Source: Snodgrassella gandavensis
Lineage (GTDB): Bacteria > Pseudomonadota > Gammaproteobacteria > Burkholderiales > Neisseriaceae
DNA: 64,000 bases
Reading direction: 5' to 3'
NCBI RefSeq assembly: GCF_914768025.1
Contig: NZ_CAJZCE010000005.1
Span: forward strand, 62,001-126,000
Each line of letters starts with the position of its first letter. Positions within the stretch are counted from its first letter, which is position 1. The notes under the pieces were generated by a model. It did no database searches. It was not told the DNA's origin and was given only the letters and a program-made list of their open reading frames with translations. A program made the translations under genes and the position numbers. Positions 1 to 64,000 of this stretch are shown piece after piece.

Positions 1-225
1 GGCTACTTTCCCCATGCTACGTAGCTGCTTGCGCGTCCAGTGCGCTGGCGGGCGGTAGCCGAGAATGGGCGCAGCCAGTCTGGTATTCAAGTCTTTATAC
101 CGTTCCCAACTGTCCATGTGGACTACTTTATTTTTGTAAGCCAGCAAGCCAGTTTTTACTGTCGGCCAGTCATGCCCCAGTGCGCTGACACCACTCATGC
201 CTGTAATCACAACACGTCTCAACAT
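1..225 (-). CDS. apeR: Beta-ketoacyl-ACP synthase of the aryl polyene cluster, N-terminal part only
   Basis: This is the first 75 residues of a condensing enzyme; the rest lies beyond the left edge. The start MLRRVVITGMSGVSALG is the usual opening of a FabF-type ketosynthase, with the VVITG strand and the G-S-A-L-G turn. The ATG at 223-225 overlaps the last bases of the upstream ketoreductase gene, so the two are translationally coupled. In described APE clusters the last gene is a third ketosynthase, ApeR, and this position fits. The active-site Cys and His residues are not in the window, so activity cannot be judged. Confidence 0.85.
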   Translation of the reverse strand, partial: MLRRVVITGMSGVSALGHDWPTVKTGLLAYKNKVVHMDSWERYKDLNTRLAAPILGYRPPAHWTRKQLRSMGKVA

Positions 226-959
226 AAACCTCCATTCACAGCCAATACCTGCCGGGTAATGTAAGCGGCCTGTTCGGATACCAGAAAAGCCACAGCATGA
301 GCCACCTCTTCTGCCTGTCCCATCCGATTCATGGGGATGGCTTTGAGAATCTCGGCAACAGGTACATGTTCATCAATCATTTCTGTTTCAATCAAACCGG
401 GCGCCACGCAATTGACGGTAATTTTACGTTTGGCCAGCTCTACTGCCAGTGCTTTGGCTGCACCAATCAGGCCAGCTTTAGATGCACTGTAGTTTACCTG
501 ACCCCGATTACCGGTTATGCCCGAAACAGACGCAACACAAACAATTCGCCCTGCTTTACGCCGGCGTATCATCGGCATCATCAGTGGATGCAGAACATTA
601 AAGAAGCCATCCAGATTCGTACCCAATACCTGATCCCAGTCTTCATTACTTAGCGCAGGAAAAGCATTATCACGGGTAATACCCGCATTCAGTACCACAC
701 CATAATAAGCACCATGCTGTTCTATATCGGCCAGTAAAGTTTCCTGACAGGCCTGCCGGTTACTGATATCAAAAGTCAGTATGCGGCTGCGGCCACCAAG
801 TGCGGCAATCTCTGCCGCCACTTTTTCAGCCTCTACACGCTGGTTGCGACAGTGCAGCACAATATCCCAGCCGGCTCGAGCCAACGTCAGAGCTATGGCT
901 TTGCCAATACCGCGGGCAGAACCGGTGACCAGAATGGTTTTATCGTTATTCATCATCAT
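219..959 (-). CDS. apeQ: 3-oxoacyl-ACP reductase (FabG-like) of the aryl polyene cluster
   Basis: A short-chain dehydrogenase of 246 residues, the normal FabG length. It should reduce the 3-keto group of the growing polyene with NADPH. Visible motifs are the nucleotide-binding TGSARGIG (12-19), NAG (91-93), a catalytic Ser near 144 and the Tyr157-x3-Lys161 pair in NYSASKAG. The C-terminus carries the usual NGG turn. The start lies in a run of three ATG codons that overlaps the end of the upstream dehydratase gene, so the exact Met (959, 956 or 953) is uncertain. Its neighbours, a dehydratase and two ketosynthases, mark it as the dedicated APE reductase and not the housekeeping fabG. Confidence 0.92.
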   Translation of the reverse strand: MMMNNDKTILVTGSARGIGKAIALTLARAGWDIVLHCRNQRVEAEKVAAEIAALGGRSRILTFDISNRQACQETLLADIEQHGAYYGVVLNAGITRDNAFPALSNEDWDQVLGTNLDGFFNVLHPLMMPMIRRRKAGRIVCVASVSGITGNRGQVNYSASKAGLIGAAKALAVELAKRKITVNCVAPGLIETEMIDEHVPVAEILKAIPMNRMGQAEEVAHAVAFLVSEQAAYITRQVLAVNGGLC

Positions 960-1419
960 GCGTTAATATATTCTCATTAGGGCTGTATACATTGAGCGCA
1001 GCCTCAGCCAGTAGCTGGTTTGGCGTGCGGGTTTCATCACATAGCCATAGCTGGCTATCAAAAACGCCAAAACCATTGGCATCCTGTAAAGAGGCCTGAA
1101 TCTTAACCACCAATATAGCCGGTACGGGTAGTGTGGAAAAATAAAGCTGTAACTTTCTTGTTCCGAGTAAAAAGCCCAGCCGCACCGGTTCACCGGCATC
1201 ACAAGCTAACGCTCCGGCCCAGGCGGCAACGCCTTGAGCCATGATTTCCATGGCTGCCCAAGATGGTAAGCAACCATCAGTAACCAGTATCTGCTGTGGT
1301 TTTACGCAGGCATAAGCTGTCAAACTTTGCTCATCGTAAGCGGCAATTTCATCCAATAACACCATCCTGCCACTGTGTGGCAGTAGAGCAGCTACATCAT
1401 AAATTGGGGTTTGCATCAT
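946..1419 (-). CDS. apeP: Hotdog-fold 3-hydroxyacyl-ACP dehydratase of the aryl polyene cluster
   Basis: A 157-residue hotdog-fold protein resembling the ApeP dehydratases of aryl polyene clusters. The N-terminal segment ALLPHSGRMVLLDEI holds the conserved Pro-His ahead of the hot-dog helix, as in FabZ-like enzymes. It should dehydrate 3-hydroxyacyl-ACP to give each double bond. In the characterised E. coli pathway ApeP works together with a second dehydratase, ApeI. Here the second dehydratase appears to be fused to the ligase at 9343-11046. The gene overlaps both the ketosynthase before it and the ketoreductase after it. Assignment rests on family resemblance and on the order of genes. Confidence 0.85.
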   Translation of the reverse strand: MMQTPIYDVAALLPHSGRMVLLDEIAAYDEQSLTAYACVKPQQILVTDGCLPSWAAMEIMAQGVAAWAGALACDAGEPVRLGFLLGTRKLQLYFSTLPVPAILVVKIQASLQDANGFGVFDSQLWLCDETRTPNQLLAEAALNVYSPNENILTHDDE

Positions 1420-2617
1420 TACTCCCCATAATCAATGCTGTGTTATTGCCACCAAAAGCAAATGAGGTACTTAATGCTATGCGCGGACAGTCAGCAGCAA
1501 ATGTTTCCTGAAAACTGGTCAGATGAATGGGTGCTAATGCCGGGTCAATATGCGCATTAGCCCGGTGCGGTGGTAACTCGCCAGCAGGATTGGTTTGCTG
1601 ACTGATTACTGTCCATAAAAAAGCTGCTTCAAGGGCACCGGCTGCACCAAGTGTATGGCCGGTTAGTGCCTTGGTTGAAGCACAGGAAACTTTTGCACCC
1701 AATTCGCTGTGAATTGCCAGCGCTTCCATGGCATCATTCTGAATAGTACCGGTACCGTGCAGATTAACCCAGCCTACGGCACTTGCCGGTAACTGTGCTT
1801 TTTGTAAGGCCTGCTGAATCACCTTTCTGGCACCCGTAGCATCAGGTCGCGGGCTGGACATATGATAGGCATCACTGCTGGAACCATAACCTAATAATGG
1901 CAATCCCTTAGTCGAATCACGGGTCATCACGAATACAGCAGCCGCTTCACCAATATTGATACCATTGCGTGCAGCCGTAAATGGCTGACACTGCCCGGGT
2001 GATAAGACCTGTAATGCATGGAAACCATTAATGGTTAGCGCTGACAGCGTATCTACTCCGCCACAAATTACCGCATCACACATATCCATACGCAGTAAAC
2101 GGGCTGCACTAATCAGTGCCCGTGCACCAGAAGTACAGGCCGTTGAGATACCATAATGTACATTGCTTAACTGATATACATGAGCGACAAAGTCTGCTGG
2201 CGAAGACATTAACTGCAGAGCCTGATTGTAACCACTGTTCGCCCAATCCTGCCGGATAAAACCGTGTTCAAGCGCAGCTCGGTTCTCATCACCACCTGTT
2301 GTTGATGTTCCCAGCACCACAGCTACACGGTCGGCACCATATTCGGCAATTGTGGTCTGGATATCGTCCTCAATCTGAAAAAGCGCATGCCATAACAACT
2401 GATTATTGCGGCTACAGAAATCAGGCCTTAAATCAGCCGGAAAAGGTCGCAGAGGTGACTGCACTGTACCGAATAAATACGATTGGCCACTTACCCAGTA
2501 ATCGCTACTGGTGAGATAGCTGCCTTTCCTAGCTAACAGCGCACTGATATGCTCATGCACACCATAGCCCAGTGCGCTGACCATTGCCGGACGGCTTAAA
2601 AAAACCGGCTTAATCAT
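1397..2617 (-). CDS. apeO: Beta-ketoacyl-ACP synthase, main chain-elongating ketosynthase of the aryl polyene cluster
   Basis: A 406-residue condensing enzyme with a complete catalytic triad: Cys161 in GISTACTSGA, His287 in LHGTGT and His321 in ALTGHTLGAAG. It should extend the aryl-primed chain with malonyl-ACP. In E. coli ApeO pairs with the Cys-less partner ApeC, which is also present here (12913-13650). The start chosen is MIKPVFLSRP at 2617. A longer frame exists, but this Met sits inside the end of the upstream lipoprotein gene (8-base overlap) and gives the family length. The C-terminus overlaps the dehydratase start by 23 bases. Confidence 0.92.
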   Translation of the reverse strand: MIKPVFLSRPAMVSALGYGVHEHISALLARKGSYLTSSDYWVSGQSYLFGTVQSPLRPFPADLRPDFCSRNNQLLWHALFQIEDDIQTTIAEYGADRVAVVLGTSTTGGDENRAALEHGFIRQDWANSGYNQALQLMSSPADFVAHVYQLSNVHYGISTACTSGARALISAARLLRMDMCDAVICGGVDTLSALTINGFHALQVLSPGQCQPFTAARNGINIGEAAAVFVMTRDSTKGLPLLGYGSSSDAYHMSSPRPDATGARKVIQQALQKAQLPASAVGWVNLHGTGTIQNDAMEALAIHSELGAKVSCASTKALTGHTLGAAGALEAAFLWTVISQQTNPAGELPPHRANAHIDPALAPIHLTSFQETFAADCPRIALSTSFAFGGNNTALIMGSNDANPNL

Positions 2618-3053
2618 TAGCCATCTCCCTGATTTGCCAATGCTGATTATGCCAACTGATATCAGCAATAGCACCGTCGGCACTGGAAGAAATCCTGACA
2701 TCATTCAGCGTAGCGGGTACAGGCCAGTGATGCTGCTGGCCAAGATAGGCATAAACAGCAGTAAATAACTGCCGCGCTTGGGGATTGGGCGGCAGAAAAC
2801 CATCGTTATGCCACTTACCCTGTTGCAGAATCTGTCTAGATACTGGTGCCCCCAGACTATCTACCTGTACAAAGCGCCATTGTTGTAGCGTCAGCGGTTC
2901 AATTAACAGCAGACTGTTGCTTCCATCTGCATCGGTAACCTGTAGGCTTAAAGTCTGCTTTAATACAGGTAAGGTATCAATTACTGGAACACTGTGGCAG
3001 CCATTTAAACCAAGCATCAATAGCAGCCAGATAAAACCTTTCTTTAATATCAT
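2610..3053 (-). CDS. DUF3261-like lipoprotein of the aryl polyene cluster
   Basis: A 147-residue lipoprotein. The N-terminus has a lysine pair, a short hydrophobic stretch and a lipobox ending in Cys (LMLGLNGCHS, Cys19). The body contains QQWRFVQVDSLGAPVSRQIL and resembles the DUF3261 family, which is a regular member of APE clusters and is thought to help place the product in the outer membrane. The ATG overlaps the end of the upstream flavoprotein gene by 4 bases, and the gene runs into the ketosynthase start. Function is inferred from context only. Confidence 0.8.
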   Translation of the reverse strand: MILKKGFIWLLLMLGLNGCHSVPVIDTLPVLKQTLSLQVTDADGSNSLLLIEPLTLQQWRFVQVDSLGAPVSRQILQQGKWHNDGFLPPNPQARQLFTAVYAYLGQQHHWPVPATLNDVRISSSADGAIADISWHNQHWQIREMAND

Positions 3054-4297
3054 TTAGCTTGACCACATATTTCTGCTAGCACAGCCAGACGGCGTTCGGA
3101 ATTGGTTACATATGGATTGGTTTCATCCCATGCATAGCCAGCAAGAATGGAACTAATCATGCGTCTGATGTCAGGATTAGTATGTTCAGCATAGATTACA
3201 TCCTGAAAAGCGGTACTGTACCAGCCATTGACATAGGTTTTAAATGTGTTGATACCCACCTGTAATGCCTCAGCATAATCCTGCTGCCAGTTTACTGCAT
3301 CTCCTGAAAACTGCCGGTGCAATATATCCGCAGCCAGTTTGGCTGAATGCATGGCAATTGTCACCCCTGAAGAAAAGACCGGGTCGAGAAACTCGGAAGC
3401 ATTCCCCAACAAGGCAAAACGCTGCCCATATAGACTTTTGACATTAGCAGAATAATTACGCAAAGTTCGAAATGGTACATCGTTATGCCATTGTGCATTA
3501 ACCAGAATACGCTTGAGCATCGGCACTTCACTAACAAATTTTTGCAAAATTGCCTCTGCACCTTCTGCGCCGTGATTATTCAGACATTCCGGTAAACCCA
3601 CCACACCAATAGAGGTACGGTTATTGCTGAATGGAATAAACCAGATCCATACATCACGCAAATCCGGATGAGTACATATCAGAATCTTATTGCGGTCAAA
3701 TGCCGTATCAGTGACATTGTCATCAATATGGGTAAAATAAGCCATGCGCTCTGGTAATGAAGAAGGCTGTTCCAGATTCAGCAATTTTGCTAGTACCCGT
3801 CCATAGCCACTGGCGTCCAGTACAAATTGTGCCTGAATCTGATAAGGTATGCCCTGTGCATCCGTTACTGACAATACGGCCGCATCCTGCTCAAATTCAA
3901 TACCATTTACACTATGCTCAAAACAGACCTTCACACCCTGCTTTTGCGCTTCACTGATAAGAATATGGTCGAAACGGGCACGCGTTACCTGAAAAGTTGT
4001 GCCCGGACCAGATGAAAATTTATCCGTAAAATCTATAGTGGTATAGCGATCACCCCAACTGAATGCAGCACCATTCTTAAATTGGAAACCATCCTTAACA
4101 CCTGCATTAACCGCTTCCAACATCCCTGCTTCAGCGATAAATTCCATACAGTGTGGCAGCAGGCTTTCACCAATCACAAAACGAGGAAAAATCTGCTTTT
4201 CTAATACACAAACACGATAGCCTTTTTTATTCAATAAAGAACTGGCGATGGCGCCGGCCGGTCCGGCACCGATAATCACTACATCAAACTGATTCAT
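3050..4297 (-). CDS. FAD-dependent oxidoreductase (halogenase/geranylgeranyl-reductase type) of the aryl polyene cluster
   Basis: A 415-residue flavoprotein. A Rossmann FAD motif lies at the N-terminus (GAGPAG, residues 10-15, followed by the acidic strand end VCVLEK). A second conserved block, FALLGNASEFLDPVFSSG, is the FAD-binding GD/GN-x-A-x-x-x-DP element of the p-hydroxybenzoate-hydroxylase/tryptophan-halogenase superfamily. The halogenase WxWxIP motif is not present; the corresponding region reads VWIWFIPFSNNR, which is only similar. Such flavoproteins are common in APE and flexirubin clusters. The reaction is unknown; hydroxylation or another change to the aryl head is possible. It overlaps the MMPL gene by 14 bases. 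Confidence 0.85.
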   Translation of the reverse strand: MNQFDVVIIGAGPAGAIASSLLNKKGYRVCVLEKQIFPRFVIGESLLPHCMEFIAEAGMLEAVNAGVKDGFQFKNGAAFSWGDRYTTIDFTDKFSSGPGTTFQVTRARFDHILISEAQKQGVKVCFEHSVNGIEFEQDAAVLSVTDAQGIPYQIQAQFVLDASGYGRVLAKLLNLEQPSSLPERMAYFTHIDDNVTDTAFDRNKILICTHPDLRDVWIWFIPFSNNRTSIGVVGLPECLNNHGAEGAEAILQKFVSEVPMLKRILVNAQWHNDVPFRTLRNYSANVKSLYGQRFALLGNASEFLDPVFSSGVTIAMHSAKLAADILHRQFSGDAVNWQQDYAEALQVGINTFKTYVNGWYSTAFQDVIYAEHTNPDIRRMISSILAGYAWDETNPYVTNSERRLAVLAEICGQAK

Positions 4298-6650
4298 TAT
4301 ACCCCCCCTTGTTGCTAGCTCTGGGCAGTAAGGCCAGTGCCAGTATCATGCTAAAAAATACGCCGAAGGCAACACTGCGACCAAAGCTGGCAATAGCCGG
4401 CGTCGCACTGAAACCAAGAATTGCAAATGAAATTATTGTCGTTGTTGCGGCCAGTAACACACCGGCCAAACGTTCTGCAACAGCCATCTGTTTGATTGAC
4501 ACATAAATGGCATAGTCCATACCAATGGCCGTTACCAGAAACAGACCAAAAATGGCAAACAAAGATAACGACCAGCCTGCATAAGCAAATATTGCTAAAC
4601 AGAACAATGAAGACAGAACGGGTACGGCCAGCAGCTGCATACCTTTACGCCAGCCAAAAACATAAGCCAGTAACACAATGGCTACCAGATAAGAGGCCAC
4701 TTTCAAGGCGATGGCTTGATTGCGCGTATGCGTAAACAACTGATTTAATGCTTGTAAATTATTGACAAAATAAATACCGTTATTTTTATCAGCCAGCTTT
4801 TGCAAGGCAGCAACATGACTTACCCCAGACAGGCTGACAATAGCCGCCACCTGTCCATTGGCCATCTTGCCCAGATATAAATCCTGCCAGGCTGTAGCCA
4901 GATCATTGTCAAGGCTCTGGGAGATGGTTTGCAGAGGCTGTTGCTGCAAACCGGACAAGTATGCCTGAATACTGTGTTCAGCGATTCCCAGACGGATTAA
5001 GTCCTGCCAGTTATCAGCATTGGCCATCAGGCTACCTACGTCCTGCTGGCGTTGTTTTTGTACGCTAAGCGGCGTAATCCACTGATCCAGAGATTGAAAA
5101 CCAGTTAATTGCTTTTGCGCCACCAGAGTCTGTAATGATTGTCCCAGAGCATGGCTTTTGATTAACAGTTCATCGTCATTATCTGCCTGTAGTACAAAAT
5201 ACTGGCCAGCAGGCATGGTTTGGGTAAGTACACCAATTTTCTGCGCCTGTGCCAGCCATTCTGGCGACAGATTCACCCACTGGCGGATATCATCGTGGGT
5301 ATCTAATCGTAACAGGCCACCGGTCAGCAGTAATAACACTATCAATAGTGGCCATCTTTTCTGCACCATCACCTGCCGGCAACTGATAATCAGGCTGCCC
5401 AGAGCCAGCATGGCATGCAAAGCCCGCGGATGAATGCGCGCCTGAGTAGTAGTAAAAAAAGCTGGCAAACACAGCAAACTGAATAAAAATGCACTAATCA
5501 GCGCAGCCGCAGAAAATATCGCCGTTTGTTGCAGTATCGGCAGCGGCGTAATCAGTAAAGCCGCATAACCCAATAGGGTAATAATCAGGCTCAATAAAAA
5601 GGCTTTACTGGCCATATGCAAAGCCTGCCAGCGCTGCCATTGCTGCTGAATGACTCCGCTGGCCAGCCAGTGCAAGGGGAAATCCAATAATACCCCCATC
5701 AGACTGGTTCCAACCACCAATGTCAGAATATGAATATGTCCGCAGAGCGCCACAGTTGCCGCCATGCCAAACAAGATACCCACAGCCAGAGGCAGCAATA
5801 AATACAAAATACGCAGGCTGCGGAAAAGCAGCAGCAGCAGCAGAAAAGTCAACCCCATACCCAGTATACTCATATACTGACTTTCTCGTTCTCCGATGGT
5901 TTTATTTTCTGCGGCAAAAATAGCGCCACCTGCCATCAGTACTTGCACATTTTGCTGTGCCAGAGAAGCCTGCGTATCATGAATCAGCGTAAGCAGACCA
6001 TCAGGTACGTTAATCAGACCGGCTTTTTCCGGTAATCGCGCCCGTAATAAAATCCATGTTGTATTGCCATCATCAATATTCAGCCAGCCAGTTTGAACAT
6101 TATAAAAAACCGGTCCATCCTGACTGGCCTGATGCATGATGATGTTACCCAGACCCAGCCAGTCCTGCTCAATAGGCAATACACTGCGTTCTGCAAACGG
6201 ATTAACCAAAGCCTGTGCCTGTCTGGTAAAAGCATCTTTGGGCTGATTCATGATATTGCGCCAACTGGCTTCTGCTACCACTGCCAGACGCAACCTCTGC
6301 ATATTGGCCTGCAAAGCAGCCACATCGGGTTCAATTTTGCCGGTAACAGTCTCAAATACACCGCTGGCCTGCCATTTTTTCTGAAGCATGTGTGCCGCAG
6401 CCATCGCTTTATCAGGCGAATCACTACCCAGTAACACCACAATGTCACGGTTCATGCGCTGGTTCATGCGCATTTTAGCTAACTGCTGTGCCTGTATGTT
6501 TTGCCCATCTGCCGGTAACAGGCTGGTCAAATCCGTATCCAAACGATTCTGTTGCAGCCAACTGCACAGTAATGCAGCCGCCACGCAAAGAATCAGCAGC
6601 AAATACAGCCACGCCCAGATGCGTTTACGGTAAAACGGCATTTTGTTCAA
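4284..6650 (-). CDS. MMPL/RND-type exporter of the aryl polyene cluster
   Basis: A 788-residue inner-membrane protein of the MMPL branch of the RND superfamily. It has the standard duplicated layout: a first membrane helix (about 10-30), a large periplasmic loop (30-240), a block of five helices (about 250-400), a single helix near 430, a second periplasmic loop and a final block of helices (about 640-785). Short, positively charged cytoplasmic turns separate the helices. It matches the ApeM position in E. coli and probably moves the lipid-linked polyene across or out of the inner membrane with the LolA-like protein encoded just upstream. The two genes overlap by 26 bases. Confidence 0.88.
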   Translation of the reverse strand: MNKMPFYRKRIWAWLYLLLILCVAAALLCSWLQQNRLDTDLTSLLPADGQNIQAQQLAKMRMNQRMNRDIVVLLGSDSPDKAMAAAHMLQKKWQASGVFETVTGKIEPDVAALQANMQRLRLAVVAEASWRNIMNQPKDAFTRQAQALVNPFAERSVLPIEQDWLGLGNIIMHQASQDGPVFYNVQTGWLNIDDGNTTWILLRARLPEKAGLINVPDGLLTLIHDTQASLAQQNVQVLMAGGAIFAAENKTIGERESQYMSILGMGLTFLLLLLLFRSLRILYLLLPLAVGILFGMAATVALCGHIHILTLVVGTSLMGVLLDFPLHWLASGVIQQQWQRWQALHMASKAFLLSLIITLLGYAALLITPLPILQQTAIFSAAALISAFLFSLLCLPAFFTTTQARIHPRALHAMLALGSLIISCRQVMVQKRWPLLIVLLLLTGGLLRLDTHDDIRQWVNLSPEWLAQAQKIGVLTQTMPAGQYFVLQADNDDELLIKSHALGQSLQTLVAQKQLTGFQSLDQWITPLSVQKQRQQDVGSLMANADNWQDLIRLGIAEHSIQAYLSGLQQQPLQTISQSLDNDLATAWQDLYLGKMANGQVAAIVSLSGVSHVAALQKLADKNNGIYFVNNLQALNQLFTHTRNQAIALKVASYLVAIVLLAYVFGWRKGMQLLAVPVLSSLFCLAIFAYAGWSLSLFAIFGLFLVTAIGMDYAIYVSIKQMAVAERLAGVLLAATTTIISFAILGFSATPAIASFGRSVAFGVFFSMILALALLPRASNKGGYNESV

Positions 6651-7227
6651 ACCTGTTCAGGGCAGCATTGACCTTCAGGGCAGAAAATATAATCTCGGTA
6701 CGGTCGCCCTGCACTTCAGACAGCGTGATTTTTTTTACTACACTATCACCCTGAATATCGATTCTGGTGAAAATCTGTTTCATCAATACGCTTTTCGGTA
6801 GCAGGTGCAATTGCCAGTTCTGGGCTGTGCCTTCTAATTGCAGAGTAAACTGGCTTTGTAAGCCACTGGTTTGCCCAGCAAGCAAATCGAGAAACAGCTT
6901 TACCTGATTTTTTTGCGCACCGGCCGACTGCTTGCTGGCCATCCACTGATTATTCGCATTGAGCTGCTCAATACCGGACTGGCGCACCCGCATGGTATCG
7001 GTAAAAGGTTTGTTCATCTGCCATAACAAACCGGCTTTTGGTACCAGCACAAACTGTCCTTGCGCTATAACCGGCTTGTTGGTACTGCGCAGATAACGCT
7101 GCTGGGTGAAATCGCCCTTAATACTTTGCGGTTGTTGTAGCTGGTTTTGCAAATCGGTTAAATCAAATGCCCATAAAAAACCACTTAACAAGCAGCACCA
7201 GCATACTAATAAACATTTTTTCAACAT
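6625..7227 (-). CDS. LolA-like outer-membrane lipoprotein carrier of the aryl polyene cluster
   Basis: A protein of about 200 residues beginning MLKKCLLVCWCCLLSGFLWA, a signal peptide with a cleavage site near AFDLTDL. The mature part starts with LQNQLQQPQSIKGDFTQQRYL, the LolA-family fold start, and includes a GLLWQMNKPF strand typical of LolA-like proteins in lipid export. It probably carries the polyene lipid across the periplasm. A frame opens 24 bases further upstream, but the signal peptide fixes the Met at 7227. The gene begins 2 bases after the thioesterase stop codon and overlaps the exporter gene downstream. Confidence 0.87.
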   Translation of the reverse strand: MLKKCLLVCWCCLLSGFLWAFDLTDLQNQLQQPQSIKGDFTQQRYLRSTNKPVIAQGQFVLVPKAGLLWQMNKPFTDTMRVRQSGIEQLNANNQWMASKQSAGAQKNQVKLFLDLLAGQTSGLQSQFTLQLEGTAQNWQLHLLPKSVLMKQIFTRIDIQGDSVVKKITLSEVQGDRTEIIFSALKVNAALNRFEQNAVLP

Positions 7228-7228
7228 A

Positions 7229-7678
7229 TTAATCTTCCCCTTCCAAGCCATTTTGCATAGCCTGTCTAACTGCCTGTAACCAGCTTTCCGGTGTCTGAAA
7301 CTGGGTTTCCCGCGTGGCCATACACACGGCCACCTGCATACTGGAAGCTTTAGTTAGTTTTTCGCCACTGCGACAATCGCTGATGACATAATCAAATTTT
7401 AGGCAGCTCTCATATTCTTTTAAAATAACTTCAATGCGGATTTTTTGTCCGAAAACAGCCGGCCGCACATACTTTAGCTGCAATTGCACAATCGGCCAGC
7501 CATAACCATTAGCTTTCATGACATTGTAATCATAACCAATGGCACTTAAAAAAGCGCAGCGTGCCACTTCCAGATATTTGACATAGTGTCCATGCCAGAC
7601 AATATCCATTGAATCAACATCAAAGAAAGGTACTTCCAGTACCGTACTGTGACGCAACTGCCTATGCTGCCCTGTCAT
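7229..7678 (-). CDS. apeK: Hotdog acyl-CoA/ACP thioesterase of the aryl polyene cluster
   Basis: A 149-residue 4-hydroxybenzoyl-CoA-thioesterase-like (YbgC) protein. The motif VPFFDVDSMDIVWHGHYVKY gives the catalytic Asp and the conserved HG-Y pair on the first helix, and FEYDYV-like strands follow. In APE clusters ApeK is thought to release the finished chain or to edit stalled chains. The start MTGQHRQLRHSTV at 7678 was preferred to the much longer open frame, which would run through 140 bases of the upstream acyltransferase. The remaining overlap is 17 bases. Confidence 0.87.
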   Translation of the reverse strand: MTGQHRQLRHSTVLEVPFFDVDSMDIVWHGHYVKYLEVARCAFLSAIGYDYNVMKANGYGWPIVQLQLKYVRPAVFGQKIRIEVILKEYESCLKFDYVISDCRSGEKLTKASSMQVAVCMATRETQFQTPESWLQAVRQAMQNGLEGED

Positions 7679-8612
7679 CCTGATTCCAAAAGTCGAAAAA
7701 ATTAAACCACTGTCTTGGTGCCTTGATGCAATAAGCACCCAGCAATTGAGCATACTGTCGAACATACTGCTCAATACACTGTTCCCGATGCTGCCGCTGC
7801 CAACGAACACTGGTAGCAAAACGCTGCAAGTACAAATGGTATTTACCCTGCTGTTTGATACAAAACAGTGTATTAACTGGTACTTTCAACAAGCCTGCCA
7901 ATAACCACGGCCCTTGCGGCCAACGTGCCATTTGCTGTAGAAACGGTACGGCCACGGTTTTCTCTCCCCGTACCGGTACTCGGTCAGCAGCAATAGCCAG
8001 CCATTCACCACGCTGCACGCGCTCATTTAATTCCATCATCATTTTTGCATCCAATGATGTCACCTGAATCAGGCGAATCCGACAAGCACCGGCATCTTTT
8101 AATGCCTGATTGAATTTCACTGCATGACTGCTGTGAATCAACACATTCAAAACCAGATTCTGATGCTTTCTGACCAGAGCACGACAAATTTCTGTATTCC
8201 CCAGATGCGAACAGACAAATATCTGCCCAGTAGTCCCTGCAACTGGCTGTTCAATATCCTGATAAAGATCATCTGTGTCATGAATAATCAGGTCTTCATA
8301 ACTGATACGCCCCTGCCAGACCGCAAAGCGGTCTACAATAGCCTGAGCAAAAGCATAAAACTGCCGGAAAACCGAACCTTTTCTGGCTAAAACTGGTGCC
8401 AGTTCAGTACAGCTTTGTGCAAGCAAATATTGATAGCGAGCCACATTACGGCGTGCTGCTGCCGCCGTCAGATAAAAATACGCTACCACCAGACAAATTA
8501 TCGGCGACAAAATCCACGTCGGACAGTATTTAGCCAGATAACGGGTAAGCAACAAAGCTGTGTTACTGCCGCGTTCCTGCTGGTTTGCCCAGTGATGGAT
8601 GGATTTAGTCAT
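7662..8612 (-). CDS. LpxL/HtrB-like acyltransferase of the aryl polyene cluster
   Basis: A 316-residue member of the lipid A late acyltransferase family. One membrane helix near residues 25-50 (CPTWILSPIICLVVAYFYLT) is followed by the catalytic HX4E motif in CSHLGNTEICRALVRK. A later block WLAIAADRVPVRGEK matches the substrate-binding arginine region. It probably joins the polyene to a glycolipid. In E. coli this activity is the C-terminal half of the bifunctional ApeJ; here it is a separate gene. Its ATG at 8612 shares an ATGA overlap with the upstream glycosyltransferase stop codon, which fixes the start. Confidence 0.88.
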   Translation of the reverse strand: MTKSIHHWANQQERGSNTALLLTRYLAKYCPTWILSPIICLVVAYFYLTAAAARRNVARYQYLLAQSCTELAPVLARKGSVFRQFYAFAQAIVDRFAVWQGRISYEDLIIHDTDDLYQDIEQPVAGTTGQIFVCSHLGNTEICRALVRKHQNLVLNVLIHSSHAVKFNQALKDAGACRIRLIQVTSLDAKMMMELNERVQRGEWLAIAADRVPVRGEKTVAVPFLQQMARWPQGPWLLAGLLKVPVNTLFCIKQQGKYHLYLQRFATSVRWQRQHREQCIEQYVRQYAQLLGAYCIKAPRQWFNFFDFWNQDDRAA

Positions 8613-9346
8613 GTATTTTTCCTTTGCCTGCGGCGCCACAACAGGCTGGGTGCATGCAATAACATATTGATAAATAAACGCGCATGCATTTTGGAAATCA
8701 AGATATTGTCTTGCCAGACACGGAAATGCGAAATGCCATCAGGCGTATAAGTCACTGGCGTATCAATCCAGAAAAAAGCACAGCCACGCCAATGCAGGTG
8801 TACCAAAAGCTCAACATCAAAATCCATGTGATTGCCTATATGTTCGCTATCAATCACATCAATAGTCGGCGCCAGTGGATAAATGCGGAATCCGCACATC
8901 CCATCTCTGATATCCAGTGATAAAGTATTTACCGCCAGCCAGAAATTAGTAATCTTGCGACCATAAAGCCGTGCTTTGGGTGTATCGGCACCATATACCG
9001 GCCGGCCACAAACGACTGCCTGTGGCTGTGCTATGGCTGCTGCCACCAATTTTTGCGTATCTGCCAAACAATGCTGGGCATCAGCATCTACCTGCAATAC
9101 ATGAGTATAGCCATGCAAGGCAGCATACTTTATCCCATCCTTTACCGCTGCCCCCTTGCCCCCATTCAGGGCACGGTATATCACCTCAATATCAGGCTGT
9201 GCTAATTGTTGTAGTGCCGTTGTCGCTGCATCATCAGAACCATCATCCACAATCAGGCAATCTATTCCGAAAGCCTGCATTGCCTGTGCCACCTTACCTA
9301 CGGTATGCACATGGTTGTAATGCGGAATCACTGCCAGCAATTTCAT
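8609..9346 (-). CDS. Family 2 glycosyltransferase of the aryl polyene cluster
   Basis: A 245-residue GT2 enzyme. The N-terminal strand LLAVIPHYNHVHTVGKV, the nucleotide-binding CLIVDDGSDD, and the metal-binding VDADAQH (a DxD variant) are all visible, with a GMCGFRIYPL block further on. No membrane helix is obvious. It matches the N-terminal half of the E. coli ApeJ fusion and probably adds a sugar or builds the lipid anchor of the polyene. It overlaps the ligase stop by 4 bases and the acyltransferase start by 4 bases, so three genes are tightly coupled. Confidence 0.88.
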   Translation of the reverse strand: MKLLAVIPHYNHVHTVGKVAQAMQAFGIDCLIVDDGSDDAATTALQQLAQPDIEVIYRALNGGKGAAVKDGIKYAALHGYTHVLQVDADAQHCLADTQKLVAAAIAQPQAVVCGRPVYGADTPKARLYGRKITNFWLAVNTLSLDIRDGMCGFRIYPLAPTIDVIDSEHIGNHMDFDVELLVHLHWRGCAFFWIDTPVTYTPDGISHFRVWQDNILISKMHARLFINMLLHAPSLLWRRRQRKNT

Positions 9347-11046
9347 AATACATGACTCTCCCTATCAGGAATCACCAGCCGGCCAGAAGAAATTTTTTTG
9401 TCGTGCATGGTGCACTGAAAGGATATTTTCCGGCGTACACAATCACGTTTAAATACCAATTCCACAATATCAGCCGGCCGCAGAAAATGCTGGAATTTCA
9501 AGTTTTCCATCTGCAATGGTGCCTGAACTAACCATGAGCACTGTTGCAGTAACTCTATAATCCATTTTATCTGGATAACCCCCGGTACCAGATGAAAAAC
9601 ATCGAAATGGCCTCTGAAATACACCAGATCAAGTGGAATCTGTATGCGTAGCCAATATTCATTGTCTGCAACAGCTTTTTTATCTAAAACAACAGGATGG
9701 GTAACAGGCTGTAAAATAGCCTGTTGTACGTCAACTGGATTCAGCTTACTTTGGGCATTGCGGGGTAAAGCAGTTGTAAATCGCCAGTGACGCGGCAGCG
9801 CAATCTTTTCCTGACTTCCAGCCAGCCACTCTTTCAACTGAAGGATAACCTGTTTGCGCCCCTGCTCACGCCAAGCCTGAATACCGGCATTATTCAAAGC
9901 CACCCATGCGGCCAGATGAGTGCCCTCAGGATGCTTCAAAATGTGAATATCAGCCACCCACTCATGAGTCATGAGCTTATTTTCCAGTTGCATCAGGGAA
10001 ATGCGTTTATCAGCCAGTTTAATGATGCGATCCAGCCGTCCCAATAGTTCAAAACCGTTTTCGTACTCAACTATTGCATCAGCCAGAATCTGTTCTGTCG
10101 TACAGCGCGGTGACTGAATAGCCAAGCCATTCTCATCAACTCTATGGCTGACATCCTGAAAAAACTGCCAGTAAGGCTGGTCACTTCGATAGCCTACTGC
10201 ACCAGTTTCAGTACTACCGTAGATTTCTACTACATTAGGACAGATATGTTCGAGTAGAAAAGCCTTACTGGTTTGTGCCAGTACACCACCAGCAGAAATA
10301 ACCGCAACGACATGTCCTTGCGCTAGAGAAATATCATGGGATAAGCGCAGAGTATGCAGCAGAGTGGGACTGCTAACCCAGATAACATTCCTGTAAGTCT
10401 GACTGGTCACCAGCAGCACTTCAGGAAAAAGCAGACGCTGCCGGTAAACAGGCAAGCCCAGATACAGACTGAGCATAATACGAAAACTTAAGCCATACAT
10501 GTGCTGCACACTGACGCTACCCAGCACAACCGGCCGGTCTTGAATCATTGCACTCGGCAGTGTTGTGGCCAGTATCTGTGCTTCAAGGCATAACTCGTGC
10601 CAGTTTTTATTAATCACTTTGGCCACACCTGTAGAGCCAGATGTTTGCAGGACAACAGCAATATTATTCACAAAATGACAATTTGCTTCTGCGCAGCCAA
10701 GTGCAGCCCACCTTGACGCTGGCAATGCAGGTATAGCAAGTTTATCTGTAATCTCATCAGTCAGATAAATATCTACCGTCTGCTCCAGCCACAAGCAGTT
10801 ATCATCAGACAGACTGGCCGGCAGATAAACATCAATATCTGCCTGCACACAAGCCAATAAAGCAATGGCAAAATAAGCAGCATCATCAAAATACAGGCCA
10901 GCACGCTTCACCGACTGATCAGATAAATACTGACTTAATGCGGTTATTTGTTGCATAGCCTGCTGCCAGCTCAAGCTGTCTGCACCAGTAGCAAATAAAG
11001 CCTGACTATGGGTACGTTCTGCCCAGAATTGTTCTGCCATCATCAT
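9343..11046 (-). CDS. apeH: Acyl/aryl-AMP ligase fused to a hotdog dehydratase (ApeH-ApeI type)
   Basis: A 567-residue two-domain protein. The first 440 residues form an ANL adenylating enzyme: VVLQTSGSTGVAKVINK is the P-loop (A3) motif, VEIYGSTETGAVGYR the A5 motif and ELLGRLDRIIKLADKRISL the A7-A8 hinge. It should load an aryl acid, probably 4-hydroxybenzoate as in E. coli ApeH, on a carrier protein. The last 110 residues carry a hotdog domain with FRGHFDVFHLVPGVIQIKW, the GHF...PGV signature of FabA/FabZ dehydratases, and match ApeI. The start is in the triple ATG at 11040-11046, just after the upstream stop. A longer frame to 11211 runs into the upstream gene and was rejected. Confidence 0.88.
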   Translation of the reverse strand: MMMAEQFWAERTHSQALFATGADSLSWQQAMQQITALSQYLSDQSVKRAGLYFDDAAYFAIALLACVQADIDVYLPASLSDDNCLWLEQTVDIYLTDEITDKLAIPALPASRWAALGCAEANCHFVNNIAVVLQTSGSTGVAKVINKNWHELCLEAQILATTLPSAMIQDRPVVLGSVSVQHMYGLSFRIMLSLYLGLPVYRQRLLFPEVLLVTSQTYRNVIWVSSPTLLHTLRLSHDISLAQGHVVAVISAGGVLAQTSKAFLLEHICPNVVEIYGSTETGAVGYRSDQPYWQFFQDVSHRVDENGLAIQSPRCTTEQILADAIVEYENGFELLGRLDRIIKLADKRISLMQLENKLMTHEWVADIHILKHPEGTHLAAWVALNNAGIQAWREQGRKQVILQLKEWLAGSQEKIALPRHWRFTTALPRNAQSKLNPVDVQQAILQPVTHPVVLDKKAVADNEYWLRIQIPLDLVYFRGHFDVFHLVPGVIQIKWIIELLQQCSWLVQAPLQMENLKFQHFLRPADIVELVFKRDCVRRKISFQCTMHDKKISSGRLVIPDRESHVL

Positions 11047-11048
11047 AT

Positions 11049-11597
11049 TTATATTTTTAATCTTAGCCGTCGGTACAGAAATTCTCCGCCAAACAATATT
11101 CCCATCAGCAGATAAGAAATCACGCCGGTATACACCGCCCAAGCGTGCCAGTATTGACCCAGAATCAGGCCTGAAGTAAACAGAATATTCATGCAGAAAA
11201 AACCACACCATATCTGCGTAACCCGTCTGGTATAGCGTACTCCGGTGTCAGGCAGGTCTGGATGCTGTAAACGGGCAAGACGTTCAATGATTGACTGCCG
11301 GCTAAACAAGCTGGCAGCAAACACCAGCAACAGCAGCATACTCACCATGACCGGATACCAGTACATGGCGGTAGTCGAATGCAACCAAGCCAACAGTACA
11401 AACACAAGCATCAGCGCACCCGACAATAATTTCTGTAATGTTTTTTTGTTAAACAAAGCCCGTAACAGCCAGATGATAGCCATCAGTACAGCAACCGGAA
11501 TTACCCCAGTATATTTCTGGCCAAAATACCAGATAAACGGATACAGGATACTAACCAGAATAAGTACTGCATTAATGGCTGCATACAGCCTAGGCAT
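11049..11597 (-). CDS. Small integral membrane protein of aryl polyene clusters (COG4648-like)
   Basis: A 182-residue protein made almost entirely of hydrophobic segments, with about five or six membrane helices (near 5-25, 30-45, 55-75, 80-95, 125-145, 150-170). There are short charged turns such as FNKKTLQKL and SRQSIIERLARLQHPD. It resembles the membrane protein at the ApeG position of known APE clusters. No catalytic residues are recognised; a role in membrane anchoring or transport of the product is inferred from position. Its start overlaps the carrier-protein gene by 8 bases. Confidence 0.78.
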   Translation of the reverse strand: MPRLYAAINAVLILVSILYPFIWYFGQKYTGVIPVAVLMAIIWLLRALFNKKTLQKLLSGALMLVFVLLAWLHSTTAMYWYPVMVSMLLLLVFAASLFSRQSIIERLARLQHPDLPDTGVRYTRRVTQIWCGFFCMNILFTSGLILGQYWHAWAVYTGVISYLLMGILFGGEFLYRRLRLKI

Positions 11598-11847
11598 TGT
11601 CTGCCTGTTTGGCCTTGTTCATCACTGCCTGAATCACATCAGCCACCGTACGCACGCTGCGAAAATCTTCTGCCTGTAATTTGTGCCCGGTCTGGCGTTT
11701 GATGTAATCAATCAAATCAATGGCATCAATACTGTCAATTTCCAAATCCGTAAATAAATCGGCTTCAGGCTTGATTCGCTCTGGTGCAATTTCAAACAGA
11801 TTTTCCAATGCGTTTGCCAAAATGGCATAAATTTCCTGTTCAGTCAT
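11590..11847 (-). CDS. apeF: Acyl carrier protein 2 of the aryl polyene cluster
   Basis: An 85-residue acyl carrier protein. The phosphopantetheine attachment Ser lies in DLEIDSIDAIDLIDYI (about residue 39), followed by the recognition helix. It differs from the housekeeping AcpP at 49543-49782, which has the standard DSLD motif. APE clusters carry two carriers: one holds the aryl starter and chain, and the other probably supports later steps. The gene lies 37 bases after the first carrier gene and overlaps the membrane-protein gene downstream. Confidence 0.9.
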   Translation of the reverse strand: MTEQEIYAILANALENLFEIAPERIKPEADLFTDLEIDSIDAIDLIDYIKRQTGHKLQAEDFRSVRTVADVIQAVMNKAKQADNA

Positions 11848-11884
11848 AAGCCGGCTTTCCCTTTTAAATAAAAACAGGTTATCT

Positions 11885-12142
11885 TCAGTGTTTACTTTGA
11901 ATATAACTGGCTAATGAATTGACACTGAAAAAATGCTCACGCAGCTGACTGCTGTCGTTTTCCATTTGCAGGCCAAATTTTTTCTGGATTGCCAGTCCCA
12001 ATTCCAAAGCATCTACAGAATCCAGCCCAAGGCCGTCATCACCAAATAAGGCCATATCATCACCGATATCATCTACTGTGATGTCTTCCAGCCCCAAACT
12101 GTCAATAATCAATTCTTTAATTTGAATAACTAAATCACTCAT
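11885..12142 (-). CDS. apeE: Acyl carrier protein 1 of the aryl polyene cluster
   Basis: An 85-residue acyl carrier protein with the attachment Ser in GLGLDSVDALELGLAI (about residue 42). The acidic loop DDIGDDMALFGDDGLG ahead of the Ser is typical of ApeE-like carriers. In E. coli ApeE accepts the aryl starter from ApeH and carries the elongating chain. It starts directly after the stop of the acyltransferase gene at 12143, so the two are part of one transcript. The tandem carrier arrangement with a 42-base spacer before the next ATG is intact. Confidence 0.9.
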   Translation of the reverse strand: MSDLVIQIKELIIDSLGLEDITVDDIGDDMALFGDDGLGLDSVDALELGLAIQKKFGLQMENDSSQLREHFFSVNSLASYIQSKH

Positions 12143-12928
12143 TCACTGCTTTCTTTTACTGCATTCATGCTGGAAATATTCCTGCAATTGCTGATTAAGT
12201 TTTCTTGCCGCTATGGGCAAAGGTTTGTGTTGTAACCACTGTTGTGGATCGATATCATCACCAACATAAAAATCATAATGAATTTTCTGTTTCGGCACCT
12301 GATACCAGGGTTGGTGCTTTTTCAGTGCCGGCGGATTCATCACAATCACTACCGGCGTAATCACACGGGCACTGCGCAACCCAATAGACACAGCGCCGCG
12401 ATTAAAATTTATTTTGTTATCCCATCCAGTACGCGTACCTTCAGGAAAAATCAGCAGACTTTGCCCATCACGCAATACTGCATCTGCATCTTCAACAACT
12501 TGCAGCGATTCATCATTCGGTAAGAATCCACAGGCAAGTATTGGGCTTTTCATTACTGGGTTACGCAACAGATCTTTTTTAACAATACAATTAAGTGTGG
12601 GCACTTTAGCCAGCATAAACACCACATCCAGTAATGACGGATGATTTACCAAAATCAGTTGTCCGGGCTGTCCAAGGCGCTCAAAACCATGGTAACGAAC
12701 AGTAATGACACCTGTAACACTTAAATAACGGATAAACGCAGCCCAAATATGCGCAACCAGCCGCCGTGCCCGTATCTGACTGGCCATACTGTTTTTTGCT
12801 GATGGCAAGATATAAGGCAACAGAATAATTTTAAACAGCAGCCCAAATACACCAAAAATCACAAAGCCCATTGCCGTTGCACACCAGCGCCACATCCAGT
12901 TGCACCAACCCATCAGCCAATCCGCCAC
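12143..12928 (-). CDS. apeD: PlsC-like 1-acylglycerol-3-phosphate acyltransferase family protein of the aryl polyene cluster
   Basis: A 261-residue acyltransferase. An N-terminal hydrophobic stretch (MGFVIFGVFGLLFKIILLPY) should anchor it to the inner membrane. The catalytic HX4D motif is seen in VNHPSLLDVVF, and the phosphate-binding motif in LLIFPEGTRTG. A third block, TPVVIVMNPP, is the substrate pocket strand. It matches the ApeD position and probably acylates the lipid anchor of the polyene. The start overlaps the end of the apeC-like gene by 16 bases. The housekeeping plsC is not in this window, but all flanking genes are APE genes. Confidence 0.86.
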   Translation of the reverse strand: MADWLMGWCNWMWRWCATAMGFVIFGVFGLLFKIILLPYILPSAKNSMASQIRARRLVAHIWAAFIRYLSVTGVITVRYHGFERLGQPGQLILVNHPSLLDVVFMLAKVPTLNCIVKKDLLRNPVMKSPILACGFLPNDESLQVVEDADAVLRDGQSLLIFPEGTRTGWDNKINFNRGAVSIGLRSARVITPVVIVMNPPALKKHQPWYQVPKQKIHYDFYVGDDIDPQQWLQHKPLPIAARKLNQQLQEYFQHECSKRKQ

Positions 12929-13650
12929 TGCCAGACTCCCTGTTCAGCAGGTTGCCTGCGCACAGTCTGCGCGGTTACCTGTTGTACAATCCAATCCAGC
13001 GTACTACTGTAATAATTCAGTGTACCGGCCAGTGGTTTATCTGTATCCTCTGCCATCATCGGACTGTAGGTCAGACTTGCCTGTTCACCTGCGGTGAGGA
13101 TTAACCCCAATGCCAGTGGAAATGGCGCACGCACTGCTGCTACGTTATATTCAGCCGCAATGGGTTCTTCCACTACTACCACCAAAACCTGCGATGCACC
13201 CTCTTCCAGCAAACCTACCGCTTCGGTAATGCCCATTTCCAGACCATTATATCGCGCGCTTAAAGCTATACATTCACTCATGTCCGCACGCATCAGCGAC
13301 CACTGACCGACAATGGCATTATGCACAGACAAAGCAAATGAAGTCGGTGATAACTCTTCCTGTCGTATCAAGCTTTGCCACAATTGAAAACTGCGGTTAA
13401 TCTCACCATCATGAGAAACAAAAACCACCGGACAGGATATATTTTCGGGCAACAGCGGCCATGACGCTGCAAACATCAAACGGGCAGCTGAGCTCAAACG
13501 ACGTCTTTTCATGGCTGGTAAAAAAGAAACATCAATATCTCTGGCCGTTAAACCATTGATGTTCCTTCCCTGTGCTACCCATTGCTGCCAGTCTGCTAAC
13601 GTCTGGTGAAAAGGACTAACCGCACGCCAAGCAGATATTGCAAACTTCAT
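12913..13650 (-). CDS. apeC: Ketosynthase-like chain-length factor of the aryl polyene cluster
   Basis: A 245-residue protein resembling only the N-terminal half of a ketosynthase. The nucleophile-elbow region reads SFALSVHNAIVGQWSL, with no Cys where a ketosynthase has one. It is therefore a chain-length-factor-like partner, consistent with the ApeC-ApeO heterodimer known from E. coli. Start MKFAISAWRAVSP at 13650 is preferred because the four extra codons upstream add nothing conserved. It is the first gene of the operon; the long AT-rich gap upstream should hold the promoter. Genes for a starter-supplying ammonia-lyase or a methyltransferase, seen in some APE clusters, are not next to it. 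Confidence 0.87.
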   Translation of the reverse strand: MKFAISAWRAVSPFHQTLADWQQWVAQGRNINGLTARDIDVSFLPAMKRRRLSSAARLMFAASWPLLPENISCPVVFVSHDGEINRSFQLWQSLIRQEELSPTSFALSVHNAIVGQWSLMRADMSECIALSARYNGLEMGITEAVGLLEEGASQVLVVVVEEPIAAEYNVAAVRAPFPLALGLILTAGEQASLTYSPMMAEDTDKPLAGTLNYYSSTLDWIVQQVTAQTVRRQPAEQGVWQWRIG

Positions 13651-14867
13651 ATATCCGTACAAAACATAATAAACTTAACATTATATGTAAATATATATCA
13701 TCTAACAATTAAATATTTTCTTTAAGTGTTAATATAGTTCCTTTGAACTTACTATTAATATATATATTTAATTAAAAAAATGATCTATTAACTTTAAAAA
13801 TATAATTAAAATCTATAGCATATAATAATATTATTGCACAATGCCATAATGTATTTAGCATGATTAAAATTTAACATAATTTAACCATACATGACTTCTG
13901 TATTTATGACTGAAATCGATAACAGAACACTGATCTATATACTTTTTCAGCAAAGCAGCAAATAAAGAATAATTTTGGGTGGGGGATACATTAACTTTCC
14001 CCAGAATAAGCTCTGGCCGCATTACGTTATATATCACCTTACGCGGCACTTTCATGTTTGTCTGTACAAATACCGGTAAACACACTGGCAATTATTACCA
14101 GCGATAATACAACGTTATTATCGTTGTGCTTACCTAAGCTAAACCGAAATATTCTATCGCGAAGCAAAACGTTATCGTCCTTCTGCCGTTCCATCCTTGA
14201 CGCGAATATCGATTTTCGCGCCTATACCAGAATATAATTAAACAGACACAAGTATTTATTGCTGAACATCATATAGAGAGCAGGAATGAAGCGCATCTGA
14301 GATTTACCGGCTGAGCACAAAAGTCGCTGCCACTTCCTAAATACGCTAGGTTCAATAGGTCATACTATTTATGACAATAAAATAATAAATTATCTGATGC
14401 AACAGGCACAGATTTATCAGTATGCACCGCTTCTGATAACTGGATTAATATCCGTACAGTTCATATTTGTCTGGCAGGAAAACACTACTCCAGTGCATAG
14501 AAAAACTGAGCATCATGGGCTGACAGACGATGGTTAATCGCAGCTTCATAGCCTGAAAGCCATCTTCTGACAAATGAATCTCCCCTATTTCACACCAGCA
14601 AACCGAAGAAATGTCTCCCTGTCCTACCAGCCTTGGCTACAGTATTGCCGCCACAATACAGCAGGAAATTCACCTGCTACGGCAACAGACTGCGCAGCTG
14701 ACACCATGCCGCCAGATTTAGCTTTTTCTAGCATAAAAATCAGCTATTGTTTTACCCTTATAAATAAACTCATTGTTTACTGCTAAGGTGCGCTAACACT
14801 GCCCTAACGGCATCATTTTCAGTTACAGACATTAATTATTGCTAGCTGTATTTTCAGCACTTATTTT
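13651..14867. other. Gene-poor gap upstream of the aryl polyene operon
   Basis: These 1.2 kb hold no gene I can support. Bases 13663-13860 are very AT-rich and probably carry the APE promoter, though no clean -35/-10 pair stands out. A 75-codon frame at 13864-14091 (minus) matches no family I know. Two small perfect inverted repeats lie at 14102-14123 and 14201-14220. Short frames in the right half look like decayed coding sequence, but none can be named. Confidence 0.6.
14102..14123. repeat. Small inverted repeat
   Basis: An 8-base arm CGATAATA, a 6-base spacer and the matching arm TATTATCG. No T-run follows on either strand. A second short inverted repeat (CGCGAA / TTCGCG with an 8-base spacer) lies at 14201-14220. 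They could be operator sites or remnants of an element; no function can be assigned. Confidence 0.4.
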
Positions 14868-15659
14868 TTAGTCCAGCCAGATTGCACTTAACATACGTCC
14901 GGTTTGCCCGTCACGCCGATAGGAAAAATAACGTTCGCGCTGTAAAACCGTACATTCTGTGCCGCCATAAACCTGATGTACACCCGCATCAGCCAGAGCT
15001 AGCCGCGCCAGCGCATAAATATCTGCTAGATAATGGTCATTACCAATATCGGTAAAGGCTGCCTGTGCCTTGGGCTGGCGCAGGCAAAATGCTTCCCATA
15101 CTTCTATGCCAACCTCAAAGGCTTCCGGCCCGATTGCCGGCCCCAGATAAGCAAGGATTTCCAGTGGATTGACCTGCATGGCCTCTACCGTATTCTGTAA
15201 TACCCCATTTGCCAGCCCACGCCAGCCGGCATGCGCCGCAGCCACTACAGTACCGGCACGGTCGCACAGCAATACCGGCAGACAATCCGCAGTCATAATG
15301 GCACAGGCTACTGCTTCGCCCTGACGGCAGAAGCTGGCATCGGCAGCTTCTGGCTTTCCAGTCTGCATTGCTGTTAATGCCGACACCGCATCGGTTACTT
15401 TAACACTGTGTATTTGATTCAAATAGGCCAGCGGTTTTGCCACCTGCTGCTGCACCAGTGCACGATTATGCTGTACAGCCTCAGAATGATCACCGACATG
15501 TGCACCAACATTTAATGCAGCAAATGGCGGTCGGCTCACGCCGCCCTGACGCGTAGAAATCAAGGTGTGTACATTAGCCGGTGCCGGCCATTCTGCCTTA
15601 AAAAAGGATTTTTTGTCCTGAGTCAGACCAAGTGCCTGATTCATGTCCCACTGGTTCAT
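14868..15659 (-). CDS. pgeF: Peptidoglycan editing factor / multicopper polyphenol oxidase family protein (PgeF, YfiH)
   Basis: A 263-residue member of the YfiH/DUF152 family. The conserved blocks are STRQGGVSRPPF near the N-terminus, IMTADCLPVLLCD with two Cys, and VAAAHAGWRGLANGV with the metal-binding His. In E. coli PgeF corrects muropeptides by removing wrongly incorporated L-Ser from position 1 of the stem; related proteins are purine nucleosidases or laccase-like. The C-terminus YFSYRRDGQTGRMLSAIWL is typical. It starts 9 bases after the rluD stop and forms an operon with it, as in other Neisseriaceae. Confidence 0.93.
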   Translation of the reverse strand: MNQWDMNQALGLTQDKKSFFKAEWPAPANVHTLISTRQGGVSRPPFAALNVGAHVGDHSEAVQHNRALVQQQVAKPLAYLNQIHSVKVTDAVSALTAMQTGKPEAADASFCRQGEAVACAIMTADCLPVLLCDRAGTVVAAAHAGWRGLANGVLQNTVEAMQVNPLEILAYLGPAIGPEAFEVGIEVWEAFCLRQPKAQAAFTDIGNDHYLADIYALARLALADAGVHQVYGGTECTVLQRERYFSYRRDGQTGRMLSAIWLD

Positions 15660-15668
15660 CGTACTGCC

Positions 15669-16796
15669 CTATTCGCGTACATAAATAACATCCACATCAT
15701 AATCATCGTCATCCCAGTCTTCATCTTCCGCCTCAGTACCCAGACGCTGCTGCCACTCATCCGCGGTTTTAATGGCAGAATCCATGCCTGCCTGTAAACG
15801 CAGTACGGAGAGCAAATGATAAATATCACCCGGCAATGGTGCTTCAAACTGTATGGTTTCTTGTGTTTGCGGATGAATAAAGCACAGCCGATAGGCATGC
15901 AGTGCCTGACGCGCCAATGCTTTAACCGCTGCCTTGACTTCAGCTGTAGCCGGATGGCGCGGGTTGCCGTATAGCATATCTCCGGCCAGTGGATGGCCAG
16001 CAGCTTTCATATGCACGCGAATCTGATGGGTACGGCCGGTTTCCAATTGGCATTCGATATAACTGAAATCAGCATAACGCTCCAGTACCTTTACATGGGT
16101 AATGGCTTCCTTACCGCCAAAAGGCACAACGGCCATACGGGTGCGATTATGCGGATCACGCCCAATCAGGGTTTCAATTTTGCCATCAAAGGGTACGATG
16201 CCATCGGCTACCGCACGATAGGTACGTTTTACCGTGCGTGCCTGTAACTGGCGTACCAACTGTGTTTGCGCTGCCACAGTTTTGGCTACTACCATCAGGC
16301 CACTGGTATCCTTATCCAGCCGGTGCACGATTCCGGCTCGCGGCACCTGTGCCAGCGCCGGACAATAGGCAAGCAGCCCGTTGAGCAGCGTGCCCTGCCA
16401 GTTGCCCGCAGCTGGATGTACCACCAATCCGGCAGGTTTATTCAGTACCAGTACACAATCATCTTCATATATAATGTCCAGCGGCATGGGTTCGGGTGTA
16501 AAGGCTAGCTGGCTCTCATCCTGCTGAATGGCTACCTGTATGGTTTCACCACCGATTAACTTATACTTGGGTGGCACTACGCTACCGTTAACGGTAACAT
16601 GGTTATCCTTTATCCACGCAGTCAGGCGGCTACGGGAGAATTCCGGCGCCAGTTTTGCCAGCGCTGCATCCAGACGCAAGCCGGCCAGTTCATTAGGTAC
16701 TGTCCAATTTTTATAACTTTGTGCACCATCATCTGCCGCAAAGGGCAAATCATCGTTATAATCGTCATCATTCTCTAACAAAGAAGTGTCTTTCAT
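15669..16796 (-). CDS. rluD: 23S rRNA pseudouridine synthase RluD
   Basis: A pseudouridine synthase of about 375 residues that modifies helix 69 of 23S rRNA. It has an N-terminal S4 RNA-binding domain (LRLDAALAKLAPEFSRSRLTAWI) and the RluA-family catalytic motif GIVHRLDKDTSGLMVVAK with the essential Asp. The GRTHQIRVHM block near the end of the domain is also clear. An acidic tail of unusual composition, rich in D and E (EDEDWDDDDYDVDV), follows. I chose Met at 16796, which begins MKDTSLLEND. A longer frame reaches 16853 but runs through bamD. The chosen ATG overlaps the bamD ATG on the other strand. Confidence 0.93.
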   Translation of the reverse strand: MKDTSLLENDDDYNDDLPFAADDGAQSYKNWTVPNELAGLRLDAALAKLAPEFSRSRLTAWIKDNHVTVNGSVVPPKYKLIGGETIQVAIQQDESQLAFTPEPMPLDIIYEDDCVLVLNKPAGLVVHPAAGNWQGTLLNGLLAYCPALAQVPRAGIVHRLDKDTSGLMVVAKTVAAQTQLVRQLQARTVKRTYRAVADGIVPFDGKIETLIGRDPHNRTRMAVVPFGGKEAITHVKVLERYADFSYIECQLETGRTHQIRVHMKAAGHPLAGDMLYGNPRHPATAEVKAAVKALARQALHAYRLCFIHPQTQETIQFEAPLPGDIYHLLSVLRLQAGMDSAIKTADEWQQRLGTEAEDEDWDDDDYDVDVIYVRE

Positions 16797-17601
16797 GAAA
16801 AATTTGTTTTCGGCGGTGGCTTTAGGCTTGTTACTGAGTGCCTGTGCCAGCACAAGTACGGTCGATAAAGATTCCCAGATTACCCAGGACTGGTCTGTTC
16901 AGCGTCTGTACAATGAAGCACATGACGAGCTGATGCATCGTAATTATACGCATGCTGAGAAATTATACGAAATTCTACAGGCACGCTTCCCTTATGGTTC
17001 CTATGCGGAACAAGCGCAGCTGGATACAGCCTATGCTTATTATAAGGACGATGAAAACGACAAGGCACTGGCTGCAATTGAGCAGTTCCAGCGCCTGTAT
17101 CCGCAGCATCCAAACATGGATTACGCGCTGTATCTGAAAGCACTGATTCAGCTGAACGAAGACAAATCCTTTGTCAACAAACTGGCTAAACAGGACTGGT
17201 CTGACCGTGATCCGAAAGCCAATCGCGAAGCCTATACTACCTTTGCTCAGCTGGTGCAGTATTTCCCTCAGAGTAAATACGCCGATGATGCCCGTGCCAA
17301 AATGCAGAAACTGCTGGAAGCGCTTGGTGGCAATGAACTTTCGGTGGCGCGCTATTACATGAAACGCGGCGCCTGGTTAGCCGCAGTAGGACGAGCACAG
17401 ACAGTGGTTTCCCAGTACCAGAATACACCCAATGTAGAAGAAGCACTGGCAATCATGATTTCAGCATATGCGAATTTGGGAGAGCAGAAGCTGAGCGATG
17501 ATACAAAACGTGTACTGGCACAGAATTTCCCAGATAGCCCTTATTTGCAGACACCATGGCAGGATCATAATGCCATTCCGTGGTGGCGTTACTGGAAGTA
17601 A
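16795..17601 (+). CDS. bamD: Outer-membrane assembly lipoprotein BamD (ComL)
   Basis: A 268-residue lipoprotein of the BAM complex, which inserts beta-barrel proteins in the outer membrane; in Neisseria it is called ComL. The signal sequence MKNLFSAVALGLLLSACAS ends in a lipobox with Cys17. TPR-like repeats follow, with SYAEQAQLDTAYAYYKDDEN and the GFPxS-like motifs YPQHPNMDYALYLKAL and FPQSKYADDARAKM typical of BamD. The ATG at 16795 overlaps the divergent rluD ATG; an alternative Met lies three codons upstream. No strong ribosome site is seen. A hairpin terminator follows. Confidence 0.95.
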   Translation: MKNLFSAVALGLLLSACASTSTVDKDSQITQDWSVQRLYNEAHDELMHRNYTHAEKLYEILQARFPYGSYAEQAQLDTAYAYYKDDENDKALAAIEQFQRLYPQHPNMDYALYLKALIQLNEDKSFVNKLAKQDWSDRDPKANREAYTTFAQLVQYFPQSKYADDARAKMQKLLEALGGNELSVARYYMKRGAWLAAVGRAQTVVSQYQNTPNVEEALAIMISAYANLGEQKLSDDTKRVLAQNFPDSPYLQTPWQDHNAIPWWRYWK

Positions 17602-17654
17602 TTGCTGCGACAATCAGATATATTGTCTCAGACAGGCTAATCTTACGTTACGCT

Positions 17655-17691
17655 ATCAGGCCAATATCAGTTGTATTGGCCTGATATTTTT
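17655..17691 (+). terminator. Rho-independent terminator of bamD
   Basis: A perfect 12-base stem ATCAGGCCAATA / TATTGGCCTGAT with a 7-base loop is followed by TATTTTT. It lies 54 bases after the bamD stop codon. Confidence 0.85.
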
Positions 17692-17888
17692 GCATATTTT
17701 GCATATACAGTATTCACTATACTACCGGCAAGCTGCGCTGTACACAGACTTTAACCTCATATGAGCTAATAGTTTTTAGCACAAAACTCTATATTACGAA
17801 CAATAAATTAAAACTAAAATATCAAGAGAGCCATTTAATGGTTTAAAACACCAAATACAAACTACCAAAACCTTTTTGTGGATAGCAT

Positions 17889-18434
17889 ATGAAAGCACTG
17901 ATTTCAATTGACTACACCAATGACTTTATCGCTACCAATGGCGCGCTAACAACCGGATTGGTGGGACAATCAATTGAAGAAGAAATGGTGGATGTGGCCA
18001 GGACCTTTATTGAACAAGGCGATTTTGTGGTATTTGCCATTGATGCCCATCAAGCAAATGATCAGTATCATCCAGAAAATAAATTATTTCCGCCGCATAA
18101 CATCATCGGTACAGAGGGGCAGGATTTATATGGTTCATTAAAACAACTGTACACAATAAACCAATCTAATCCACAAGTTTACTGGTTAAATAAACGTCAT
18201 TATTCAGCGTTCAGTGGCACTGATCTGGATTTACGCCTGCGTGAAAGAAACATCACAGAAATACATTTAACTGGTGTCTGTACCGATATTTGTATTTTAC
18301 ATACCGCAGTTGATGCTTATAACCTTAATTATAAAATAGTCATCCATCAACATGCCGTTGCCAGCTTTGATACCACAGGACACAACTGGGCTTTAAAGCA
18401 TTTTCAAAACACTTTAGGAGCAACCATAATCTGA
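17889..18434 (+). CDS. Isochorismatase-family cysteine hydrolase (nicotinamidase-like)
   Basis: A 181-residue alpha/beta hydrolase of the isochorismatase superfamily. The catalytic triad is visible as Asp8 in LISIDYTND, Lys108 in YWLNKRHYSAF, and the Cys in LTGVCTDICILHTAVDAYN, and a DAH-like metal-binding segment FAIDAHQAND is present. Similar proteins act as nicotinamidases, giving nicotinate for NAD salvage, but the family also contains isochorismatases and other amidases, so the substrate is not certain. It is a single gene between the bamD terminator and a dead IS3 element. The base composition is AT-rich compared with bamD, and a gene gained by transfer is possible. Confidence 0.85.
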   Translation: MKALISIDYTNDFIATNGALTTGLVGQSIEEEMVDVARTFIEQGDFVVFAIDAHQANDQYHPENKLFPPHNIIGTEGQDLYGSLKQLYTINQSNPQVYWLNKRHYSAFSGTDLDLRLRERNITEIHLTGVCTDICILHTAVDAYNLNYKIVIHQHAVASFDTTGHNWALKHFQNTLGATII

Positions 18435-18577
18435 TTATTCTGATTAGCTCTTAACTCATCTTACTATCGATAAGGATTTTTGTCGTTCGTGGGTACTTTG
18501 TGTAACTACCTTCTAAAAGAATACAGCCTTAAAGTAGAAATTTCTCCATCAATCCACGAGAATCTAAATATGAAAAA

Positions 18578-18819
18578 ATGGCTGAGCATCAAATTATCTT
18601 TAGTTTAAAAAAGCGCAAGCCGATGTTGCGGGTAAAGAACTATGCCGTAAATATGGAATGGGCAACTCAATTTTTTATAAATAGCGAAAAAAACACAACG
18701 GTATGAAAAGCTCGGATATCAATCGTTTCAAGGAGCTGGAAATTGAAAATCGTAAACAGATAATCGCCAAGCTGAGCTTAAAATCCCTGCTTCAAGAGGA
18801 AATCATAAAAAAGCTGTAG
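18578..18819 (+). pseudogene. Decayed IS3-family transposase OrfA
   Basis: The reading frame begins MAEHQIIFSLKK, shifts by one frame after about 12 codons, and continues as ADVAGKELCRKYG, then GNSIFYK, an in-frame TAG, and RKKHNGMKSSDINRFKELE. This is the helix-turn-helix and leucine-zipper start of an IS3-family OrfA, where the TAG replaces the usual Trp of FYKWRKK. Both the shift and the stop make it dead. A few tens of bases of what look like the first OrfB codons follow. Confidence 0.85.
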
Positions 18820-18999
18820 TGCCTATAACGACACCTAAAGCTTGCACGCAGGAACGACAAGCAAGCCATCTTCCTACTATTGCTATCAGCAGCTCTATTA
18901 CAGGCTTAAGTAGCTGTGCTTGTTACTTCTCAGGGTAAAGCATAAAAACCGCATCTCCTATGTAGTCCACAGAAGTTATCCACACCCAATAAACAAAGT

Positions 19000-19420
19000 G
19001 AATGCTGGTCAATGGCTTTTATGAGTGGCCGCAGTCGAAATCAACATCATTTTAGAACTTTCAAGATAATAAATAATTTTAATCGAGAAACATTATGCAT
19101 TGATATTGCAGTCATTTCACTGGCGGAGAGAATTGCCCCTCAATAAACTGTCTCAATCTATAGTTATCCATTAAAAATTCGGATGGATAACAGGCCAGAA
19201 TTTAGCGGAAAACATTTACTAGCCGGGCAAAATCACGTGATATAACCATTAATCATATTCAATCAAGCAACCCATATCAAAATGGCATATTGAATGATTT
19301 AATCGTACGTATCCGACAGAGGTATTAGATTTATATCTTTTTAATAATCTGGCACAAGCAAGGAAAGAAACCGAGTAAGGGCTAACGATTTATAATACCA
19401 ATTGAATATAAAACATTAAA
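19000..19420 (+). pseudogene. Decayed IS3-family transposase OrfB (DDE domain)
   Basis: Fragments of the integrase core are recognisable in sequence: WSMAFMSGRS, HHFRTFKIINNFNRETLCIDI, then after a stop and shift IRMDNRPEFSGKHL, and later QSSNPYQNGILNDL. These match the WSMDF, FNRE, DNGPEF and QPGKPQQNAYIERF blocks of IS3 OrfB. The first catalytic Asp is replaced by Ala, and several stops and shifts interrupt it. The segment between OrfA and this part is shorter than in an intact element, so a deletion has also occurred. It explains most of the gap 18435-19496. Confidence 0.75.
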
Positions 19421-19496
19421 TTGAAATCGTAATTTTTAGTTATTTTGCATACTAAATATGGGATATTTATATTGGAGCAGGCCAGAAAATATATTT

Positions 19497-19862
19497 TTAT
19501 ACTTTTGGCAAATATTCACGTGCTAACCAGCGAATCTGCATCTGTGCATCTGGTAGTAATTGTTGTAATTCGGCTACCGCTGTTTCAACCAGTAACCGCC
19601 CGCACATGAAAATATCAATGGCAGCATAGTGGTGTTCCGGCCATGTATGAATGCTGATATGTGATTCCGCCAGTAACAGTACACCAGTTACGCCACCGCT
19701 GCCGCCAAAGGTATGAAAATGGCTGGTCAAAATATGCGCCTGCGCCACCTGTGCCACCTGAAGTAATACCTTTTCAATAGCAATAGCATCCTGCAACCAG
19801 CTACTATTCAGTTGATATACATCTAGCAGACAATGTTGTCCTATAGCATGATTAAGCTGCAT
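19497..19862 (-). CDS. speD: S-adenosylmethionine decarboxylase proenzyme (class 1B, SpeD)
   Basis: A 121-residue AdoMet decarboxylase of the short bacterial/archaeal class. The self-cleavage site is in AESHISIHTWPEH: cleavage between Glu66 and Ser67 makes the pyruvoyl group on the new N-terminal Ser. Downstream Cys87 in DIFMCGR is the conserved proton donor region. The product, decarboxylated AdoMet, supplies the aminopropyl group used by aminopropyltransferases. Its ATG overlaps the TAA of the DUF4178 gene by one base (TAATG), so the two are translationally coupled. It is the last gene of a four-gene unit with DUF350, SPFH and DUF4178 proteins; its partner SpeE-like gene is in the divergent unit. 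Confidence 0.93.
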   Translation of the reverse strand: MQLNHAIGQHCLLDVYQLNSSWLQDAIAIEKVLLQVAQVAQAHILTSHFHTFGGSGGVTGVLLLAESHISIHTWPEHHYAAIDIFMCGRLLVETAVAELQQLLPDAQMQIRWLAREYLPKV

Positions 19863-21715
19863 TATTTATGCCACCGACCGCCGCTACCATAATAGCCGCC
19901 ATGTGAAGAATTTACTGAGTTTGATTGATTATTAAATACAGCATAATTGCACCAAGTAAATATGATGACAATCAGGGCTGCTAAATAAAGGTTATATTTT
20001 TTGGCACTATCTGTAGATTCAAATATACCCCATTCCCGATAAGGAATTTTTACAAGCAATCCGTAAGTGATAAAATGAAATATTAATGGCGTGATGCCAA
20101 AATCATTATTAGCCAGCCCTCCTACAAATATCATAAAAAATATCGGAAAATTCAAAACAATAAATAAGGCCATCCAGAAGCTGGCAGTACGAACATCAAT
20201 GTCGGGCTTCATGACAGTTTGCAAACGCCATTTTCTGATATTGCCTATAGTGAAATCTTTTGCCTTGATGCTTTGATGTTCGCGGACAATTTTAACGGCC
20301 TTATCAGCTGACAGTGGTTTTGCCTTGATGCTGATATTTTTATTACCCTGAAACCATGCGGCTACCAATGAGGCCGGAATACTGCTGACAACCGACCACG
20401 ACTGTTCATTAGGGGTTAGCGTTGTGGATAATTTACGCTGTTCACAGCCATAATCGACGTAATACATACTGTCGCCCGGTGCTACCTGCCAATAAAAAGC
20501 ACCAGCAGCATAGAGAACCTGAGCAGCATAATCATAAAGAAAAGGAATTTCGTCCTTTCTAAAATCAATTGGCTCTAATGGCCTGTTTAAGGTAGGCCAG
20601 TCATCGAGTGTTGAAGCCAGTGCCCATTGATTGTTTTCCAGCTCCAGCAGCCATAAAAAACCTTTTTTTGGGGAATAGAGCAGATATTCCGTCCAGCCAA
20701 GCGTTTCTGCTTCAGTTTCCTCATGCTCGGCTACCTGAATATATAAAGGTACGTCCTGCATGACTTTATTAACAGGTACTTCATACAGCACCATCGCGCC
20801 CAGTACCCACCAGCTTTCATTGCCAATCCGCGCTCTGCTGCCGATTTTAATGGTTAGGTGGCGCTCCTGGTGCTGGCGCATTTCACTAGTTGAATGCAGC
20901 TGGGCTGTTTCTTCCCCCATGTCCAGCTGGCTACGGCAATACTGGCACACAACATAATCAGCAACGCCACTTACCCAGCGGACTTCACCACCACAATTGG
21001 GGCATTTACCTCTTTTGGCGCTGCCCTTAACATGTCCGGCACGGGTGCGAATTTGCTCGGGAGTACGGGTATTTTGCAAACGCAGTGATTCTAATGCTAT
21101 ACCCTTACCGGCAAATACCTGTGGCTGAACCTTCCCGTCTGAATAATCCAGCGTGATAAAAGATGCACCATTGCGGCAATCGGCTACCTGAGCAGTTTCA
21201 GACTGAGGTAAGGGTATAGGCAACTCCCCCTCGGCCGCATACTGGCCACGCTGGATATTCCGGATATCTGCAACGGCATAACGGCGTTCTTTGTATTCGA
21301 AAAAGGTATTACCAATTTTCAGGCTGCTGAATTCAGGCAAGGCACGAAGATCAGACAGTGCTGGTTGCAGACGAGTGAAAACAAAGCGGTCGTTGGCTTC
21401 GGAAAGCCACGCACTGCTACCATCATGCATCAGCGCATGCCACTCATTCCACGATCCGGCATCGTAATTAACCTGCATGCGCCCGATCAGAGTAAATGGT
21501 TTGCCCTGCCACACACCGGTGGTACCGATTTGCAGTGGCGACAAATCATTTAAAACCGCAGAATGGCGGCCAGACTGAACCAATTTATTCTGATTAATTA
21601 ATAAAACAGAATGACAATAACCACAAACAGCAGTTACCGCGGTGGCTGAATGAATGCCGATTTCAGCCCCGCAACTGGGACAGTTACTATGCAGTAGATA
21701 GGAAGAACTGTTCAT
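19862..21715 (-). CDS. DUF4178 protein with two zinc ribbons and C-terminal membrane helices
   Basis: A 617-residue protein of unknown biochemical function. Two zinc-ribbon pairs are clear: Cys12/Cys15 with Cys31/Cys34 (CPSCGAE ... CGYCHSV) and Cys238/Cys241 with Cys257/Cys260 (CPNCGGE ... CQYCRSQ). Each is followed by a DUF4178-type beta-rich segment (about 55-200 and 280-430), including YSPKKGFLWLLELENNQW. Two or three membrane helices lie near 515-590, and the C-terminus is Gly-rich with a terminal His-Lys. The protein probably sits at the inner membrane with its N-terminal part in the cytoplasm. It begins 8 bases after the SPFH gene stop and overlaps speD by one base. Confidence 0.85.
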   Translation of the reverse strand: MNSSSYLLHSNCPSCGAEIGIHSATAVTAVCGYCHSVLLINQNKLVQSGRHSAVLNDLSPLQIGTTGVWQGKPFTLIGRMQVNYDAGSWNEWHALMHDGSSAWLSEANDRFVFTRLQPALSDLRALPEFSSLKIGNTFFEYKERRYAVADIRNIQRGQYAAEGELPIPLPQSETAQVADCRNGASFITLDYSDGKVQPQVFAGKGIALESLRLQNTRTPEQIRTRAGHVKGSAKRGKCPNCGGEVRWVSGVADYVVCQYCRSQLDMGEETAQLHSTSEMRQHQERHLTIKIGSRARIGNESWWVLGAMVLYEVPVNKVMQDVPLYIQVAEHEETEAETLGWTEYLLYSPKKGFLWLLELENNQWALASTLDDWPTLNRPLEPIDFRKDEIPFLYDYAAQVLYAAGAFYWQVAPGDSMYYVDYGCEQRKLSTTLTPNEQSWSVVSSIPASLVAAWFQGNKNISIKAKPLSADKAVKIVREHQSIKAKDFTIGNIRKWRLQTVMKPDIDVRTASFWMALFIVLNFPIFFMIFVGGLANNDFGITPLIFHFITYGLLVKIPYREWGIFESTDSAKKYNLYLAALIVIIFTWCNYAVFNNQSNSVNSSHGGYYGSGGRWHK

Positions 21716-21723
21716 ACAGCTAA

Positions 21724-22767
21724 TTAACCAGTGATTTTTTTGATAATCTCAGCCTTGGCTGTATCGTAATCATTCTGGCTAATCAGGTTTTGCTCCAGTA
21801 GGGTTTTCAGTTGTGCCAGTCTGGCAGTCAGGTCTGTGGCAGCAGTTTCAGCACCACCAGCAGGTGCAGCCGGTGTGGCTGTGGCACCGGTAATACCTGA
21901 GGTCATGACATTGGCTATATTCATTCCTGCCGCCAGCCCAGCGCCGATACCGGCAACACCGCCCTCATTCTGGGCAGCCAATGGGATGGCCTGTGCAGTC
22001 TGATACTGAGTATAACGTGCCATATCGCCAACTATACCCATACCCATGCGTTCATCCAGACGCTGTTGCAAGCTTTCGGGCAGGGTAATACTTTCTACGG
22101 TAAAGTTTTCCAGCTCCAGCCCGATGGCGGCAAATGCCGGTTGCAGCAAAGTAGTCATCTGCTGTGACAACATTAGCTGATTGGCGGCCATATCCAGAAA
22201 AGGAATATCAGAACTACCAAAAGCACTGGCTAACTGGGTAACGGCCAGATTACGCAACTGCTCTTCCAGTGTTTCAGTGCGATATTCCTCACATACGCCG
22301 CTTACTTCGCGAAAAAACACCGCCGGTTGGGCAATACGGAAAGAATACATACCAAACGAGCGCACGGAAACGGCGCCAAAATCACTGTCGCGAATGGTAA
22401 CCGGCTGTGCTGTGCCCCAGCGTCTGGATAGCTGCTGGCGCATGTTGAAAAAGTACACATCGGATTTGAATGGCGACTGAAATAATTTACCCCAGTGTTT
22501 CAGGTTGGTGAGTAACGGCAGGTTCTGGGTATTCAGAGTAAACGTGCCGGTGCCAAACTGGTCAGCAATGGCTCCTTCATCCACAAACATGGCATTCTGG
22601 GATTCCCGTACTATCAGGGCAGCGCCATTCTGGATTTCCTGATCCTGTAACGGGAAACGCCACATTAATACCTCTGGGTCAGGATTTTCCCACTGGATAA
22701 CGTCAATAAATTGTTTCTTGATGAAGCCACCCAAACCATTACTACCAAAAATTGAATTCAGTACCAT
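21724..22767 (-). CDS. SPFH/band-7 domain protein with C-terminal SHOCT-like tail (YdjI-type)
   Basis: A 347-residue SPFH-family protein of the virion-core-protein/YdjI type. It begins with FIKKQFIDVIQWENPDPEVLMWRFP, characteristic of this branch, and the SPFH beta-sheet domain spans about residues 35-215. A Gly/Ala-rich linker (AGIGAGLAAGMNIA) follows, and the last 35 residues (ARLAQLKTLLEQNLISQNDY...) form a SHOCT-like short helical domain that usually mediates oligomer contacts. There is no signal peptide. Proteins of this type act as membrane scaffolds. It lies between the DUF350 and DUF4178 genes with short spacers, which fixes it in the same operon. Confidence 0.88.
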   Translation of the reverse strand: MVLNSIFGSNGLGGFIKKQFIDVIQWENPDPEVLMWRFPLQDQEIQNGAALIVRESQNAMFVDEGAIADQFGTGTFTLNTQNLPLLTNLKHWGKLFQSPFKSDVYFFNMRQQLSRRWGTAQPVTIRDSDFGAVSVRSFGMYSFRIAQPAVFFREVSGVCEEYRTETLEEQLRNLAVTQLASAFGSSDIPFLDMAANQLMLSQQMTTLLQPAFAAIGLELENFTVESITLPESLQQRLDERMGMGIVGDMARYTQYQTAQAIPLAAQNEGGVAGIGAGLAAGMNIANVMTSGITGATATPAAPAGGAETAATDLTARLAQLKTLLEQNLISQNDYDTAKAEIIKKITG

Positions 22768-22797
22768 TGTTCGTATCCAGATTTAAAAATTTGATTA

Positions 22798-23196
22798 TTA
22801 ACTTAATGCAGCAGCATTGAGAATGCCAATAGCTACAGACAGGCCAAAAAACAGAATGCCAACTGCGATATTATTGTTTGCCAGTTCCTGATTAGCTTTG
22901 GGAATAAGCAGGGTAGCAATAAAATACACCAGAATCTGCACAATCATGGCTGCCACGCCCCAGATAATGAAACTGATCAGGCTTACTGATTGCAGCATGC
23001 TGGAAATCAGGGTGATGCAAAAACCGATCATGGCACCACTAAGCGAAGTAGCACAGGCTATGTTCCCTTGCTTGATTAATTTTAGTTCGGCCATAGGGGT
23101 AATGCGCAGGTAGAAAACAATAAACCCAATGAGCAAAAGCAGGGCAACAGCGAAGTATTTTAAATACTGCAAGTACTGCCACAAGGTAATTGCCAT
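22798..23196 (-). CDS. DUF350 integral membrane protein
   Basis: A 132-residue protein with four predicted membrane helices (about 10-30, 45-65, 70-95 and 108-130), the size and layout of the DUF350 family. The first helix is preceded by WQYLQYLKYFAV, and conserved small residues (Gly, Ala) occur within the second. It is the first gene of the minus-strand unit; the SPFH gene starts 30 bases after its stop. The divergent SpeE-like gene starts 250 bases away. DUF350 proteins often accompany SPFH and polyamine genes, but their biochemical activity is not known to me. Confidence 0.85.
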   Translation of the reverse strand: MAITLWQYLQYLKYFAVALLLLIGFIVFYLRITPMAELKLIKQGNIACATSLSGAMIGFCITLISSMLQSVSLISFIIWGVAAMIVQILVYFIATLLIPKANQELANNNIAVGILFFGLSVAIGILNAAALS

Positions 23197-23446
23197 ATTT
23201 CATTTTCCTGATTATTTCTGCTCTTAAACATACCGTATAATAATAGTTTTGTATAGTATGTTTTTTACTTTAACCAGCAATAAATTAACAATTGAATCTG
23301 CACAGATTATCCTGTAGCCGGAGTAGCTTGGATTCAGGCTGTAATTAGGGGCTAGCAAGGCCGCTTTACAGTAACGGCAGGGCTTACTTGTGAAACTGGT
23401 ACAAATCACTGTACCTGCAATATTAGAAATCAATAAAGGATAAATT
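23197..23446. promoter_or_regulatory. Divergent promoter region between the DUF350 unit and the SpeE-like unit
   Basis: This 250-base gap lies between two gene sets that face away from each other and seem to serve one system, so it should hold both promoters. I see no clear -35/-10 pair. An AAAGGA ribosome site at 23436-23440 precedes the GTG start of the SpeE-like gene. Confidence 0.4.
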
Positions 23447-24955
23447 GTGAATCCTGCATTAATTGTGTCGGTGTTTGTGGTAGCCAGTTGCGGGCTGGCC
23501 TATGAGTTGATTATGGCGGCACTGGCTAGCTATCTGCTTGGGGATTCGATACTTCAGTTTTCGTCGATCATTGGTGTATATATGTTTGCCATGGGTATTG
23601 GCGCTCATCTGACTCGCTATATTCATGACAGAGATGCATTAAGCCGCTTTATTGATATTGAAATTCTGGTGGGCATTGTCGGCGGTATTTCTGCGCTGCT
23701 TTTATTTGTGCTGTTTGGTTTTTCCGCTGCTCCGTTTCGTTCGGTACTGTATGGGCTGGTGCTGATTATTGGCATCATCACCGGTATGGAGCTGCCGCTG
23801 GTGATGCGAGTGCTCAATTTGCGTGAGGTTGAGTTTAAGGAAGTAGTTAGCCGAGTACTCACCTTTGATTATCTGGGTGCGCTGGCTGTTTCGCTGCTGT
23901 TTCCGCTGATTCTGGCACCGAAGCTGGGCATGGCCAGAAGTGCTTTGCTGTTCGGGATTCTGAATACGGTTGTGGCGCTATTAACTGCACGCCTATTTAA
24001 GAAAGATTTGCGCCGTTATCGGCACTTGTGCCTGCGTGGCAATATAGTACTGCTTATTCTGCTGCTTTTTTTCTGTTACGCCAATCAGATTACCAACAAG
24101 GCTGAAGAGCATTATTTCGGTGACCCAGTGGTGTATAGCACGGCTTCTCCTTATCAGCGGCTGGTAATTACCAAGTGGCATAATGATACCCGCCTGTTTA
24201 TTAATGGTAATTTGCAGTTTTCTTCGGCGGATGAAGCACGCTATCACGAGGCACTGGTGTTACCAGCGATGGAGCAGAATCCAAAGGCTGCCAATATTCT
24301 GATACTGGGCGGCGGTGACGGGCTGGCGGCGCGGGAAGTGCTGAAATATTCACAGGTTAAACAGGTTACGCTGGTTGATCTGGATGCCAGCATGACCAAA
24401 GTATTCCGCACGTCGGCACAACTGCGCGAACTCAATCAGAATTCACTCAATCATCCGAAAATGCGCATTATCAATGCCGATGCTGCACAATGGCTGGAAC
24501 ATAATCAGCAAAAATTCGACGTAATTATTATCGATTTTCCTGACCCTGCCAATTTTTCTCTGGGTAAGCTGTATTCTGTACCGATGTACCGTATGGTAGC
24601 ACGACATTTAAATCCACATGGCAATATTGTGGTGCAATCCACTTCACCCTATTTTGCGCCTAACGCTTTCTGGTGCATTGTCACCACATTGGAAGCGGCC
24701 GGACTGAAAACCCTGCCTTATCATGTTTATGTTCCTTCCTTTGGTGAGTGGGGCTATGTGATGGCCAGTCAGGAGGGAGAGTTTCTAATTCCCAATGATT
24801 ATCGTGTACCAACCCGGTATCTGGATGCCAACAGTACACGCGAAATGTTTAATTTTCCGAAAGACATGCAGCGACGTACGGTTGAAGCCAATCATCTGAA
24901 TACGCAAAAGCTGGTGGAATACTTTGAAGCAGACTGGCGTGCAGTGATGCGCTAA
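23447..24955 (+). CDS. Membrane-embedded spermidine-synthase-like aminopropyltransferase
   Basis: A 502-residue protein with a membrane part (about 1-210; seven or so helices) and a spermidine-synthase-like domain (about 220-480). The AdoMet/dcAdoMet-binding motif GGGDGLAAREVLKY (288-301), Asp311 at the end of the next strand, NADA (343-346) and IIDFPDPAN (Asp363 and Asp366) fit an active aminopropyltransferase. The usual substrate-loop Gln and the Tyr-His pair are seen in QFSSADEARYHEAL. The start is GTG at 23447, with AAAGGA seven bases upstream. The membrane part suggests a membrane-linked amine or lipid acceptor rather than free putrescine; this is inference. The Tat-signal FAD gene starts 13 bases downstream. 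Confidence 0.87.
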   Translation: MNPALIVSVFVVASCGLAYELIMAALASYLLGDSILQFSSIIGVYMFAMGIGAHLTRYIHDRDALSRFIDIEILVGIVGGISALLLFVLFGFSAAPFRSVLYGLVLIIGIITGMELPLVMRVLNLREVEFKEVVSRVLTFDYLGALAVSLLFPLILAPKLGMARSALLFGILNTVVALLTARLFKKDLRRYRHLCLRGNIVLLILLLFFCYANQITNKAEEHYFGDPVVYSTASPYQRLVITKWHNDTRLFINGNLQFSSADEARYHEALVLPAMEQNPKAANILILGGGDGLAAREVLKYSQVKQVTLVDLDASMTKVFRTSAQLRELNQNSLNHPKMRIINADAAQWLEHNQQKFDVIIIDFPDPANFSLGKLYSVPMYRMVARHLNPHGNIVVQSTSPYFAPNAFWCIVTTLEAAGLKTLPYHVYVPSFGEWGYVMASQEGEFLIPNDYRVPTRYLDANSTREMFNFPKDMQRRTVEANHLNTQKLVEYFEADWRAVMR

Positions 24956-24968
24956 GGGAGTATTAAGG

Positions 24969-26597
24969 ATGAAAATCAGTCGCCGCCGCTTTCTCGGCCA
25001 TGCACTCGGTGTCAGCATGGTGGGATTAACCAGCTACGAGGCGTGGCGTTATTTTGTGCCCGGAAAACCGCCAATTAGTGTGGATTTTCCGGGCAAGGCG
25101 ATTGGCCATGCTATTCGTGATGCACAAGTGCAGCCGCCTGCAAATATCCCCACACGCTACGCCAATACGGTAATTATCGGCAGCGGAGCCGCTGCCTTAT
25201 CTGCCGCTTGGCAATTATCCAGACAGGGCATGCAGGACTATATCCTGCTTGATGGTGCGGAACGTAATGGCAATAATCGCGGCGAAAGTCAGTTTGGCGT
25301 GGATTACCCAACCGGCGCTCATTACCTGCCCCTGCCCTCGCCTGAGTCTGAACACATTCGTGAATTACTAGGCGATTTACAGCTTTACCAGCATGGTGTG
25401 TATGATGAGCGTGCCCTGCTGCAAGTGCCCAATGAGCGCTTATTTTATCAGCAGCACTGGCAGAATGAACTGCTGCCACGCCGTGATGCCGACAGTGAGC
25501 GCTTTTTTCGCTTTATCCATCAACTCAGCAATCAGAGCGGCGCCGATGGCAAACGCCTGTTTACTATTCCGCTGGATTTGTCCAGTACCGACAGCCACTG
25601 GCGCCGGCTGGAACAGATAACATTTGCACACTGGCTGCAACAGCAGGGTTATCATTCACCAACATTATTATGGTATCTGGATTATTGCTGCCGTGATGAT
25701 TACGGACAGGGTATCAGCCAAGTCTGTGCCTGGGCAGGTTTGCACTACTTCTGTGCACGCGGTAATGAACAAAATGAGCATGGCTCAGTGTTGACATGGC
25801 CACATGGTTTGCATGAGCTGTCGCAACGGATACGCACATTCTGCCGCCTGCAACCACTGGAGAGCTGGCCGGAAAGCAGCCAGCCATTTAAGCAACCATA
25901 TAGTATGAATGCCTTTGTGGCTTCGATTGAAGAACATGCACAGGGTGTGCGCCTGTTAGCCTGTACCGGACAGCAGAAATATTTCTGGCTTGAAGCGCGC
26001 CATGCCATCTGTGCCATGCCACTGTATATTGCTGCACATGTGGTTAAAAATATTCAACAGTATGGTTTTAAGCCCGAAAGCCATATGCCGCAGTATGCGC
26101 CGTGGATTGTGGCTAATTTCTTGTTACGCGGGATGCCACCAGAAAGCAGGGGCAGCAGGCTGGCATGGGACAATATTCTGTATCAGGGTGCGGGGCTGGG
26201 TTATGTAGTGGCCACTCATCAGCAAATCCGGCAAGGGCCACCGGCTTATACATCTTTTACGGCTTATACGGCACTGAATCAGGATACACCGGCCAATGTG
26301 CGCCGCTGGATGCTGTCTGCCTCTCCCGAGGAGATTTACCAGTGTGCCGCAGCGGAGCTGGAACAGATTTACGGAGTAGCCTTGCGCCAGCGCATACTAC
26401 AGGCACGTTTAAGTCTGCGCGGCCACGCCATGGCGGTACCGCAGCCGGGCTATCTGGCCAATCAGGGCTTACAGGCACTGCGTTCTTATACAGGGCGTTT
26501 ACAGTTTGCTCACAGTGATTTATCCGGTTATTCGATTTTTGAGGAAGCCTGCTACTGGGGCAAGCGTGCAGCAGTACAGATACTGGCACAACAATAA
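24969..26597 (+). CDS. Tat-signal FAD-dependent oxidoreductase (amine-oxidase-like)
   Basis: A 542-residue flavoprotein with an N-terminal twin-arginine signal (SRRRFLG, residues 4-10, followed by HALGVSMVGLTSY), so it should be exported folded. The dinucleotide-binding motif VIIGSGAAALSAAWQLSRQ starts near residue 68. A C-terminal FAD-binding block, YTGRLQFAHSDLSGYSIFEEACYWG, is amine-oxidase-like. A few His and Cys residues (YLDYCCRDDYG) lie in the middle. It probably oxidises a substrate at the outer face of the inner membrane, possibly an aminopropylated compound made by its neighbour. The ribosome site AAGGA overlaps the upstream stop. A two-sided hairpin terminator lies 22 bases downstream. 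Confidence 0.82.
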   Translation: MKISRRRFLGHALGVSMVGLTSYEAWRYFVPGKPPISVDFPGKAIGHAIRDAQVQPPANIPTRYANTVIIGSGAAALSAAWQLSRQGMQDYILLDGAERNGNNRGESQFGVDYPTGAHYLPLPSPESEHIRELLGDLQLYQHGVYDERALLQVPNERLFYQQHWQNELLPRRDADSERFFRFIHQLSNQSGADGKRLFTIPLDLSSTDSHWRRLEQITFAHWLQQQGYHSPTLLWYLDYCCRDDYGQGISQVCAWAGLHYFCARGNEQNEHGSVLTWPHGLHELSQRIRTFCRLQPLESWPESSQPFKQPYSMNAFVASIEEHAQGVRLLACTGQQKYFWLEARHAICAMPLYIAAHVVKNIQQYGFKPESHMPQYAPWIVANFLLRGMPPESRGSRLAWDNILYQGAGLGYVVATHQQIRQGPPAYTSFTAYTALNQDTPANVRRWMLSASPEEIYQCAAAELEQIYGVALRQRILQARLSLRGHAMAVPQPGYLANQGLQALRSYTGRLQFAHSDLSGYSIFEEACYWGKRAAVQILAQQ

Positions 26598-26618
26598 TCA
26601 ATCGCTACTTGGAAAAAC

Positions 26619-26658
26619 AAAACTGCCTGTGGCCATACAGTTGGCAACAGGCAGTTTT
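26619..26658. terminator. Bidirectional terminator between the FAD gene and gltD
   Basis: The arms AAAACTGCCTGT and ACAGGCAGTTTT enclose a 16-base loop. A-rich and T-rich flanks occur on both sides, so it can end the plus-strand FAD transcript and the minus-strand gltBD transcript. Confidence 0.85.
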
Positions 26659-26675
26659 ATCTGGCCATCAGTTTT

Positions 26676-28085
26676 TTAGACTTCCAGATAATCCATGATA
26701 CTTTGTGCCGCATCACGTCCTTCGGCTATGGCGGTAACCACCAGATCTGAACCGCGGGTAATATCACCGCCGGCAAAAATTTTCGGATTGGCGGTTTGCT
26801 GTTTATATTCGCCGCCCGTCTGAATGCGGCCACGTTCATCCACGGTTACACCGACAGTGCTTAACCACGGCATGCTGTGCGGAGCAAAACCAAACGCCAC
26901 AATCACGGCATCGCAGGCAATCACTTCTTCACTGCCGGCAACGATTTCAGCACGTCGGCGCCCTCGTTCATCCGCTGCGCCCATACTGGTTTTCACCACC
27001 TGAATACCCGTAACGGCACCTTCTGCATTGGTTACTACGGCCTGCGGCTGCACATTGAATTTAAACTGCACGCCTTCTTCACGCGCATTATTGAATTCTT
27101 TTTTGGAACCGGGCATATTAGCGGCATCGCGGCGATAGGCACAGATAACTTCTCTTGCCTGCTGACGCAAAGCTGTACGCACACAATCCATGGCAGTATC
27201 ACCACCGCCCAGTACCACTACGCGCTTATCGGCCATGGAAACATAATCTTTACTGGCAATATTCAGCAGATTTTCGGTATTGCCAGTCAGATACGGCAAG
27301 GCCAGATAGACACCGCTGGCGTCCTCATTCTCAATGCCGGCACGCAGCCCCTGATAAGTACCTACGCCCAAAAATACGGCATCGTACTGTTGTTCTAGCT
27401 GTTGCAAGGTGATATCTGTGCCAACATTCACGCCCAGCTTGAATTCAATACCCATATTGGTAAGTACATGGCGCCGGCGCATCATCACTTCTTTTTCCAG
27501 CTTGAAAGCCGGAATGCCAAATGTGAGCAGGCCACCAATTTCTGTCGCCCGTTCGTATACTGTAACGTCTACACCGTTGCGAATCAGCACATCGGCGCAG
27601 CCCAGTCCTGCCGGGCCGGCACCCACTACGGCCACTTTTTTGCCTACTTTTTCTACTGCGCTGATATCAGGGCGCCAGCCCTGCGCAAAAGCCTGTTCAG
27701 TAATGTATTTTTCGATGGCACCAATGGTAACCGCACCAAATTCAGCATTCAGAGTGCAATCACCTTCGCACAGACGATCCTGCGGGCACACTCGTCCGCA
27801 CACCTCCGGCAGGCTGTTGGTAGTATGCGCCAGTTCCACCGCTTCGATAATTCGCCCTTCATTCGCCAGCCTCAGCCAGTTGGGAATATTATTGTGTAAT
27901 GGACATTTATTCTGGCAGTACGGATTGCCACAAGCCAGACAGCGGTCGGCCTGCGCAATCGCCTGCGCGGTAGTAAATGGCTGATAGATTTCCGCAAATT
28001 CATGCTGACGCACAGTCAGCGGCTCTTTCGGGGGATCGACACGCGGGACATCGATAAACTGGTAAACATTTTCGCGTTGACTCAT
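26676..28085 (-). CDS. gltD: Glutamate synthase small subunit (GltD)
   Basis: A 469-residue NADPH-dependent subunit of glutamate synthase, the normal length. The N-terminal domain has two groups of four Cys (49, 52, 57, 61 and 96, 100, 106, 110) that bind 4Fe-4S clusters. FAD- and NADPH-binding motifs follow: VAVVGAGPAGLGCAD near 148 and VVVLGGGDTAMDC near 290. The C-terminal block FAGGDITRGSDLVVTAI closes the FAD site. It passes electrons from NADPH to the large subunit encoded just upstream; the two genes are 49 bases apart. The protein makes glutamate from 2-oxoglutarate and glutamine. Confidence 0.96.
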   Translation of the reverse strand: MSQRENVYQFIDVPRVDPPKEPLTVRQHEFAEIYQPFTTAQAIAQADRCLACGNPYCQNKCPLHNNIPNWLRLANEGRIIEAVELAHTTNSLPEVCGRVCPQDRLCEGDCTLNAEFGAVTIGAIEKYITEQAFAQGWRPDISAVEKVGKKVAVVGAGPAGLGCADVLIRNGVDVTVYERATEIGGLLTFGIPAFKLEKEVMMRRRHVLTNMGIEFKLGVNVGTDITLQQLEQQYDAVFLGVGTYQGLRAGIENEDASGVYLALPYLTGNTENLLNIASKDYVSMADKRVVVLGGGDTAMDCVRTALRQQAREVICAYRRDAANMPGSKKEFNNAREEGVQFKFNVQPQAVVTNAEGAVTGIQVVKTSMGAADERGRRRAEIVAGSEEVIACDAVIVAFGFAPHSMPWLSTVGVTVDERGRIQTGGEYKQQTANPKIFAGGDITRGSDLVVTAIAEGRDAAQSIMDYLEV

Positions 28086-28134
28086 CTGGTGTTCCTTGCA
28101 CTATTTCTAATTATTCCTGCATTGTCCGGCGGCC

Positions 28135-31100
28135 TTACTGGGTAACAGCGCGCAACTCGGTAACGGTACGCGGTTTATGTCCCAGCAGCGCATCTACATC
28201 ATTGGCTTTCGGTTTAACCAGTACAAAGCGGTTAACATAATTGTCCCATTTGGCCAGAATGCGTTCCCCCAGCGGACTGTGGGTATTTTCCACATGCTCA
28301 GCAATCAGGCCACGCAGATTTTCCTGATGCATGGTTAGTGTGCTGATATCCAGCCCTTCCACCAGCTCGGGATTAATGCGCTGCCGGAAACCGCCATCTA
28401 CATCCAGCACATAGGCAAAACCGCCAGTCATACCGGCACCAAAGTTGATTCCGGTTTTGCCCAGTACACACACCACGCCACCGGTCATATATTCACAGCC
28501 ATTGTCGCCAATACCTTCCACTACCACCGTGGCTCCGGAATTGCGCACGGCAAAACGTTCACCGGCCTTACCGGAAGCAAACAGTTTGCCACCGGTAGCA
28601 CCATATAGACAGGTATTGCCAATAATCGTGGTGTCTTCCGGCTGGAATGCTGTACCGCCGTGCGGATGAATCACAATCTTGCCGCCGGCCATTCCTTTGC
28701 CCACATAATCGTTGGCATCTCCAGTCAGATACAGATTCACCGTTCCGGCCAGCCATACGCCGAAACTCTGTCCCGCTGTACCATTCAGATATATATCAAA
28801 GCGCTGTGGTACATGGCCGCGATTGCCGTAAGCAGCAGCAATCTGGCCGGATAAAGTGGCACCCACCGAGCGGTCGGTATTATTGATGTCATAGCTTAAA
28901 TCTACATCAGCCCCGCTTTGCACCGCATCCCCAATATCCTGCATGATGGTGCGGTTGAGGCGGCCGCTATCAAATGGTGGATTGGTCTGGGTACAGTAGC
29001 GCGAGCTGCCATCTGGTACTTTCGGTGAATACAGCAACTTGCTTAAATCCAGCGTGCTTTGTTTCGGCGTAATGCCGGATATGACTTCCAGCAGCTCGGT
29101 ACGGCCGATTAAATCGGTTAACTGGGTTACCCCAAGCTGTGCCATGATTTCACGCACATCCTGTGCAATGAATTTAAAATAATTCATCGCTTTTTCCGGT
29201 AAACCATGGAAATGTTCTTGGCGCAGGGTATCATCCTGAGTGGCCACGCCGGTAGCACAGTTATTCAGGTGACAGATGCGCAGATAACGGCAGCCCAGCG
29301 CAATCATCGGCCCGGTACCGAAGCCAAAGCTTTCTGCGCCCAGAATCGCTGCTTTAACAATATCCAGACCGGTTTTGAGGCCGCCATCCACTTGCAGACG
29401 CACTTTGTGGCGCAGATTATTTTCCACCAGCGCCTGCTGGGCTTCGGCCAGCCCCAGCTCCCACGGGCTGCCAGCATATTTCACGCTGGTAATCGGACTG
29501 GCGCCCGTGCCACCATCATAACCGGATATGGTAATCAGATCGGCATAAGCTTTGGCTACGCCTGTAGCAATAGTACCAACACCCGGTAAAGACACCAGCT
29601 TTACTGAAATCTGTGCCCGCGGATTAATCTGTTTTAAATCAAAAATCAGTTGTGCTAAATCTTCAATCGAATAAATATCATGATGCGGTGGTGGCGAAAT
29701 CAGGGTAGAACCGGGCACCGCAAAGCGCAGTTGCGCGATATACGGGGTAACCTTGTCTCCCGGTAACTGGCCACCTTCACCCGGTTTGGCACCCTGCGCC
29801 ACTTTAATCTGAATAACATCAGCACTCATCAGATAGGCTGGTGTTACTCCGAAACGGCCGGAAGCCACCTGCTTAATCCGCGATACCCGTTCGGTACCAT
29901 AACGGCGCGGATCTTCGCCGCCCTCACCGGAATTAGAAAAGCCGCCCAGCCGGTTCATCGCTGTGGCCAGTGCCTCATGTGCTTCCGGGCTTAATGCTCC
30001 TATCGACATGGCCGCACTGTCAAAGCGCTTATACAGATTCTCCGCCGCTTCTACCTGTTCCAGTGCTACCGGTGTGGCGGTTTCGGTTTTCAGATGCAGC
30101 AAATCGCGCAGCATAGAGGGAGGCCGCTTATTTACAGCATCGGCATAGCGGCGATAGTGGGCATAATCGCCACTGTTGACGGCTGCCTGCAAAGTATTTA
30201 CCACTTCGGGGTTATAGGCGTGAAATTCACCCTGTGGCTTGTATTTCAGATAACCGCCGATTTCCAGCCCTCGGCTTTTCTGCCAGGCGCGTTTATGAAA
30301 CCAGCGCAGTTCTGCGTCTAGCTGGGCAAAAGTTGCTCCCTCAATGCGGTTAAGCATATTTTTAAAGCACAGCTCCATCACCTCATGATGAAAGCCGATT
30401 GCTTCAAACAGACAGGCACAACGATAGGAAGAAATAGTCGAGATGCCCATTTTAGAGATAATTTTATACAAACCCTTATTGATGGCATTGCGGAAATTTA
30501 TCATTACCTGCCGTAGTGGTTTGGTAATCGCGCCAATGCTCACCATTCTGGCCAGACTCTCATAGGCCAGATAAGGATACACTGCCGTAGCACCCAAACC
30601 TATCAATACAGCAAAATGGTGCGGATTACGTGCTGAAGCGGTTTCAACAATAATATTTGCATCACAGCGCAGATTGGTTTCCACCAGTCGCTGCTGAATC
30701 GCGCCAACACTGAGAACAGCCGGAATCGGCATGGCATCACGACTGACATTACGGTCTGAAATCACCAGCAGCACAGCCCCGTTTCTGACTGCGGCCACGG
30801 CCTCATCACACAGGCGCACCAGTGCCTCTTTCAGGCTGGTTTCATTCGGGTTATACACTGCATCCAGATGATGATGCTGATAGTATTCGGCTGATAATTG
30901 CAGCAACTGCTGCATATCGGAGTACAAGAGTACCGGCGATTTAAAATTCACCCGGTGTGACATTCCCTCAGCTTCAAAAAACACACTCATTTCGCGCCCG
31001 ATACAGGTATTCAGGCTCATCACATGTTTTTCACGCAAGGGGTCTATCGGTGGATTGGTTACTTGGGCAAAATACTGGCGAAAATAATCAAACAACAGCC

Positions 31101-32601
31101 GAGGCCGCTGCGACAACACCGCAAACGGCGTATCGTCTCCCATCGAGCCTACCGCTTCCTGACCATTTTCGCCCAGCACCCGCACCACACTTTCCAGTTC
31201 TTCCAAGTCATAGCCGAACAGCTTCTGGTACACCAACAGTCTGTCTGCTGAAAAGCTGGATTCGCCTACTTCTTCATCTGGCAGTTTCTCAAATGGAACC
31301 AGTGATAGAACATTTCTGTCCAGCCACTCCTTATACGGATGGCGCGTTTTCAGTTCGGTGTTGATGTCAGCCGATTGCATCAGCCTACCCTCACGCGTAT
31401 CGATCACCAACAGTTCACCCGGGCCAACACGGCCTTTCTCTACTACTTCATCCGGCGCGTAATCCCAGATACCCACTTCCGATGCAATGGTAATCAGCTT
31501 GTCCTGAGTAATCACATAGCGAGCCGGCCGCAGGCCGTTACGGTCGAGCGTACAGGCTGCATAGCGGCCATCGCTGAGCACAATACCCGCCGGACCATCC
31601 CACGGTTCCATGTGCATGGAATTAAAATCATAAAAGGCGCGCAAATCCTCATCCATGTCCGGATTGTGTTGCCAAGCCGGCGGCACCAATAAGCGCATGG
31701 CACGAAACAAATCCATACCACCATTCACAAACAGCTCCAGCATATTGTCTAGTGAGCTGGAATCCGAACCGGTTTCATTCACAAATGGTGCCGCCGTCTG
31801 CAAATCCGGAATCAGCGGAGTGTGATATTTATATGAGCGCGCCTTTGCCCAAGCCCGATTACCGGAAATGGTATTGATCTCACCATTATGCGCCAGATAA
31901 CGGAATGGTTGCGCTAGCTGCCAGCGCGGCAGTGTATTGGTAGAAAAACGCTGGTGAAACAGACAAATCGCACTTTGCATGCGTAAATCAGCCAGATCAG
32001 GATAAAACCGCGGTAAATCCTTGGGCATGCACAGCCCTTTATAAATCATTACCTGATTAGACAGGCTGCAAATATAAAAATCACGGTGATTAATGCGCTT
32101 TTCAATACGCCGGCGGGTCATAAACAGCCGCCGTTCCAAATCCCGCGGCAGCCAGCCAGCGGGCGCATTGATAAATACCTGCTCAATATGCGGCATATCT
32201 GCCAGTGCAATGGCACCGAGCATTTTCGGATTGGTGGGTACAGGCCGCCACAATGAAATATTCAGCGTTTCACGTGTCAGCTCTTCCTCAATAATGGCCT
32301 TATATTCCTGTGTCAATGCTTCATCGCGCGGAAAGAAAATCATCCCCACGGCAAAATTCTTTGCCAGCGTAATGCCAGCTTCCTCCGCTACCGCCTGAAA
32401 GAATTTTTTCGGCATTTGCAGCAACAGGCCACAGCCATCACCCGTTTTGCCATCAGACAGAATCGCCCCACGATGCTGCATGCGTGACAGCCCCAATATT
32501 GCGGTACGCACCACCTTGTGGCTGGGTTCGCCTTCAATATTGGCAATTAATCCAAAACCGCAGTTTTCTTTTACCAGAGAGTGGTCGTATAAGCTGGACA
32601 T
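28135..32601 (-). CDS. gltB: Glutamate synthase large subunit (GltB)
   Basis: A 1488-residue enzyme. The class II glutamine amidotransferase domain begins after a short propeptide; the nucleophile is Cys14 in KENCGFGLIAN. The central domain follows (about 450-800). The FMN-binding synthase domain (about 820-1200) carries the 3Fe-4S Cys motif CRYLRICHLNNCATGVATQD. The C-terminal GXGXG beta-helix domain (about 1230-1480) includes YVGKGMAGGKIVIHPHGG and NTCLYGATGGKLFASGKAGE. It takes ammonia from glutamine and makes glutamate, with electrons from GltD. The start is ATG at 32601, with an AGGAAACCTCG-like region rather than a strong ribosome site upstream on the complementary strand. No frame damage is seen. 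Confidence 0.96.
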   Translation of the reverse strand: MSSLYDHSLVKENCGFGLIANIEGEPSHKVVRTAILGLSRMQHRGAILSDGKTGDGCGLLLQMPKKFFQAVAEEAGITLAKNFAVGMIFFPRDEALTQEYKAIIEEELTRETLNISLWRPVPTNPKMLGAIALADMPHIEQVFINAPAGWLPRDLERRLFMTRRRIEKRINHRDFYICSLSNQVMIYKGLCMPKDLPRFYPDLADLRMQSAICLFHQRFSTNTLPRWQLAQPFRYLAHNGEINTISGNRAWAKARSYKYHTPLIPDLQTAAPFVNETGSDSSSLDNMLELFVNGGMDLFRAMRLLVPPAWQHNPDMDEDLRAFYDFNSMHMEPWDGPAGIVLSDGRYAACTLDRNGLRPARYVITQDKLITIASEVGIWDYAPDEVVEKGRVGPGELLVIDTREGRLMQSADINTELKTRHPYKEWLDRNVLSLVPFEKLPDEEVGESSFSADRLLVYQKLFGYDLEELESVVRVLGENGQEAVGSMGDDTPFAVLSQRPRLLFDYFRQYFAQVTNPPIDPLREKHVMSLNTCIGREMSVFFEAEGMSHRVNFKSPVLLYSDMQQLLQLSAEYYQHHHLDAVYNPNETSLKEALVRLCDEAVAAVRNGAVLLVISDRNVSRDAMPIPAVLSVGAIQQRLVETNLRCDANIIVETASARNPHHFAVLIGLGATAVYPYLAYESLARMVSIGAITKPLRQVMINFRNAINKGLYKIISKMGISTISSYRCACLFEAIGFHHEVMELCFKNMLNRIEGATFAQLDAELRWFHKRAWQKSRGLEIGGYLKYKPQGEFHAYNPEVVNTLQAAVNSGDYAHYRRYADAVNKRPPSMLRDLLHLKTETATPVALEQVEAAENLYKRFDSAAMSIGALSPEAHEALATAMNRLGGFSNSGEGGEDPRRYGTERVSRIKQVASGRFGVTPAYLMSADVIQIKVAQGAKPGEGGQLPGDKVTPYIAQLRFAVPGSTLISPPPHHDIYSIEDLAQLIFDLKQINPRAQISVKLVSLPGVGTIATGVAKAYADLITISGYDGGTGASPITSVKYAGSPWELGLAEAQQALVENNLRHKVRLQVDGGLKTGLDIVKAAILGAESFGFGTGPMIALGCRYLRICHLNNCATGVATQDDTLRQEHFHGLPEKAMNYFKFIAQDVREIMAQLGVTQLTDLIGRTELLEVISGITPKQSTLDLSKLLYSPKVPDGSSRYCTQTNPPFDSGRLNRTIMQDIGDAVQSGADVDLSYDINNTDRSVGATLSGQIAAAYGNRGHVPQRFDIYLNGTAGQSFGVWLAGTVNLYLTGDANDYVGKGMAGGKIVIHPHGGTAFQPEDTTIIGNTCLYGATGGKLFASGKAGERFAVRNSGATVVVEGIGDNGCEYMTGGVVCVLGKTGINFGAGMTGGFAYVLDVDGGFRQRINPELVEGLDISTLTMHQENLRGLIAEHVENTHSPLGERILAKWDNYVNRFVLVKPKANDVDALLGHKPRTVTELRAVTQ

Positions 32602-32962
32602 CAGGAAACCTCGCTTGCTGCACTAACTGCAAAGCACAAATTAATTAGTCAAGATAACAAACATACAAAAATTTACCTATATGCGTCAAAAACTTTTTTG
32701 TCTAGTACAGTAAAAAAATCTCTATAATTTTATTGATTTTTAGTTTAAATCACTACAGTTATCCGGATTTGGGCATATTAAAACGGCATTAAGCTGAAAA
32801 TATGCCATATTTCACTAAATTACACATTTATGGCAATAAGGCTTTAAAAGCCAAAAAAAAATTGCAGAAGGTACAAATAACGCCATCAGCAAGCTATTTA
32901 AATGAGAATAATAATCAATTAATATTTTAATTCAATAATATAACTCTACATTTAAAATAAAT
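32602..32962. other. AT-rich gap upstream of gltB
   Basis: About 360 bases without a gene between gltB and the broken ppnP gene. It should hold the gltBD promoter, reading leftward. I see no clear promoter, riboswitch or terminator in it. Confidence 0.5.
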
Positions 32963-33238
32963 TTAAGCCCGACTATAAGTGCAAAAATAAGCTGCATTCT
33001 GCGTCACTTTTAATCTGAAAGATTGTCCGGCTGTAATTTGCAAAGTTTCGCCATCCTTAAAATCATGCCAGTCATTACATTGTGGAAGCAAAACTAACAG
33101 TACGCCGGAAATTTTTATAGTTTTCAGCTCCTGTGTCAGAAAAGTATATTCGCCGGGCTACATCACCGCCACGGTTACCGGTGATGTTATCGTTTTCAAG
33201 CTAATAAAAATTGCCTGCCCGTCAAAATACTTCTTTAT
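32963..33238 (-). pseudogene. ppnP: Broken pyrimidine/purine nucleoside phosphorylase gene (PpnP, YaiE/DUF1255 cupin)
   Basis: Translation of one minus frame reads KYFDGQAIFISLK, then PVTVAVM, an in-frame TAG, and PGEYTFLTQELKTIKISG, followed by LVLLPQCNDWHDFKDGE and a tail FRLKVTQNAAYFCTY. This matches the small cupin PpnP over its whole body, including GEYTF and the final C-x-Y. The TAG sits just before the conserved PGEYTF, and no start codon precedes the frame, so the gene is dead unless the stop is suppressed. It is too short and broken to appear as an open frame. PpnP splits nucleosides into base and ribose phosphate. Confidence 0.82.
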
Positions 33239-33283
33239 GTGTATTATCCGGTTACGATACTTTTCTTATACTGCCCATTAATA

Positions 33284-33311
33284 AACAGGGAGATGCAAGC
33301 ATCTCCCTGTT
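33284..33311 (-). terminator. Terminator of the ybeD-lipB-lipA operon
   Basis: A 13-base perfect stem AACAGGGAGATGC / GCATCTCCCTGTT with a two-base AA centre lies 7 bases beyond the lipA stop, with TTTATT on the minus strand after it. Confidence 0.82.
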
Positions 33312-33317
33312 ACAATT

Positions 33318-34274
33318 TTATTCGCTGACCACACCAGCGTGTTCTGCCTGAACATCAGCATGATAGCTGGAGCGTACCATTGCCCCGATTGCCCCGTGCT
33401 TAAAGCCCATCTCATAAGCACGTTTTTCAAATACCTTAAACTGTTCCGGCGTGACATAGCGCAATACCGGCAAATGGCTGTTACTGGGTTGCAAATACTG
33501 ACCAATGGTAATCATTTCCACATCATGGGCGCGTAAATCCTGCATCACTTCCAGAATTTCCTCATCACGCTCACCCAACCCTACCATCAGACCAGATTTC
33601 GTCGCCACCTCCGGCCGTAACGCCTTATACTGTTTCAGCAACTTCAGCGAATGCTGATAATCCGCACCGGGTCGCGCCTGTTTATACAGTCGCGGAGCCG
33701 TTTCCAGATTGTGATTGAGGACATCCGGCGGTGTTTGTGCCAGAATATCCAGCGCCGTATCCAGACGCCCGCGAAAATCTGGTACCAGCACCTCAATCTG
33801 GGTATGCGGGCTGGACTCGCGAATGGCACTAATGCAATCTGCAAAATGCTGTGCCCCGCCATCGCGCAAGTCATCACGGTCTACCGAAGTAATTACCACA
33901 TAGCGCAGATTCATCGCTTTCACCGAAGCGGCCAGATGTTTCGGTTCCTGCGGGTCAAGCGGATTGGGGCGACCATGTCCCACGTCACAAAACGGACAGC
34001 GGCGGGTACAGATATCACCCATAATCATAAACGTTGCCGTGCCCTTGCTGAAGCACTCACCTATATTCGGACAACTGGCTTCCTCACATACGGTATGCAG
34101 CTTCTGTTCACGAACAATATTTTTAATCTCAAAAAATTTTTGACTGCTGGGTAGCCGCGCCCGAATCCATTCCGGTTTTTTCAGTTTTTCTTCCAGCGGC
34201 ACAACCTTAATCGGAATACGCGCAGTTTTTTCTGCACCCTTATGTTTTACCCCTTGGCTGTTATCTTGATTCAT
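33318..34274 (-). CDS. lipA: Lipoyl synthase (LipA)
   Basis: A 318-residue radical SAM enzyme that inserts two sulfur atoms in octanoyl groups to form lipoate. The auxiliary 4Fe-4S cluster Cys set is in [19 protein letters not shown], with another Cys shortly before it. The radical SAM cluster is in [13 protein letters not shown]. The C-terminal RSSYHADVQ holds the conserved Ser that binds the auxiliary cluster. Its ATG overlaps the lipB stop by 4 bases (ATGA), giving the usual ybeD-lipB-lipA order. Length and motifs are complete. Confidence 0.97.
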
Positions 34275-34915
34275 AGTACCACTTTCTGTGTAGATGGCCG
34301 CTCAGGCGGCGGTGCATTCAATTGCAAAGTCAGGTAGCTGGTTAAACGTTTGGCAACTTCAGCCAGCGCAGGACAAGGCTCTACCAGATCAGCAATCTGA
34401 GTCATGTGTAATCCGGCATAGCCACACGGATTGATATGTGTAAACGGGGTCAGGTTCATATTCACATTCAGCGCCAGCCCGTGATATACCGCACCCTGTT
34501 TGATACGCAGCCCCAGAGAAGCGATTTTGCGGCCGTTTACATAAACACCGGGGCGTTTCGGGTCATTCTCTGCCACAATGCCGTAATCGGCCAGCGTAGC
34601 AATAATACTGTTTTCCAGCCGGCTCACCAGCTCCCGTACGGTAATATGGCGTCGCTTAAAATCAATCAGCGTATACACCACCAGTTGTCCCGGGCCGTGA
34701 TAAGTTACCTGCCCGCCACGGTCAATCTGCACCACTTCAATTTCATCATGCACCAGAATATGCTCCGGCTTGCCGGCCATCCCCTGTGTAAACACCGGCG
34801 GATGTTCTACAACCCATAATTCATCTTCCGTTTCAGCTGTGCGATTCGCCGTAAAATCCTGCATCGCCGCAAAAACCGGCTGATAAGCGCGCAAGCCCAG
34901 CTGAACCACCTTCAT
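34271..34915 (-). CDS. lipB: Octanoyl-ACP:protein N-octanoyltransferase (LipB)
   Basis: A 214-residue transferase that moves octanoate from acyl carrier protein to lipoyl domains, the step before LipA. The motif [22 protein letters not shown] and the catalytic Lys/Cys pair ([12 protein letters not shown] and [10 protein letters not shown]) are present. Length is normal. It overlaps ybeD by 4 bases upstream and lipA by 4 bases downstream. The C-terminus has a proline-rich end ([10 protein letters not shown]) that is probably unstructured. Confidence 0.96.
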
Positions 34916-35184
34916 AGCACAACCTTCACCATGGGATGGCTACTTAAAGCACGATAAATATTGTCCAGCTGCTCCTGACTTTCCGCGCGGATAACCACCG
35001 TTGCACTAATATAATTACCCTTACTGCTCGGGCGGGTATTGATATCTGCTGCTGCCGTTGCCGGCGCATGCTGCTGTACTACATCCAATACCGTGGCCGC
35101 AAACTCAGGATGCTGCGCACCCATTACCTTAATCGGGAAATCCAGCGGAAATTCAATAATACTGGTTTTCAGATTATCACTCAT
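34912..35184 (-). CDS. ybeD: YbeD family protein (DUF493)
   Basis: A 90-residue ACT-like protein of the DUF493 family. It begins [22 protein letters not shown] and ends with [28 protein letters not shown], the family ends. The longer frame to 35220 adds 12 residues with no similarity, and the ribosome site lies before 35184. The family regularly precedes lipB and is thought to tune lipoylation, but its exact role is not settled. Confidence 0.93.
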
Positions 35185-35294
35185 ATCTATACCTTTCCTG
35201 TGTGCACACGTTTGTACCATTTAAATCCCATGCAAAACAGGCTTATTCACGTAAAAAATTTTAATCCAAAGCTAACAGCGGTAATAAATTTATG

Positions 35295-35957
35295 CTAAGC
35301 AACAGCTTTCTGCGCTAAATAAGTCTGTAAACCCCGTTCACGCAGCACACAGCTCGGGCACTCACCACAACCGCCCTCCACCCCGTTATAACAGGTGTGC
35401 GTATGCTCGCGCACATAGTCCAGATAACCCAGCTCATCAGCCAGCGCCCAAGTCTGCGCTTTGTCCAGATACATCAGCGGCGTAATCAGCCTGAATTCAT
35501 AATCCATCGCCAGATTCAGCGTTACATTCATCGACTGCACAAACACATTTCGGCAATCCGGATAACCGGAAAAATCGGTTTCACACACGCCGGCAATTAC
35601 ATTATGAATCCCCTGCCCCTTGGCAAAAATCGCCGCATATAATAAAAACAGCGCATTGCGCCCATCAACAAAGGTATTCGGCAGACCCTCAGCCGGCGCC
35701 TCAATCGCCTGCTGTTCATCCATCAGCGCATTATGGGTAATGCTTTGCAACAGCGATAAATCCATCACCGTTTGCGCCACACCTAAGTCCTGCGCTATCC
35801 AGCGCGCCTTTTGCAGTTCAATCGCGTGACGCTGGCCATACTGAAAAGTAATCGTCTGTACATTCTCGCGTCCGTAAGTCGCAATAGCCTGCAACAGGCA
35901 GGTAGTCGAATCCTGACCGCCGGAAAAAATCACCAGCGCTTGAGCATGTTGTTCCAT
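35295..35957 (-). CDS. queC: 7-cyano-7-deazaguanine synthase (QueC)
   Basis: A 220-residue enzyme of the queuosine pathway; it turns 7-carboxy-7-deazaguanine into preQ0 using ATP and ammonia. The N-terminal PP-loop [13 protein letters not shown] and the four-Cys zinc site [15 protein letters not shown] near residue 195 are both intact. The gene stands alone; tsaD is divergent with 194 bases between. No queuosine riboswitch is seen upstream. Confidence 0.96.
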
Positions 35958-36151
35958 TATTCAGATTCCTTAGTTTTGATTTCAGAAGCGGCCGAAAAAC
36001 CCATTTTCCAACCGTCTGACGTGGGAAGTTTGCGAACCACGCAGTCACTTATTATAAAACATTTGCTCTCCCATACTGACAGTCTGACCACGAAAGCGTG
36101 TAAAAGAGGTAAAATAATCGGCTTTACTGCTTAAAATTCAAGTATTCAAAC

Positions 36152-37174
36152 ATGTTGGTATTGGGAATCGAATCATCCTGTGACGAAACCGGCGTAGCCC
36201 TCTACGACAGCACGCACGGACTACTGGCGCATCAACTGCATACACAAATTGCCATGCATGCCGAATATGGCGGCGTCGTACCCGAGCTGGCCAGCCGCGA
36301 CCATATCCGTCGTCTCACCCCGCTTACTAATGCCTGCCTGCAACAGGCCGGCAAAACCTACCACGACATCGATGCCATTGCCTATACACAGGGGCCGGGT
36401 CTGGGCGGAGCCTTGCTGGCTGGCGCCAGCTTTGCTAACGCACTGGCGTTTGCGCTCAACAAACCCATCATTCCAGTACACCACCTTGAAGGTCACATGT
36501 TATCGCCGCTGCTTAGCGAAGAAAAACCGGCCTTTCCCTTTGTCGCCCTGCTGGTTTCTGGCGGCCATACCCAATTCATGGCGGTAAAAGGCATCGGCGA
36601 CTATACTCTGCTGGGCGAAAGCATTGATGATGCCGCCGGAGAAGCATTTGATAAAACCGCCAAACTGCTCGGCCTGCCCTATCCGGGTGGCGCAAAACTG
36701 TCCGAGCTGGCCAAACTGGGGCAACCGGGTAGCCTGCATTTTCCGCGTCCGATGCTGCATTCACACGACCTGAATATGAGCTTTTCCGGCCTGAAAACCG
36801 CCGTACTCACCGCCGTAAACAAAATCCGCACAGAAACCGGTTGCGGCACAGAGCTGCCCGAACAAATCCGCAATAACATCTGCCGCGAATTTCAGGATGC
36901 CGTAGTAGACGTACTCACCAGCAAAGCCAAACAGGCACTAAAACAAACTGGCTATCAGCAGCTAGTGGTTGCCGGCGGCGTGGGCGCCAACTGGCAGTTG
37001 CGTCAGAGCCTGAGCAGCCTGCCCAAAGTGCGTACATTCTTTCCACCAATGGCCTACTGTACTGATAATGGCGCCATGATTGCCTTTGCCGGCGCCATGC
37101 ATCTGGCCAGTGCCCAGCCGGCTGCCGGTTTCAACGTCAAACCACGCTGGCCGTTAAGCCAGATTGTCCAGTAA
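36152..37174 (+). CDS. tsaD: tRNA N6-adenosine threonylcarbamoyltransferase (TsaD)
   Basis: A 340-residue Kae1/Qri7 family protein that, with TsaB, TsaC and TsaE, makes t6A at position 37 of tRNAs reading ANN codons. It starts [19 protein letters not shown], and the metal-binding His pair lies in [13 protein letters not shown]. The ATP-binding blocks [11 protein letters not shown] and [14 protein letters not shown] are present. The N-terminal [17 protein letters not shown] is also typical. The ribosome site is weak. It is followed after 41 bases by yheS. Confidence 0.97.
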
Positions 37175-37215
37175 CGCCTACCCCCCGATAGCACTATTCC
37201 ATCACACTGATTCAT

Positions 37216-39120
37216 ATGATCGAAATCAAAAACCTCAGCTTACAGCGTGGCAGCAAACAGCTTCTGCACAACGCCAGCCTGACCATCTATCCCGGCCAGC
37301 GCATTGGCCTGATTGGCAAAAACGGTACGGGTAAATCCAGCCTGTTTGCCCTGCTAGAAGGTAAAATCAGCCACGACAGCGGAGACATCCGCTTGCCTAA
37401 ACATTGGCAGCTGGCGACCGTCAAACAGGAAACACCGGCACTGAACACCCCTGCGCTGGAATACGTCTTACAGGGCGATGGCGAATTACAGGAGCTACAA
37501 CAGCTACTGCAACAGGCAGAAGCCTGCAACGATGGCCTCAAACAAGCAGAATATCATGCACGGCTGGACGAAATCGGTGCCTACAGCGCTCCGGCTCGTG
37601 CTGCCAAACTGCTCAACGGCCTTGGCTTTTCACAGCATGAACAGCAGCAGCCGGTAAAATCATTCAGTGGTGGCTGGCGTATGCGCCTGAATCTGGCACA
37701 GGCCTTGATGTGTCGTACCGATTTACTCCTGCTGGACGAACCCACTAACCATCTGGATCTGGAAACCGTGCTGTGGCTGGAACAGCATCTGGCCAGTCTG
37801 AACACTACCCAGATCATCATCTCGCACGACCGCGACTTTCTCAACGCCACCACCACCCAAACAGTTGAACTGGCACAGCAGCAACTTACGCTCTATGGTG
37901 GCAACTATGATTTTTACCAGCAGGAACGTGCACAGCGGCTGGCACAGCAACAGGCCGCCTATCTCAAACAGCAGGCACATATCCAGCACCTGCAATCCTT
38001 TATCGACCGCTTCAAGGCCAAGGCCACCAAAGCAGTACAGGCACAAAGCCGCATCAAGGCACTGGCACGGCTCGAACGCATTGCACCTGCACACTTGGAC
38101 AGCGAATTCTCCTTTGAATTTGCTCAGCCCGACCACCTGCCCAATCCCCTGCTGAAACTGGAACACATCAACCTTGGCTATGGCGACAAAACCGTTCTGC
38201 ACAATATCGACCTGTCGGTAGAATCTGGTGTCCGCTATGGCCTGCTGGGCGTAAATGGCAGTGGTAAATCCACTCTTATCAAAGCCATATCCGGCAGCCT
38301 GCAACCGATAAGCGGCCAGATTGTACGCGCCGAAAAGCTCAAAATCGGCTACTTTGCCCAACACCAGCTCGAAACCCTGCGTGCTGACCAGAACCCGATC
38401 TGGCACATTCAGCAACTGTCACCCGAAGTACGCGAACAGGAAATCCGCAACTTTCTTGGCAGCTTTGCCTTTATCGGCGATATGGCCTTACAGCCAATAG
38501 CTCCCTTTTCCGGTGGTGAAAAAGCACGTCTGGCACTGGCCATGATTGTGTGGCAGAAGCCCAATCTGTTACTACTGGACGAACCGACCAACCATCTTGA
38601 TCTCGACATGCGCCATGCCCTGACACTGGCTCTGCAAAGCTTTCAGGGCGCACTGATAGTCGTATCCCACGACCGCAGCCTGCTCGAATCCACCACCGAT
38701 GCCCTGATTTACCTCGAGCAGGGCGAACTCAAACATTTCGATGGCGACCTGAGCAACTACCGCCAGTGGCGTTTAACTCAGCAACAGCACAACGGTGAAC
38801 AGCCACAGAACCCCAGCGATAGCCTTAATCGCAAAGAACAGAAACGCATCGAAGCTCAACAGCGACAAGAACGCGCCCGTCTGGCCAAACCTTTACTGAA
38901 AAACATCGAACAAGCCGAGCGCGACATGGAAAACTGGCAACAGCAGCAGCAACAATGCGAAGCATTTCTTGCCAGCGAACAGGCCTACCTTGACGAAAAC
39001 CGGGAAAAATTACAACAAATCATTACCCAATTGGCCGAGCTCAAAGTAAAATTAACCCAAACTGAAGAAAAATGGCTTGAATGGCAACAACAAGTAGAAG
39101 AAATCAACCTGAACACGTGA
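37216..39120 (+). CDS. yheS: ABC-F protein YheS
   Basis: A 634-residue cytoplasmic ATPase with two ABC domains and no membrane segment, so it is a ribosome-associated ABC-F protein, not a transporter. Walker A motifs are GKNGTGKSS (about 34-42) and GVNGSGKST (about 348-356). Signature motifs are FSGGWRMRLNLAQAL and FSGGEKARLALAM. Both Walker B motifs read LLLLDEPTNHLDL. The inter-domain linker RFKAKATKAVQAQSRIKAL is the ABC-F tRNA-contacting arm. A C-terminal coiled coil (about 540-630) is rich in Gln and Glu. Length and segments match E. coli YheS (637 residues). ABC-F proteins of this group help stalled ribosomes. Confidence 0.94.
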   Translation: MIEIKNLSLQRGSKQLLHNASLTIYPGQRIGLIGKNGTGKSSLFALLEGKISHDSGDIRLPKHWQLATVKQETPALNTPALEYVLQGDGELQELQQLLQQAEACNDGLKQAEYHARLDEIGAYSAPARAAKLLNGLGFSQHEQQQPVKSFSGGWRMRLNLAQALMCRTDLLLLDEPTNHLDLETVLWLEQHLASLNTTQIIISHDRDFLNATTTQTVELAQQQLTLYGGNYDFYQQERAQRLAQQQAAYLKQQAHIQHLQSFIDRFKAKATKAVQAQSRIKALARLERIAPAHLDSEFSFEFAQPDHLPNPLLKLEHINLGYGDKTVLHNIDLSVESGVRYGLLGVNGSGKSTLIKAISGSLQPISGQIVRAEKLKIGYFAQHQLETLRADQNPIWHIQQLSPEVREQEIRNFLGSFAFIGDMALQPIAPFSGGEKARLALAMIVWQKPNLLLLDEPTNHLDLDMRHALTLALQSFQGALIVVSHDRSLLESTTDALIYLEQGELKHFDGDLSNYRQWRLTQQQHNGEQPQNPSDSLNRKEQKRIEAQQRQERARLAKPLLKNIEQAERDMENWQQQQQQCEAFLASEQAYLDENREKLQQIITQLAELKVKLTQTEEKWLEWQQQVEEINLNT

Positions 39121-39144
39121 ATTAATGATGTATAAGGTTCAATA

Positions 39145-39618
39145 ATGACATACAACAAATTCCTTCCCATACTGATATTGACCGGCAGTCTATTCATGGA
39201 GCACAGTGCCTATGCTAAAGTTTATACCTGTCTTGAAAATGGCGAAATTGTCTATACCTCCAAACCAAAGGGTAACTGTGCAGTAGCTAGTCTGCCACCC
39301 ATCGGCAGCTACAGCGACAGTCGTCGCAGCAGCCCCTCCGCGGCTATACGCAGCCGGCCGCGTCCGGCAACCCGGGTAGCCACCGCCTATAGCGGCCCGC
39401 AACCCACAGTCAATATCGTTCCCAAAGGCAGCGACAATACCCGTCGTGCTATTTTGCAGCAGGAACTGACCAATGAACGCAACGCTCTGGCACAGGCGCA
39501 ACAGGCTCTTAACCGCAGTCGCACCGGCAAAGGCGGCAACATTACCGAGCTGCAAAGTGCCGTACTTGACCGGCAGCAAAACATTCAAGCCATCCAGCGA
39601 GAACTTGGCCGCATGTAA
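39145..39618 (+). CDS. Exported DUF4124-like protein with C-terminal coiled coil
   Basis: A 157-residue protein with a signal peptide (FLPILILTGSLFMEHSAYA, cleaved near residue 25). The mature start KVYTCLENGEIVYTSKPKGNCA is a DUF4124-like beta segment with two Cys that may pair. A Ser/Arg-rich linker follows, then a helix (about 105-155) that is probably a coiled coil (LQQELTNERNALAQAQQAL). It has a paralogue immediately downstream. Its function is unknown; it is probably periplasmic. Confidence 0.85.
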   Translation: MTYNKFLPILILTGSLFMEHSAYAKVYTCLENGEIVYTSKPKGNCAVASLPPIGSYSDSRRSSPSAAIRSRPRPATRVATAYSGPQPTVNIVPKGSDNTRRAILQQELTNERNALAQAQQALNRSRTGKGGNITELQSAVLDRQQNIQAIQRELGRM

Positions 39619-39639
39619 AACCCAAACAAAGGATAAATC

Positions 39640-40071
39640 ATGAAAAAACGCTTAATTTTTGTTGCCCTGTCCACCTTGATCAGTACTTCTGCACTGGCTC
39701 AGGTATACGAATGTACCGACAGCCGCGGTAACCACAGCTATACAGAAATTCCCAAAAACAAGAACTGTCATCCGGCCAGCAATTTGGGCATAAATTTCTC
39801 AACAACTTCCGCCTACAAACCCGCCCCAAGCTACAGCACAACCATCGCTAAAGAAACAGACTCAACTGCCAGCAACCAGCCCAATCCGGCTGCTATCGCC
39901 ACGGCTCGCAAAAATCTCGCCGATGCCCAGAAAGCTCTGGAAGAAGGCAAAAAAGTACGTCTGGGCAGCGAACGCAATTACGCGCGCTATCAGGAACGTA
40001 TCAAAGGCCTCGAAGATATTGTTAAAACCCGACAACAGGAGCTGGATAGCGCCATGAGTAACAACAAATAA
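39640..40071 (+). CDS. Exported DUF4124-like protein, paralogue of the preceding gene
   Basis: A 143-residue exported protein. The signal peptide MKKRLIFVALSTLISTSALA is cleaved after ALA. QVYECTDSRGNHSYTEIPKNKNC repeats the two-Cys DUF4124-like start of the neighbour. The second half is a charged helix (IATARKNLADAQKALEEGKK ... RIKGLEDIVKTRQQEL), again likely a coiled coil. AAAGGA precedes the ATG, 21 bases after the neighbour's stop, so the two are co-transcribed and probably arose by duplication. Function unknown. Confidence 0.85.
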   Translation: MKKRLIFVALSTLISTSALAQVYECTDSRGNHSYTEIPKNKNCHPASNLGINFSTTSAYKPAPSYSTTIAKETDSTASNQPNPAAIATARKNLADAQKALEEGKKVRLGSERNYARYQERIKGLEDIVKTRQQELDSAMSNNK

Positions 40072-40114
40072 TTGTGCTACAACCCCGTTTAGTCTAAAAA
40101 TATCGGTATAGGTA

Positions 40115-40148
40115 TAGTAGCAGGGCTTAATCCATAACCCTGCTACTA
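40115..40148. terminator. Stem-loop between convergent genes
   Basis: Arms TAGTAGCAGGG and CCCTGCTACTA enclose a 12-base loop, between the ends of the DUF4124 pair (plus) and dnaE (minus). T-runs are poor, so it may work as a bidirectional but weak terminator. Confidence 0.6.
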
Positions 40149-40161
40149 CCGTTAACCACAT

Positions 40162-43100
40162 TCAGAAACTTACCTGCACCGCTTCATCACCTAGCAATGT
40201 GTACAGGCTATCGAATAAAGCTGCCTCAGGCTTAATTAACCAGCTTTTATCCGCGCGTAACTCACCATAAGCCTGCTGATGCTGGCAGCAGAATTTCAGT
40301 GGCACATGTGCTTGCTGCTCACAATAAGGCCGTAACAGCGCCGCCAGTTGACTGACAGGGGTATCCGCAGCGATATGCAATTGTAGACTGCGCGCATAGC
40401 GGGCACTGGCTTCAGCAAGCGTAAACGCATCATCAGCAGTAATGCGCAAGCCATCGCCGCCATTGTATTCATCTACCGCAACCTTGCATTCCATAATCAA
40501 TACCTGATCAGACTTCAGACTGGCACCATACTCTTCCAGCGCCTGCCCAGCTACCACTACCTCTTGCTTGGCACTGCCATCTTCCAGTTGCACGACGGCA
40601 AATTTACCGCGTTTACCCATGATATAACGCACCCCGGTGACGAAACCGGCCACTTTCTGCTTATTATTGGATGGTTTAAGTGCTGCCAGTTTACTGCTCA
40701 CCAGTGCGCGTACCTTATCAGCGTAAGGTTCGAAAGGATGGCCGGAAAAATAGAAGCCCATAGCCTGCTTTTCTTCCGCCAGTTTTACCGCCAGTGACCA
40801 TGGTGCCACTTCTTCCATTTGCAAAGGCTCTATGGCATCTTCCACCATATCAAATAAGCCACCCTGATTAGCATTGGCGGCCACCTGTTCGGCGTTATCC
40901 ATCGCCAGTCCAATATTGGCCAGCAACTGAGCACGATTCGGATTCAGTTCATCAAATGCACCGGCTCGTACTAAAGCTTCTATAGTGCGGCGGTTCAGAT
41001 GCTGGCGGTCGACGCGCTGGCAGAAATCAAACAGATCAGTAAACGCACCACCTGTTTCACGAGCACGCACAATTGCTTCTACCGCCCCCTCACCAGTACC
41101 TTTAATCGCACCCAGCGCATAACGAATCTGCTTGTTATTATTTGGTGTAAACCGATAAAACGATTCATTGATACTGGGTGGCAGGAAAGTAATACCATTT
41201 TCAATACCATCATCAACAAAGATTTTCAACTGGTCCGTATTGGTTAACTCACTGGACATCGTACCGGCCAGATATTCAGCCAGATAATGACATTTAAGCC
41301 AGGCCGTCTGATACGACACCAGCGCATAAGCCGCAGCATGCGACTTGTTGAAACCATAACCAGCGAATTTCTCCATATAATTGAAAATCTCGTTGGCCGT
41401 TTGCTTGTCTATACCTTTTTCTGCCGCCCCAGCTTCGAAAATGGCACGGTGCTTCACCATTTCCTCCACCTTTTTCTTACCCATGGCACGCCGCAGTAAA
41501 TCGGCACCACCCAGCGTATAGCCACCGCAAACCTGTGCAGCCTGCATCACCTGTTCCTGATAGACCATCACCCCATAGGTGGAATCCAGTACTGGTTCCA
41601 GATTAGGATGCAGATATTCCACCTTTTCTTCACCGTGCATACGCCGGATAAAGTCGGGAATCAGATCCATCGGCCCCGGGCGATACAAGGCCACAAACGC
41701 GATAATTTCCTCGAATTTGGTCGGGCGTGCTGTCACCAGCATCTTCTTCATCCCCACCGACTCAAACTGAAATACCGCAGTAGTATTGCCTCTGGCAAAA
41801 ATATTGGCGTAAGTAGCCGCATCATCTAGCGGAATATGGTTTACATCAACCCTCTGTCCAGTAGTCTCGAAAATAAACTTTTGCGTCATTTCGATAATGG
41901 TTAAATTGCGCAGCCCAAGAAAGTCGAATTTCACCAGACCAATCTGCTCAACATCATCTTTGTCAAACATAGAAACCGGAGACGCATCATCACCACTTGC
42001 CTGATAAATCGGGCAGAAATCAGCAATTTTTCCGGGAGCCATCAACACCCCGCCGGCATGCATACCCAAACCGCGAGTTAGGTCTTCCAGCTTCAGCGCC
42101 AGCGTCAGCAACTCTTCTGCCTCTTCTTCGCGCAATAGCTGCTGAATCTGCGGTTCGGCTTCCTGCGCCTTGGTCAGACTTAACGGCTTATTGGCTTCTA
42201 CCGGTATCAGCTTGGACAAACGGTCACACAAGCCGAAAGGTAAATCCAGCACACGCCCAACATCACGTACCACAGATTTAGACGACATCGTACCAAAAGT
42301 CACAATCTGGCTTACCGCAGGTACACCATATTTATGGCGGACATACTGAATCACACGACCACGGTTTTCCTGACAAAAATCGATATCGAAGTCCGGCATC
42401 GAAACCCGCTCCGGATTCAGAAAACGTTCAAACAGCAGGTTATAACGCAGCGGATCCAAATCAGTAATTTTCAACGAATACGCCACCAGCGAACCAGCAC
42501 CGGAACCACGCCCGGGACCCACCGGACAACCGTTCTGCTTGGCCCAGTTAATAAAGTCCTGCACAATCAGAAAATAACCGGGAAACTGCATCTGGATAAT
42601 AATGCCCAGCTCATAATCCAGACGCTGCTGATATTCAGGCATTTTTTGTGCCCGCTCAGCTTCATCCGGATACAGAAAAGCCATGCGCTCCTGCAATCCC
42701 TCATTACTCAGATGTATCAGCAGGTCATCCAGCGTCATACCCTCTGGTGTCGGAAACAGTGGCAAATAATGTTTACCCAGAGTCAGCGTCAGATTACAAC
42801 GCTGCGCAATCGCTACCGAATTGGCCAGTGCTTCAGGAATATCAGCAAAGCGCGCCACCATTTCCTCTGGTGTCACAAAGTACTGACTAGGCACAAAATC
42901 ATGCGGACGACGCTTGTCTGCCAGCACATAGCCACTGGCAATACATACCCTTGCCTCGTGTGCCTGAAAATCTTCAGCATCCATAAACTGCACCGGATGT
43001 GTGGCCACCACCGGCAACTGCCGCTCGGCAGCAAGTGCCACACTGCCCGCCACCACGGCTTCCCACTCCGGCCGTTCCGGCAAGCGCTGAATTTCCAGAT

Positions 43101-43608
43101 AAAAACGGTCGCCAAACCATTGCTGATATTTAGCACAGACCTGTGCAGCCAGTTCTGGCTTATGCGCCAGCAAAGCCTGCCCAATTTCACCATACTGTGC
43201 GCCTGACAAACAAATCAGTCCGCTGTTATCCCCTTCCGCCAGCCATTGCTGCCGAATAAGAGGCTGATGCGGATGGCGGTCTTCGCCTACATAAGCATCT
43301 GTCAGCAATTCATTCAGACGCAGATAACCCGCATGATTCTTTACCACCAGCATCAAACGAAAAGGCTTGTCCGGCTGCTCCGGATTTTCCACACGCACAT
43401 CTACCGCCATAATAGGCTTGATACCAGCATTACGGCAGGCCTTATAAAACTTCACCATGCCAAACACATTCATCAAGTCACTGATACCGAGTGCCGGTAG
43501 CCCCAAAGTATTGGCGCGCTTAACTGCTTCTTTAATCCGCACAATACCATCCTCAATAGAAAACTCAGTATGCAGACGCAGCGGAATATAGGGAAAATTG
43601 TTGGACAT
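40162..43608 (-). CDS. dnaE: DNA polymerase III subunit alpha (DnaE)
   Basis: The replicative polymerase subunit, 1148 residues. It starts MSNNFPYIPLRLHTEFSIEDG with the PHP domain (to about 280). The catalytic palm holds PVGPGRGSGAGSLVAY and the aspartate motif SMPDFDIDFCQENRGRV. The fingers contain RGLGMHAGGVLM. An OB domain (about 980-1070; KVAGFVTGVRYIMGKRGKFA) closes it. The Met at 43608 is preferred; seven extra N-terminal codons in frame do not match the family. The gene stands alone; its nearest upstream gene is over 800 bases away. Confidence 0.97.
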   Translation of the reverse strand: MSNNFPYIPLRLHTEFSIEDGIVRIKEAVKRANTLGLPALGISDLMNVFGMVKFYKACRNAGIKPIMAVDVRVENPEQPDKPFRLMLVVKNHAGYLRLNELLTDAYVGEDRHPHQPLIRQQWLAEGDNSGLICLSGAQYGEIGQALLAHKPELAAQVCAKYQQWFGDRFYLEIQRLPERPEWEAVVAGSVALAAERQLPVVATHPVQFMDAEDFQAHEARVCIASGYVLADKRRPHDFVPSQYFVTPEEMVARFADIPEALANSVAIAQRCNLTLTLGKHYLPLFPTPEGMTLDDLLIHLSNEGLQERMAFLYPDEAERAQKMPEYQQRLDYELGIIIQMQFPGYFLIVQDFINWAKQNGCPVGPGRGSGAGSLVAYSLKITDLDPLRYNLLFERFLNPERVSMPDFDIDFCQENRGRVIQYVRHKYGVPAVSQIVTFGTMSSKSVVRDVGRVLDLPFGLCDRLSKLIPVEANKPLSLTKAQEAEPQIQQLLREEEAEELLTLALKLEDLTRGLGMHAGGVLMAPGKIADFCPIYQASGDDASPVSMFDKDDVEQIGLVKFDFLGLRNLTIIEMTQKFIFETTGQRVDVNHIPLDDAATYANIFARGNTTAVFQFESVGMKKMLVTARPTKFEEIIAFVALYRPGPMDLIPDFIRRMHGEEKVEYLHPNLEPVLDSTYGVMVYQEQVMQAAQVCGGYTLGGADLLRRAMGKKKVEEMVKHRAIFEAGAAEKGIDKQTANEIFNYMEKFAGYGFNKSHAAAYALVSYQTAWLKCHYLAEYLAGTMSSELTNTDQLKIFVDDGIENGITFLPPSINESFYRFTPNNNKQIRYALGAIKGTGEGAVEAIVRARETGGAFTDLFDFCQRVDRQHLNRRTIEALVRAGAFDELNPNRAQLLANIGLAMDNAEQVAANANQGGLFDMVEDAIEPLQMEEVAPWSLAVKLAEEKQAMGFYFSGHPFEPYADKVRALVSSKLAALKPSNNKQKVAGFVTGVRYIMGKRGKFAVVQLEDGSAKQEVVVAGQALEEYGASLKSDQVLIMECKVAVDEYNGGDGLRITADDAFTLAEASARYARSLQLHIAADTPVSQLAALLRPYCEQQAHVPLKFCCQHQQAYGELRADKSWLIKPEAALFDSLYTLLGDEAVQVSF

Positions 43609-44426
43609 AGCATTTTCATACCAGAACAATGATTGTCTGGTTTATCGGAAATAAAAAAAAGAAAAAATGGTAGACTGAACAGATACCTTTATCAGCCGCA
43701 TACTGACTAATACGAATAGTACTATTCAGCGTATCAGCCAATACACAGGCACAGCATTACAACGCTAATTTTACCTGATTTAGTCAGTTGCACAGCAATA
43801 ATCTGGCGTAAAACTGGTTGGTTTATGGCTCGGCAGCAGTAAAGCGGGCGTAACAGCATCAGCAAACAGACTAAATAACACAGATTCACATAATAGAAGA
43901 ATATTCAGTAATCAAACCAACCATACTACCTTACACTTTAATTGAGTGTCCGAATCAGACAATTCAAATACTACCGTGTTAAATTGAATTACATTATTAC
44001 CTTGAAATATCACCCGCCCGCTCGTGCCGACAATGTGCATCAATCAGATAAAGACACCACGTCCTTGAAAGTAGTAATTGCAATCAACACTGCACAGCCC
44101 TAATTAGCTGAATCATCACAACCATAATAAACCACACATCAATGCTAAGTAGTTGTAGCAGGTATTATGACTGCGGATAGCACAATCAATCCGCATAGAG
44201 CTCATCATTCAACAGGAAGAATCTATATAACCGCATTTCCAACACATAAACCAGCAGTAATCCATATTGCACGATGAAGAATTTTCCCTTGCAGATGCAG
44301 TGACATTTAAGCCCGCAACTTGGGTTAATCCATCGAATTCATATTCAGATAACGCATATGAGTCATTCTCTAAATATAAGAATAATACGAAAATAGAATC
44401 AAAAAATTAAATGCTTTTATCCACCT
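43609..44426. other. Gap upstream of dnaE
   Basis: About 820 bases without a supported gene. No open frame of useful length exists on either strand. One minus frame near 43930-44110 reads like worn coding sequence (NVIQFNTVVFELSDSDTQLK), but I cannot name it. The dnaE promoter should be at the left end. Confidence 0.5.
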
Positions 44427-45500
44427 TTATCTTGTCTGTATAGTACTAACAAAAGTAGGCAAATTCCAAGTTCCACCTATAAAACCACGGCATATTCCGG
44501 TTATTTTTTCTGAAGAGAGCAAAAACTGCTGTCCGTCCCATGTCCAGCTAGCCCTATTCCAACAATCACCAAGCCCTCGCTCCTTAAGCGATGCCACTAT
44601 TTCCCCTTTGTTATAGTAGCTACCCGAATTAGTAACAAATTTAATTTGATTATCATGCGGTTTAACTGTGGTAGGTATAACCCAGAATGCCCGACCATCA
44701 TTATATGCTGCAACCCAGCAAGAAGCCTCAAGTAAATTATGGCGTTTATCTAATTTAATCAGCTGAAATAAAGGCTGAAACGCTGTCATGCTGCTATCTT
44801 CTGCATCATTGGATAAATCAAAAGAATCACAATCTGCTTCCTTGTCAAAACGTTCTTTAAATCGAGGGAATATTTTTATTACTTCAACAAGAGTAAGTTT
44901 TTTACTTTGTTCTGATGTGCTCACTGATGCCTTTTTAATAACAGGGGCAGGCACAGGTGCATATACATGAGATTCATTTTTATTCCCTTGTTTAACCACA
45001 GCACCAACTGTACCAATACGGCCTTGTGCTTCATCCATCTTTAACATAACTGCATTAAAACCAGAATTCGATAACATCCATTTTTTGCCGTTCTGATGAA
45101 AAATAACCGTATTATTCTTACCTTTTAAAGCCTGAATGATTTGTGAAATTTGATGCTGTGACAGCCTGTATGCTTCATCTTTTTTATTTTTTAACTTGCC
45201 TAAAAACTGATGATTAATTGAAAGTGCAAATGTATCGTCTTCTTGTTGTTCATCCTGCTGATCATTAGTCTTAATATAAGCTGTAAACAATTGATTGGCT
45301 CCTGCTTTACGTATTAACAATATTGAAACATCAGAATCTCCATTTTCACTACTATAGCCAACAGCACGACAAGTAAGTGTATTATCGCAGACAACCTGCC
45401 AATCCTTATAATTAAATTCTGTTACCTTTGCAGCATACACATTATTCTGCGTAGTGACAGTGATGAATAAGAGCAGTAATAAACAAGAATAAAAGCGCAT
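44427..45500 (-). CDS. Exported DUF1176 family protein
   Basis: A 357-residue protein with a signal peptide (MRFYSCLLLLLFITVTTQNN...YAA, cut near residue 24). The mature start KVTEFNYKDWQVVCDNTLTCRAVGYS is the DUF1176 opening, with a Cys pair around the beginning. Later conserved parts are IQALKGKNNTVIFHQNG and CSFDL-like CDSFDLSND, and a C-terminal CRGFIGGTWNLPTFV. DUF1176 proteins are periplasmic and their role is not established. It is a single gene on the minus strand with no close neighbours. Confidence 0.85.
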   Translation of the reverse strand: MRFYSCLLLLLFITVTTQNNVYAAKVTEFNYKDWQVVCDNTLTCRAVGYSSENGDSDVSILLIRKAGANQLFTAYIKTNDQQDEQQEDDTFALSINHQFLGKLKNKKDEAYRLSQHQISQIIQALKGKNNTVIFHQNGKKWMLSNSGFNAVMLKMDEAQGRIGTVGAVVKQGNKNESHVYAPVPAPVIKKASVSTSEQSKKLTLVEVIKIFPRFKERFDKEADCDSFDLSNDAEDSSMTAFQPLFQLIKLDKRHNLLEASCWVAAYNDGRAFWVIPTTVKPHDNQIKFVTNSGSYYNKGEIVASLKERGLGDCWNRASWTWDGQQFLLSSEKITGICRGFIGGTWNLPTFVSTIQTR

Positions 45501-45894
45501 GACATCAGACCTCGGTAAAATTCATAACTATCATTTAATAACAGCATATATCATCAATATTGCACATTGCGCATACTTTTAATAATTCATAGTAACTCGC
45601 TTTTTAATGACAACCTGTTACATACCATTCGCAGACTTATAAGCTCGTAAACTTAAACGACCATTTATTATCAGTGCAGCCTTAATTAATTCTTCTTAAC
45701 CAGTCTAAGCACAAACTGAATTTTCCAAAAACAGGAAAATTCCGGTTAATCCAGATTTTTATGAAAAAAAAGCATCTTTTAGCAGCATTTTGCCGCATAA
45801 AACAAACATAATAAATCTCAATCAGGTTTCACAACCAGAATACCATCACAATGAATATCGCCCGTGCTCCGGATACACCGAACACACCATCCAA
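45501..45894. other. Gap between the DUF1176 gene and the 6S RNA terminator
   Basis: About 390 AT-rich bases without a gene. A perfect 9-base inverted repeat, GAATTTTCC and GGAAAATTC with a 7-base spacer, lies at 45718-45742. It has no T-run and may be an operator. Nothing else is recognised. Confidence 0.5.
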
Positions 45895-45932
45895 TGAAAA
45901 ACAGGCTGCCTGAATCATCAGGCAGCCTGTTC
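45895..45932 (-). terminator. Terminator built from paired uptake-sequence-like repeats, downstream of 6S RNA
   Basis: The arms ACAGGCTGCCTGA and TCAGGCAGCCTGT form a 13-base stem with a 4-base loop, followed on the minus strand by a T-run. The plus-strand arm contains AGGCTGCCTGAA, which is identical to the DNA uptake sequence dialect I know from Simonsiella-type Neisseriaceae. Paired uptake sequences are commonly used as terminators in this family. Confidence 0.82.
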
Positions 45933-45939
45933 AAATAGG

Positions 45940-46120
45940 TTTCCCCCACACGTGCCGCATTGGACGCCATCCGCTTGAACCTTGAGGACAAGGCTGGCAG
46001 TATCGAATGGTTTCGGGTTCATTCACAGGGAATGCTCACGCCCACCACTACCCAACCGCCAAAAAAAGCGAATTATTGGTTCAAAGGAATATATGTCCTT
46101 ACGAACACAGCAGGGGAAGA
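45940..46120 (-). ncRNA. ssrS: 6S RNA (SsrS)
   Basis: The minus strand just after zapA, the usual place of ssrS, can fold as a long rod. The 5' part has TTCCCCTGCTGTGTTCG, and the 3' part has CACGTGTGGGGGAA, which pair as the closing stem. Inside, TTTGAACC near the 5' third faces AAGGTTCAAG, and TGGCGTCCAATGCGGC resembles the 3' side of the central bubble region. Length is near 180 bases. 6S RNA binds sigma-70 RNA polymerase in stationary phase. The ends are approximate; a terminator follows. Confidence 0.8.
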
Positions 46121-46125
46121 AAGAA

Positions 46126-46428
46126 CTATTTTACCACAAGTGTGAGTGTACTTTCACACAACTGGATCATGTCCTGCATCTTACGATCAAAATCTCCGAC
46201 GACCAAATCGCCATGCATCGTAAGTTTAAGTAAATCGTGCGCCAGATTCAGCGCAGCCATAATCACAATTTTATCTGTTTCAACAATCCGTCCGGAACTC
46301 TGAATGGCAGCAATTTTTTCATTCAGCATCTTTACAGCCTGCATCAATGTTTCATGCTCACTTCTGGGCGTACCTATATTAAAAGGACGGCCAAGAATCT
46401 CCACACGAACCTGTTGAATTTCATCCAT
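46126..46428 (-). CDS. zapA: Cell division protein ZapA
   Basis: A 100-residue FtsZ-bundling protein. It starts with a beta strand (QQVRVEILGRPFNIGTPRSEHETLMQ), followed by long helices with heptad spacing (VKMLNEKIAAIQSSGRIVETDKIVIMAALNLAHDLL). Length is normal. Its ATG overlaps the stop of the coiled-coil gene (TAATG). The 6S RNA begins just beyond its stop codon. Confidence 0.93.
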   Translation of the reverse strand: MDEIQQVRVEILGRPFNIGTPRSEHETLMQAVKMLNEKIAAIQSSGRIVETDKIVIMAALNLAHDLLKLTMHGDLVVGDFDRKMQDMIQLCESTLTLVVK

Positions 46429-46754
46429 TAAGAATCCTCCTGCACCAGTGGTAAGCGTTGTAGCAAGCGCTGTAATTCATCACTGGATGCCCGTAATACC
46501 GCAGTATAACGTTTTTTTTCAGCAATCAGTTCATCAATCGTAGATTGCATGCTTTCCTGTAAATGAAACTTATCCTGCTCATGCTGTTTACGCATCCGTT
46601 CACGTTCTGCCTGAAAATTTTCACCCTGTTGTTGCAACTGTTTTTTTACAGTTGATAACTGCTGGGTCAACTGATGCTTTTCAGCTAAAAGAGAATTAAA
46701 ATGTATAACCAGCCGTTTAACGCTGTCTTCCAATTGTTCTAGTTGATTTTCCAT
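46428..46754 (-). CDS. Small coiled-coil protein upstream of zapA (TIGR02449/ZapB-like)
   Basis: A 108-residue protein that is almost entirely coiled coil: EQLEDSVKRLVIHFNSLLAEKHQLTQQLSTVKKQL and then QERMRKQHEQ-type heptads to the end. The start FNSLLAEKHQL resembles the TIGR02449 family found next to zapA in beta- and gammaproteobacteria and proposed to resemble ZapB. The one-base overlap with zapA suggests that the two act together at the division ring. No membrane segment is present. Confidence 0.82.
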   Translation of the reverse strand: MENQLEQLEDSVKRLVIHFNSLLAEKHQLTQQLSTVKKQLQQQGENFQAERERMRKQHEQDKFHLQESMQSTIDELIAEKKRYTAVLRASSDELQRLLQRLPLVQEDS

Positions 46755-46847
46755 TCCCTACCCGCTTCCATCCGTAAAATACGCAGCATGGTTGCCTGAT
46801 TTAGCCATCCGCCAGTCAAATTGTTATTTGTTATAACACTTAAATTA

Positions 46848-47825
46848 TTATTCCGCTCTGGGCGCCCGCTCCATCAATATTTCTGCCAGCGCCCGCACTT
46901 CTGTCCGACCCTCAAACAGCTGCTGCAAAATAGTGGCAATCGGCATATCCACTCCCAGTGAAGCAGCCTGTCGGCACACTTCTTCGACAGTATATACACC
47001 TTCGGCAACATGTCCAAGTTCCGTTAACGCTTCAGGCAACGATTTTCCTTCAGCCAGCAGCAAACCTACCCTGCGATTGCGCGACAGCGAGCCCGTACAG
47101 GTAAGAATCAAATCCCCCATACCAGACAAACCCATCAAAGTAGCTGCCTGTCCACCCAGAGCCTGATTCAGGCGTGAAATTTCTGCCATGCCGCGTGTCA
47201 TTAATGCCACCCGTGCATTAATACCATAGTTCAGCCCATCGGCAATGCCCGTGGCAATAGCCATAACATTTTTCACAGCACCGCCAACTGCTGCACCAAT
47301 CACATCAGCATTGGCATACAGACGCAAAACTGTATTATTCAGTGTCGCTGCCAGCGCCTGAATCCAGACAAAATTTTCCGAAGCCAGCGTAACTGCACAA
47401 GGTAACTGCTGTGCCAGCTCCTGCGCAAAACTCGGACCAGACAATACCCCGATACACTTATTCGCCGACATCACTTCTGCCAATACCTGTTGCGGCAACA
47501 AGCCGGTTTGCTGCTCAAACCCTTTGCAGGCTGCAATTACCGGCACCTCACCCAAGCCAGCAGCCACCAGTTTTTGCGCACTCTCACGCAACGCAGCCAC
47601 CGGTGTGGCAATAATAATCAGATCTGCCGGTGCAAACTTATCAACAACAGAAAGATTCTCCGGTAAAACAAAATCAGACAGATACCGCCTGTTTACCCGT
47701 TCCTGCTGCAATTGTTGCACATGCCGGGCATTATGTGTCCATAGCCATACCTTATGCGAATGCAAGGCAAAATGAATGGCAAGCGCCGTTCCCCACGCAC
47801 CAGCACCCAGTACACCAATATTCAT
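46848..47825 (-). CDS. gpsA: Glycerol-3-phosphate dehydrogenase [NAD(P)+] (GpsA)
   Basis: A 325-residue enzyme that reduces dihydroxyacetone phosphate to glycerol-3-phosphate for phospholipids. It starts MNIGVLGAGAWGTALAIHF, with the nucleotide-binding GAGAWG. SGPSFAQELAQQLPCAV, the catalytic Lys region GGAVKNVMAIATGIADG and GLSGMGDLILTCTGSLSRN are all intact. The Met at 47825 was chosen; the seven extra in-frame codons do not match the family. The downstream coiled-coil and zapA genes follow after a short gap. Confidence 0.96.
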   Translation of the reverse strand: MNIGVLGAGAWGTALAIHFALHSHKVWLWTHNARHVQQLQQERVNRRYLSDFVLPENLSVVDKFAPADLIIIATPVAALRESAQKLVAAGLGEVPVIAACKGFEQQTGLLPQQVLAEVMSANKCIGVLSGPSFAQELAQQLPCAVTLASENFVWIQALAATLNNTVLRLYANADVIGAAVGGAVKNVMAIATGIADGLNYGINARVALMTRGMAEISRLNQALGGQAATLMGLSGMGDLILTCTGSLSRNRRVGLLLAEGKSLPEALTELGHVAEGVYTVEEVCRQAASLGVDMPIATILQQLFEGRTEVRALAEILMERAPRAE

Positions 47826-48143
47826 GACAAATATTCCCTTTAACAAACTAGCGGCAGATAACTGCCCTGTCCTTTGACCACTAACTAAACGTTAAACCAC
47901 ATGCAAAAATGCCATACCATTTTTAAAATATCAAGGCATCAGCAGCACATATAGATAAAACATAACTACTGGCAGCACACTGTAATCAAAAATTCAATTA
48001 AGCTGCACCATACTACGCAACGGCAATCAATCCAAGCAGAACATACCGCAAATCAGCCAAACCAGTACACAACATACTAACGCAGCAAACAGCATTTATC
48101 ACAGCAAGCCATGTCATTTAAACATAATCAGTCAATACAAAAA
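47826..48143. other. Gap between gpsA and the fabF terminator
   Basis: About 320 bases with no gene seen. The gpsA promoter should lie at the left end; no clear motif is visible. Confidence 0.5.
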
Positions 48144-48175
48144 CACAGGCTGCCTGCTCGTCAGGCAACCTGTGT
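48144..48175 (-). terminator. Terminator of fabF
   Basis: Arms CACAGGCTGCCTG and CAGGCAACCTGTG (one mismatch) with a 5-base loop, followed by TTTTTG on the minus strand, 22 bases beyond the fabF stop. The arms are degenerate copies of the uptake-like sequence seen at 45895-45932. Confidence 0.83.
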
Positions 48176-48197
48176 GCATAGCGAATTTCAAGAATGA

Positions 48198-49445
48198 TTA
48201 ATCCTCAAAGCGCTTAAACGCCAGCGAACCATTCGTACCACCAAAGCCAAATGAATTGGAAATAGCCGCACGAATCGGCAAATCACGTGCTTCATTGGCA
48301 CAATAATCCAAATCACACCCAGCCTCAATATCCTGCTCAAAGATATTAATGGTTGGCGGAGATTTTTGCGTATGGATAGCCATTACCGTATATACCGCTT
48401 CCACACCGCCTGCGCCGCCTAACAAGTGGCCAGTCATAGATTTGGTTGAATTCACAACCAGCTTTTTAGCCCGTTCGCCCAAAGCCAGTTTCAATGCATT
48501 GGTTTCATTCACATCACCCAGTGGTGTTGATGTACCATGTGCATTCACGTAATCGATATCTTCCGGATTCAGGCCGCCATCTTTCAGCGCACGTGTTACG
48601 CCCAGTGCCGGACCTTCCGTATTTGGTGCAGTAATATGATAGGCATCCGAGCTCATACCAAAGCCCACCAGCTCGGCATAGATTTTGGCACCGCGCTTAC
48701 GTGCATGTTCATACTCTTCCAGCACCATCACACCAGCACCCTCGCCCATAACAAAGCCGTCACGCTCCTTGTCCCAGGGTCTGGATGCTGTAGCTGGATC
48801 ATCATTGCGGGTTGACAGCGCTTTCATGGCAGCAAAACCACCCACACCTAACTCACAGATAGCGCCCTCAGCACCACCAGCAATCATAATATCTGCATCG
48901 CCATATTTAATCAGGCGAGCAGAATCACCAATACTGTGTGCACCAGTTGTACAGGCAGAAACCATGCCATAGCTTGGTCCCTGATAGCCTTTCAGAATCG
49001 TCACATGGCCGGCAATCAGATTAATCAAAGAACTAGGAATAAAAAATGGATTAATTTTGCGCGCACCATGCTCTAGAACAGACCGCGCAGTAGCCTCAAT
49101 CGCAGGCAGACCGCCAATACCGGATCCAATATTTACCCCTACCCGGGTTTTATCCAGACCCGGTATGTCATCCAGTCCAGCATCAGCAATGGCTTGCAAG
49201 GCAGCAGCCACACCAAAATGGATAAAAGAATCCATCCGTCGTGCTTCTTTCGCACTGATGTACTGAGTAACATCAAAATTCTTAACTTCACCGGCAATCT
49301 GGCAAACTAAAGACGAAGCATCAAAATGGGTAATAGTGCCAATGCCGCTTTTACCTGCAAGTAGATTTTGCCATGCTGTGGTTATATCATTACCCACAGG
49401 AGATACCTGACCCAGGCCGGTAATGACTACTCTTTTTTTACTCAT
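48198..49445 (-). CDS. fabF: 3-oxoacyl-ACP synthase II (FabF)
   Basis: A 415-residue housekeeping condensing enzyme that elongates fatty acids and controls unsaturation. It starts MSKKRVVITGLGQVSPVGND. The active-site Cys165 lies in MVSACTTGAHSIG, the first His in NAHGTSTPLGD and the second in TKSMTGHLLGGAG. The C-terminus has SNSFGFGGTNGSL. It pairs with acpP just upstream, 97 bases away. It differs clearly from the cluster ketosynthase at 1397-2617. Confidence 0.96.
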   Translation of the reverse strand: MSKKRVVITGLGQVSPVGNDITTAWQNLLAGKSGIGTITHFDASSLVCQIAGEVKNFDVTQYISAKEARRMDSFIHFGVAAALQAIADAGLDDIPGLDKTRVGVNIGSGIGGLPAIEATARSVLEHGARKINPFFIPSSLINLIAGHVTILKGYQGPSYGMVSACTTGAHSIGDSARLIKYGDADIMIAGGAEGAICELGVGGFAAMKALSTRNDDPATASRPWDKERDGFVMGEGAGVMVLEEYEHARKRGAKIYAELVGFGMSSDAYHITAPNTEGPALGVTRALKDGGLNPEDIDYVNAHGTSTPLGDVNETNALKLALGERAKKLVVNSTKSMTGHLLGGAGGVEAVYTVMAIHTQKSPPTINIFEQDIEAGCDLDYCANEARDLPIRAAISNSFGFGGTNGSLAFKRFED

Positions 49446-49542
49446 AATTTGCTCGTAAGAAAAAAACCTCTACCGAATCAGGCGAAAAAAATACACCTTA
49501 ATTTCGACAGAGGAATTTGAATTTGACCAACACTACACGGAA

Positions 49543-49782
49543 TTAATTCAAGTGAGCGCCAACAAAGTCAATAGCTTGTTGTACGGTAGTAATTTTTTCG
49601 GCTTCTTCGTCTGGAATTTCGCAACCAAAAGCTTCTTCCAGAGCCATTACCAATTCAACGGTGTCCAGAGAGTCAGCACCCAAATCTTCCTGAAAAGAAG
49701 ATTCATTTTTTACTTCAGCTTCACTCACACCTAATTGTTCTGCAACAATCTTTTTTACACGTTGTTCGATATTGTTATCCAT
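49543..49782 (-). CDS. acpP: Acyl carrier protein (AcpP)
   Basis: The 79-residue housekeeping acyl carrier protein. It starts [21 protein letters not shown], and Ser38 in [16 protein letters not shown] is the phosphopantetheine site. A longer frame begins at 49812, but the family begins at the Met chosen. The helix II sequence is standard, in contrast with the two APE carriers. It is upstream of fabF, as in many bacteria. Confidence 0.97.
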
Positions 49783-50027
49783 TGACAGATCTTTCTTTGC
49801 TTTGCCCAGCACTAGTGCGGACAGGGTTAATTGAATTAATCAACTTTTTGGTTGTTGATATTATTGTACCTAATAAAAATAGAGTTTTCCATTCAAATTG
49901 CCTTTTGCCGTATTTTCCATGGACTTCAGCGATTTTCAACGCATTTTTACTTATCACCGGATACAAATTAAACAGCAAGCGGCAGCCATATTAGCACAGC
50001 CTGATTTTTAGCTACAAGCTATATGAT

Positions 50028-52052
50028 TTATATTGAATCAATATTAACAATAGTTTTATACAAAAAATTCATAATCAAAGCCAGCTCTGCTGCCGTATTT
50101 TCCTGTGTGCCGCCACCAGTATGCCCACCCGTATCCGGCGCTGCCAGCCATACCCGCTGTTTTAGCGCACACAAACGCGCATAAAATTTCAGCGCATGTG
50201 CCGGATGTACACGATCGTCATGCAGATTGGTCGTAATCAGTGCCGGCGGATAGTGTTGCGAATCACCCAAATTATGATAGGGAGAAATTCGGCTTAATGC
50301 TTGATTTTGAATAGAATCATCAGGATTTCCATACTCATCCATCCATGAAGACCCTGCCGATAGATAAGAATAGCGCAACATATCCGTTAACGGCACCTCA
50401 CACACCATCGCACCCATACTCTGCGGTTGCCGGCAGAAAGCTGCTGCCACCACCAGACCACCATTACTGCCGCCCTGAATCGCCGTATGTACCGCACTGG
50501 CGCGCTGATGACTATACAAATCGTGCAGCACTGCCAGCAAATCATCAATACTGACATGCTTATGAATCCCGCGTGCAGCCTGATGCCATACCGGCCCAAA
50601 CTCACCACCGCCGCGAATATTTGCCAGTACAAAAGCATAACCTTTCGCCAACCAGTGCCGGCCAATACTGCCCAGATAATAAGGCAGTTGCGGCATACCA
50701 AAGCCGCCATACACATAAACAATAGTTGGCGTATCCTTATCCATATTTTTACCAACATGAAAATAAGGAATAAATGTACCATCCTGCGCAACCGCACTAA
50801 ACTGCTGCACCTGCATTCCAGCAGGGTCAAACTGCCGTGGCTGCCGGCGCATAACACACAACTCTCCTAAATGCACATCCAGCGTATATAGCGTTAGTGG
50901 TTCCAGAAAGCTGCTGATGGCCAGATACACCACATCACCACCCCATGGCTGATCAGTGATTTCCAGCGCCCCGGCAGGCAGATTTGGCACAGTAACCTCC
51001 TGCCAGCGATTTTCTGCAAAACGCCAAGCCAGCAAACGACTATGCACATTATCCAGTATCGACACCAGCACAAAACGTCGTGTGGTTTCAATACTTTCAA
51101 TGGCCTGAGTAGCTGCTGGCTGAAAAATCACCTCAGCCACACCCAGCTCACCCTTATGCAGCTTCACTGCCACCAGACTGCCAGCCGGATAAAACCGGTT
51201 TGCACGCTGCCAGTCGCTGCGTAACTGCACCAACAATTGCCCATACAGATAGCCCATCAGCTCACAATCATCCGGCAACGCCAGCGGCTTAACGCTCAAA
51301 TCCGCCATTACCTGATAATACTGCTTGTGATAAAACCCGCTCGCGGCCTCAACCAAATCAATCGGCGCCCCCTGACTATCCAGATAACGCCATGCATTAA
51401 CCATCATGCCGTCGGCAGGCATTTCCAATACCGGTACCGCCTCCGCAAAAGACTGTCCACGCTGCATCAGCCATACCTGCCGCGGATAGCCTGCCTGAGT
51501 TAACTGCCGCTCGTCCCATGCCGGAGATATCCACACACTTTCTGTATCACGCCAACTGATAATGCTTTTACTTAACGGAAAATGAAAACCACCCTCAACC
51601 ACCCTGCCTTCAGCCAGATTGAACTCAACTGTATATGCCGCATCCGCACCACCAGCACTCAAACTGATTAACACATGCTCTGGAGCCTGCACATAATGCG
51701 CTACCCCTTGCAAATACACATCATCATCAAGCAGAGCATCAAAATCAGCAACTGAAAACAGAATCTCCCACTCGGGCAAACCGGCACGGTAACTGGCTGC
51801 TGAACATACCCGGTACACACCTTTCGGAAACTCAGCCGACTGATAAAAATGATACATGCGCGCACGATGTTCCTGACAAAAAGGAATCTGCTGCTCATCC
51901 CGCAATACTGTCACGATATCATCACGCACTGCCACATACTCAGCACCCGTAGCAAACTCAGCCTGAGCAGCAGAATTTGCCTGCTGAATAAAAGCCTGCG
52001 TCTCCTCACTATTTAGGTCTTCTAAATATGCAAAAGGATCAGTATTCATCAT
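50028..52052 (-). CDS. Prolyl oligopeptidase family serine peptidase (S9)
   Basis: A 674-residue cytoplasmic peptidase of family S9A. The N-terminal two thirds form the beta-propeller gate (about 70-400). The C-terminal alpha/beta hydrolase domain has VYGGFGMPQLPYYLG, the oxyanion region NIRGGGEFGPVWH, the nucleophile in QGGSNGGLVVAAAF, and Asp and His near HDDRVHPAHALKF and GGHTGGG. It cuts after proline in short peptides. There is no signal peptide. The start is the ATG pair at 52049-52052. The gene lies after the tRNA-Leu terminator on the same strand and is probably transcribed from its own promoter. Confidence 0.92.
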   Translation of the reverse strand: MMNTDPFAYLEDLNSEETQAFIQQANSAAQAEFATGAEYVAVRDDIVTVLRDEQQIPFCQEHRARMYHFYQSAEFPKGVYRVCSAASYRAGLPEWEILFSVADFDALLDDDVYLQGVAHYVQAPEHVLISLSAGGADAAYTVEFNLAEGRVVEGGFHFPLSKSIISWRDTESVWISPAWDERQLTQAGYPRQVWLMQRGQSFAEAVPVLEMPADGMMVNAWRYLDSQGAPIDLVEAASGFYHKQYYQVMADLSVKPLALPDDCELMGYLYGQLLVQLRSDWQRANRFYPAGSLVAVKLHKGELGVAEVIFQPAATQAIESIETTRRFVLVSILDNVHSRLLAWRFAENRWQEVTVPNLPAGALEITDQPWGGDVVYLAISSFLEPLTLYTLDVHLGELCVMRRQPRQFDPAGMQVQQFSAVAQDGTFIPYFHVGKNMDKDTPTIVYVYGGFGMPQLPYYLGSIGRHWLAKGYAFVLANIRGGGEFGPVWHQAARGIHKHVSIDDLLAVLHDLYSHQRASAVHTAIQGGSNGGLVVAAAFCRQPQSMGAMVCEVPLTDMLRYSYLSAGSSWMDEYGNPDDSIQNQALSRISPYHNLGDSQHYPPALITTNLHDDRVHPAHALKFYARLCALKQRVWLAAPDTGGHTGGGTQENTAAELALIMNFLYKTIVNIDSI

Positions 52053-52196
52053 TTAAACTCATTTCCAGAAATTTACACCATCAACAATCAGCCAGCCAGA
52101 CAAGCCACTACACCAGCATAAGGCACAACCAACACTTTGCCTACACCAGCCTGCTGCATATCCGACGCCAGCACCGCATTATCAATACAAACAAAA

Positions 52197-52224
52197 AGGG
52201 CAGCCCTTATAGGCTGCCCTATTA
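52197..52224 (-). terminator. Terminator downstream of tRNA-Leu
   Basis: Arms GGGCAGCC and GGCTGCCC with a short loop; on the minus strand CCCTTTTTG follows. It ends the tpiA-secG-tRNA-Leu transcript before the peptidase gene. Confidence 0.8.
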
Positions 52225-52320
52225 TCCAAGTAAAACCAACAAGATAAATTGCAATCTGCTACACACTTCCATTAGCATACATACATCATATGCAAAAATA
52301 TAAGTTGTTGATTTTAAATA

Positions 52321-52406
52321 TGGTGCCGACAACGAGAATCGAACTCGTACGACCTGTGGTCACCACCCCCTCAAGATGGCGTGTCTACCAATTTCACCAT
52401 GTCGGC
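52321..52406 (-). tRNA. tRNA-Leu (anticodon GAG)
   Basis: A class II tRNA of 86 bases including an encoded CCA. The acceptor stem GCCGACA pairs with TGTCGGC, the anticodon loop is TTGAGGG with GAG, and a variable arm GGTGACC-type extends it. The T-loop GTTCGATTC is standard. Its location directly after secG matches leuU of E. coli. Confidence 0.96.
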
Positions 52407-52425
52407 AATTAACTGTAAAAACTTT

Positions 52426-52788
52426 CTATTCCGGTATCAATGGCTTCTGTGCTGGTTTCGCCGGTACGACTGGTGCACTGGCCACCGCCGGATTCGCCGG
52501 TACAACCACCTGCTGTTGCTTCACATTGCTGAAGTCCAGACCGCTATGCCGGTGCGTGGATATATAGCCTAGCGCCAGACAGCTAATAAAAAATATAGTG
52601 GCAGCAATTGCAGTACTGCGGCTGAGGAAATTTGCATTGCCCGCTGCACCAAAAACACCCTGAGCACTACCGGAACCAAATGCTGCGCCCGCATCCGCAC
52701 CTTTGCCCTGCTGCATCAGCACCAGCACAATGACACTCAGCGCCGCGAAAATATTCACGATTAAAATAAGGGTTTTAAATGCTTCCAT
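52426..52788 (-). CDS. secG: Protein-export membrane protein SecG
   Basis: A 120-residue subunit of the SecYEG translocon. Two membrane helices are visible: about 3-22 (TLILIVNIFAALSVIVLVLM) and about 50-70 (TAIAATIFFISCLALGYIS). The cytoplasmic loop QQGKGADAGAAFGSGSAQGVFG is the conserved SecG signature. The C-terminal tail is Pro/Ala/Val-rich. Start at 52788 (MEAFKTL), since six extra codons overlap the tpiA end. The stop lies 19 bases before tRNA-Leu. Confidence 0.95.
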   Translation of the reverse strand: MEAFKTLILIVNIFAALSVIVLVLMQQGKGADAGAAFGSGSAQGVFGAAGNANFLSRSTAIAATIFFISCLALGYISTHRHSGLDFSNVKQQQVVVPANPAVASAPVVPAKPAQKPLIPE

Positions 52789-52802
52789 GATATCAACTTT
52801 TA

Positions 52803-53558
52803 TCAAGCAGGCGCATATGCAGCCTGAATAATAGCGGCAAAACTGTCAGCCTGCAAAGAGGCACCGCCAACCAGAGCACCGTCAACATGTGACGCAGCCA
52901 GAATTTCAGCCGCATTGCTTGCGTTGACACTACCGCCATAAAGGACGCGGATTTTAACATCTTCCCCACATAAAGACAAGATTTGCTGATAAATTAACTT
53001 ATGCATAGCCTCAATCTGTGCCACAGCAGGAACTTTGCCCGTACCAATCGCCCATACTGGTTCATACGCCACCACAACTTCTTTCAAGCCCAGTTGCGCC
53101 AGCAATGCCAGTTGCGCACTAACCACCTGTTGCTCCTGCCCGGCTTCCCGTTCAGCCAGTGTTTCACCCACACACAGAATCGGCAGTACGCCCGCCGCAA
53201 CACTATTCTGTACCTTGGCCAGCAATTCTTCATTGTCTTCCAGAAAATACTGCCGCCGCTCAGAATGGCCAATCAGCACAAACTGTGCCCCCACATCCGC
53301 CAGCATTTGGGCATTTACTTCTCCAGTAAAAGCACCATTGGCAGCAAAACGGCTCACATCTTCTGCCCCAACCGCCAATGCTGTACCAGCAGCAAACTCA
53401 CTGGCTGCAGCAAGATAAACATTCGGCACAGCCACACCACAATATACCTGCGCCACTGCTGCATCCACAGGTTTCAGCAACGCTTGCAGCAGCGCTTGGT
53501 TAGCCGTATTACTGCCATTCATCTTCCAATTGCCAATTACCCATTTATGCTGCCACAT
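52803..53558 (-). CDS. tpiA: Triosephosphate isomerase (TpiA)
   Basis: A 251-residue glycolytic isomerase. The catalytic Lys lies in IGNWKMNGS, the His in LIGHSERRQY and the Glu in AYEPVWAIGTGK, and the phosphate loop LYGGSVN is intact. Start at 53558 (MWQHKWVIGNWKMNG), since the longer frame adds a non-conserved 17-residue leader. It is followed by secG after 14 bases and forms the usual tpiA-secG-tRNA-Leu unit. Confidence 0.97.
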   Translation of the reverse strand: MWQHKWVIGNWKMNGSNTANQALLQALLKPVDAAVAQVYCGVAVPNVYLAAASEFAAGTALAVGAEDVSRFAANGAFTGEVNAQMLADVGAQFVLIGHSERRQYFLEDNEELLAKVQNSVAAGVLPILCVGETLAEREAGQEQQVVSAQLALLAQLGLKEVVVAYEPVWAIGTGKVPAVAQIEAMHKLIYQQILSLCGEDVKIRVLYGGSVNASNAAEILAASHVDGALVGGASLQADSFAAIIQAAYAPA

Positions 53559-54304
53559 ATATTTTTCCCTTACTGACAAACAACATACCAAACCTGAACA
53601 AATGGCCATGACCGGTGTTTACCATCCATGCCACAAATTAACATCAGCTTCAAAATGGCGGCATTGTAGCGGAAAACTACCGTCTGCGTCCCATGCTTGC
53701 TCAGGATTAATTCACTACCGCCAACTTTCGATTTATTTCTGATCCGCGATAATACTTTTCAAACACCAGCAAATATTTTCCCATTCTAAAACCTACAGAA
53801 ACCTTATAGCAAACTCGAATTCTTTGATCTTAATGCTATCACCAACTTACCAATTTTTAGTTTAAACAATATTGAAATCCAATTTTCTATAACCAAAGTG
53901 AGTGAGGTTCCCAAAAACTTGCTCATCTTAATTACCCATTGAGCACAATAAATAGTTCCAGCAAAAATAAACGTCATAGCCTATAAAAAAACTAATCAAA
54001 AAAAGAGACAAAACCAAAACCGATATCTATCTTAAATTTAGCCACAAAACTTAAAAAAGACACCACCAACCGCAGCAATCATTGATTATTTTAAAGACAG
54101 AAATTTAGCAAATAAATTCCCTTCATCTTAATCATATTATCTGCCAATAAGCATAAACTTTTATACCCGTACTAACTATATTTTTCTTCAGATACTACTC
54201 TGATATCTATTTCATATCACAAAATAAATATTTCTATATTTTAAGCTTTGTAGTTATTGTCATTAATCCGAATAACAGCATAAATAACCAAAGGAGCTTA
54301 ATTT
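53559..54304. other. AT-rich gap between tpiA and the MFS transporter gene
   Basis: About 750 bases with no supported gene. The left 200 bases are of normal composition and should hold the tpiA promoter; the rest is strongly AT-rich like the transporter gene that follows. AAGGAG at 54291-54296 is the transporter's ribosome site. Confidence 0.5.
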
Positions 54305-55510
54305 ATGGAAATAATCCATACCCCAAAAATAGCGCAAAAACAGAGCAAAATGAGTATTATTGTGTCCGTCGTGCTTATCGTACTTTTAGTTGGTTCCGTT
54401 TATATCAGCCAACTCATCTTTCAAGAAATAGCCCAAAGCTTCAATATAAACATTCTAGAGGCTAGATTAGTTTTCAGCCTATCATGTTTCTGTTATGCAA
54501 TTTCTTTCTTTATCTATGGGCCATTATCTGATCGAATATCAACACGACCATTAGTTATTTTTGGTTGTATCGGTACAATTTTTTGTCTTGGCATTTCAGG
54601 TTTTGTCCAATCATTTAAGCTTTATCTATTTATTATGTCATTGACTGGCTTTTTTGCTGCATCTGTTCCCGCTGCATTATTTGCCTATACGGCTAAAACC
54701 ACCCCAAATAAACAATTACCCAAAATGATGGGATTGATGATTTCAGCCTCCATCGTTGGTATTATTTTTAGCCGGAGCTTTATTGCAATGTTAACAGATA
54801 GTTGCTCTTGGCAATTTGCTTTCATTATTTATGCAGCACTAATTTTTTGTACTTGCCTCCTTATTCCATATAGTATAAAAAAAAATGCAGCCAATAACCA
54901 AAAATTAGGCATCATTCAAACTTACCTGAACGCAACTCAATTACTACTACATAAAAACATCATTGTTTTCTTACTAGTAGGTTTTATACTCTTTTTCATT
55001 TATTTAGGAATATCTTCATTTTTAACCATTTACTTAAAAGGAGCGCCATTCTACCTTTCCTCAACAACATTAGGCTGGTTAAATTTTGCAGGTATAAGTG
55101 CCGTTATTGGTGCAACAATCACCGGTAAACTATCCCAATCCATCCAAGGCAACAAACTATTAATTATCTGCTTACTATGTGTTAGTGCATCAATTATCAT
55201 AATTGGATTAAGCTCAAACTTAATCAGCATCACAATAGGAATTTTCAGTTTATTCTTATCTGTTTTCGGTGTTCAACCAATCATAATTTCAATACTTAAT
55301 CAAACCGTTACAATGATGTCACGAGGCACAATCTCGTCTTTATATCTGCTTGCCTGCTTAGCTGGCGGCAGTATCGGCACATATTTGCTTGGGCTTGTAT
55401 ATGAAAAACAAAATTGGAATGGAATAATTATCACATGCATTATTCTTTCCTTAGCAAATATTGTTTTAGCCTTTTGGGGGACAAAATTACGCCAAATAGC
55501 AAAAAAATAA
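54305..55510 (+). CDS. Major facilitator superfamily transporter
   Basis: A 401-residue protein with 12 predicted membrane helices. The loop between helices 2 and 3 reads YGPLSDRISTRPLVIFG, the MFS motif A of the drug/metabolite efflux group (YnfM/Bcr-like). Helix 5 has AALFAYTAKTTPNKQLPKMMG in the following loop. The substrate cannot be told. The gene is much more AT-rich than its neighbours and lies in a gene-poor region, which suggests gain by transfer. AAGGAG stands about 8 bases before the ATG. No transposase or integrase remains beside it. Confidence 0.88.
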   Translation: MEIIHTPKIAQKQSKMSIIVSVVLIVLLVGSVYISQLIFQEIAQSFNINILEARLVFSLSCFCYAISFFIYGPLSDRISTRPLVIFGCIGTIFCLGISGFVQSFKLYLFIMSLTGFFAASVPAALFAYTAKTTPNKQLPKMMGLMISASIVGIIFSRSFIAMLTDSCSWQFAFIIYAALIFCTCLLIPYSIKKNAANNQKLGIIQTYLNATQLLLHKNIIVFLLVGFILFFIYLGISSFLTIYLKGAPFYLSSTTLGWLNFAGISAVIGATITGKLSQSIQGNKLLIICLLCVSASIIIIGLSSNLISITIGIFSLFLSVFGVQPIIISILNQTVTMMSRGTISSLYLLACLAGGSIGTYLLGLVYEKQNWNGIIITCIILSLANIVLAFWGTKLRQIAKK

Positions 55511-56909
55511 GATGCAAAAAAAATTCAGCAAATATTAACATCCCTAACCATTTTTACTTAATTCTACCAATTCAGAACCAACAACATCAGAATCTGCTAC
55601 TCTAAGTTAAAGGTTGAGTCTCGATTAAAAATTGGCTCAACTAAACCCAACCCTATGGTTTATTATCAACCACCTAATCTAAAAGACAATATCAATGAAA
55701 ATTAACCGAGCTGCACTTCACCAACAAAATATAATAGACAACCTCACATAGTTGGCAACTAATATTGCAACTGCTCTTACAAATAGCGGAAAAAAATATG
55801 GCCGCATAGAAACATCCGATATCGCACATCCAACATAACAAATGACTCTAATCGAGAAGCATCAAGTCTTGATAATATCGAAAGCATTCATTCATTTTGA
55901 AATTCAGCCAGAGACAACTTATCAAGACTTCTTGTCAAACATAGAAAGAGCACCGCATTCAGTCTTTTAACTGCTTTATTAAGAAAATCTAACGCAGAAA
56001 AATTATACCATCTCATGAGATATTAAATAGCATAACATCGATTGAATATAAAATCCTAAAACAAGTAGCATAATGTTTTACGTCAGTTTTGTACTAACTA
56101 TGAGGATAGTCACATTAAACTTAATAGAAATGCAAAATAAATTAACGCCACTGTGATATTATTAATACATATTTTTTGCTTTTAACAAAATGACAAATAA
56201 GAAAAATCTATACACTAATGATGTTTTATAGATGATTTATTATCAGTAGATGTAATAACACCAACCCTTCAAAAAAACAGGCATTTACGCCTATGATAGG
56301 TTATATGCATGCCAATGCCCGTCATATAAAATATTTAGAATAAATGACATATACATAGAAAAAAGTTAAAAAATAGATTAGACCCTTTAGATATCAAGAA
56401 TAAAATCATGCCATTTCTCAAGAAATAACCAATGCCATAAACAAGAATAAAAGCAATAGCTTAATTGGCAGAGATATTGATATATCCTTTAACAAAGATA
56501 AAAATAGAAAACAGTTTCTCAATCAGCAAGGTACAAATTCAATATATTACATCTATTATTTTAAAGGGACTTTTAAAGATAAAGAAACTTTCATGGTTAA
56601 TAGCTTTAAACTAATGCTTAAATCTCCTCATTGCATTACTACAAATGACAGCATTCATCATTAATCGAACAGAAAACATATAAAAATCCTTATTTATTCA
56701 TGTTTTTAACCCATCAACCCACATCAACCAATACATTAACCCGCATTCTCAGCGTACCAATTCACAATTACCCTATTGTCGCAACCTAAATAGCTTTATA
56801 ATTCACCAAAGCTGTATTCGTGTGCAATAGTCCCAAAATACAGCACCTTGCTTTTATAAACCTCTTTACCACTCACCCGTTCAGCGGGTGTGCGCATTTC
56901 GGAGCAGAT
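55511..56909. other. AT-rich gap with decayed reading frames
   Basis: About 1.4 kb without an intact gene. A frame at about 55694-55990 reads MKINRAALHQQNIIDN, a stop, ATALTNSGKKYGRIETSD, a stop, and LIEKHQVLIISKAFIHFE. A second stretch at about 56404-56664 reads NHAISQEITNAINKN and later YYIYYFKGTFKDKETF with no start codon. Both look like pieces of dead genes, and I cannot assign a family. The base composition matches the MFS gene before it. Confidence 0.5.
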
Positions 56910-57566
56910 ATGGATTTCAATACCGCCCGCTATAACATGGTTGAGCAGCAAATCCGTCCTTGGGACGTATTAGATTTCGACTTACTGGATGTTTTGTCCG
57001 ATATTCCACGTGAACGCTTTGTCCTGCCACAGCAGCAGGAAGTAGCCTACACCGATCAGGCACTTGGACTAGCCAACGGTGGCAAAATGCTCGAACCCAA
57101 AGTAGTAGCACGGATGATTCAGGCATTGAAGTTGAATCTAACCGACACCGTAGTAGAAATTGGTACCGGTTCCGGCTATGCCACAGCCATTCTGGCAAAA
57201 ATGGCTGGTAAAGTCATTACCGTTGATATCGATGCCGAACAGCAGCAGCGTGCCCAACTTGTTCTCAGTGACCTCGACTACACCAACATCAGCTACAAAA
57301 CCTGCGATGGGCTGGCAGACAAATTGCCCGGAGCACCTTTCAGCGCCATTTACGTCGGCGGTTCCTTACCAAAACTACCCACCACCCTGCTCGACCAACT
57401 GGCAGAAGATGGTCGCATGATAGCCATTATTGGCGAAGCCCCAGTCATGCGTGCCATTCTGTTTGAACGGCAAAACAATCAGCTTCAAGAAACCATCCTG
57501 TTTGAAACAGTGGCTCCTGCTCTGCACAGTTTGGAAATATCAGCACCAAACCAGTTTAAATTCTAA
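56910..57566 (+). CDS. Protein-L-isoaspartate O-methyltransferase family protein
   Basis: A 218-residue AdoMet-dependent methyltransferase. It begins MDFNTARYNMVEQQIRPWDVLD, typical of the shorter Pcm-like proteins of beta- and gammaproteobacteria. The AdoMet motif VEIGTGSGYATAILAKMA and the acidic end of the next strand VITVDIDAEQ follow. The classical Pcm active-site loop (P-Y-x-x-x-P) is not clear, so it may act on another target. A longer frame at 56820 was not used because its first 30 residues do not match. A hairpin follows the stop. Confidence 0.85.
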   Translation: MDFNTARYNMVEQQIRPWDVLDFDLLDVLSDIPRERFVLPQQQEVAYTDQALGLANGGKMLEPKVVARMIQALKLNLTDTVVEIGTGSGYATAILAKMAGKVITVDIDAEQQQRAQLVLSDLDYTNISYKTCDGLADKLPGAPFSAIYVGGSLPKLPTTLLDQLAEDGRMIAIIGEAPVMRAILFERQNNQLQETILFETVAPALHSLEISAPNQFKF

Positions 57567-58011
57567 TTAAATTAAAGCCATATCAGCAGCACAACTTGTT
57601 ATTGCCACAACTTGTGCTGCTCTTACAACAATGTAACTTTTTTATTTACAGCAACAATCACTACTAGCTGTAAACATTTGCCTGATAACCGTCACCAACC
57701 AGATATCGTGTCATATCGACATATTTCCGTGTCCCAATATCAAACAACCTCTCCACTTCGTCGCACAAAATACACCCAAAATAATCCGATTCCCATCATC
57801 CATATTTTATTTCCTAATAGAAACGAATATGTTTTCTTTTTCCCACTGCAACCTGAATAATAACGTCCACAGCCACCACACCCAAACCAATAACAAAGTA
57901 GCAACAAAACAGTTAAATAACATTAAAATCAATAATATATTTAGAAATTTATTGCTTAAACCATCACACTGGTATTAACTAAGGCATAAACCAATTATCA
58001 GGAGCAGACCC
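57567..58011. other. Gap between the methyltransferase gene and chaB
   Basis: About 445 AT-rich bases. Apart from the hairpin at 57585-57621 no feature is recognised. The chaB promoter should lie at the right end; AGGAG at 58001-58005 is the chaB ribosome site. Confidence 0.5.
57585..57621 (+). terminator. Stem-loop downstream of the methyltransferase gene
   Basis: A 10-base perfect stem AGCAGCACAA / TTGTGCTGCT lies 19 bases after the stop codon. The T-run is short, so its use as a terminator is probable but not certain. Confidence 0.55.
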
Positions 58012-58239
58012 ATGCCTTATCAAAACCGCACCGACCTGCCAGCAGCAGTACAGCATGCATTGCCCGAACATGCACAGGATATCTTCAAAGAAGCATTTAA
58101 TCATGCCATTAAAGAATATCAGAACCCGCAAAAACGCCGTGATAACAGCGATGCAGAAACCATCGCATTTAAAGTGGCCTGGGCTGCAGTAGAAAAGCGG
58201 TACCACAAAGGTAAAGATGGCAAATGGCAGCCTAAATAA
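58012..58239 (+). CDS. chaB: ChaB family protein
   Basis: A 75-residue protein of the ChaB family. The motif MPYQNRTDLPAAVQHALPEHAQDIFKEAFN and the C-terminal VAWAAVEKRYHKGKDGKW match the whole family length. In E. coli chaB is near the cation antiporter gene chaA and was named a regulator of it, but its role is not proved; no chaA is present here. An AGGAG ribosome site is well placed. Confidence 0.93.
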   Translation: MPYQNRTDLPAAVQHALPEHAQDIFKEAFNHAIKEYQNPQKRRDNSDAETIAFKVAWAAVEKRYHKGKDGKWQPK

Positions 58240-58468
58240 CCAGCAACGCATTACTTACTCACATCATCCAAACACAAATTCAACCTACTACGGACACAAT
58301 AGTACCGTAGCTAAAGGGCTGTACACGGCAAACTTAACAGCCATTGTAATATGCAGCATAACCCGGGTATCATTTGCACCCTAAAGCGAAACAGTTGCAA
58401 CCTGACCATCAAATCTGGTTTCACAATTCAAATCATAAATTAATTTCACACATCACCAACTTATCATC

Positions 58469-58792
58469 ATGACTATCCAAACACTAAGCGCCGTACAATT
58501 ACAGCAATGGCAACAGCAAAATCAGGATTTTCTCTTACTCGACGTGCGCGAAGATAACGAAGTTCAGTACGCAGCCATAACCGGCCACCACCATATCCCC
58601 ATGAACATGATTCCCTTGCGCCAGAATGAATTACCGGATGACAAACCTATCGTTCTGTACTGCCATCATGGTATGCGCAGTATGCAGGTAGCACTGTATC
58701 TACAGGAAACCGGCTTTGACAACCTCTACAATCTCCATGGAGGCATTGACGCTTGGTCCCGCGAAGTTGATGCCAGCGTACCCACATATTAA
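58469..58792 (+). CDS. Single-domain rhodanese-like protein
   Basis: A 107-residue protein with one rhodanese domain. LLLDVREDNEVQYAAITGHHHIPM is the conserved first half, and the active-site loop is VLYCHHGMRSMQVALYLQ with the catalytic Cys. The loop CHHGMRS is of the sulfurtransferase size. The natural acceptor is unknown. The gene stands alone. Confidence 0.9.
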   Translation: MTIQTLSAVQLQQWQQQNQDFLLLDVREDNEVQYAAITGHHHIPMNMIPLRQNELPDDKPIVLYCHHGMRSMQVALYLQETGFDNLYNLHGGIDAWSREVDASVPTY

Positions 58793-59038
58793 TTACCAAT
58801 CCTTATACGCCCGAACCAGCAGACCTTTATTGCAAGCTTTGCTAATAAATAGCATCAACAGGCGATAAATATACACAAAGAAAGCCAGCAAAACACAGCA
58901 TTTCAGCAGCATCGACAATAGCGATACTGCTGATAACACTGTGCTAAATTAATTATAAAAACAATAAGTTCAGACAATAACAGCATTAGAACAAATATGC
59001 TTCTTCAGCTATTTAAATTCTGAGCATTAAAATTCAGG

Positions 59039-59935
59039 TTATTTCCTTGTAACTCTTATCTTACCTTCCGATAACAGCACGCCACTAAGCGTAAGCAATG
59101 TCCCCACAGCAGCAATCCAAGTAAAAGATTCTTTTAAAATAAGCATCGCAGTCACAATAGTGATAATCGGCACCAGATAAATATAAATACTGATTTTAAC
59201 CGCACCTACTAATTTAACCGCATAATTCCAAGAAGCAAAACAGATTGCTGAAGCCCCCAAACCTAAAAATAAAATATTAAATACATTGGTCAGCTTGGCA
59301 AATCTTGACAACCCCCATTCAAAATCAAATATATACAAAGCCGGTAACATTAAAATCAAACCATAAAAAAAGAAGCGTCTAGTAAGTAAAATAATATTGT
59401 AATCATAGTTACTGCTCTTTTTAGTTAAAATCGAATAGCCTGCCCAAAACAGACAGGCAACAACCGCCAGCAAATCACCCAGCAGATTAAGAGAGAGTAC
59501 AAACTTACCATTAAAACTAATCAATGCAACCCCAAAAATAGCCAGCAGGCAACCAATATAAAAGCGCACAGGAGGTATTTCCGCTTTTAAAAAGAATATG
59601 GCCAAAATGGCCGTAAACACCGGTGCCAGACTGGCAATCACCCCCACATTAGAGGCTGTCGTATAAGTTAATGCAATATTTTCACATAAAAAATAACTAG
59701 TTACCCCACAAAACCCAGCAGCCAGAAACATCAACTCCTGCCTGATCCCCTGCCAGGCAAACAAGTGAGGTGATAAAATCCAGAGTGTAAAATACCCCAG
59801 CACAAACCGGAAAAAGAGAATTTCTATTGGCTTGAAATCCGTTAACAGCACTTTAGTAGAAATATAAGTCGTTCCCCAGATAAATATAGTGATTAACGCA
59901 ATTAAATGCCCTTGTGCTCTTTTTGAAATCGCCAC
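59039..59935 (-). CDS. EamA/DMT family transporter
   Basis: A 298-residue membrane protein with ten predicted helices in two EamA repeats. The first repeat starts at IALITIFIWGTTYISTKVLL, with the typical WG-T-x-x-S/T motif, and the second at LLGDLLAVVACLFWAGYSIL. These proteins export metabolites such as amino acids; the substrate cannot be told. It is the only minus-strand gene in this part of the window. Confidence 0.9.
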   Translation of the reverse strand: MAISKRAQGHLIALITIFIWGTTYISTKVLLTDFKPIEILFFRFVLGYFTLWILSPHLFAWQGIRQELMFLAAGFCGVTSYFLCENIALTYTTASNVGVIASLAPVFTAILAIFFLKAEIPPVRFYIGCLLAIFGVALISFNGKFVLSLNLLGDLLAVVACLFWAGYSILTKKSSNYDYNIILLTRRFFFYGLILMLPALYIFDFEWGLSRFAKLTNVFNILFLGLGASAICFASWNYAVKLVGAVKISIYIYLVPIITIVTAMLILKESFTWIAAVGTLLTLSGVLLSEGKIRVTRK

Positions 59936-60208
59936 AAAAAACTCTCTTAATCCACATAAATAAAATACTATGAAAAATCTTTGCTAGTAATCAATAACTG
60001 CATTCTAAAGTAAATATCAATAACATTATCGAAGAATTTAATCATTGAGAAATAAAATACAAACTAAATCGTTATAATTAAAATTTAATACAGTATTCAG
60101 ATAAATATATCTGGTAATTTATTAAACAAATCATCTACTAAAGAAAATTATAAATTAATTGCGCCAAAAAGCTAGCGGTCACAATTAACGAAAATATCAG
60201 TCACAACC

Positions 60209-60583
60209 ATGCCTATTCATAATATACGTGCAGGAATTGCCTATCTTCTTAAGCGATTGGCCAAATTTGCTTACCAAACCAATTCAGACGCGGATACCAA
60301 TATCTATCAGGTTACGGTCGAATCCGGTGACACTCTGGAAAAAATTGCGAAGAAAAAAAATACCACAATTGATGTGTTAAGAACACTCAATCCAGATATT
60401 GATGAGCGTAAACTTAAACTGGGGCAGGTATTGAAATATCAAAAAGCATCAAGACGACGTGTCATCTCTGGCTGGCAAAGCATATCTACAGCAGTAATAG
60501 CCAGTCGATATAATGGAAATCGTGATAAGAAATACGCAGAAAAACTTGATTATGTATTAAAACATTTAAGAAAAAATGGCTAA
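60209..60583 (+). CDS. LysM-domain protein, likely C-terminal remnant of a peptidoglycan-targeting effector
   Basis: A 124-residue protein with no signal peptide. The first residues NIRAGIAYLLKRLAKF (5-20) match the region just after the catalytic core of lytic transglycosylase/muramidase (SLT) domains, where NIRAG..YL is conserved. A LysM domain spans about 33-78 (VESGDTLEKIAKKKNTTID ... LGQVLKYQ). The end ASRYNGNRDKKYAEKLDYVL resembles the closing helix of secreted muramidase effectors. The catalytic part is not present in the 273 bases upstream. So the gene is probably a truncated effector, but it may still be expressed. The LprI-like gene starts 3 bases after its stop codon. Confidence 0.7.
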   Translation: MPIHNIRAGIAYLLKRLAKFAYQTNSDADTNIYQVTVESGDTLEKIAKKKNTTIDVLRTLNPDIDERKLKLGQVLKYQKASRRRVISGWQSISTAVIASRYNGNRDKKYAEKLDYVLKHLRKNG

Positions 60584-60586
60584 GAA

Positions 60587-61030
60587 ATGAATTGCATAAA
60601 ATTTATCGGATTATGTCTGGTAGCCTTATTGCCAGTCACAAGCTTTGCTGCCTCCACTACAACTATTCTTGACGAACAGGCTTTGCGCGAGGAATGCAGT
60701 GCCTTTTCGCAGACAGGAATGCGGGAATGTGTAGAGAAGAAAGCCGTAAAGAGTCAGAAAGCTTTACAAATGGCTGAGAAAAAAGCACTTAACACACTTT
60801 CCAAATGGGATGAAAAACCCAAGTACATTAGCTTAGCCAAAGCAAATTTAATAGCTGCAAATCAGGATTTCGCCAGATATCGTGATACCCAGTGCAAATT
60901 TGCCGCGTCTCTGGGTGCAGAAGCAGCAGGCAATGCACTTGAAATACAACGTTTAGCTTGTGTGACCGAGCTGAATAACAGACGAACCAATCAACTACGC
61001 GATGCAATTTCTGATTTGCATCTGAAGTAG
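60587..61030 (+). CDS. Exported LprI/DUF1311-like protein (possible lysozyme inhibitor/immunity)
   Basis: A 147-residue protein with a signal peptide (FIGLCLVALLPVTSFAA, cut near residue 22). The mature part has four Cys (37, 48, 103 and 125) that may form two disulfides. The helical segment WDEKPKYISLAKANLIAANQDFARYRDTQCKFAA and CVTELNNRRTNQLRDAI follow the LprI/DUF1311 pattern. LprI-family proteins inhibit lysozyme in some bacteria. Sitting 3 bases after a muramidase-like LysM gene, it could be the matching immunity protein. This is inference from context. Confidence 0.8.
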   Translation: MNCIKFIGLCLVALLPVTSFAASTTTILDEQALREECSAFSQTGMRECVEKKAVKSQKALQMAEKKALNTLSKWDEKPKYISLAKANLIAANQDFARYRDTQCKFAASLGAEAAGNALEIQRLACVTELNNRRTNQLRDAISDLHLK

Positions 61031-61064
61031 CGATTAGCACAATTACATGATTTTTTTGCAAAAA

Positions 61065-61093
61065 TAAGGGTTTCAGCTTGGCTGAAACCCTTA
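61065..61093. terminator. Bidirectional terminator between the LprI-like gene and tRNA-Arg
   Basis: A 13-base stem TAAGGGTTTCAGC / GCTGAAACCCTTA with a 3-base loop. It can end both the plus-strand LysM-LprI transcript and the minus-strand tRNA-Arg transcript. Confidence 0.85.
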
Positions 61094-61103
61094 AATATAT
61101 ATC

Positions 61104-61179
61104 TGGTGCACCCAACAGGGATCGAACCTGTGACCTCCGGCTTCGGAAACCGACACTCTTCCAACTGAGCTATAGGTGC
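61104..61179 (-). tRNA. tRNA-Arg (anticodon CCG)
   Basis: A 76-base tRNA including an encoded CCA. The acceptor stem GCACCTA pairs with TGGGTGC (one G-T pair). The anticodon loop TTCCGAA gives CCG, which reads CGG Arg codons. The D-loop TCAGTTGGAAGA and T-loop GTTCGATCC are standard. Confidence 0.96.
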
Positions 61180-61477
61180 AATACGAATAGAGAATGGCAG
61201 ATTTTAGCCCAAATTGGCCAACTTGGCAAAAGCTATCCGCACTCATAGCGTACCAAAACTGAACCAAGCAATTACTACAAAAAACAACCCACTGAAATTA
61301 AATACCTTTATTCATACTGGCAATAATCACACAAAAATAGGGATTTATAGCGGCAAAATTGGCATACGTAAAATTTTTGTGCTATGTTTAGCAGATTTAG
61401 TTAATTAAATATTATTTAATAACAAATAAATATATTCACAGACAGCTGTCAGGTCTATTAAGCAGGTCACCAATATT

Positions 61478-62545
61478 ATGTATTCTGACAAATGCTCATT
61501 TATTCACCCCCTGCCCGCCAATACTGCTTTGGATGTGATTGGCGATGTACATGGCGAATGGCAAGCTTTACAACAATTGTTACACTTTCTCGGCTACGAT
61601 GAATCTGGCCGGCATAAACACGGTCGTAAACTGGTATTTGTCGGCGATTTATGTGACCGTGGTCCGGATAGTCCGGCCGTGCTAGATTGGGTAATTAAGG
61701 CAGTAGCCGCAGAAAACGCTTTTACCATTATCGGCAATCACGAACTGAATTTACTCATTGATGACCCTAAAGATGGCTCCGGCTGGTATTTCGATAACAG
61801 GCCTCAAGATGAAGCACGCTTTGCGCCGTGGCAGCATTACAGCAGCGCAAAGCGCAAGCAATTGCAGGAGACCTTGTCACAATGGCCATTAATTCTGCAA
61901 CGGCATGATTTACGTATTGTCCATGCCGCATGGTTGCCAGACAGTATCGATAAGCTTCACCAGTGTAGCGAAACCTCACTGGTTAAACAGTATCACTACT
62001 GGGAAGACCGCTTTTTCGATGATTTCCGCCAAACCGAGTGGTACGAATACTATATGCAGGAAAAGCAGCAACTAGGCGCAGAACTGGAAAATGAACATTA
62101 CCCCATGGCATTTCAGCCGGGTATAGCACATTACGATTTACTGCGCAGTTGCCACAACCCGCTACGCGCACTCACCAGTGGCATTCAGGCCATCACACAG
62201 CAGCCATTCTATATCAATGGCCGCTGGCGCTTTACAGTGAGAAAACCGTGGTGGCAACAGTATAACGATCCAGTGGCAGTCATTATCGGACACTATTGGC
62301 GTAGCTGGTACGGTACTGGTGTAGCAGAACACCGCAAAGAACTGTTTCAGGAACCTCCCACGCACTGGCTGGGCGAGCAGCAACAAGTATTCTGCGTCGA
62401 TTTTTCCATTGGCGCACGCTGGCGTGAACGCAAAAAAGCAATTTTACCAGCCGACAGCCAGATGCATCTGGCCGCACTGCGCTGGCCGGAAAATCTGATT
62501 ATGCTAAATAACGGTAAATATTACTCGGGTGAACGTTCTTACTGA
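61478..62545 (+). CDS. Metallophosphoesterase (calcineurin-like)
   Basis: A 355-residue phosphoesterase. The three metal-binding motifs of the PPP/calcineurin family are in order: DVIGDVHGEW (20-29), FVGDLCDRGPDSP and IIGNHELNLL. Later conserved His residues lie in IVHAAWLPDS and VIIGHYWRSW. The layout resembles bacterial ApaH/PrpE-type and PphA-type enzymes, which act on dinucleotides or phosphoproteins; the substrate cannot be told. It is a single gene. Confidence 0.88.
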   Translation: MYSDKCSFIHPLPANTALDVIGDVHGEWQALQQLLHFLGYDESGRHKHGRKLVFVGDLCDRGPDSPAVLDWVIKAVAAENAFTIIGNHELNLLIDDPKDGSGWYFDNRPQDEARFAPWQHYSSAKRKQLQETLSQWPLILQRHDLRIVHAAWLPDSIDKLHQCSETSLVKQYHYWEDRFFDDFRQTEWYEYYMQEKQQLGAELENEHYPMAFQPGIAHYDLLRSCHNPLRALTSGIQAITQQPFYINGRWRFTVRKPWWQQYNDPVAVIIGHYWRSWYGTGVAEHRKELFQEPPTHWLGEQQQVFCVDFSIGARWRERKKAILPADSQMHLAALRWPENLIMLNNGKYYSGERSY

Positions 62546-62788
62546 ATAATCATGCCAGTAAACAATACAATTTGCTATAATGATCGTTTTACAACAAAAC
62601 AGCATATGCACAAAGGATAAAATTCCAGCAAATACTGTTTATACTTTAATCTGTAATCCATTTTAGTGTGTCACACAATAGCATGCAGGGTGCTTTTGAA
62701 TCTTATTCAAGTCGCTCAGGCAATGAATATTTAGTTGGTACAGCTAAATATTCAGACATACTAAAGCTCATATTTACTCAATATCAGA

Positions 62789-64000
62789 ATGACAGACGCC
62801 AACTCCTCTTCTAACCAAGTTAAACGCCATCTGAAAACCCGCCATCTATCAATGATTGCCATTGGTGGCAGTATCGGTACAGGATTGTTTATGGCTAGTG
62901 GCAGCGCCATTCACGATGCTGGGCCGGGTGGTGCCTTACTGGCCTATATGGCTATTGGGATCATGGTGTACTTCCTCATGACCTCACTCGGTGAAATGGC
63001 CACCTACCTGCCCACTTCCGGTTCATTCTCCACCTATGCCGCCCGCTTTGTCGACCCGTCACTGGGGTTTGCACTGGGCTGGAACTACTGGTTTAACTGG
63101 GTGATTACTGTTGCTGCCGATATTTCCATAGCCTCATTAGTGATTACCTATTGGGAGCCATTGCGCTTTATGCCGGCATGGTGCTGGAGCCTGCTGTTTT
63201 TTGCACTGGTGTTTCTGCTCAATATCTTATCCGTGCGTGCCTATGGTGAATCCGAATACTGGTTTGCCCTGATTAAAGTTGTCACAGTTATCGTTTTTCT
63301 GGGCGTAGGCGTACTGACCATTTTCGGTATTCTGGGCGGCCAGTATGTGGGTTTGAACAATTTCGGCATTGGTGATGCACCAATACTCGGACATGGCTGG
63401 TCGGGCGGATTTTTTACTGTACTTGGCGTATTCCTGATTGCCGGCTTCTCCTTTCAGGGTACAGAACTTATTGGCATTACCGCTGGCGAATCAGAAAATC
63501 CGCAGGAAAGCATTCCCAAAGCAATCAAGCAAGTATTCTGGCGTATTCTGATTTTCTATATTCTGGCCATGCTGGTGATTGGTCTACTGATTCCTTATAA
63601 CAGCGATGCCCTGCTCGGTGCAGACGTCGATCAGATCGCCAAATCCCCCTTTACCCTAGTATTTGAACGCGCCGGTCTAGCCTTTGCCGCTGCCGTGATG
63701 AACACAGTTATTCTCACATCTATTCTGTCTGCCGGTAACTCAGGCCTGTATGCTTCCACACGCATGCTATATGCCATGGGTAAAGATGGCATGGCACACC
63801 GCACTTTCTCCGAAGTAAACCGCCGTGGCGTACCTGTGCCGGCGTTGCTGGCAACCGCAATCGTAGTACTGGCTATTTTCCTGCTGGAAAGTGTCGATGA
63901 AGGGGCTTACGAATACATCGTGGCCGCTTCCGGCCTTACCGGCTTTATTGCCTGGTTGGGTATTGCCATCAGCCACTACCGTTTCCGTCGTGCCTTTGTG
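62789..64000 (+). CDS. lysP: Lysine permease LysP (cut by the right edge)
   Basis: At least 404 residues of an amino acid/polyamine/organocation-family permease; the end is beyond the window. It starts MTDANSSSNQVKRHLKTRHL, followed by the first helix SMIAIGGSIGTGLFMASGSA. The match to E. coli LysP is very close throughout: MTSLGEMATYLPTSGSF, GFSFQGTELIGITAGESENP, RQVFWRILIFYI-type residues, SAGNSGLYASTRMLYAM and TGFIAWLGIAISHYRFRR at the edge. It imports lysine with protons. The frame is open to position 64000, with no damage seen. The 243 bases before it should hold its promoter. Confidence 0.94.
   Translation, partial: MTDANSSSNQVKRHLKTRHLSMIAIGGSIGTGLFMASGSAIHDAGPGGALLAYMAIGIMVYFLMTSLGEMATYLPTSGSFSTYAARFVDPSLGFALGWNYWFNWVITVAADISIASLVITYWEPLRFMPAWCWSLLFFALVFLLNILSVRAYGESEYWFALIKVVTVIVFLGVGVLTIFGILGGQYVGLNNFGIGDAPILGHGWSGGFFTVLGVFLIAGFSFQGTELIGITAGESENPQESIPKAIKQVFWRILIFYILAMLVIGLLIPYNSDALLGADVDQIAKSPFTLVFERAGLAFAAAVMNTVILTSILSAGNSGLYASTRMLYAMGKDGMAHRTFSEVNRRGVPVPALLATAIVVLAIFLLESVDEGAYEYIVAASGLTGFIAWLGIAISHYRFRRAFV

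What the first reader, a model, noticed from the sequence alone, without database searches (positions are those of the whole stretch)
19497..26597. Divergent polyamine-membrane gene block: SpeD, membrane SpeE-like, SPFH, DUF350, DUF4178 and a Tat-exported FAD oxidase
Two facing-away units link an AdoMet decarboxylase to an aminopropyltransferase carrying its own seven-helix membrane part, with three membrane-scaffold or unknown-family proteins and an exported flavoprotein. Shared overlaps (TAATG between DUF4178 and speD; 13 bases between SpeE-like and FAD) show tight coupling. Ordinary spermidine synthesis needs only speD and a soluble speE. The membrane-bound enzyme and the exported amine-oxidase-like protein suggest that aminopropyl groups are placed on a membrane acceptor, possibly a lipid or an exported peptide, and then oxidised outside. 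The families are known to occur near each other; the chemistry is not known to me.
Basis: partly seen in the sequence, partly recalled or inferred. Interest (0 to 1): 0.7.

Follow-up and report, generated by a model that had tools for sequence, protein, structure and literature searches.

The report
Envelope aminopropyl-transfer gene block
A bee-gut bacterium carries a gene block that seems to attach small amine groups to something in its cell envelope instead of making the usual polyamine spermidine, and sequence evidence hints that this chemistry happens on the outer face of the inner membrane.

Summary
All six genes are real, but the claimed 13-base overlap of the SpeE-like and FAD genes is a 13-base gap. 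The genome is Snodgrassella-like. The block is a variant of a published neighbourhood (Ravi 2024, PMC11237479); a non-putrescine acceptor was proposed by Li 2019 (recalled). AdoMet decarboxylase is in 41 of 44 genomes with the fused enzyme against 68 of 354 without. The own genome has one speD, here, and no ornithine or arginine decarboxylase was found, but potA is present.

New: the transferase domain is probably extracytoplasmic. AlphaFold gives seven membrane helices; loop charges put the domain outside in 40 of 40 and then 12 of 12 sequences. Its cysteine content is 13/11,654 against 66/5,197 in soluble SpeE, but Bacteroidota show this only weakly. The FAD partner has a twin-arginine start in 13 of 13 aligned homologues.

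Best reading: cytosolic dcAdoMet passes the 7TM domain, is used on an envelope amine, and the exported FAD enzyme acts on the product. Acceptor and chemistry are unproven.

The parts
19497..19862 (-). speD, class 1b AdoMet decarboxylase (121 aa), the only AdoMet_dc match in the genome
   Evidence: PF02675 107.7 bits, TIGR03330 119.1 bits; one hit in G000
19862..21715 (-). DUF4178 protein (617 aa), two DUF4178 stretches, CxxC pairs like zinc ribbons, hydrophobic C-terminal part; stop overlaps speD start by one base (TAATG)
   Evidence: PF13785 77.8 bits, 2 stretches; zinc-ribbon models below cut-off; sequence
21724..22767 (-). Band_7_1 SPFH protein with weak SHOCT tail (347 aa)
   Evidence: PF13421 244.6 bits; SHOCT 19.0 bits, below cut-off 27
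22798..23196 (-). DUF350 membrane protein (132 aa)
   Evidence: PF03994 114.7 bits
23197..23446 (.). divergent intergenic region; one sigma-70-like match at 23285-23313 on +, no more than chance
   Evidence: 1 found, mean 0.8 in shuffles
23447..24124 (+). 7TM membrane part of the SpeE-like protein (residues 1-226) with conserved intramembrane E20, E72, E115, D141, N173
   Evidence: AlphaFold helices 3-31, 34-58, 61-92, 97-125, 142-160, 162-183, 191-224; conservation in 68 sequences
24125..24955 (+). aminopropyltransferase domain of spermidine-synthase fold (residues 227-502), predicted on the periplasmic side
   Evidence: PF01564 118.9 bits; Foldseek 1uir_B E 5.4e-16; loop charges and Cys content
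24969..26597 (+). FAD protein of the amine-oxidase fold family (542 aa) with twin-arginine start
   Evidence: PF01593 46.0 bits, NAD_binding_8 33.1 bits; SRRRFL at residues 4-9

Best explanation
The block encodes an envelope aminopropyl-transfer module. Step 1 (well supported): SpeD makes decarboxylated AdoMet (dcAdoMet) in the cytosol. Step 2 (supported by sequence): the 7TM-SpeE protein is the aminopropyltransferase that uses it, on an acceptor other than putrescine. Step 3 (predicted here): its transferase domain lies on the periplasmic face, and the 7TM domain, with invariant acidic residues inside the membrane, lets the dicationic dcAdoMet reach it. Step 4 (inferred): the acceptor is an amine of the envelope (lipid head group, lipoprotein, or a polyamine present outside). 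Step 5 (inferred from gene coupling): the Tat-exported FAD enzyme, probably membrane-tethered in many relatives, oxidises the product or a related amine. Step 6 (inferred): Band_7_1, DUF350 and DUF4178 form the membrane scaffold or regulator, in the place that PspA plus CesT/Tir has in related operons.
For: Dependence on dcAdoMet: AdoMetDC (PF02675 or PF01536) in 41 of 44 genomes with the fused enzyme versus 68 of 354 without (Fisher p 9e-23, not corrected for relatedness). Not spermidine from own putrescine: the own genome has one speD, no OKR_DC match, and one Orn_Arg_deC_N match, which is LysA (533 bits). Site kept: positions aligned with E. coli SpeE D158, D161, Y63 and H64 68 of 68 each, D88 64 D + 4 E; changed: E. 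coli Y227 is F, M or L in 68 of 68. Topology: K+R in loops 2+4+6 (about 49 residues) exceed those in loops 1+3+5 plus the stretch after TM7 (about 51 residues) in 40 of 40 sequences under 80% identical, mean 9.0 vs 3.2, and in 12 of 12 Bacteroidota fetched afterwards as a test (one is L014 again). Cys 13/11,654 in the domain vs 66/5,197 in 20 soluble SpeE and 86/8,849 in the membrane part of the same proteins. Intramembrane E115 and D141 68 of 68, N173 67, E20 65, E72 63. Exported partner: twin Arg in 13 of 13 aligned homologues, lipobox-like Cys in 9 of 13. FAD gene on the strand of the 7TM-SpeE gene in 19 of 19 loci; profile matches within 136 bases or overlapping in 16 of 19.
Against: No transporter of dcAdoMet to the periplasm is known to me. 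Cys depletion is not clear in Bacteroidota (18/3,379 vs 17/2,541 in their own membrane part, p 0.5). Cys poverty is not specific: PspA (0.03%) and the RHH protein (0.14%), taken as cytosolic, are also poor, and the exported FAD family is not (1.31%). My simple helix finder miscounted two E. coli proteins known from recall to have 12 helices (8 and 10) and gives six for this protein at thresholds 1.0-1.4 (by merging or missing the third and fourth); the count of seven rests on one AlphaFold model of five (mean pLDDT 81; the others 65-74; residues 131-150 about 51) and on the family hydropathy profile. potA is present (412.9 bits, cut-off 355.6), so imported putrescine could be the acceptor. Three of 44 genomes (G169, 71% complete; G037; G057) show no AdoMetDC match. 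The FAD model failed (pLDDT 38).
Confidence: 0.5

Rival explanations
1. Same chemistry but inside: the transferase domain faces the cytosol and aminopropylates an inner-leaflet lipid or a membrane peptide, much as MprF makes aminoacyl lipids with one domain and translocates them with another (PMC8131360, abstract start seen in the listing).
For: dcAdoMet is made by a SpeD without an evident export signal; Band_7_1 and DUF4178 partners look cytosolic (inference); the helix count is a prediction.
Against: Would need N-out, against the loop charges of 51 distinct sequences (40 of 40 and 12 of 12, one shared), or an even number of helices, against the AlphaFold model; Cys depletion of the domain in the first set.
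Confidence: 0.25
2. Ordinary spermidine synthesis: the 7TM-SpeE makes spermidine from imported putrescine, and the membrane part is only an anchor or importer.
For: The dcAdoMet-binding and catalytic residues are kept; potA is present in the genome; NCBIfam names the family polyamine aminopropyltransferase.
Against: No putrescine pathway found in the own genome (pyruvoyl arginine decarboxylases not searched); acceptor-side Tyr changed in 68 of 68; conserved coupling to membrane-scaffold families and exported proteins; Li 2019 reported failure to complement an E. coli speE deletion (recalled abstract).
Confidence: 0.15
3. The SpeE-like domain is a sensor: it binds dcAdoMet, MTA or polyamine and signals membrane stress through Band_7 or PspA, without catalysis.
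For: Coupling to PspA/CesT or Band_7 in relatives; Ravi 2024 suggests that polyamine concentration may be monitored (passage seen).
Against: Both catalytic aspartates invariant in 68 of 68, more than binding alone would seem to need; a flavoenzyme is coupled in 19 of 60 loci.
Confidence: 0.08

Closest known systems
7TM-spermidine-synthase / DUF350 / DUF4178 / CesT-PspA operon (Ravi et al. 2024, PMC11237479; section 19 read in full, other passages by search)
   Same: 7TM-fused SpeE, DUF350, DUF4178; membrane-scaffold partner; linked to polyamine genes
   Different: Here Band_7_1 stands in place of PspA-CesT, no lipoprotein gene is in the block, and speD and a Tat FAD protein are added. Ravi reports a band-7/2TM/SHOCT variant with AdoMetDC and polyamine oxidase, but as a variant of the ATP-grasp group.
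AdoMetDC with membrane-SpdSyn fusion (Li et al. 2019, Biochem J 476:2579; paper not held, abstract recalled)
   Same: speD class 1b in genomes with a membrane-SpdSyn fusion and DUF350; proposed acceptor is not putrescine
   Different: As far as I recall the abstract, topology and an exported FAD partner are not treated; the full paper was not seen
Soluble spermidine synthase SpeE (E. coli K-12; T. thermophilus 1uir)
   Same: Fold and catalytic residues
   Different: Membrane domain; E. coli Y227 to F/M/L and DCTDP (E. coli) to DFPDP (window) on the acceptor side; Cys-poor; predicted outside
Fused MFS/spermidine synthase (NF037959)
   Same: N-terminal helices similar; domain also Cys-poor, 1 in 2,400 residues over 8 comparators
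   Different: Longer, with more predicted helices; this protein scores 42.2 bits, barely over the cut-off of 40, against 675.7 for NF002956
Spermidine dehydrogenase SpdH / flavin amine oxidases
   Same: FAD-binding part; a profile of 13 homologues matches SpdH (7d9j, E 1.6e-12)
   Different: First match is 2b9w, deposited as putative aminooxidase (E 4.2e-13); best stretches cover mainly the FAD-binding part; substrate site not established

Membership tests
NF002956 (PRK03612) membrane-fused polyamine aminopropyltransferase | score over curated cut-off 472 bits | tested here: met
   675.7 bits
NF002956 (PRK03612) membrane-fused polyamine aminopropyltransferase | aminopropyl transfer to a polyamine | not testable with these tools
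   catalytic residues kept, acceptor unknown
Class 1b AdoMet decarboxylase | TIGR03330 over cut-off 75.65 bits | tested here: met
   119.1 bits
Ravi 2024 7TM-SpeE / CesT-PspA operon | CesT/Tir-PspA dyad present | tested here: not met
   no match in the 64 kb window to PspA or CesT profiles made from relatives; Band_7_1 instead
Ravi 2024 7TM-SpeE / CesT-PspA operon | 7TM-SpeE, DUF350 and DUF4178 together | tested here: met
Canonical SpeD-SpeE spermidine pathway | soluble SpeE with a putrescine source | tested here: inconclusive
   no ornithine or arginine decarboxylase of the two PLP families found; the other SpeE-like ORF (L091, PRK04457, 372 bits) has GGGSF for GGGDG and DGFDG for DxxDP; but potA is present and pyruvoyl decarboxylases were not searched
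Flavin polyamine oxidase | NCBIfam equivalog match | tested here: not met
   no NCBIfam model over its cut-off; Pfam Amino_oxidase 46 bits
Tat substrate | conserved twin-arginine N-terminus before a hydrophobic stretch | tested here: met
   13 of 13 homologues aligned, of 26 found

The most novel reading that the evidence does not exclude
The membrane-fused SpeE family (and perhaps the larger MFS-SpdSyn family) is an extracytoplasmic aminopropyltransferase: its 7TM domain conducts dcAdoMet out of the cytosol to a periplasmic transferase domain, which modifies an envelope amine, and an exported membrane-tethered flavoenzyme processes the product. This would be AdoMet-type group transfer outside the cytosol.
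Probability: 0.5. Interest if true: 0.85.

Novelty: new variant of a known kind. Interest (0 to 1): 0.6.

Why it matters
The fused SpeE enzyme is widespread (over its cut-off in 44 of 398 Pseudomonadota and 12 of 198 Bacteroidota genomes, own and centre genome included) and its acceptor is an open question. If its transferase domain is outside, assays with cytosolic acceptors looked in the wrong compartment, and the search narrows to envelope amines. It would also imply a route for decarboxylated AdoMet across the membrane. The topology is directly testable with standard reporter fusions.

Tried and rejected
Rejected: the 13-base overlap claim (it is a gap). Promoter and terminator scans gave no more than chance. 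FAD structure model (mean pLDDT 38) discarded. Whole-model Foldseek: the 50 rows shown of 1,383 are spermidine-synthase-fold entries, so nothing was learnt about the membrane part. The crude hydropathy helix counter failed on GalP and NupG and is not used as proof; applied to 11 fused MFS-SpdSyn comparators it gave 11 to 18 helices, so a C-out reading of that family is only suggestive (L126_4: 13 helices before the domain with loop charges that alternate except for a short last loop). Papers: I saw only search listings (25 of 661 listed; 7 of 7; 12 of 919), and passages of PMC11107197 and PMC10407285; none of these showed an extracytoplasmic aminopropyltransferase. The library is open-access only, so this is not proof of absence from print. 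One search (15 of 120 listed) showed no Snodgrassella transposon paper. The 7TM-speE DNA has no match in the E. coli genomes.

Selection to keep in mind: the 20 soluble SpeE comparators were picked by me from the sub-cut-off rows, not at random. Loop borders were set from the AlphaFold helices and the family profile, used and kept for the Bacteroidota set. The first set of 56 sequences (window, L004-L014, L047-L090; two of them from G342) was reduced to 40 under 80% identity; it includes one Bacteroidota sequence (L014), which recurs as L145 in the second set, so 11 of those 12 are new. Of 26 FAD homologues found (22, L148-L151) I aligned 13; left out were close Snodgrassella/Wohlfahrtiimonas copies, four with badly placed or cut ends (L051, L052, L054, L090), and L149. 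Distances run between ends of profile matches; overlaps of 200-970 bases there (L051, L052, L054, L055) come from frames that are too long, not from real gene overlap. In one search the 60 loci are not independent, several are cut by contig ends, and PspA (15) is a lower bound: a divergent PspA-like cluster in L081, L084, L088, L089 and in L155-L157 was not reached by the profile; none of these loci has the FAD gene.
Full report
WHAT IS THERE. The window lies in a 2.5 Mb genome in 45 contigs. Its SpeE-like protein is 86-99% identical to that of six Snodgrassella records, so it is taken as Snodgrassella (Neisseriaceae, Pseudomonadota). Six ORFs fill 19497-26597. On the minus strand, in order of transcription: DUF350 (132 aa), Band_7_1/SPFH (347 aa), DUF4178 (617 aa), speD (121 aa). 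On the plus strand: a SpeE-like protein with an N-terminal membrane part (502 aa) and a FAD protein with a twin-arginine start (542 aa). Families were confirmed against Pfam and NCBIfam.

WHAT IS IN PRINT. Ravi et al. 2024 (PMC11237479; [quoted passage not shown] 2019. Li 2019 is not held; from recall, its abstract reports that the membrane-SpdSyn fusion does not complement an E. coli speE deletion and proposes another acceptor. So neither the neighbourhood nor the 'other acceptor' idea is new.

CO-OCCURRENCE. In 398 Pseudomonadota genomes the fused enzyme (NF002956 over cut-off) is in 44. AdoMet decarboxylase of class 1 (PF02675) is in 33 of these 44 and class 2 (PF01536) in 8 of the other 11, so 41 of 44; the exceptions are G169 (71% complete), G037 and G057. 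Of the 398, 100 have PF02675 (one below its cut-off) and 9 others PF01536, which leaves 68 of 354 without the fused enzyme. Around 60 loci of the fused enzyme (tallied) two main layouts appear. The layout of the window (FAD protein, usually Band_7_1, large DUF4178, single or half DUF350, often speD) has FAD in 19 loci. The other has tandem DUF350, a lipoprotein and PspA/CesT; PspA is recognised in 15 loci, a lower bound. FAD and PspA are never together (0 of 60; 4.75 expected if independent). The FAD gene is on the strand of the fused-enzyme gene in 19 of 19 loci; profile matches lie within 136 bases or overlap in 16 of 19; in L149 they are 312 bases apart and in L047 and L090 5 and 8 kb.

DOES THE GENOME MAKE SPERMIDINE? 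The own genome has one AdoMet_dc match, the one in this block, no OKR_DC match, and a single Orn_Arg_deC_N match, which is lysA (533 bits). The only other SpeE-like ORF over the Pfam cut-off (L091) matches PRK04457 at 372 bits (cut-off 304), named polyamine aminopropyltransferase, but reads GGGSF where SpeE has GGGDG and DGFDG where SpeE has DxxDP (sequence). Against this: potA is present over its cut-off, a PLP decarboxylase of unassigned substrate lies near lysA, and there is a marginal arginase-family match (19.8 bits, 23.8 with its neighbours in the frame; cut-off 22). Pyruvoyl-type arginine decarboxylases were not searched. A missing putrescine pathway is therefore likely but not proven, and import is possible.

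THE ENZYME. The C-terminal domain has the spermidine-synthase fold (AlphaFold mean pLDDT 81, pTM 0.71, eight sequences; Foldseek 1uir_B E 5.4e-16). Over 68 sequences (56 plus 12) the positions aligned with E. coli SpeE Y63, H64, D140, D158 and D161 are invariant and D88 is D in 64 and E in 4. Their roles are recalled from the family's structures. On the acceptor side E. coli Y227 is F in 63, M in 4 and L in 1, and E. coli T160 is P in 56 of 56. So it should bind dcAdoMet and transfer an aminopropyl group, but probably to something shaped unlike putrescine.

TOPOLOGY, THE NEW POINT. The best AlphaFold model has seven long helices before the domain, in agreement with the family hydropathy profile and with the 7TM of Ravi 2024. 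Positively charged residues sit in loops 2, 4 and 6 and not in loops 1, 3 and 5 or just after helix 7: in 40 of 40 sequences under 80% identity, mean 9.0 against 3.2 over similar lengths. By the positive-inside rule loops 2, 4 and 6 are cytosolic, the N-terminus is inside, and after seven helices the transferase domain is outside. I then fetched a second set, from Bacteroidota (phylum of Neolewinella antarctica; 12 of 198 genomes), and the pattern held in 12 of 12 (one of the 12 is the locus already seen as L014). A second test, cysteine content, also fits in the first set: 13 in 11,654 residues of the domain (40 sequences), against 66 in 5,197 in 20 soluble SpeE and 86 in 8,849 in the membrane part of the same proteins. 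Calibration: lipoprotein partner 0.13%, GlnE 0.92%, SpeD 1.92%, twelve E. coli proteins taken as cytosolic 1.40%, six taken as exported 0.93%; but PspA 0.03% and RHH 0.14% are poor though cytosolic, and the exported FAD family (1.31%) is not poor. In Bacteroidota the domain has 18 in 3,379, lower than soluble SpeE (p 7e-4) but not lower than its own membrane part (p 0.5). So the charge test is consistent throughout and the cysteine test supports it in the Pseudomonadota set only. My simple helix finder failed on two controls and gives six helices for this protein at low thresholds; the count of seven is the weakest link.

THE MEMBRANE DOMAIN. E115 and D141 are invariant in 68, N173 is kept in 67, E20 in 65 (Q in 3), E72 in 63 (Q in 5), R121 in 64. 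Acidic residues this conserved inside membrane helices suggest a binding site for a cation. dcAdoMet carries two positive charges. The economical reading is that this domain passes dcAdoMet to the outer domain; binding of an amine acceptor is the alternative. Neither is tested.

THE FAD PROTEIN. Thirteen aligned homologues (of 26 found) all start with a twin arginine before a hydrophobic stretch, and nine of 13 then have a lipobox-like cysteine, so many are probably Tat lipoproteins; the window's protein and L010, L055, L057 lack the cysteine. A profile of the 13 matches flavin amine oxidases, among them spermidine dehydrogenase, but the first match is another flavoenzyme, 2b9w, and the matches lie mostly over the FAD-binding part. 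That it oxidises an amine is likely by family; that it acts on the aminopropylated product is inferred from gene coupling only.

VERDICT. A real and conserved block, a variant of a published neighbourhood of unknown product. What is added here is a testable prediction, with two lines of sequence evidence of unequal strength, that the aminopropyl transfer takes place outside the cytosol. Estimates: non-putrescine acceptor 0.65, domain outside 0.65, FAD acts on the product 0.35.

Noticed in passing
L148:12245-13300, L149:12494-13600, L151:12247-13266: In three FAD-type Bacteroidota loci a ~350 aa hydrophobic protein with invariant His (H59, H114, H244, H338) follows the FAD gene; no usable Pfam match (best DUF1129 E 0.38 in one member) and no PDB match.
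   Followed up: partly
L154:7396-8559 (-), same layout in L153 and L014: A glutathionylspermidine-synthase-like ATP-grasp gene (PF03738, 255.8 bits in L154) lies beside 7TM-SpeE and SpeD (L153 and L014 by similarity cluster only).
   Followed up: partly
L125, L126, L127, L129, L130, L132, L133, L135: Spermidine-synthase domains of eight fused MFS-SpdSyn proteins are also nearly free of cysteine (1 in 2,400 residues), so an outside location may hold for that larger family.
   Followed up: partly
L104:575-1996 (own genome, near lysA): PLP-dependent decarboxylase of unassigned substrate (best NCBIfam hit PanP 127 bits, far below cut-off; DABA decarboxylase 110 bits).
   Followed up: no
L091:6606-7415 (own genome): PRK04457 'polyamine aminopropyltransferase' (372 bits) lacks the GGGDG and DxxDP motifs; its name may be wrong.
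   Followed up: no
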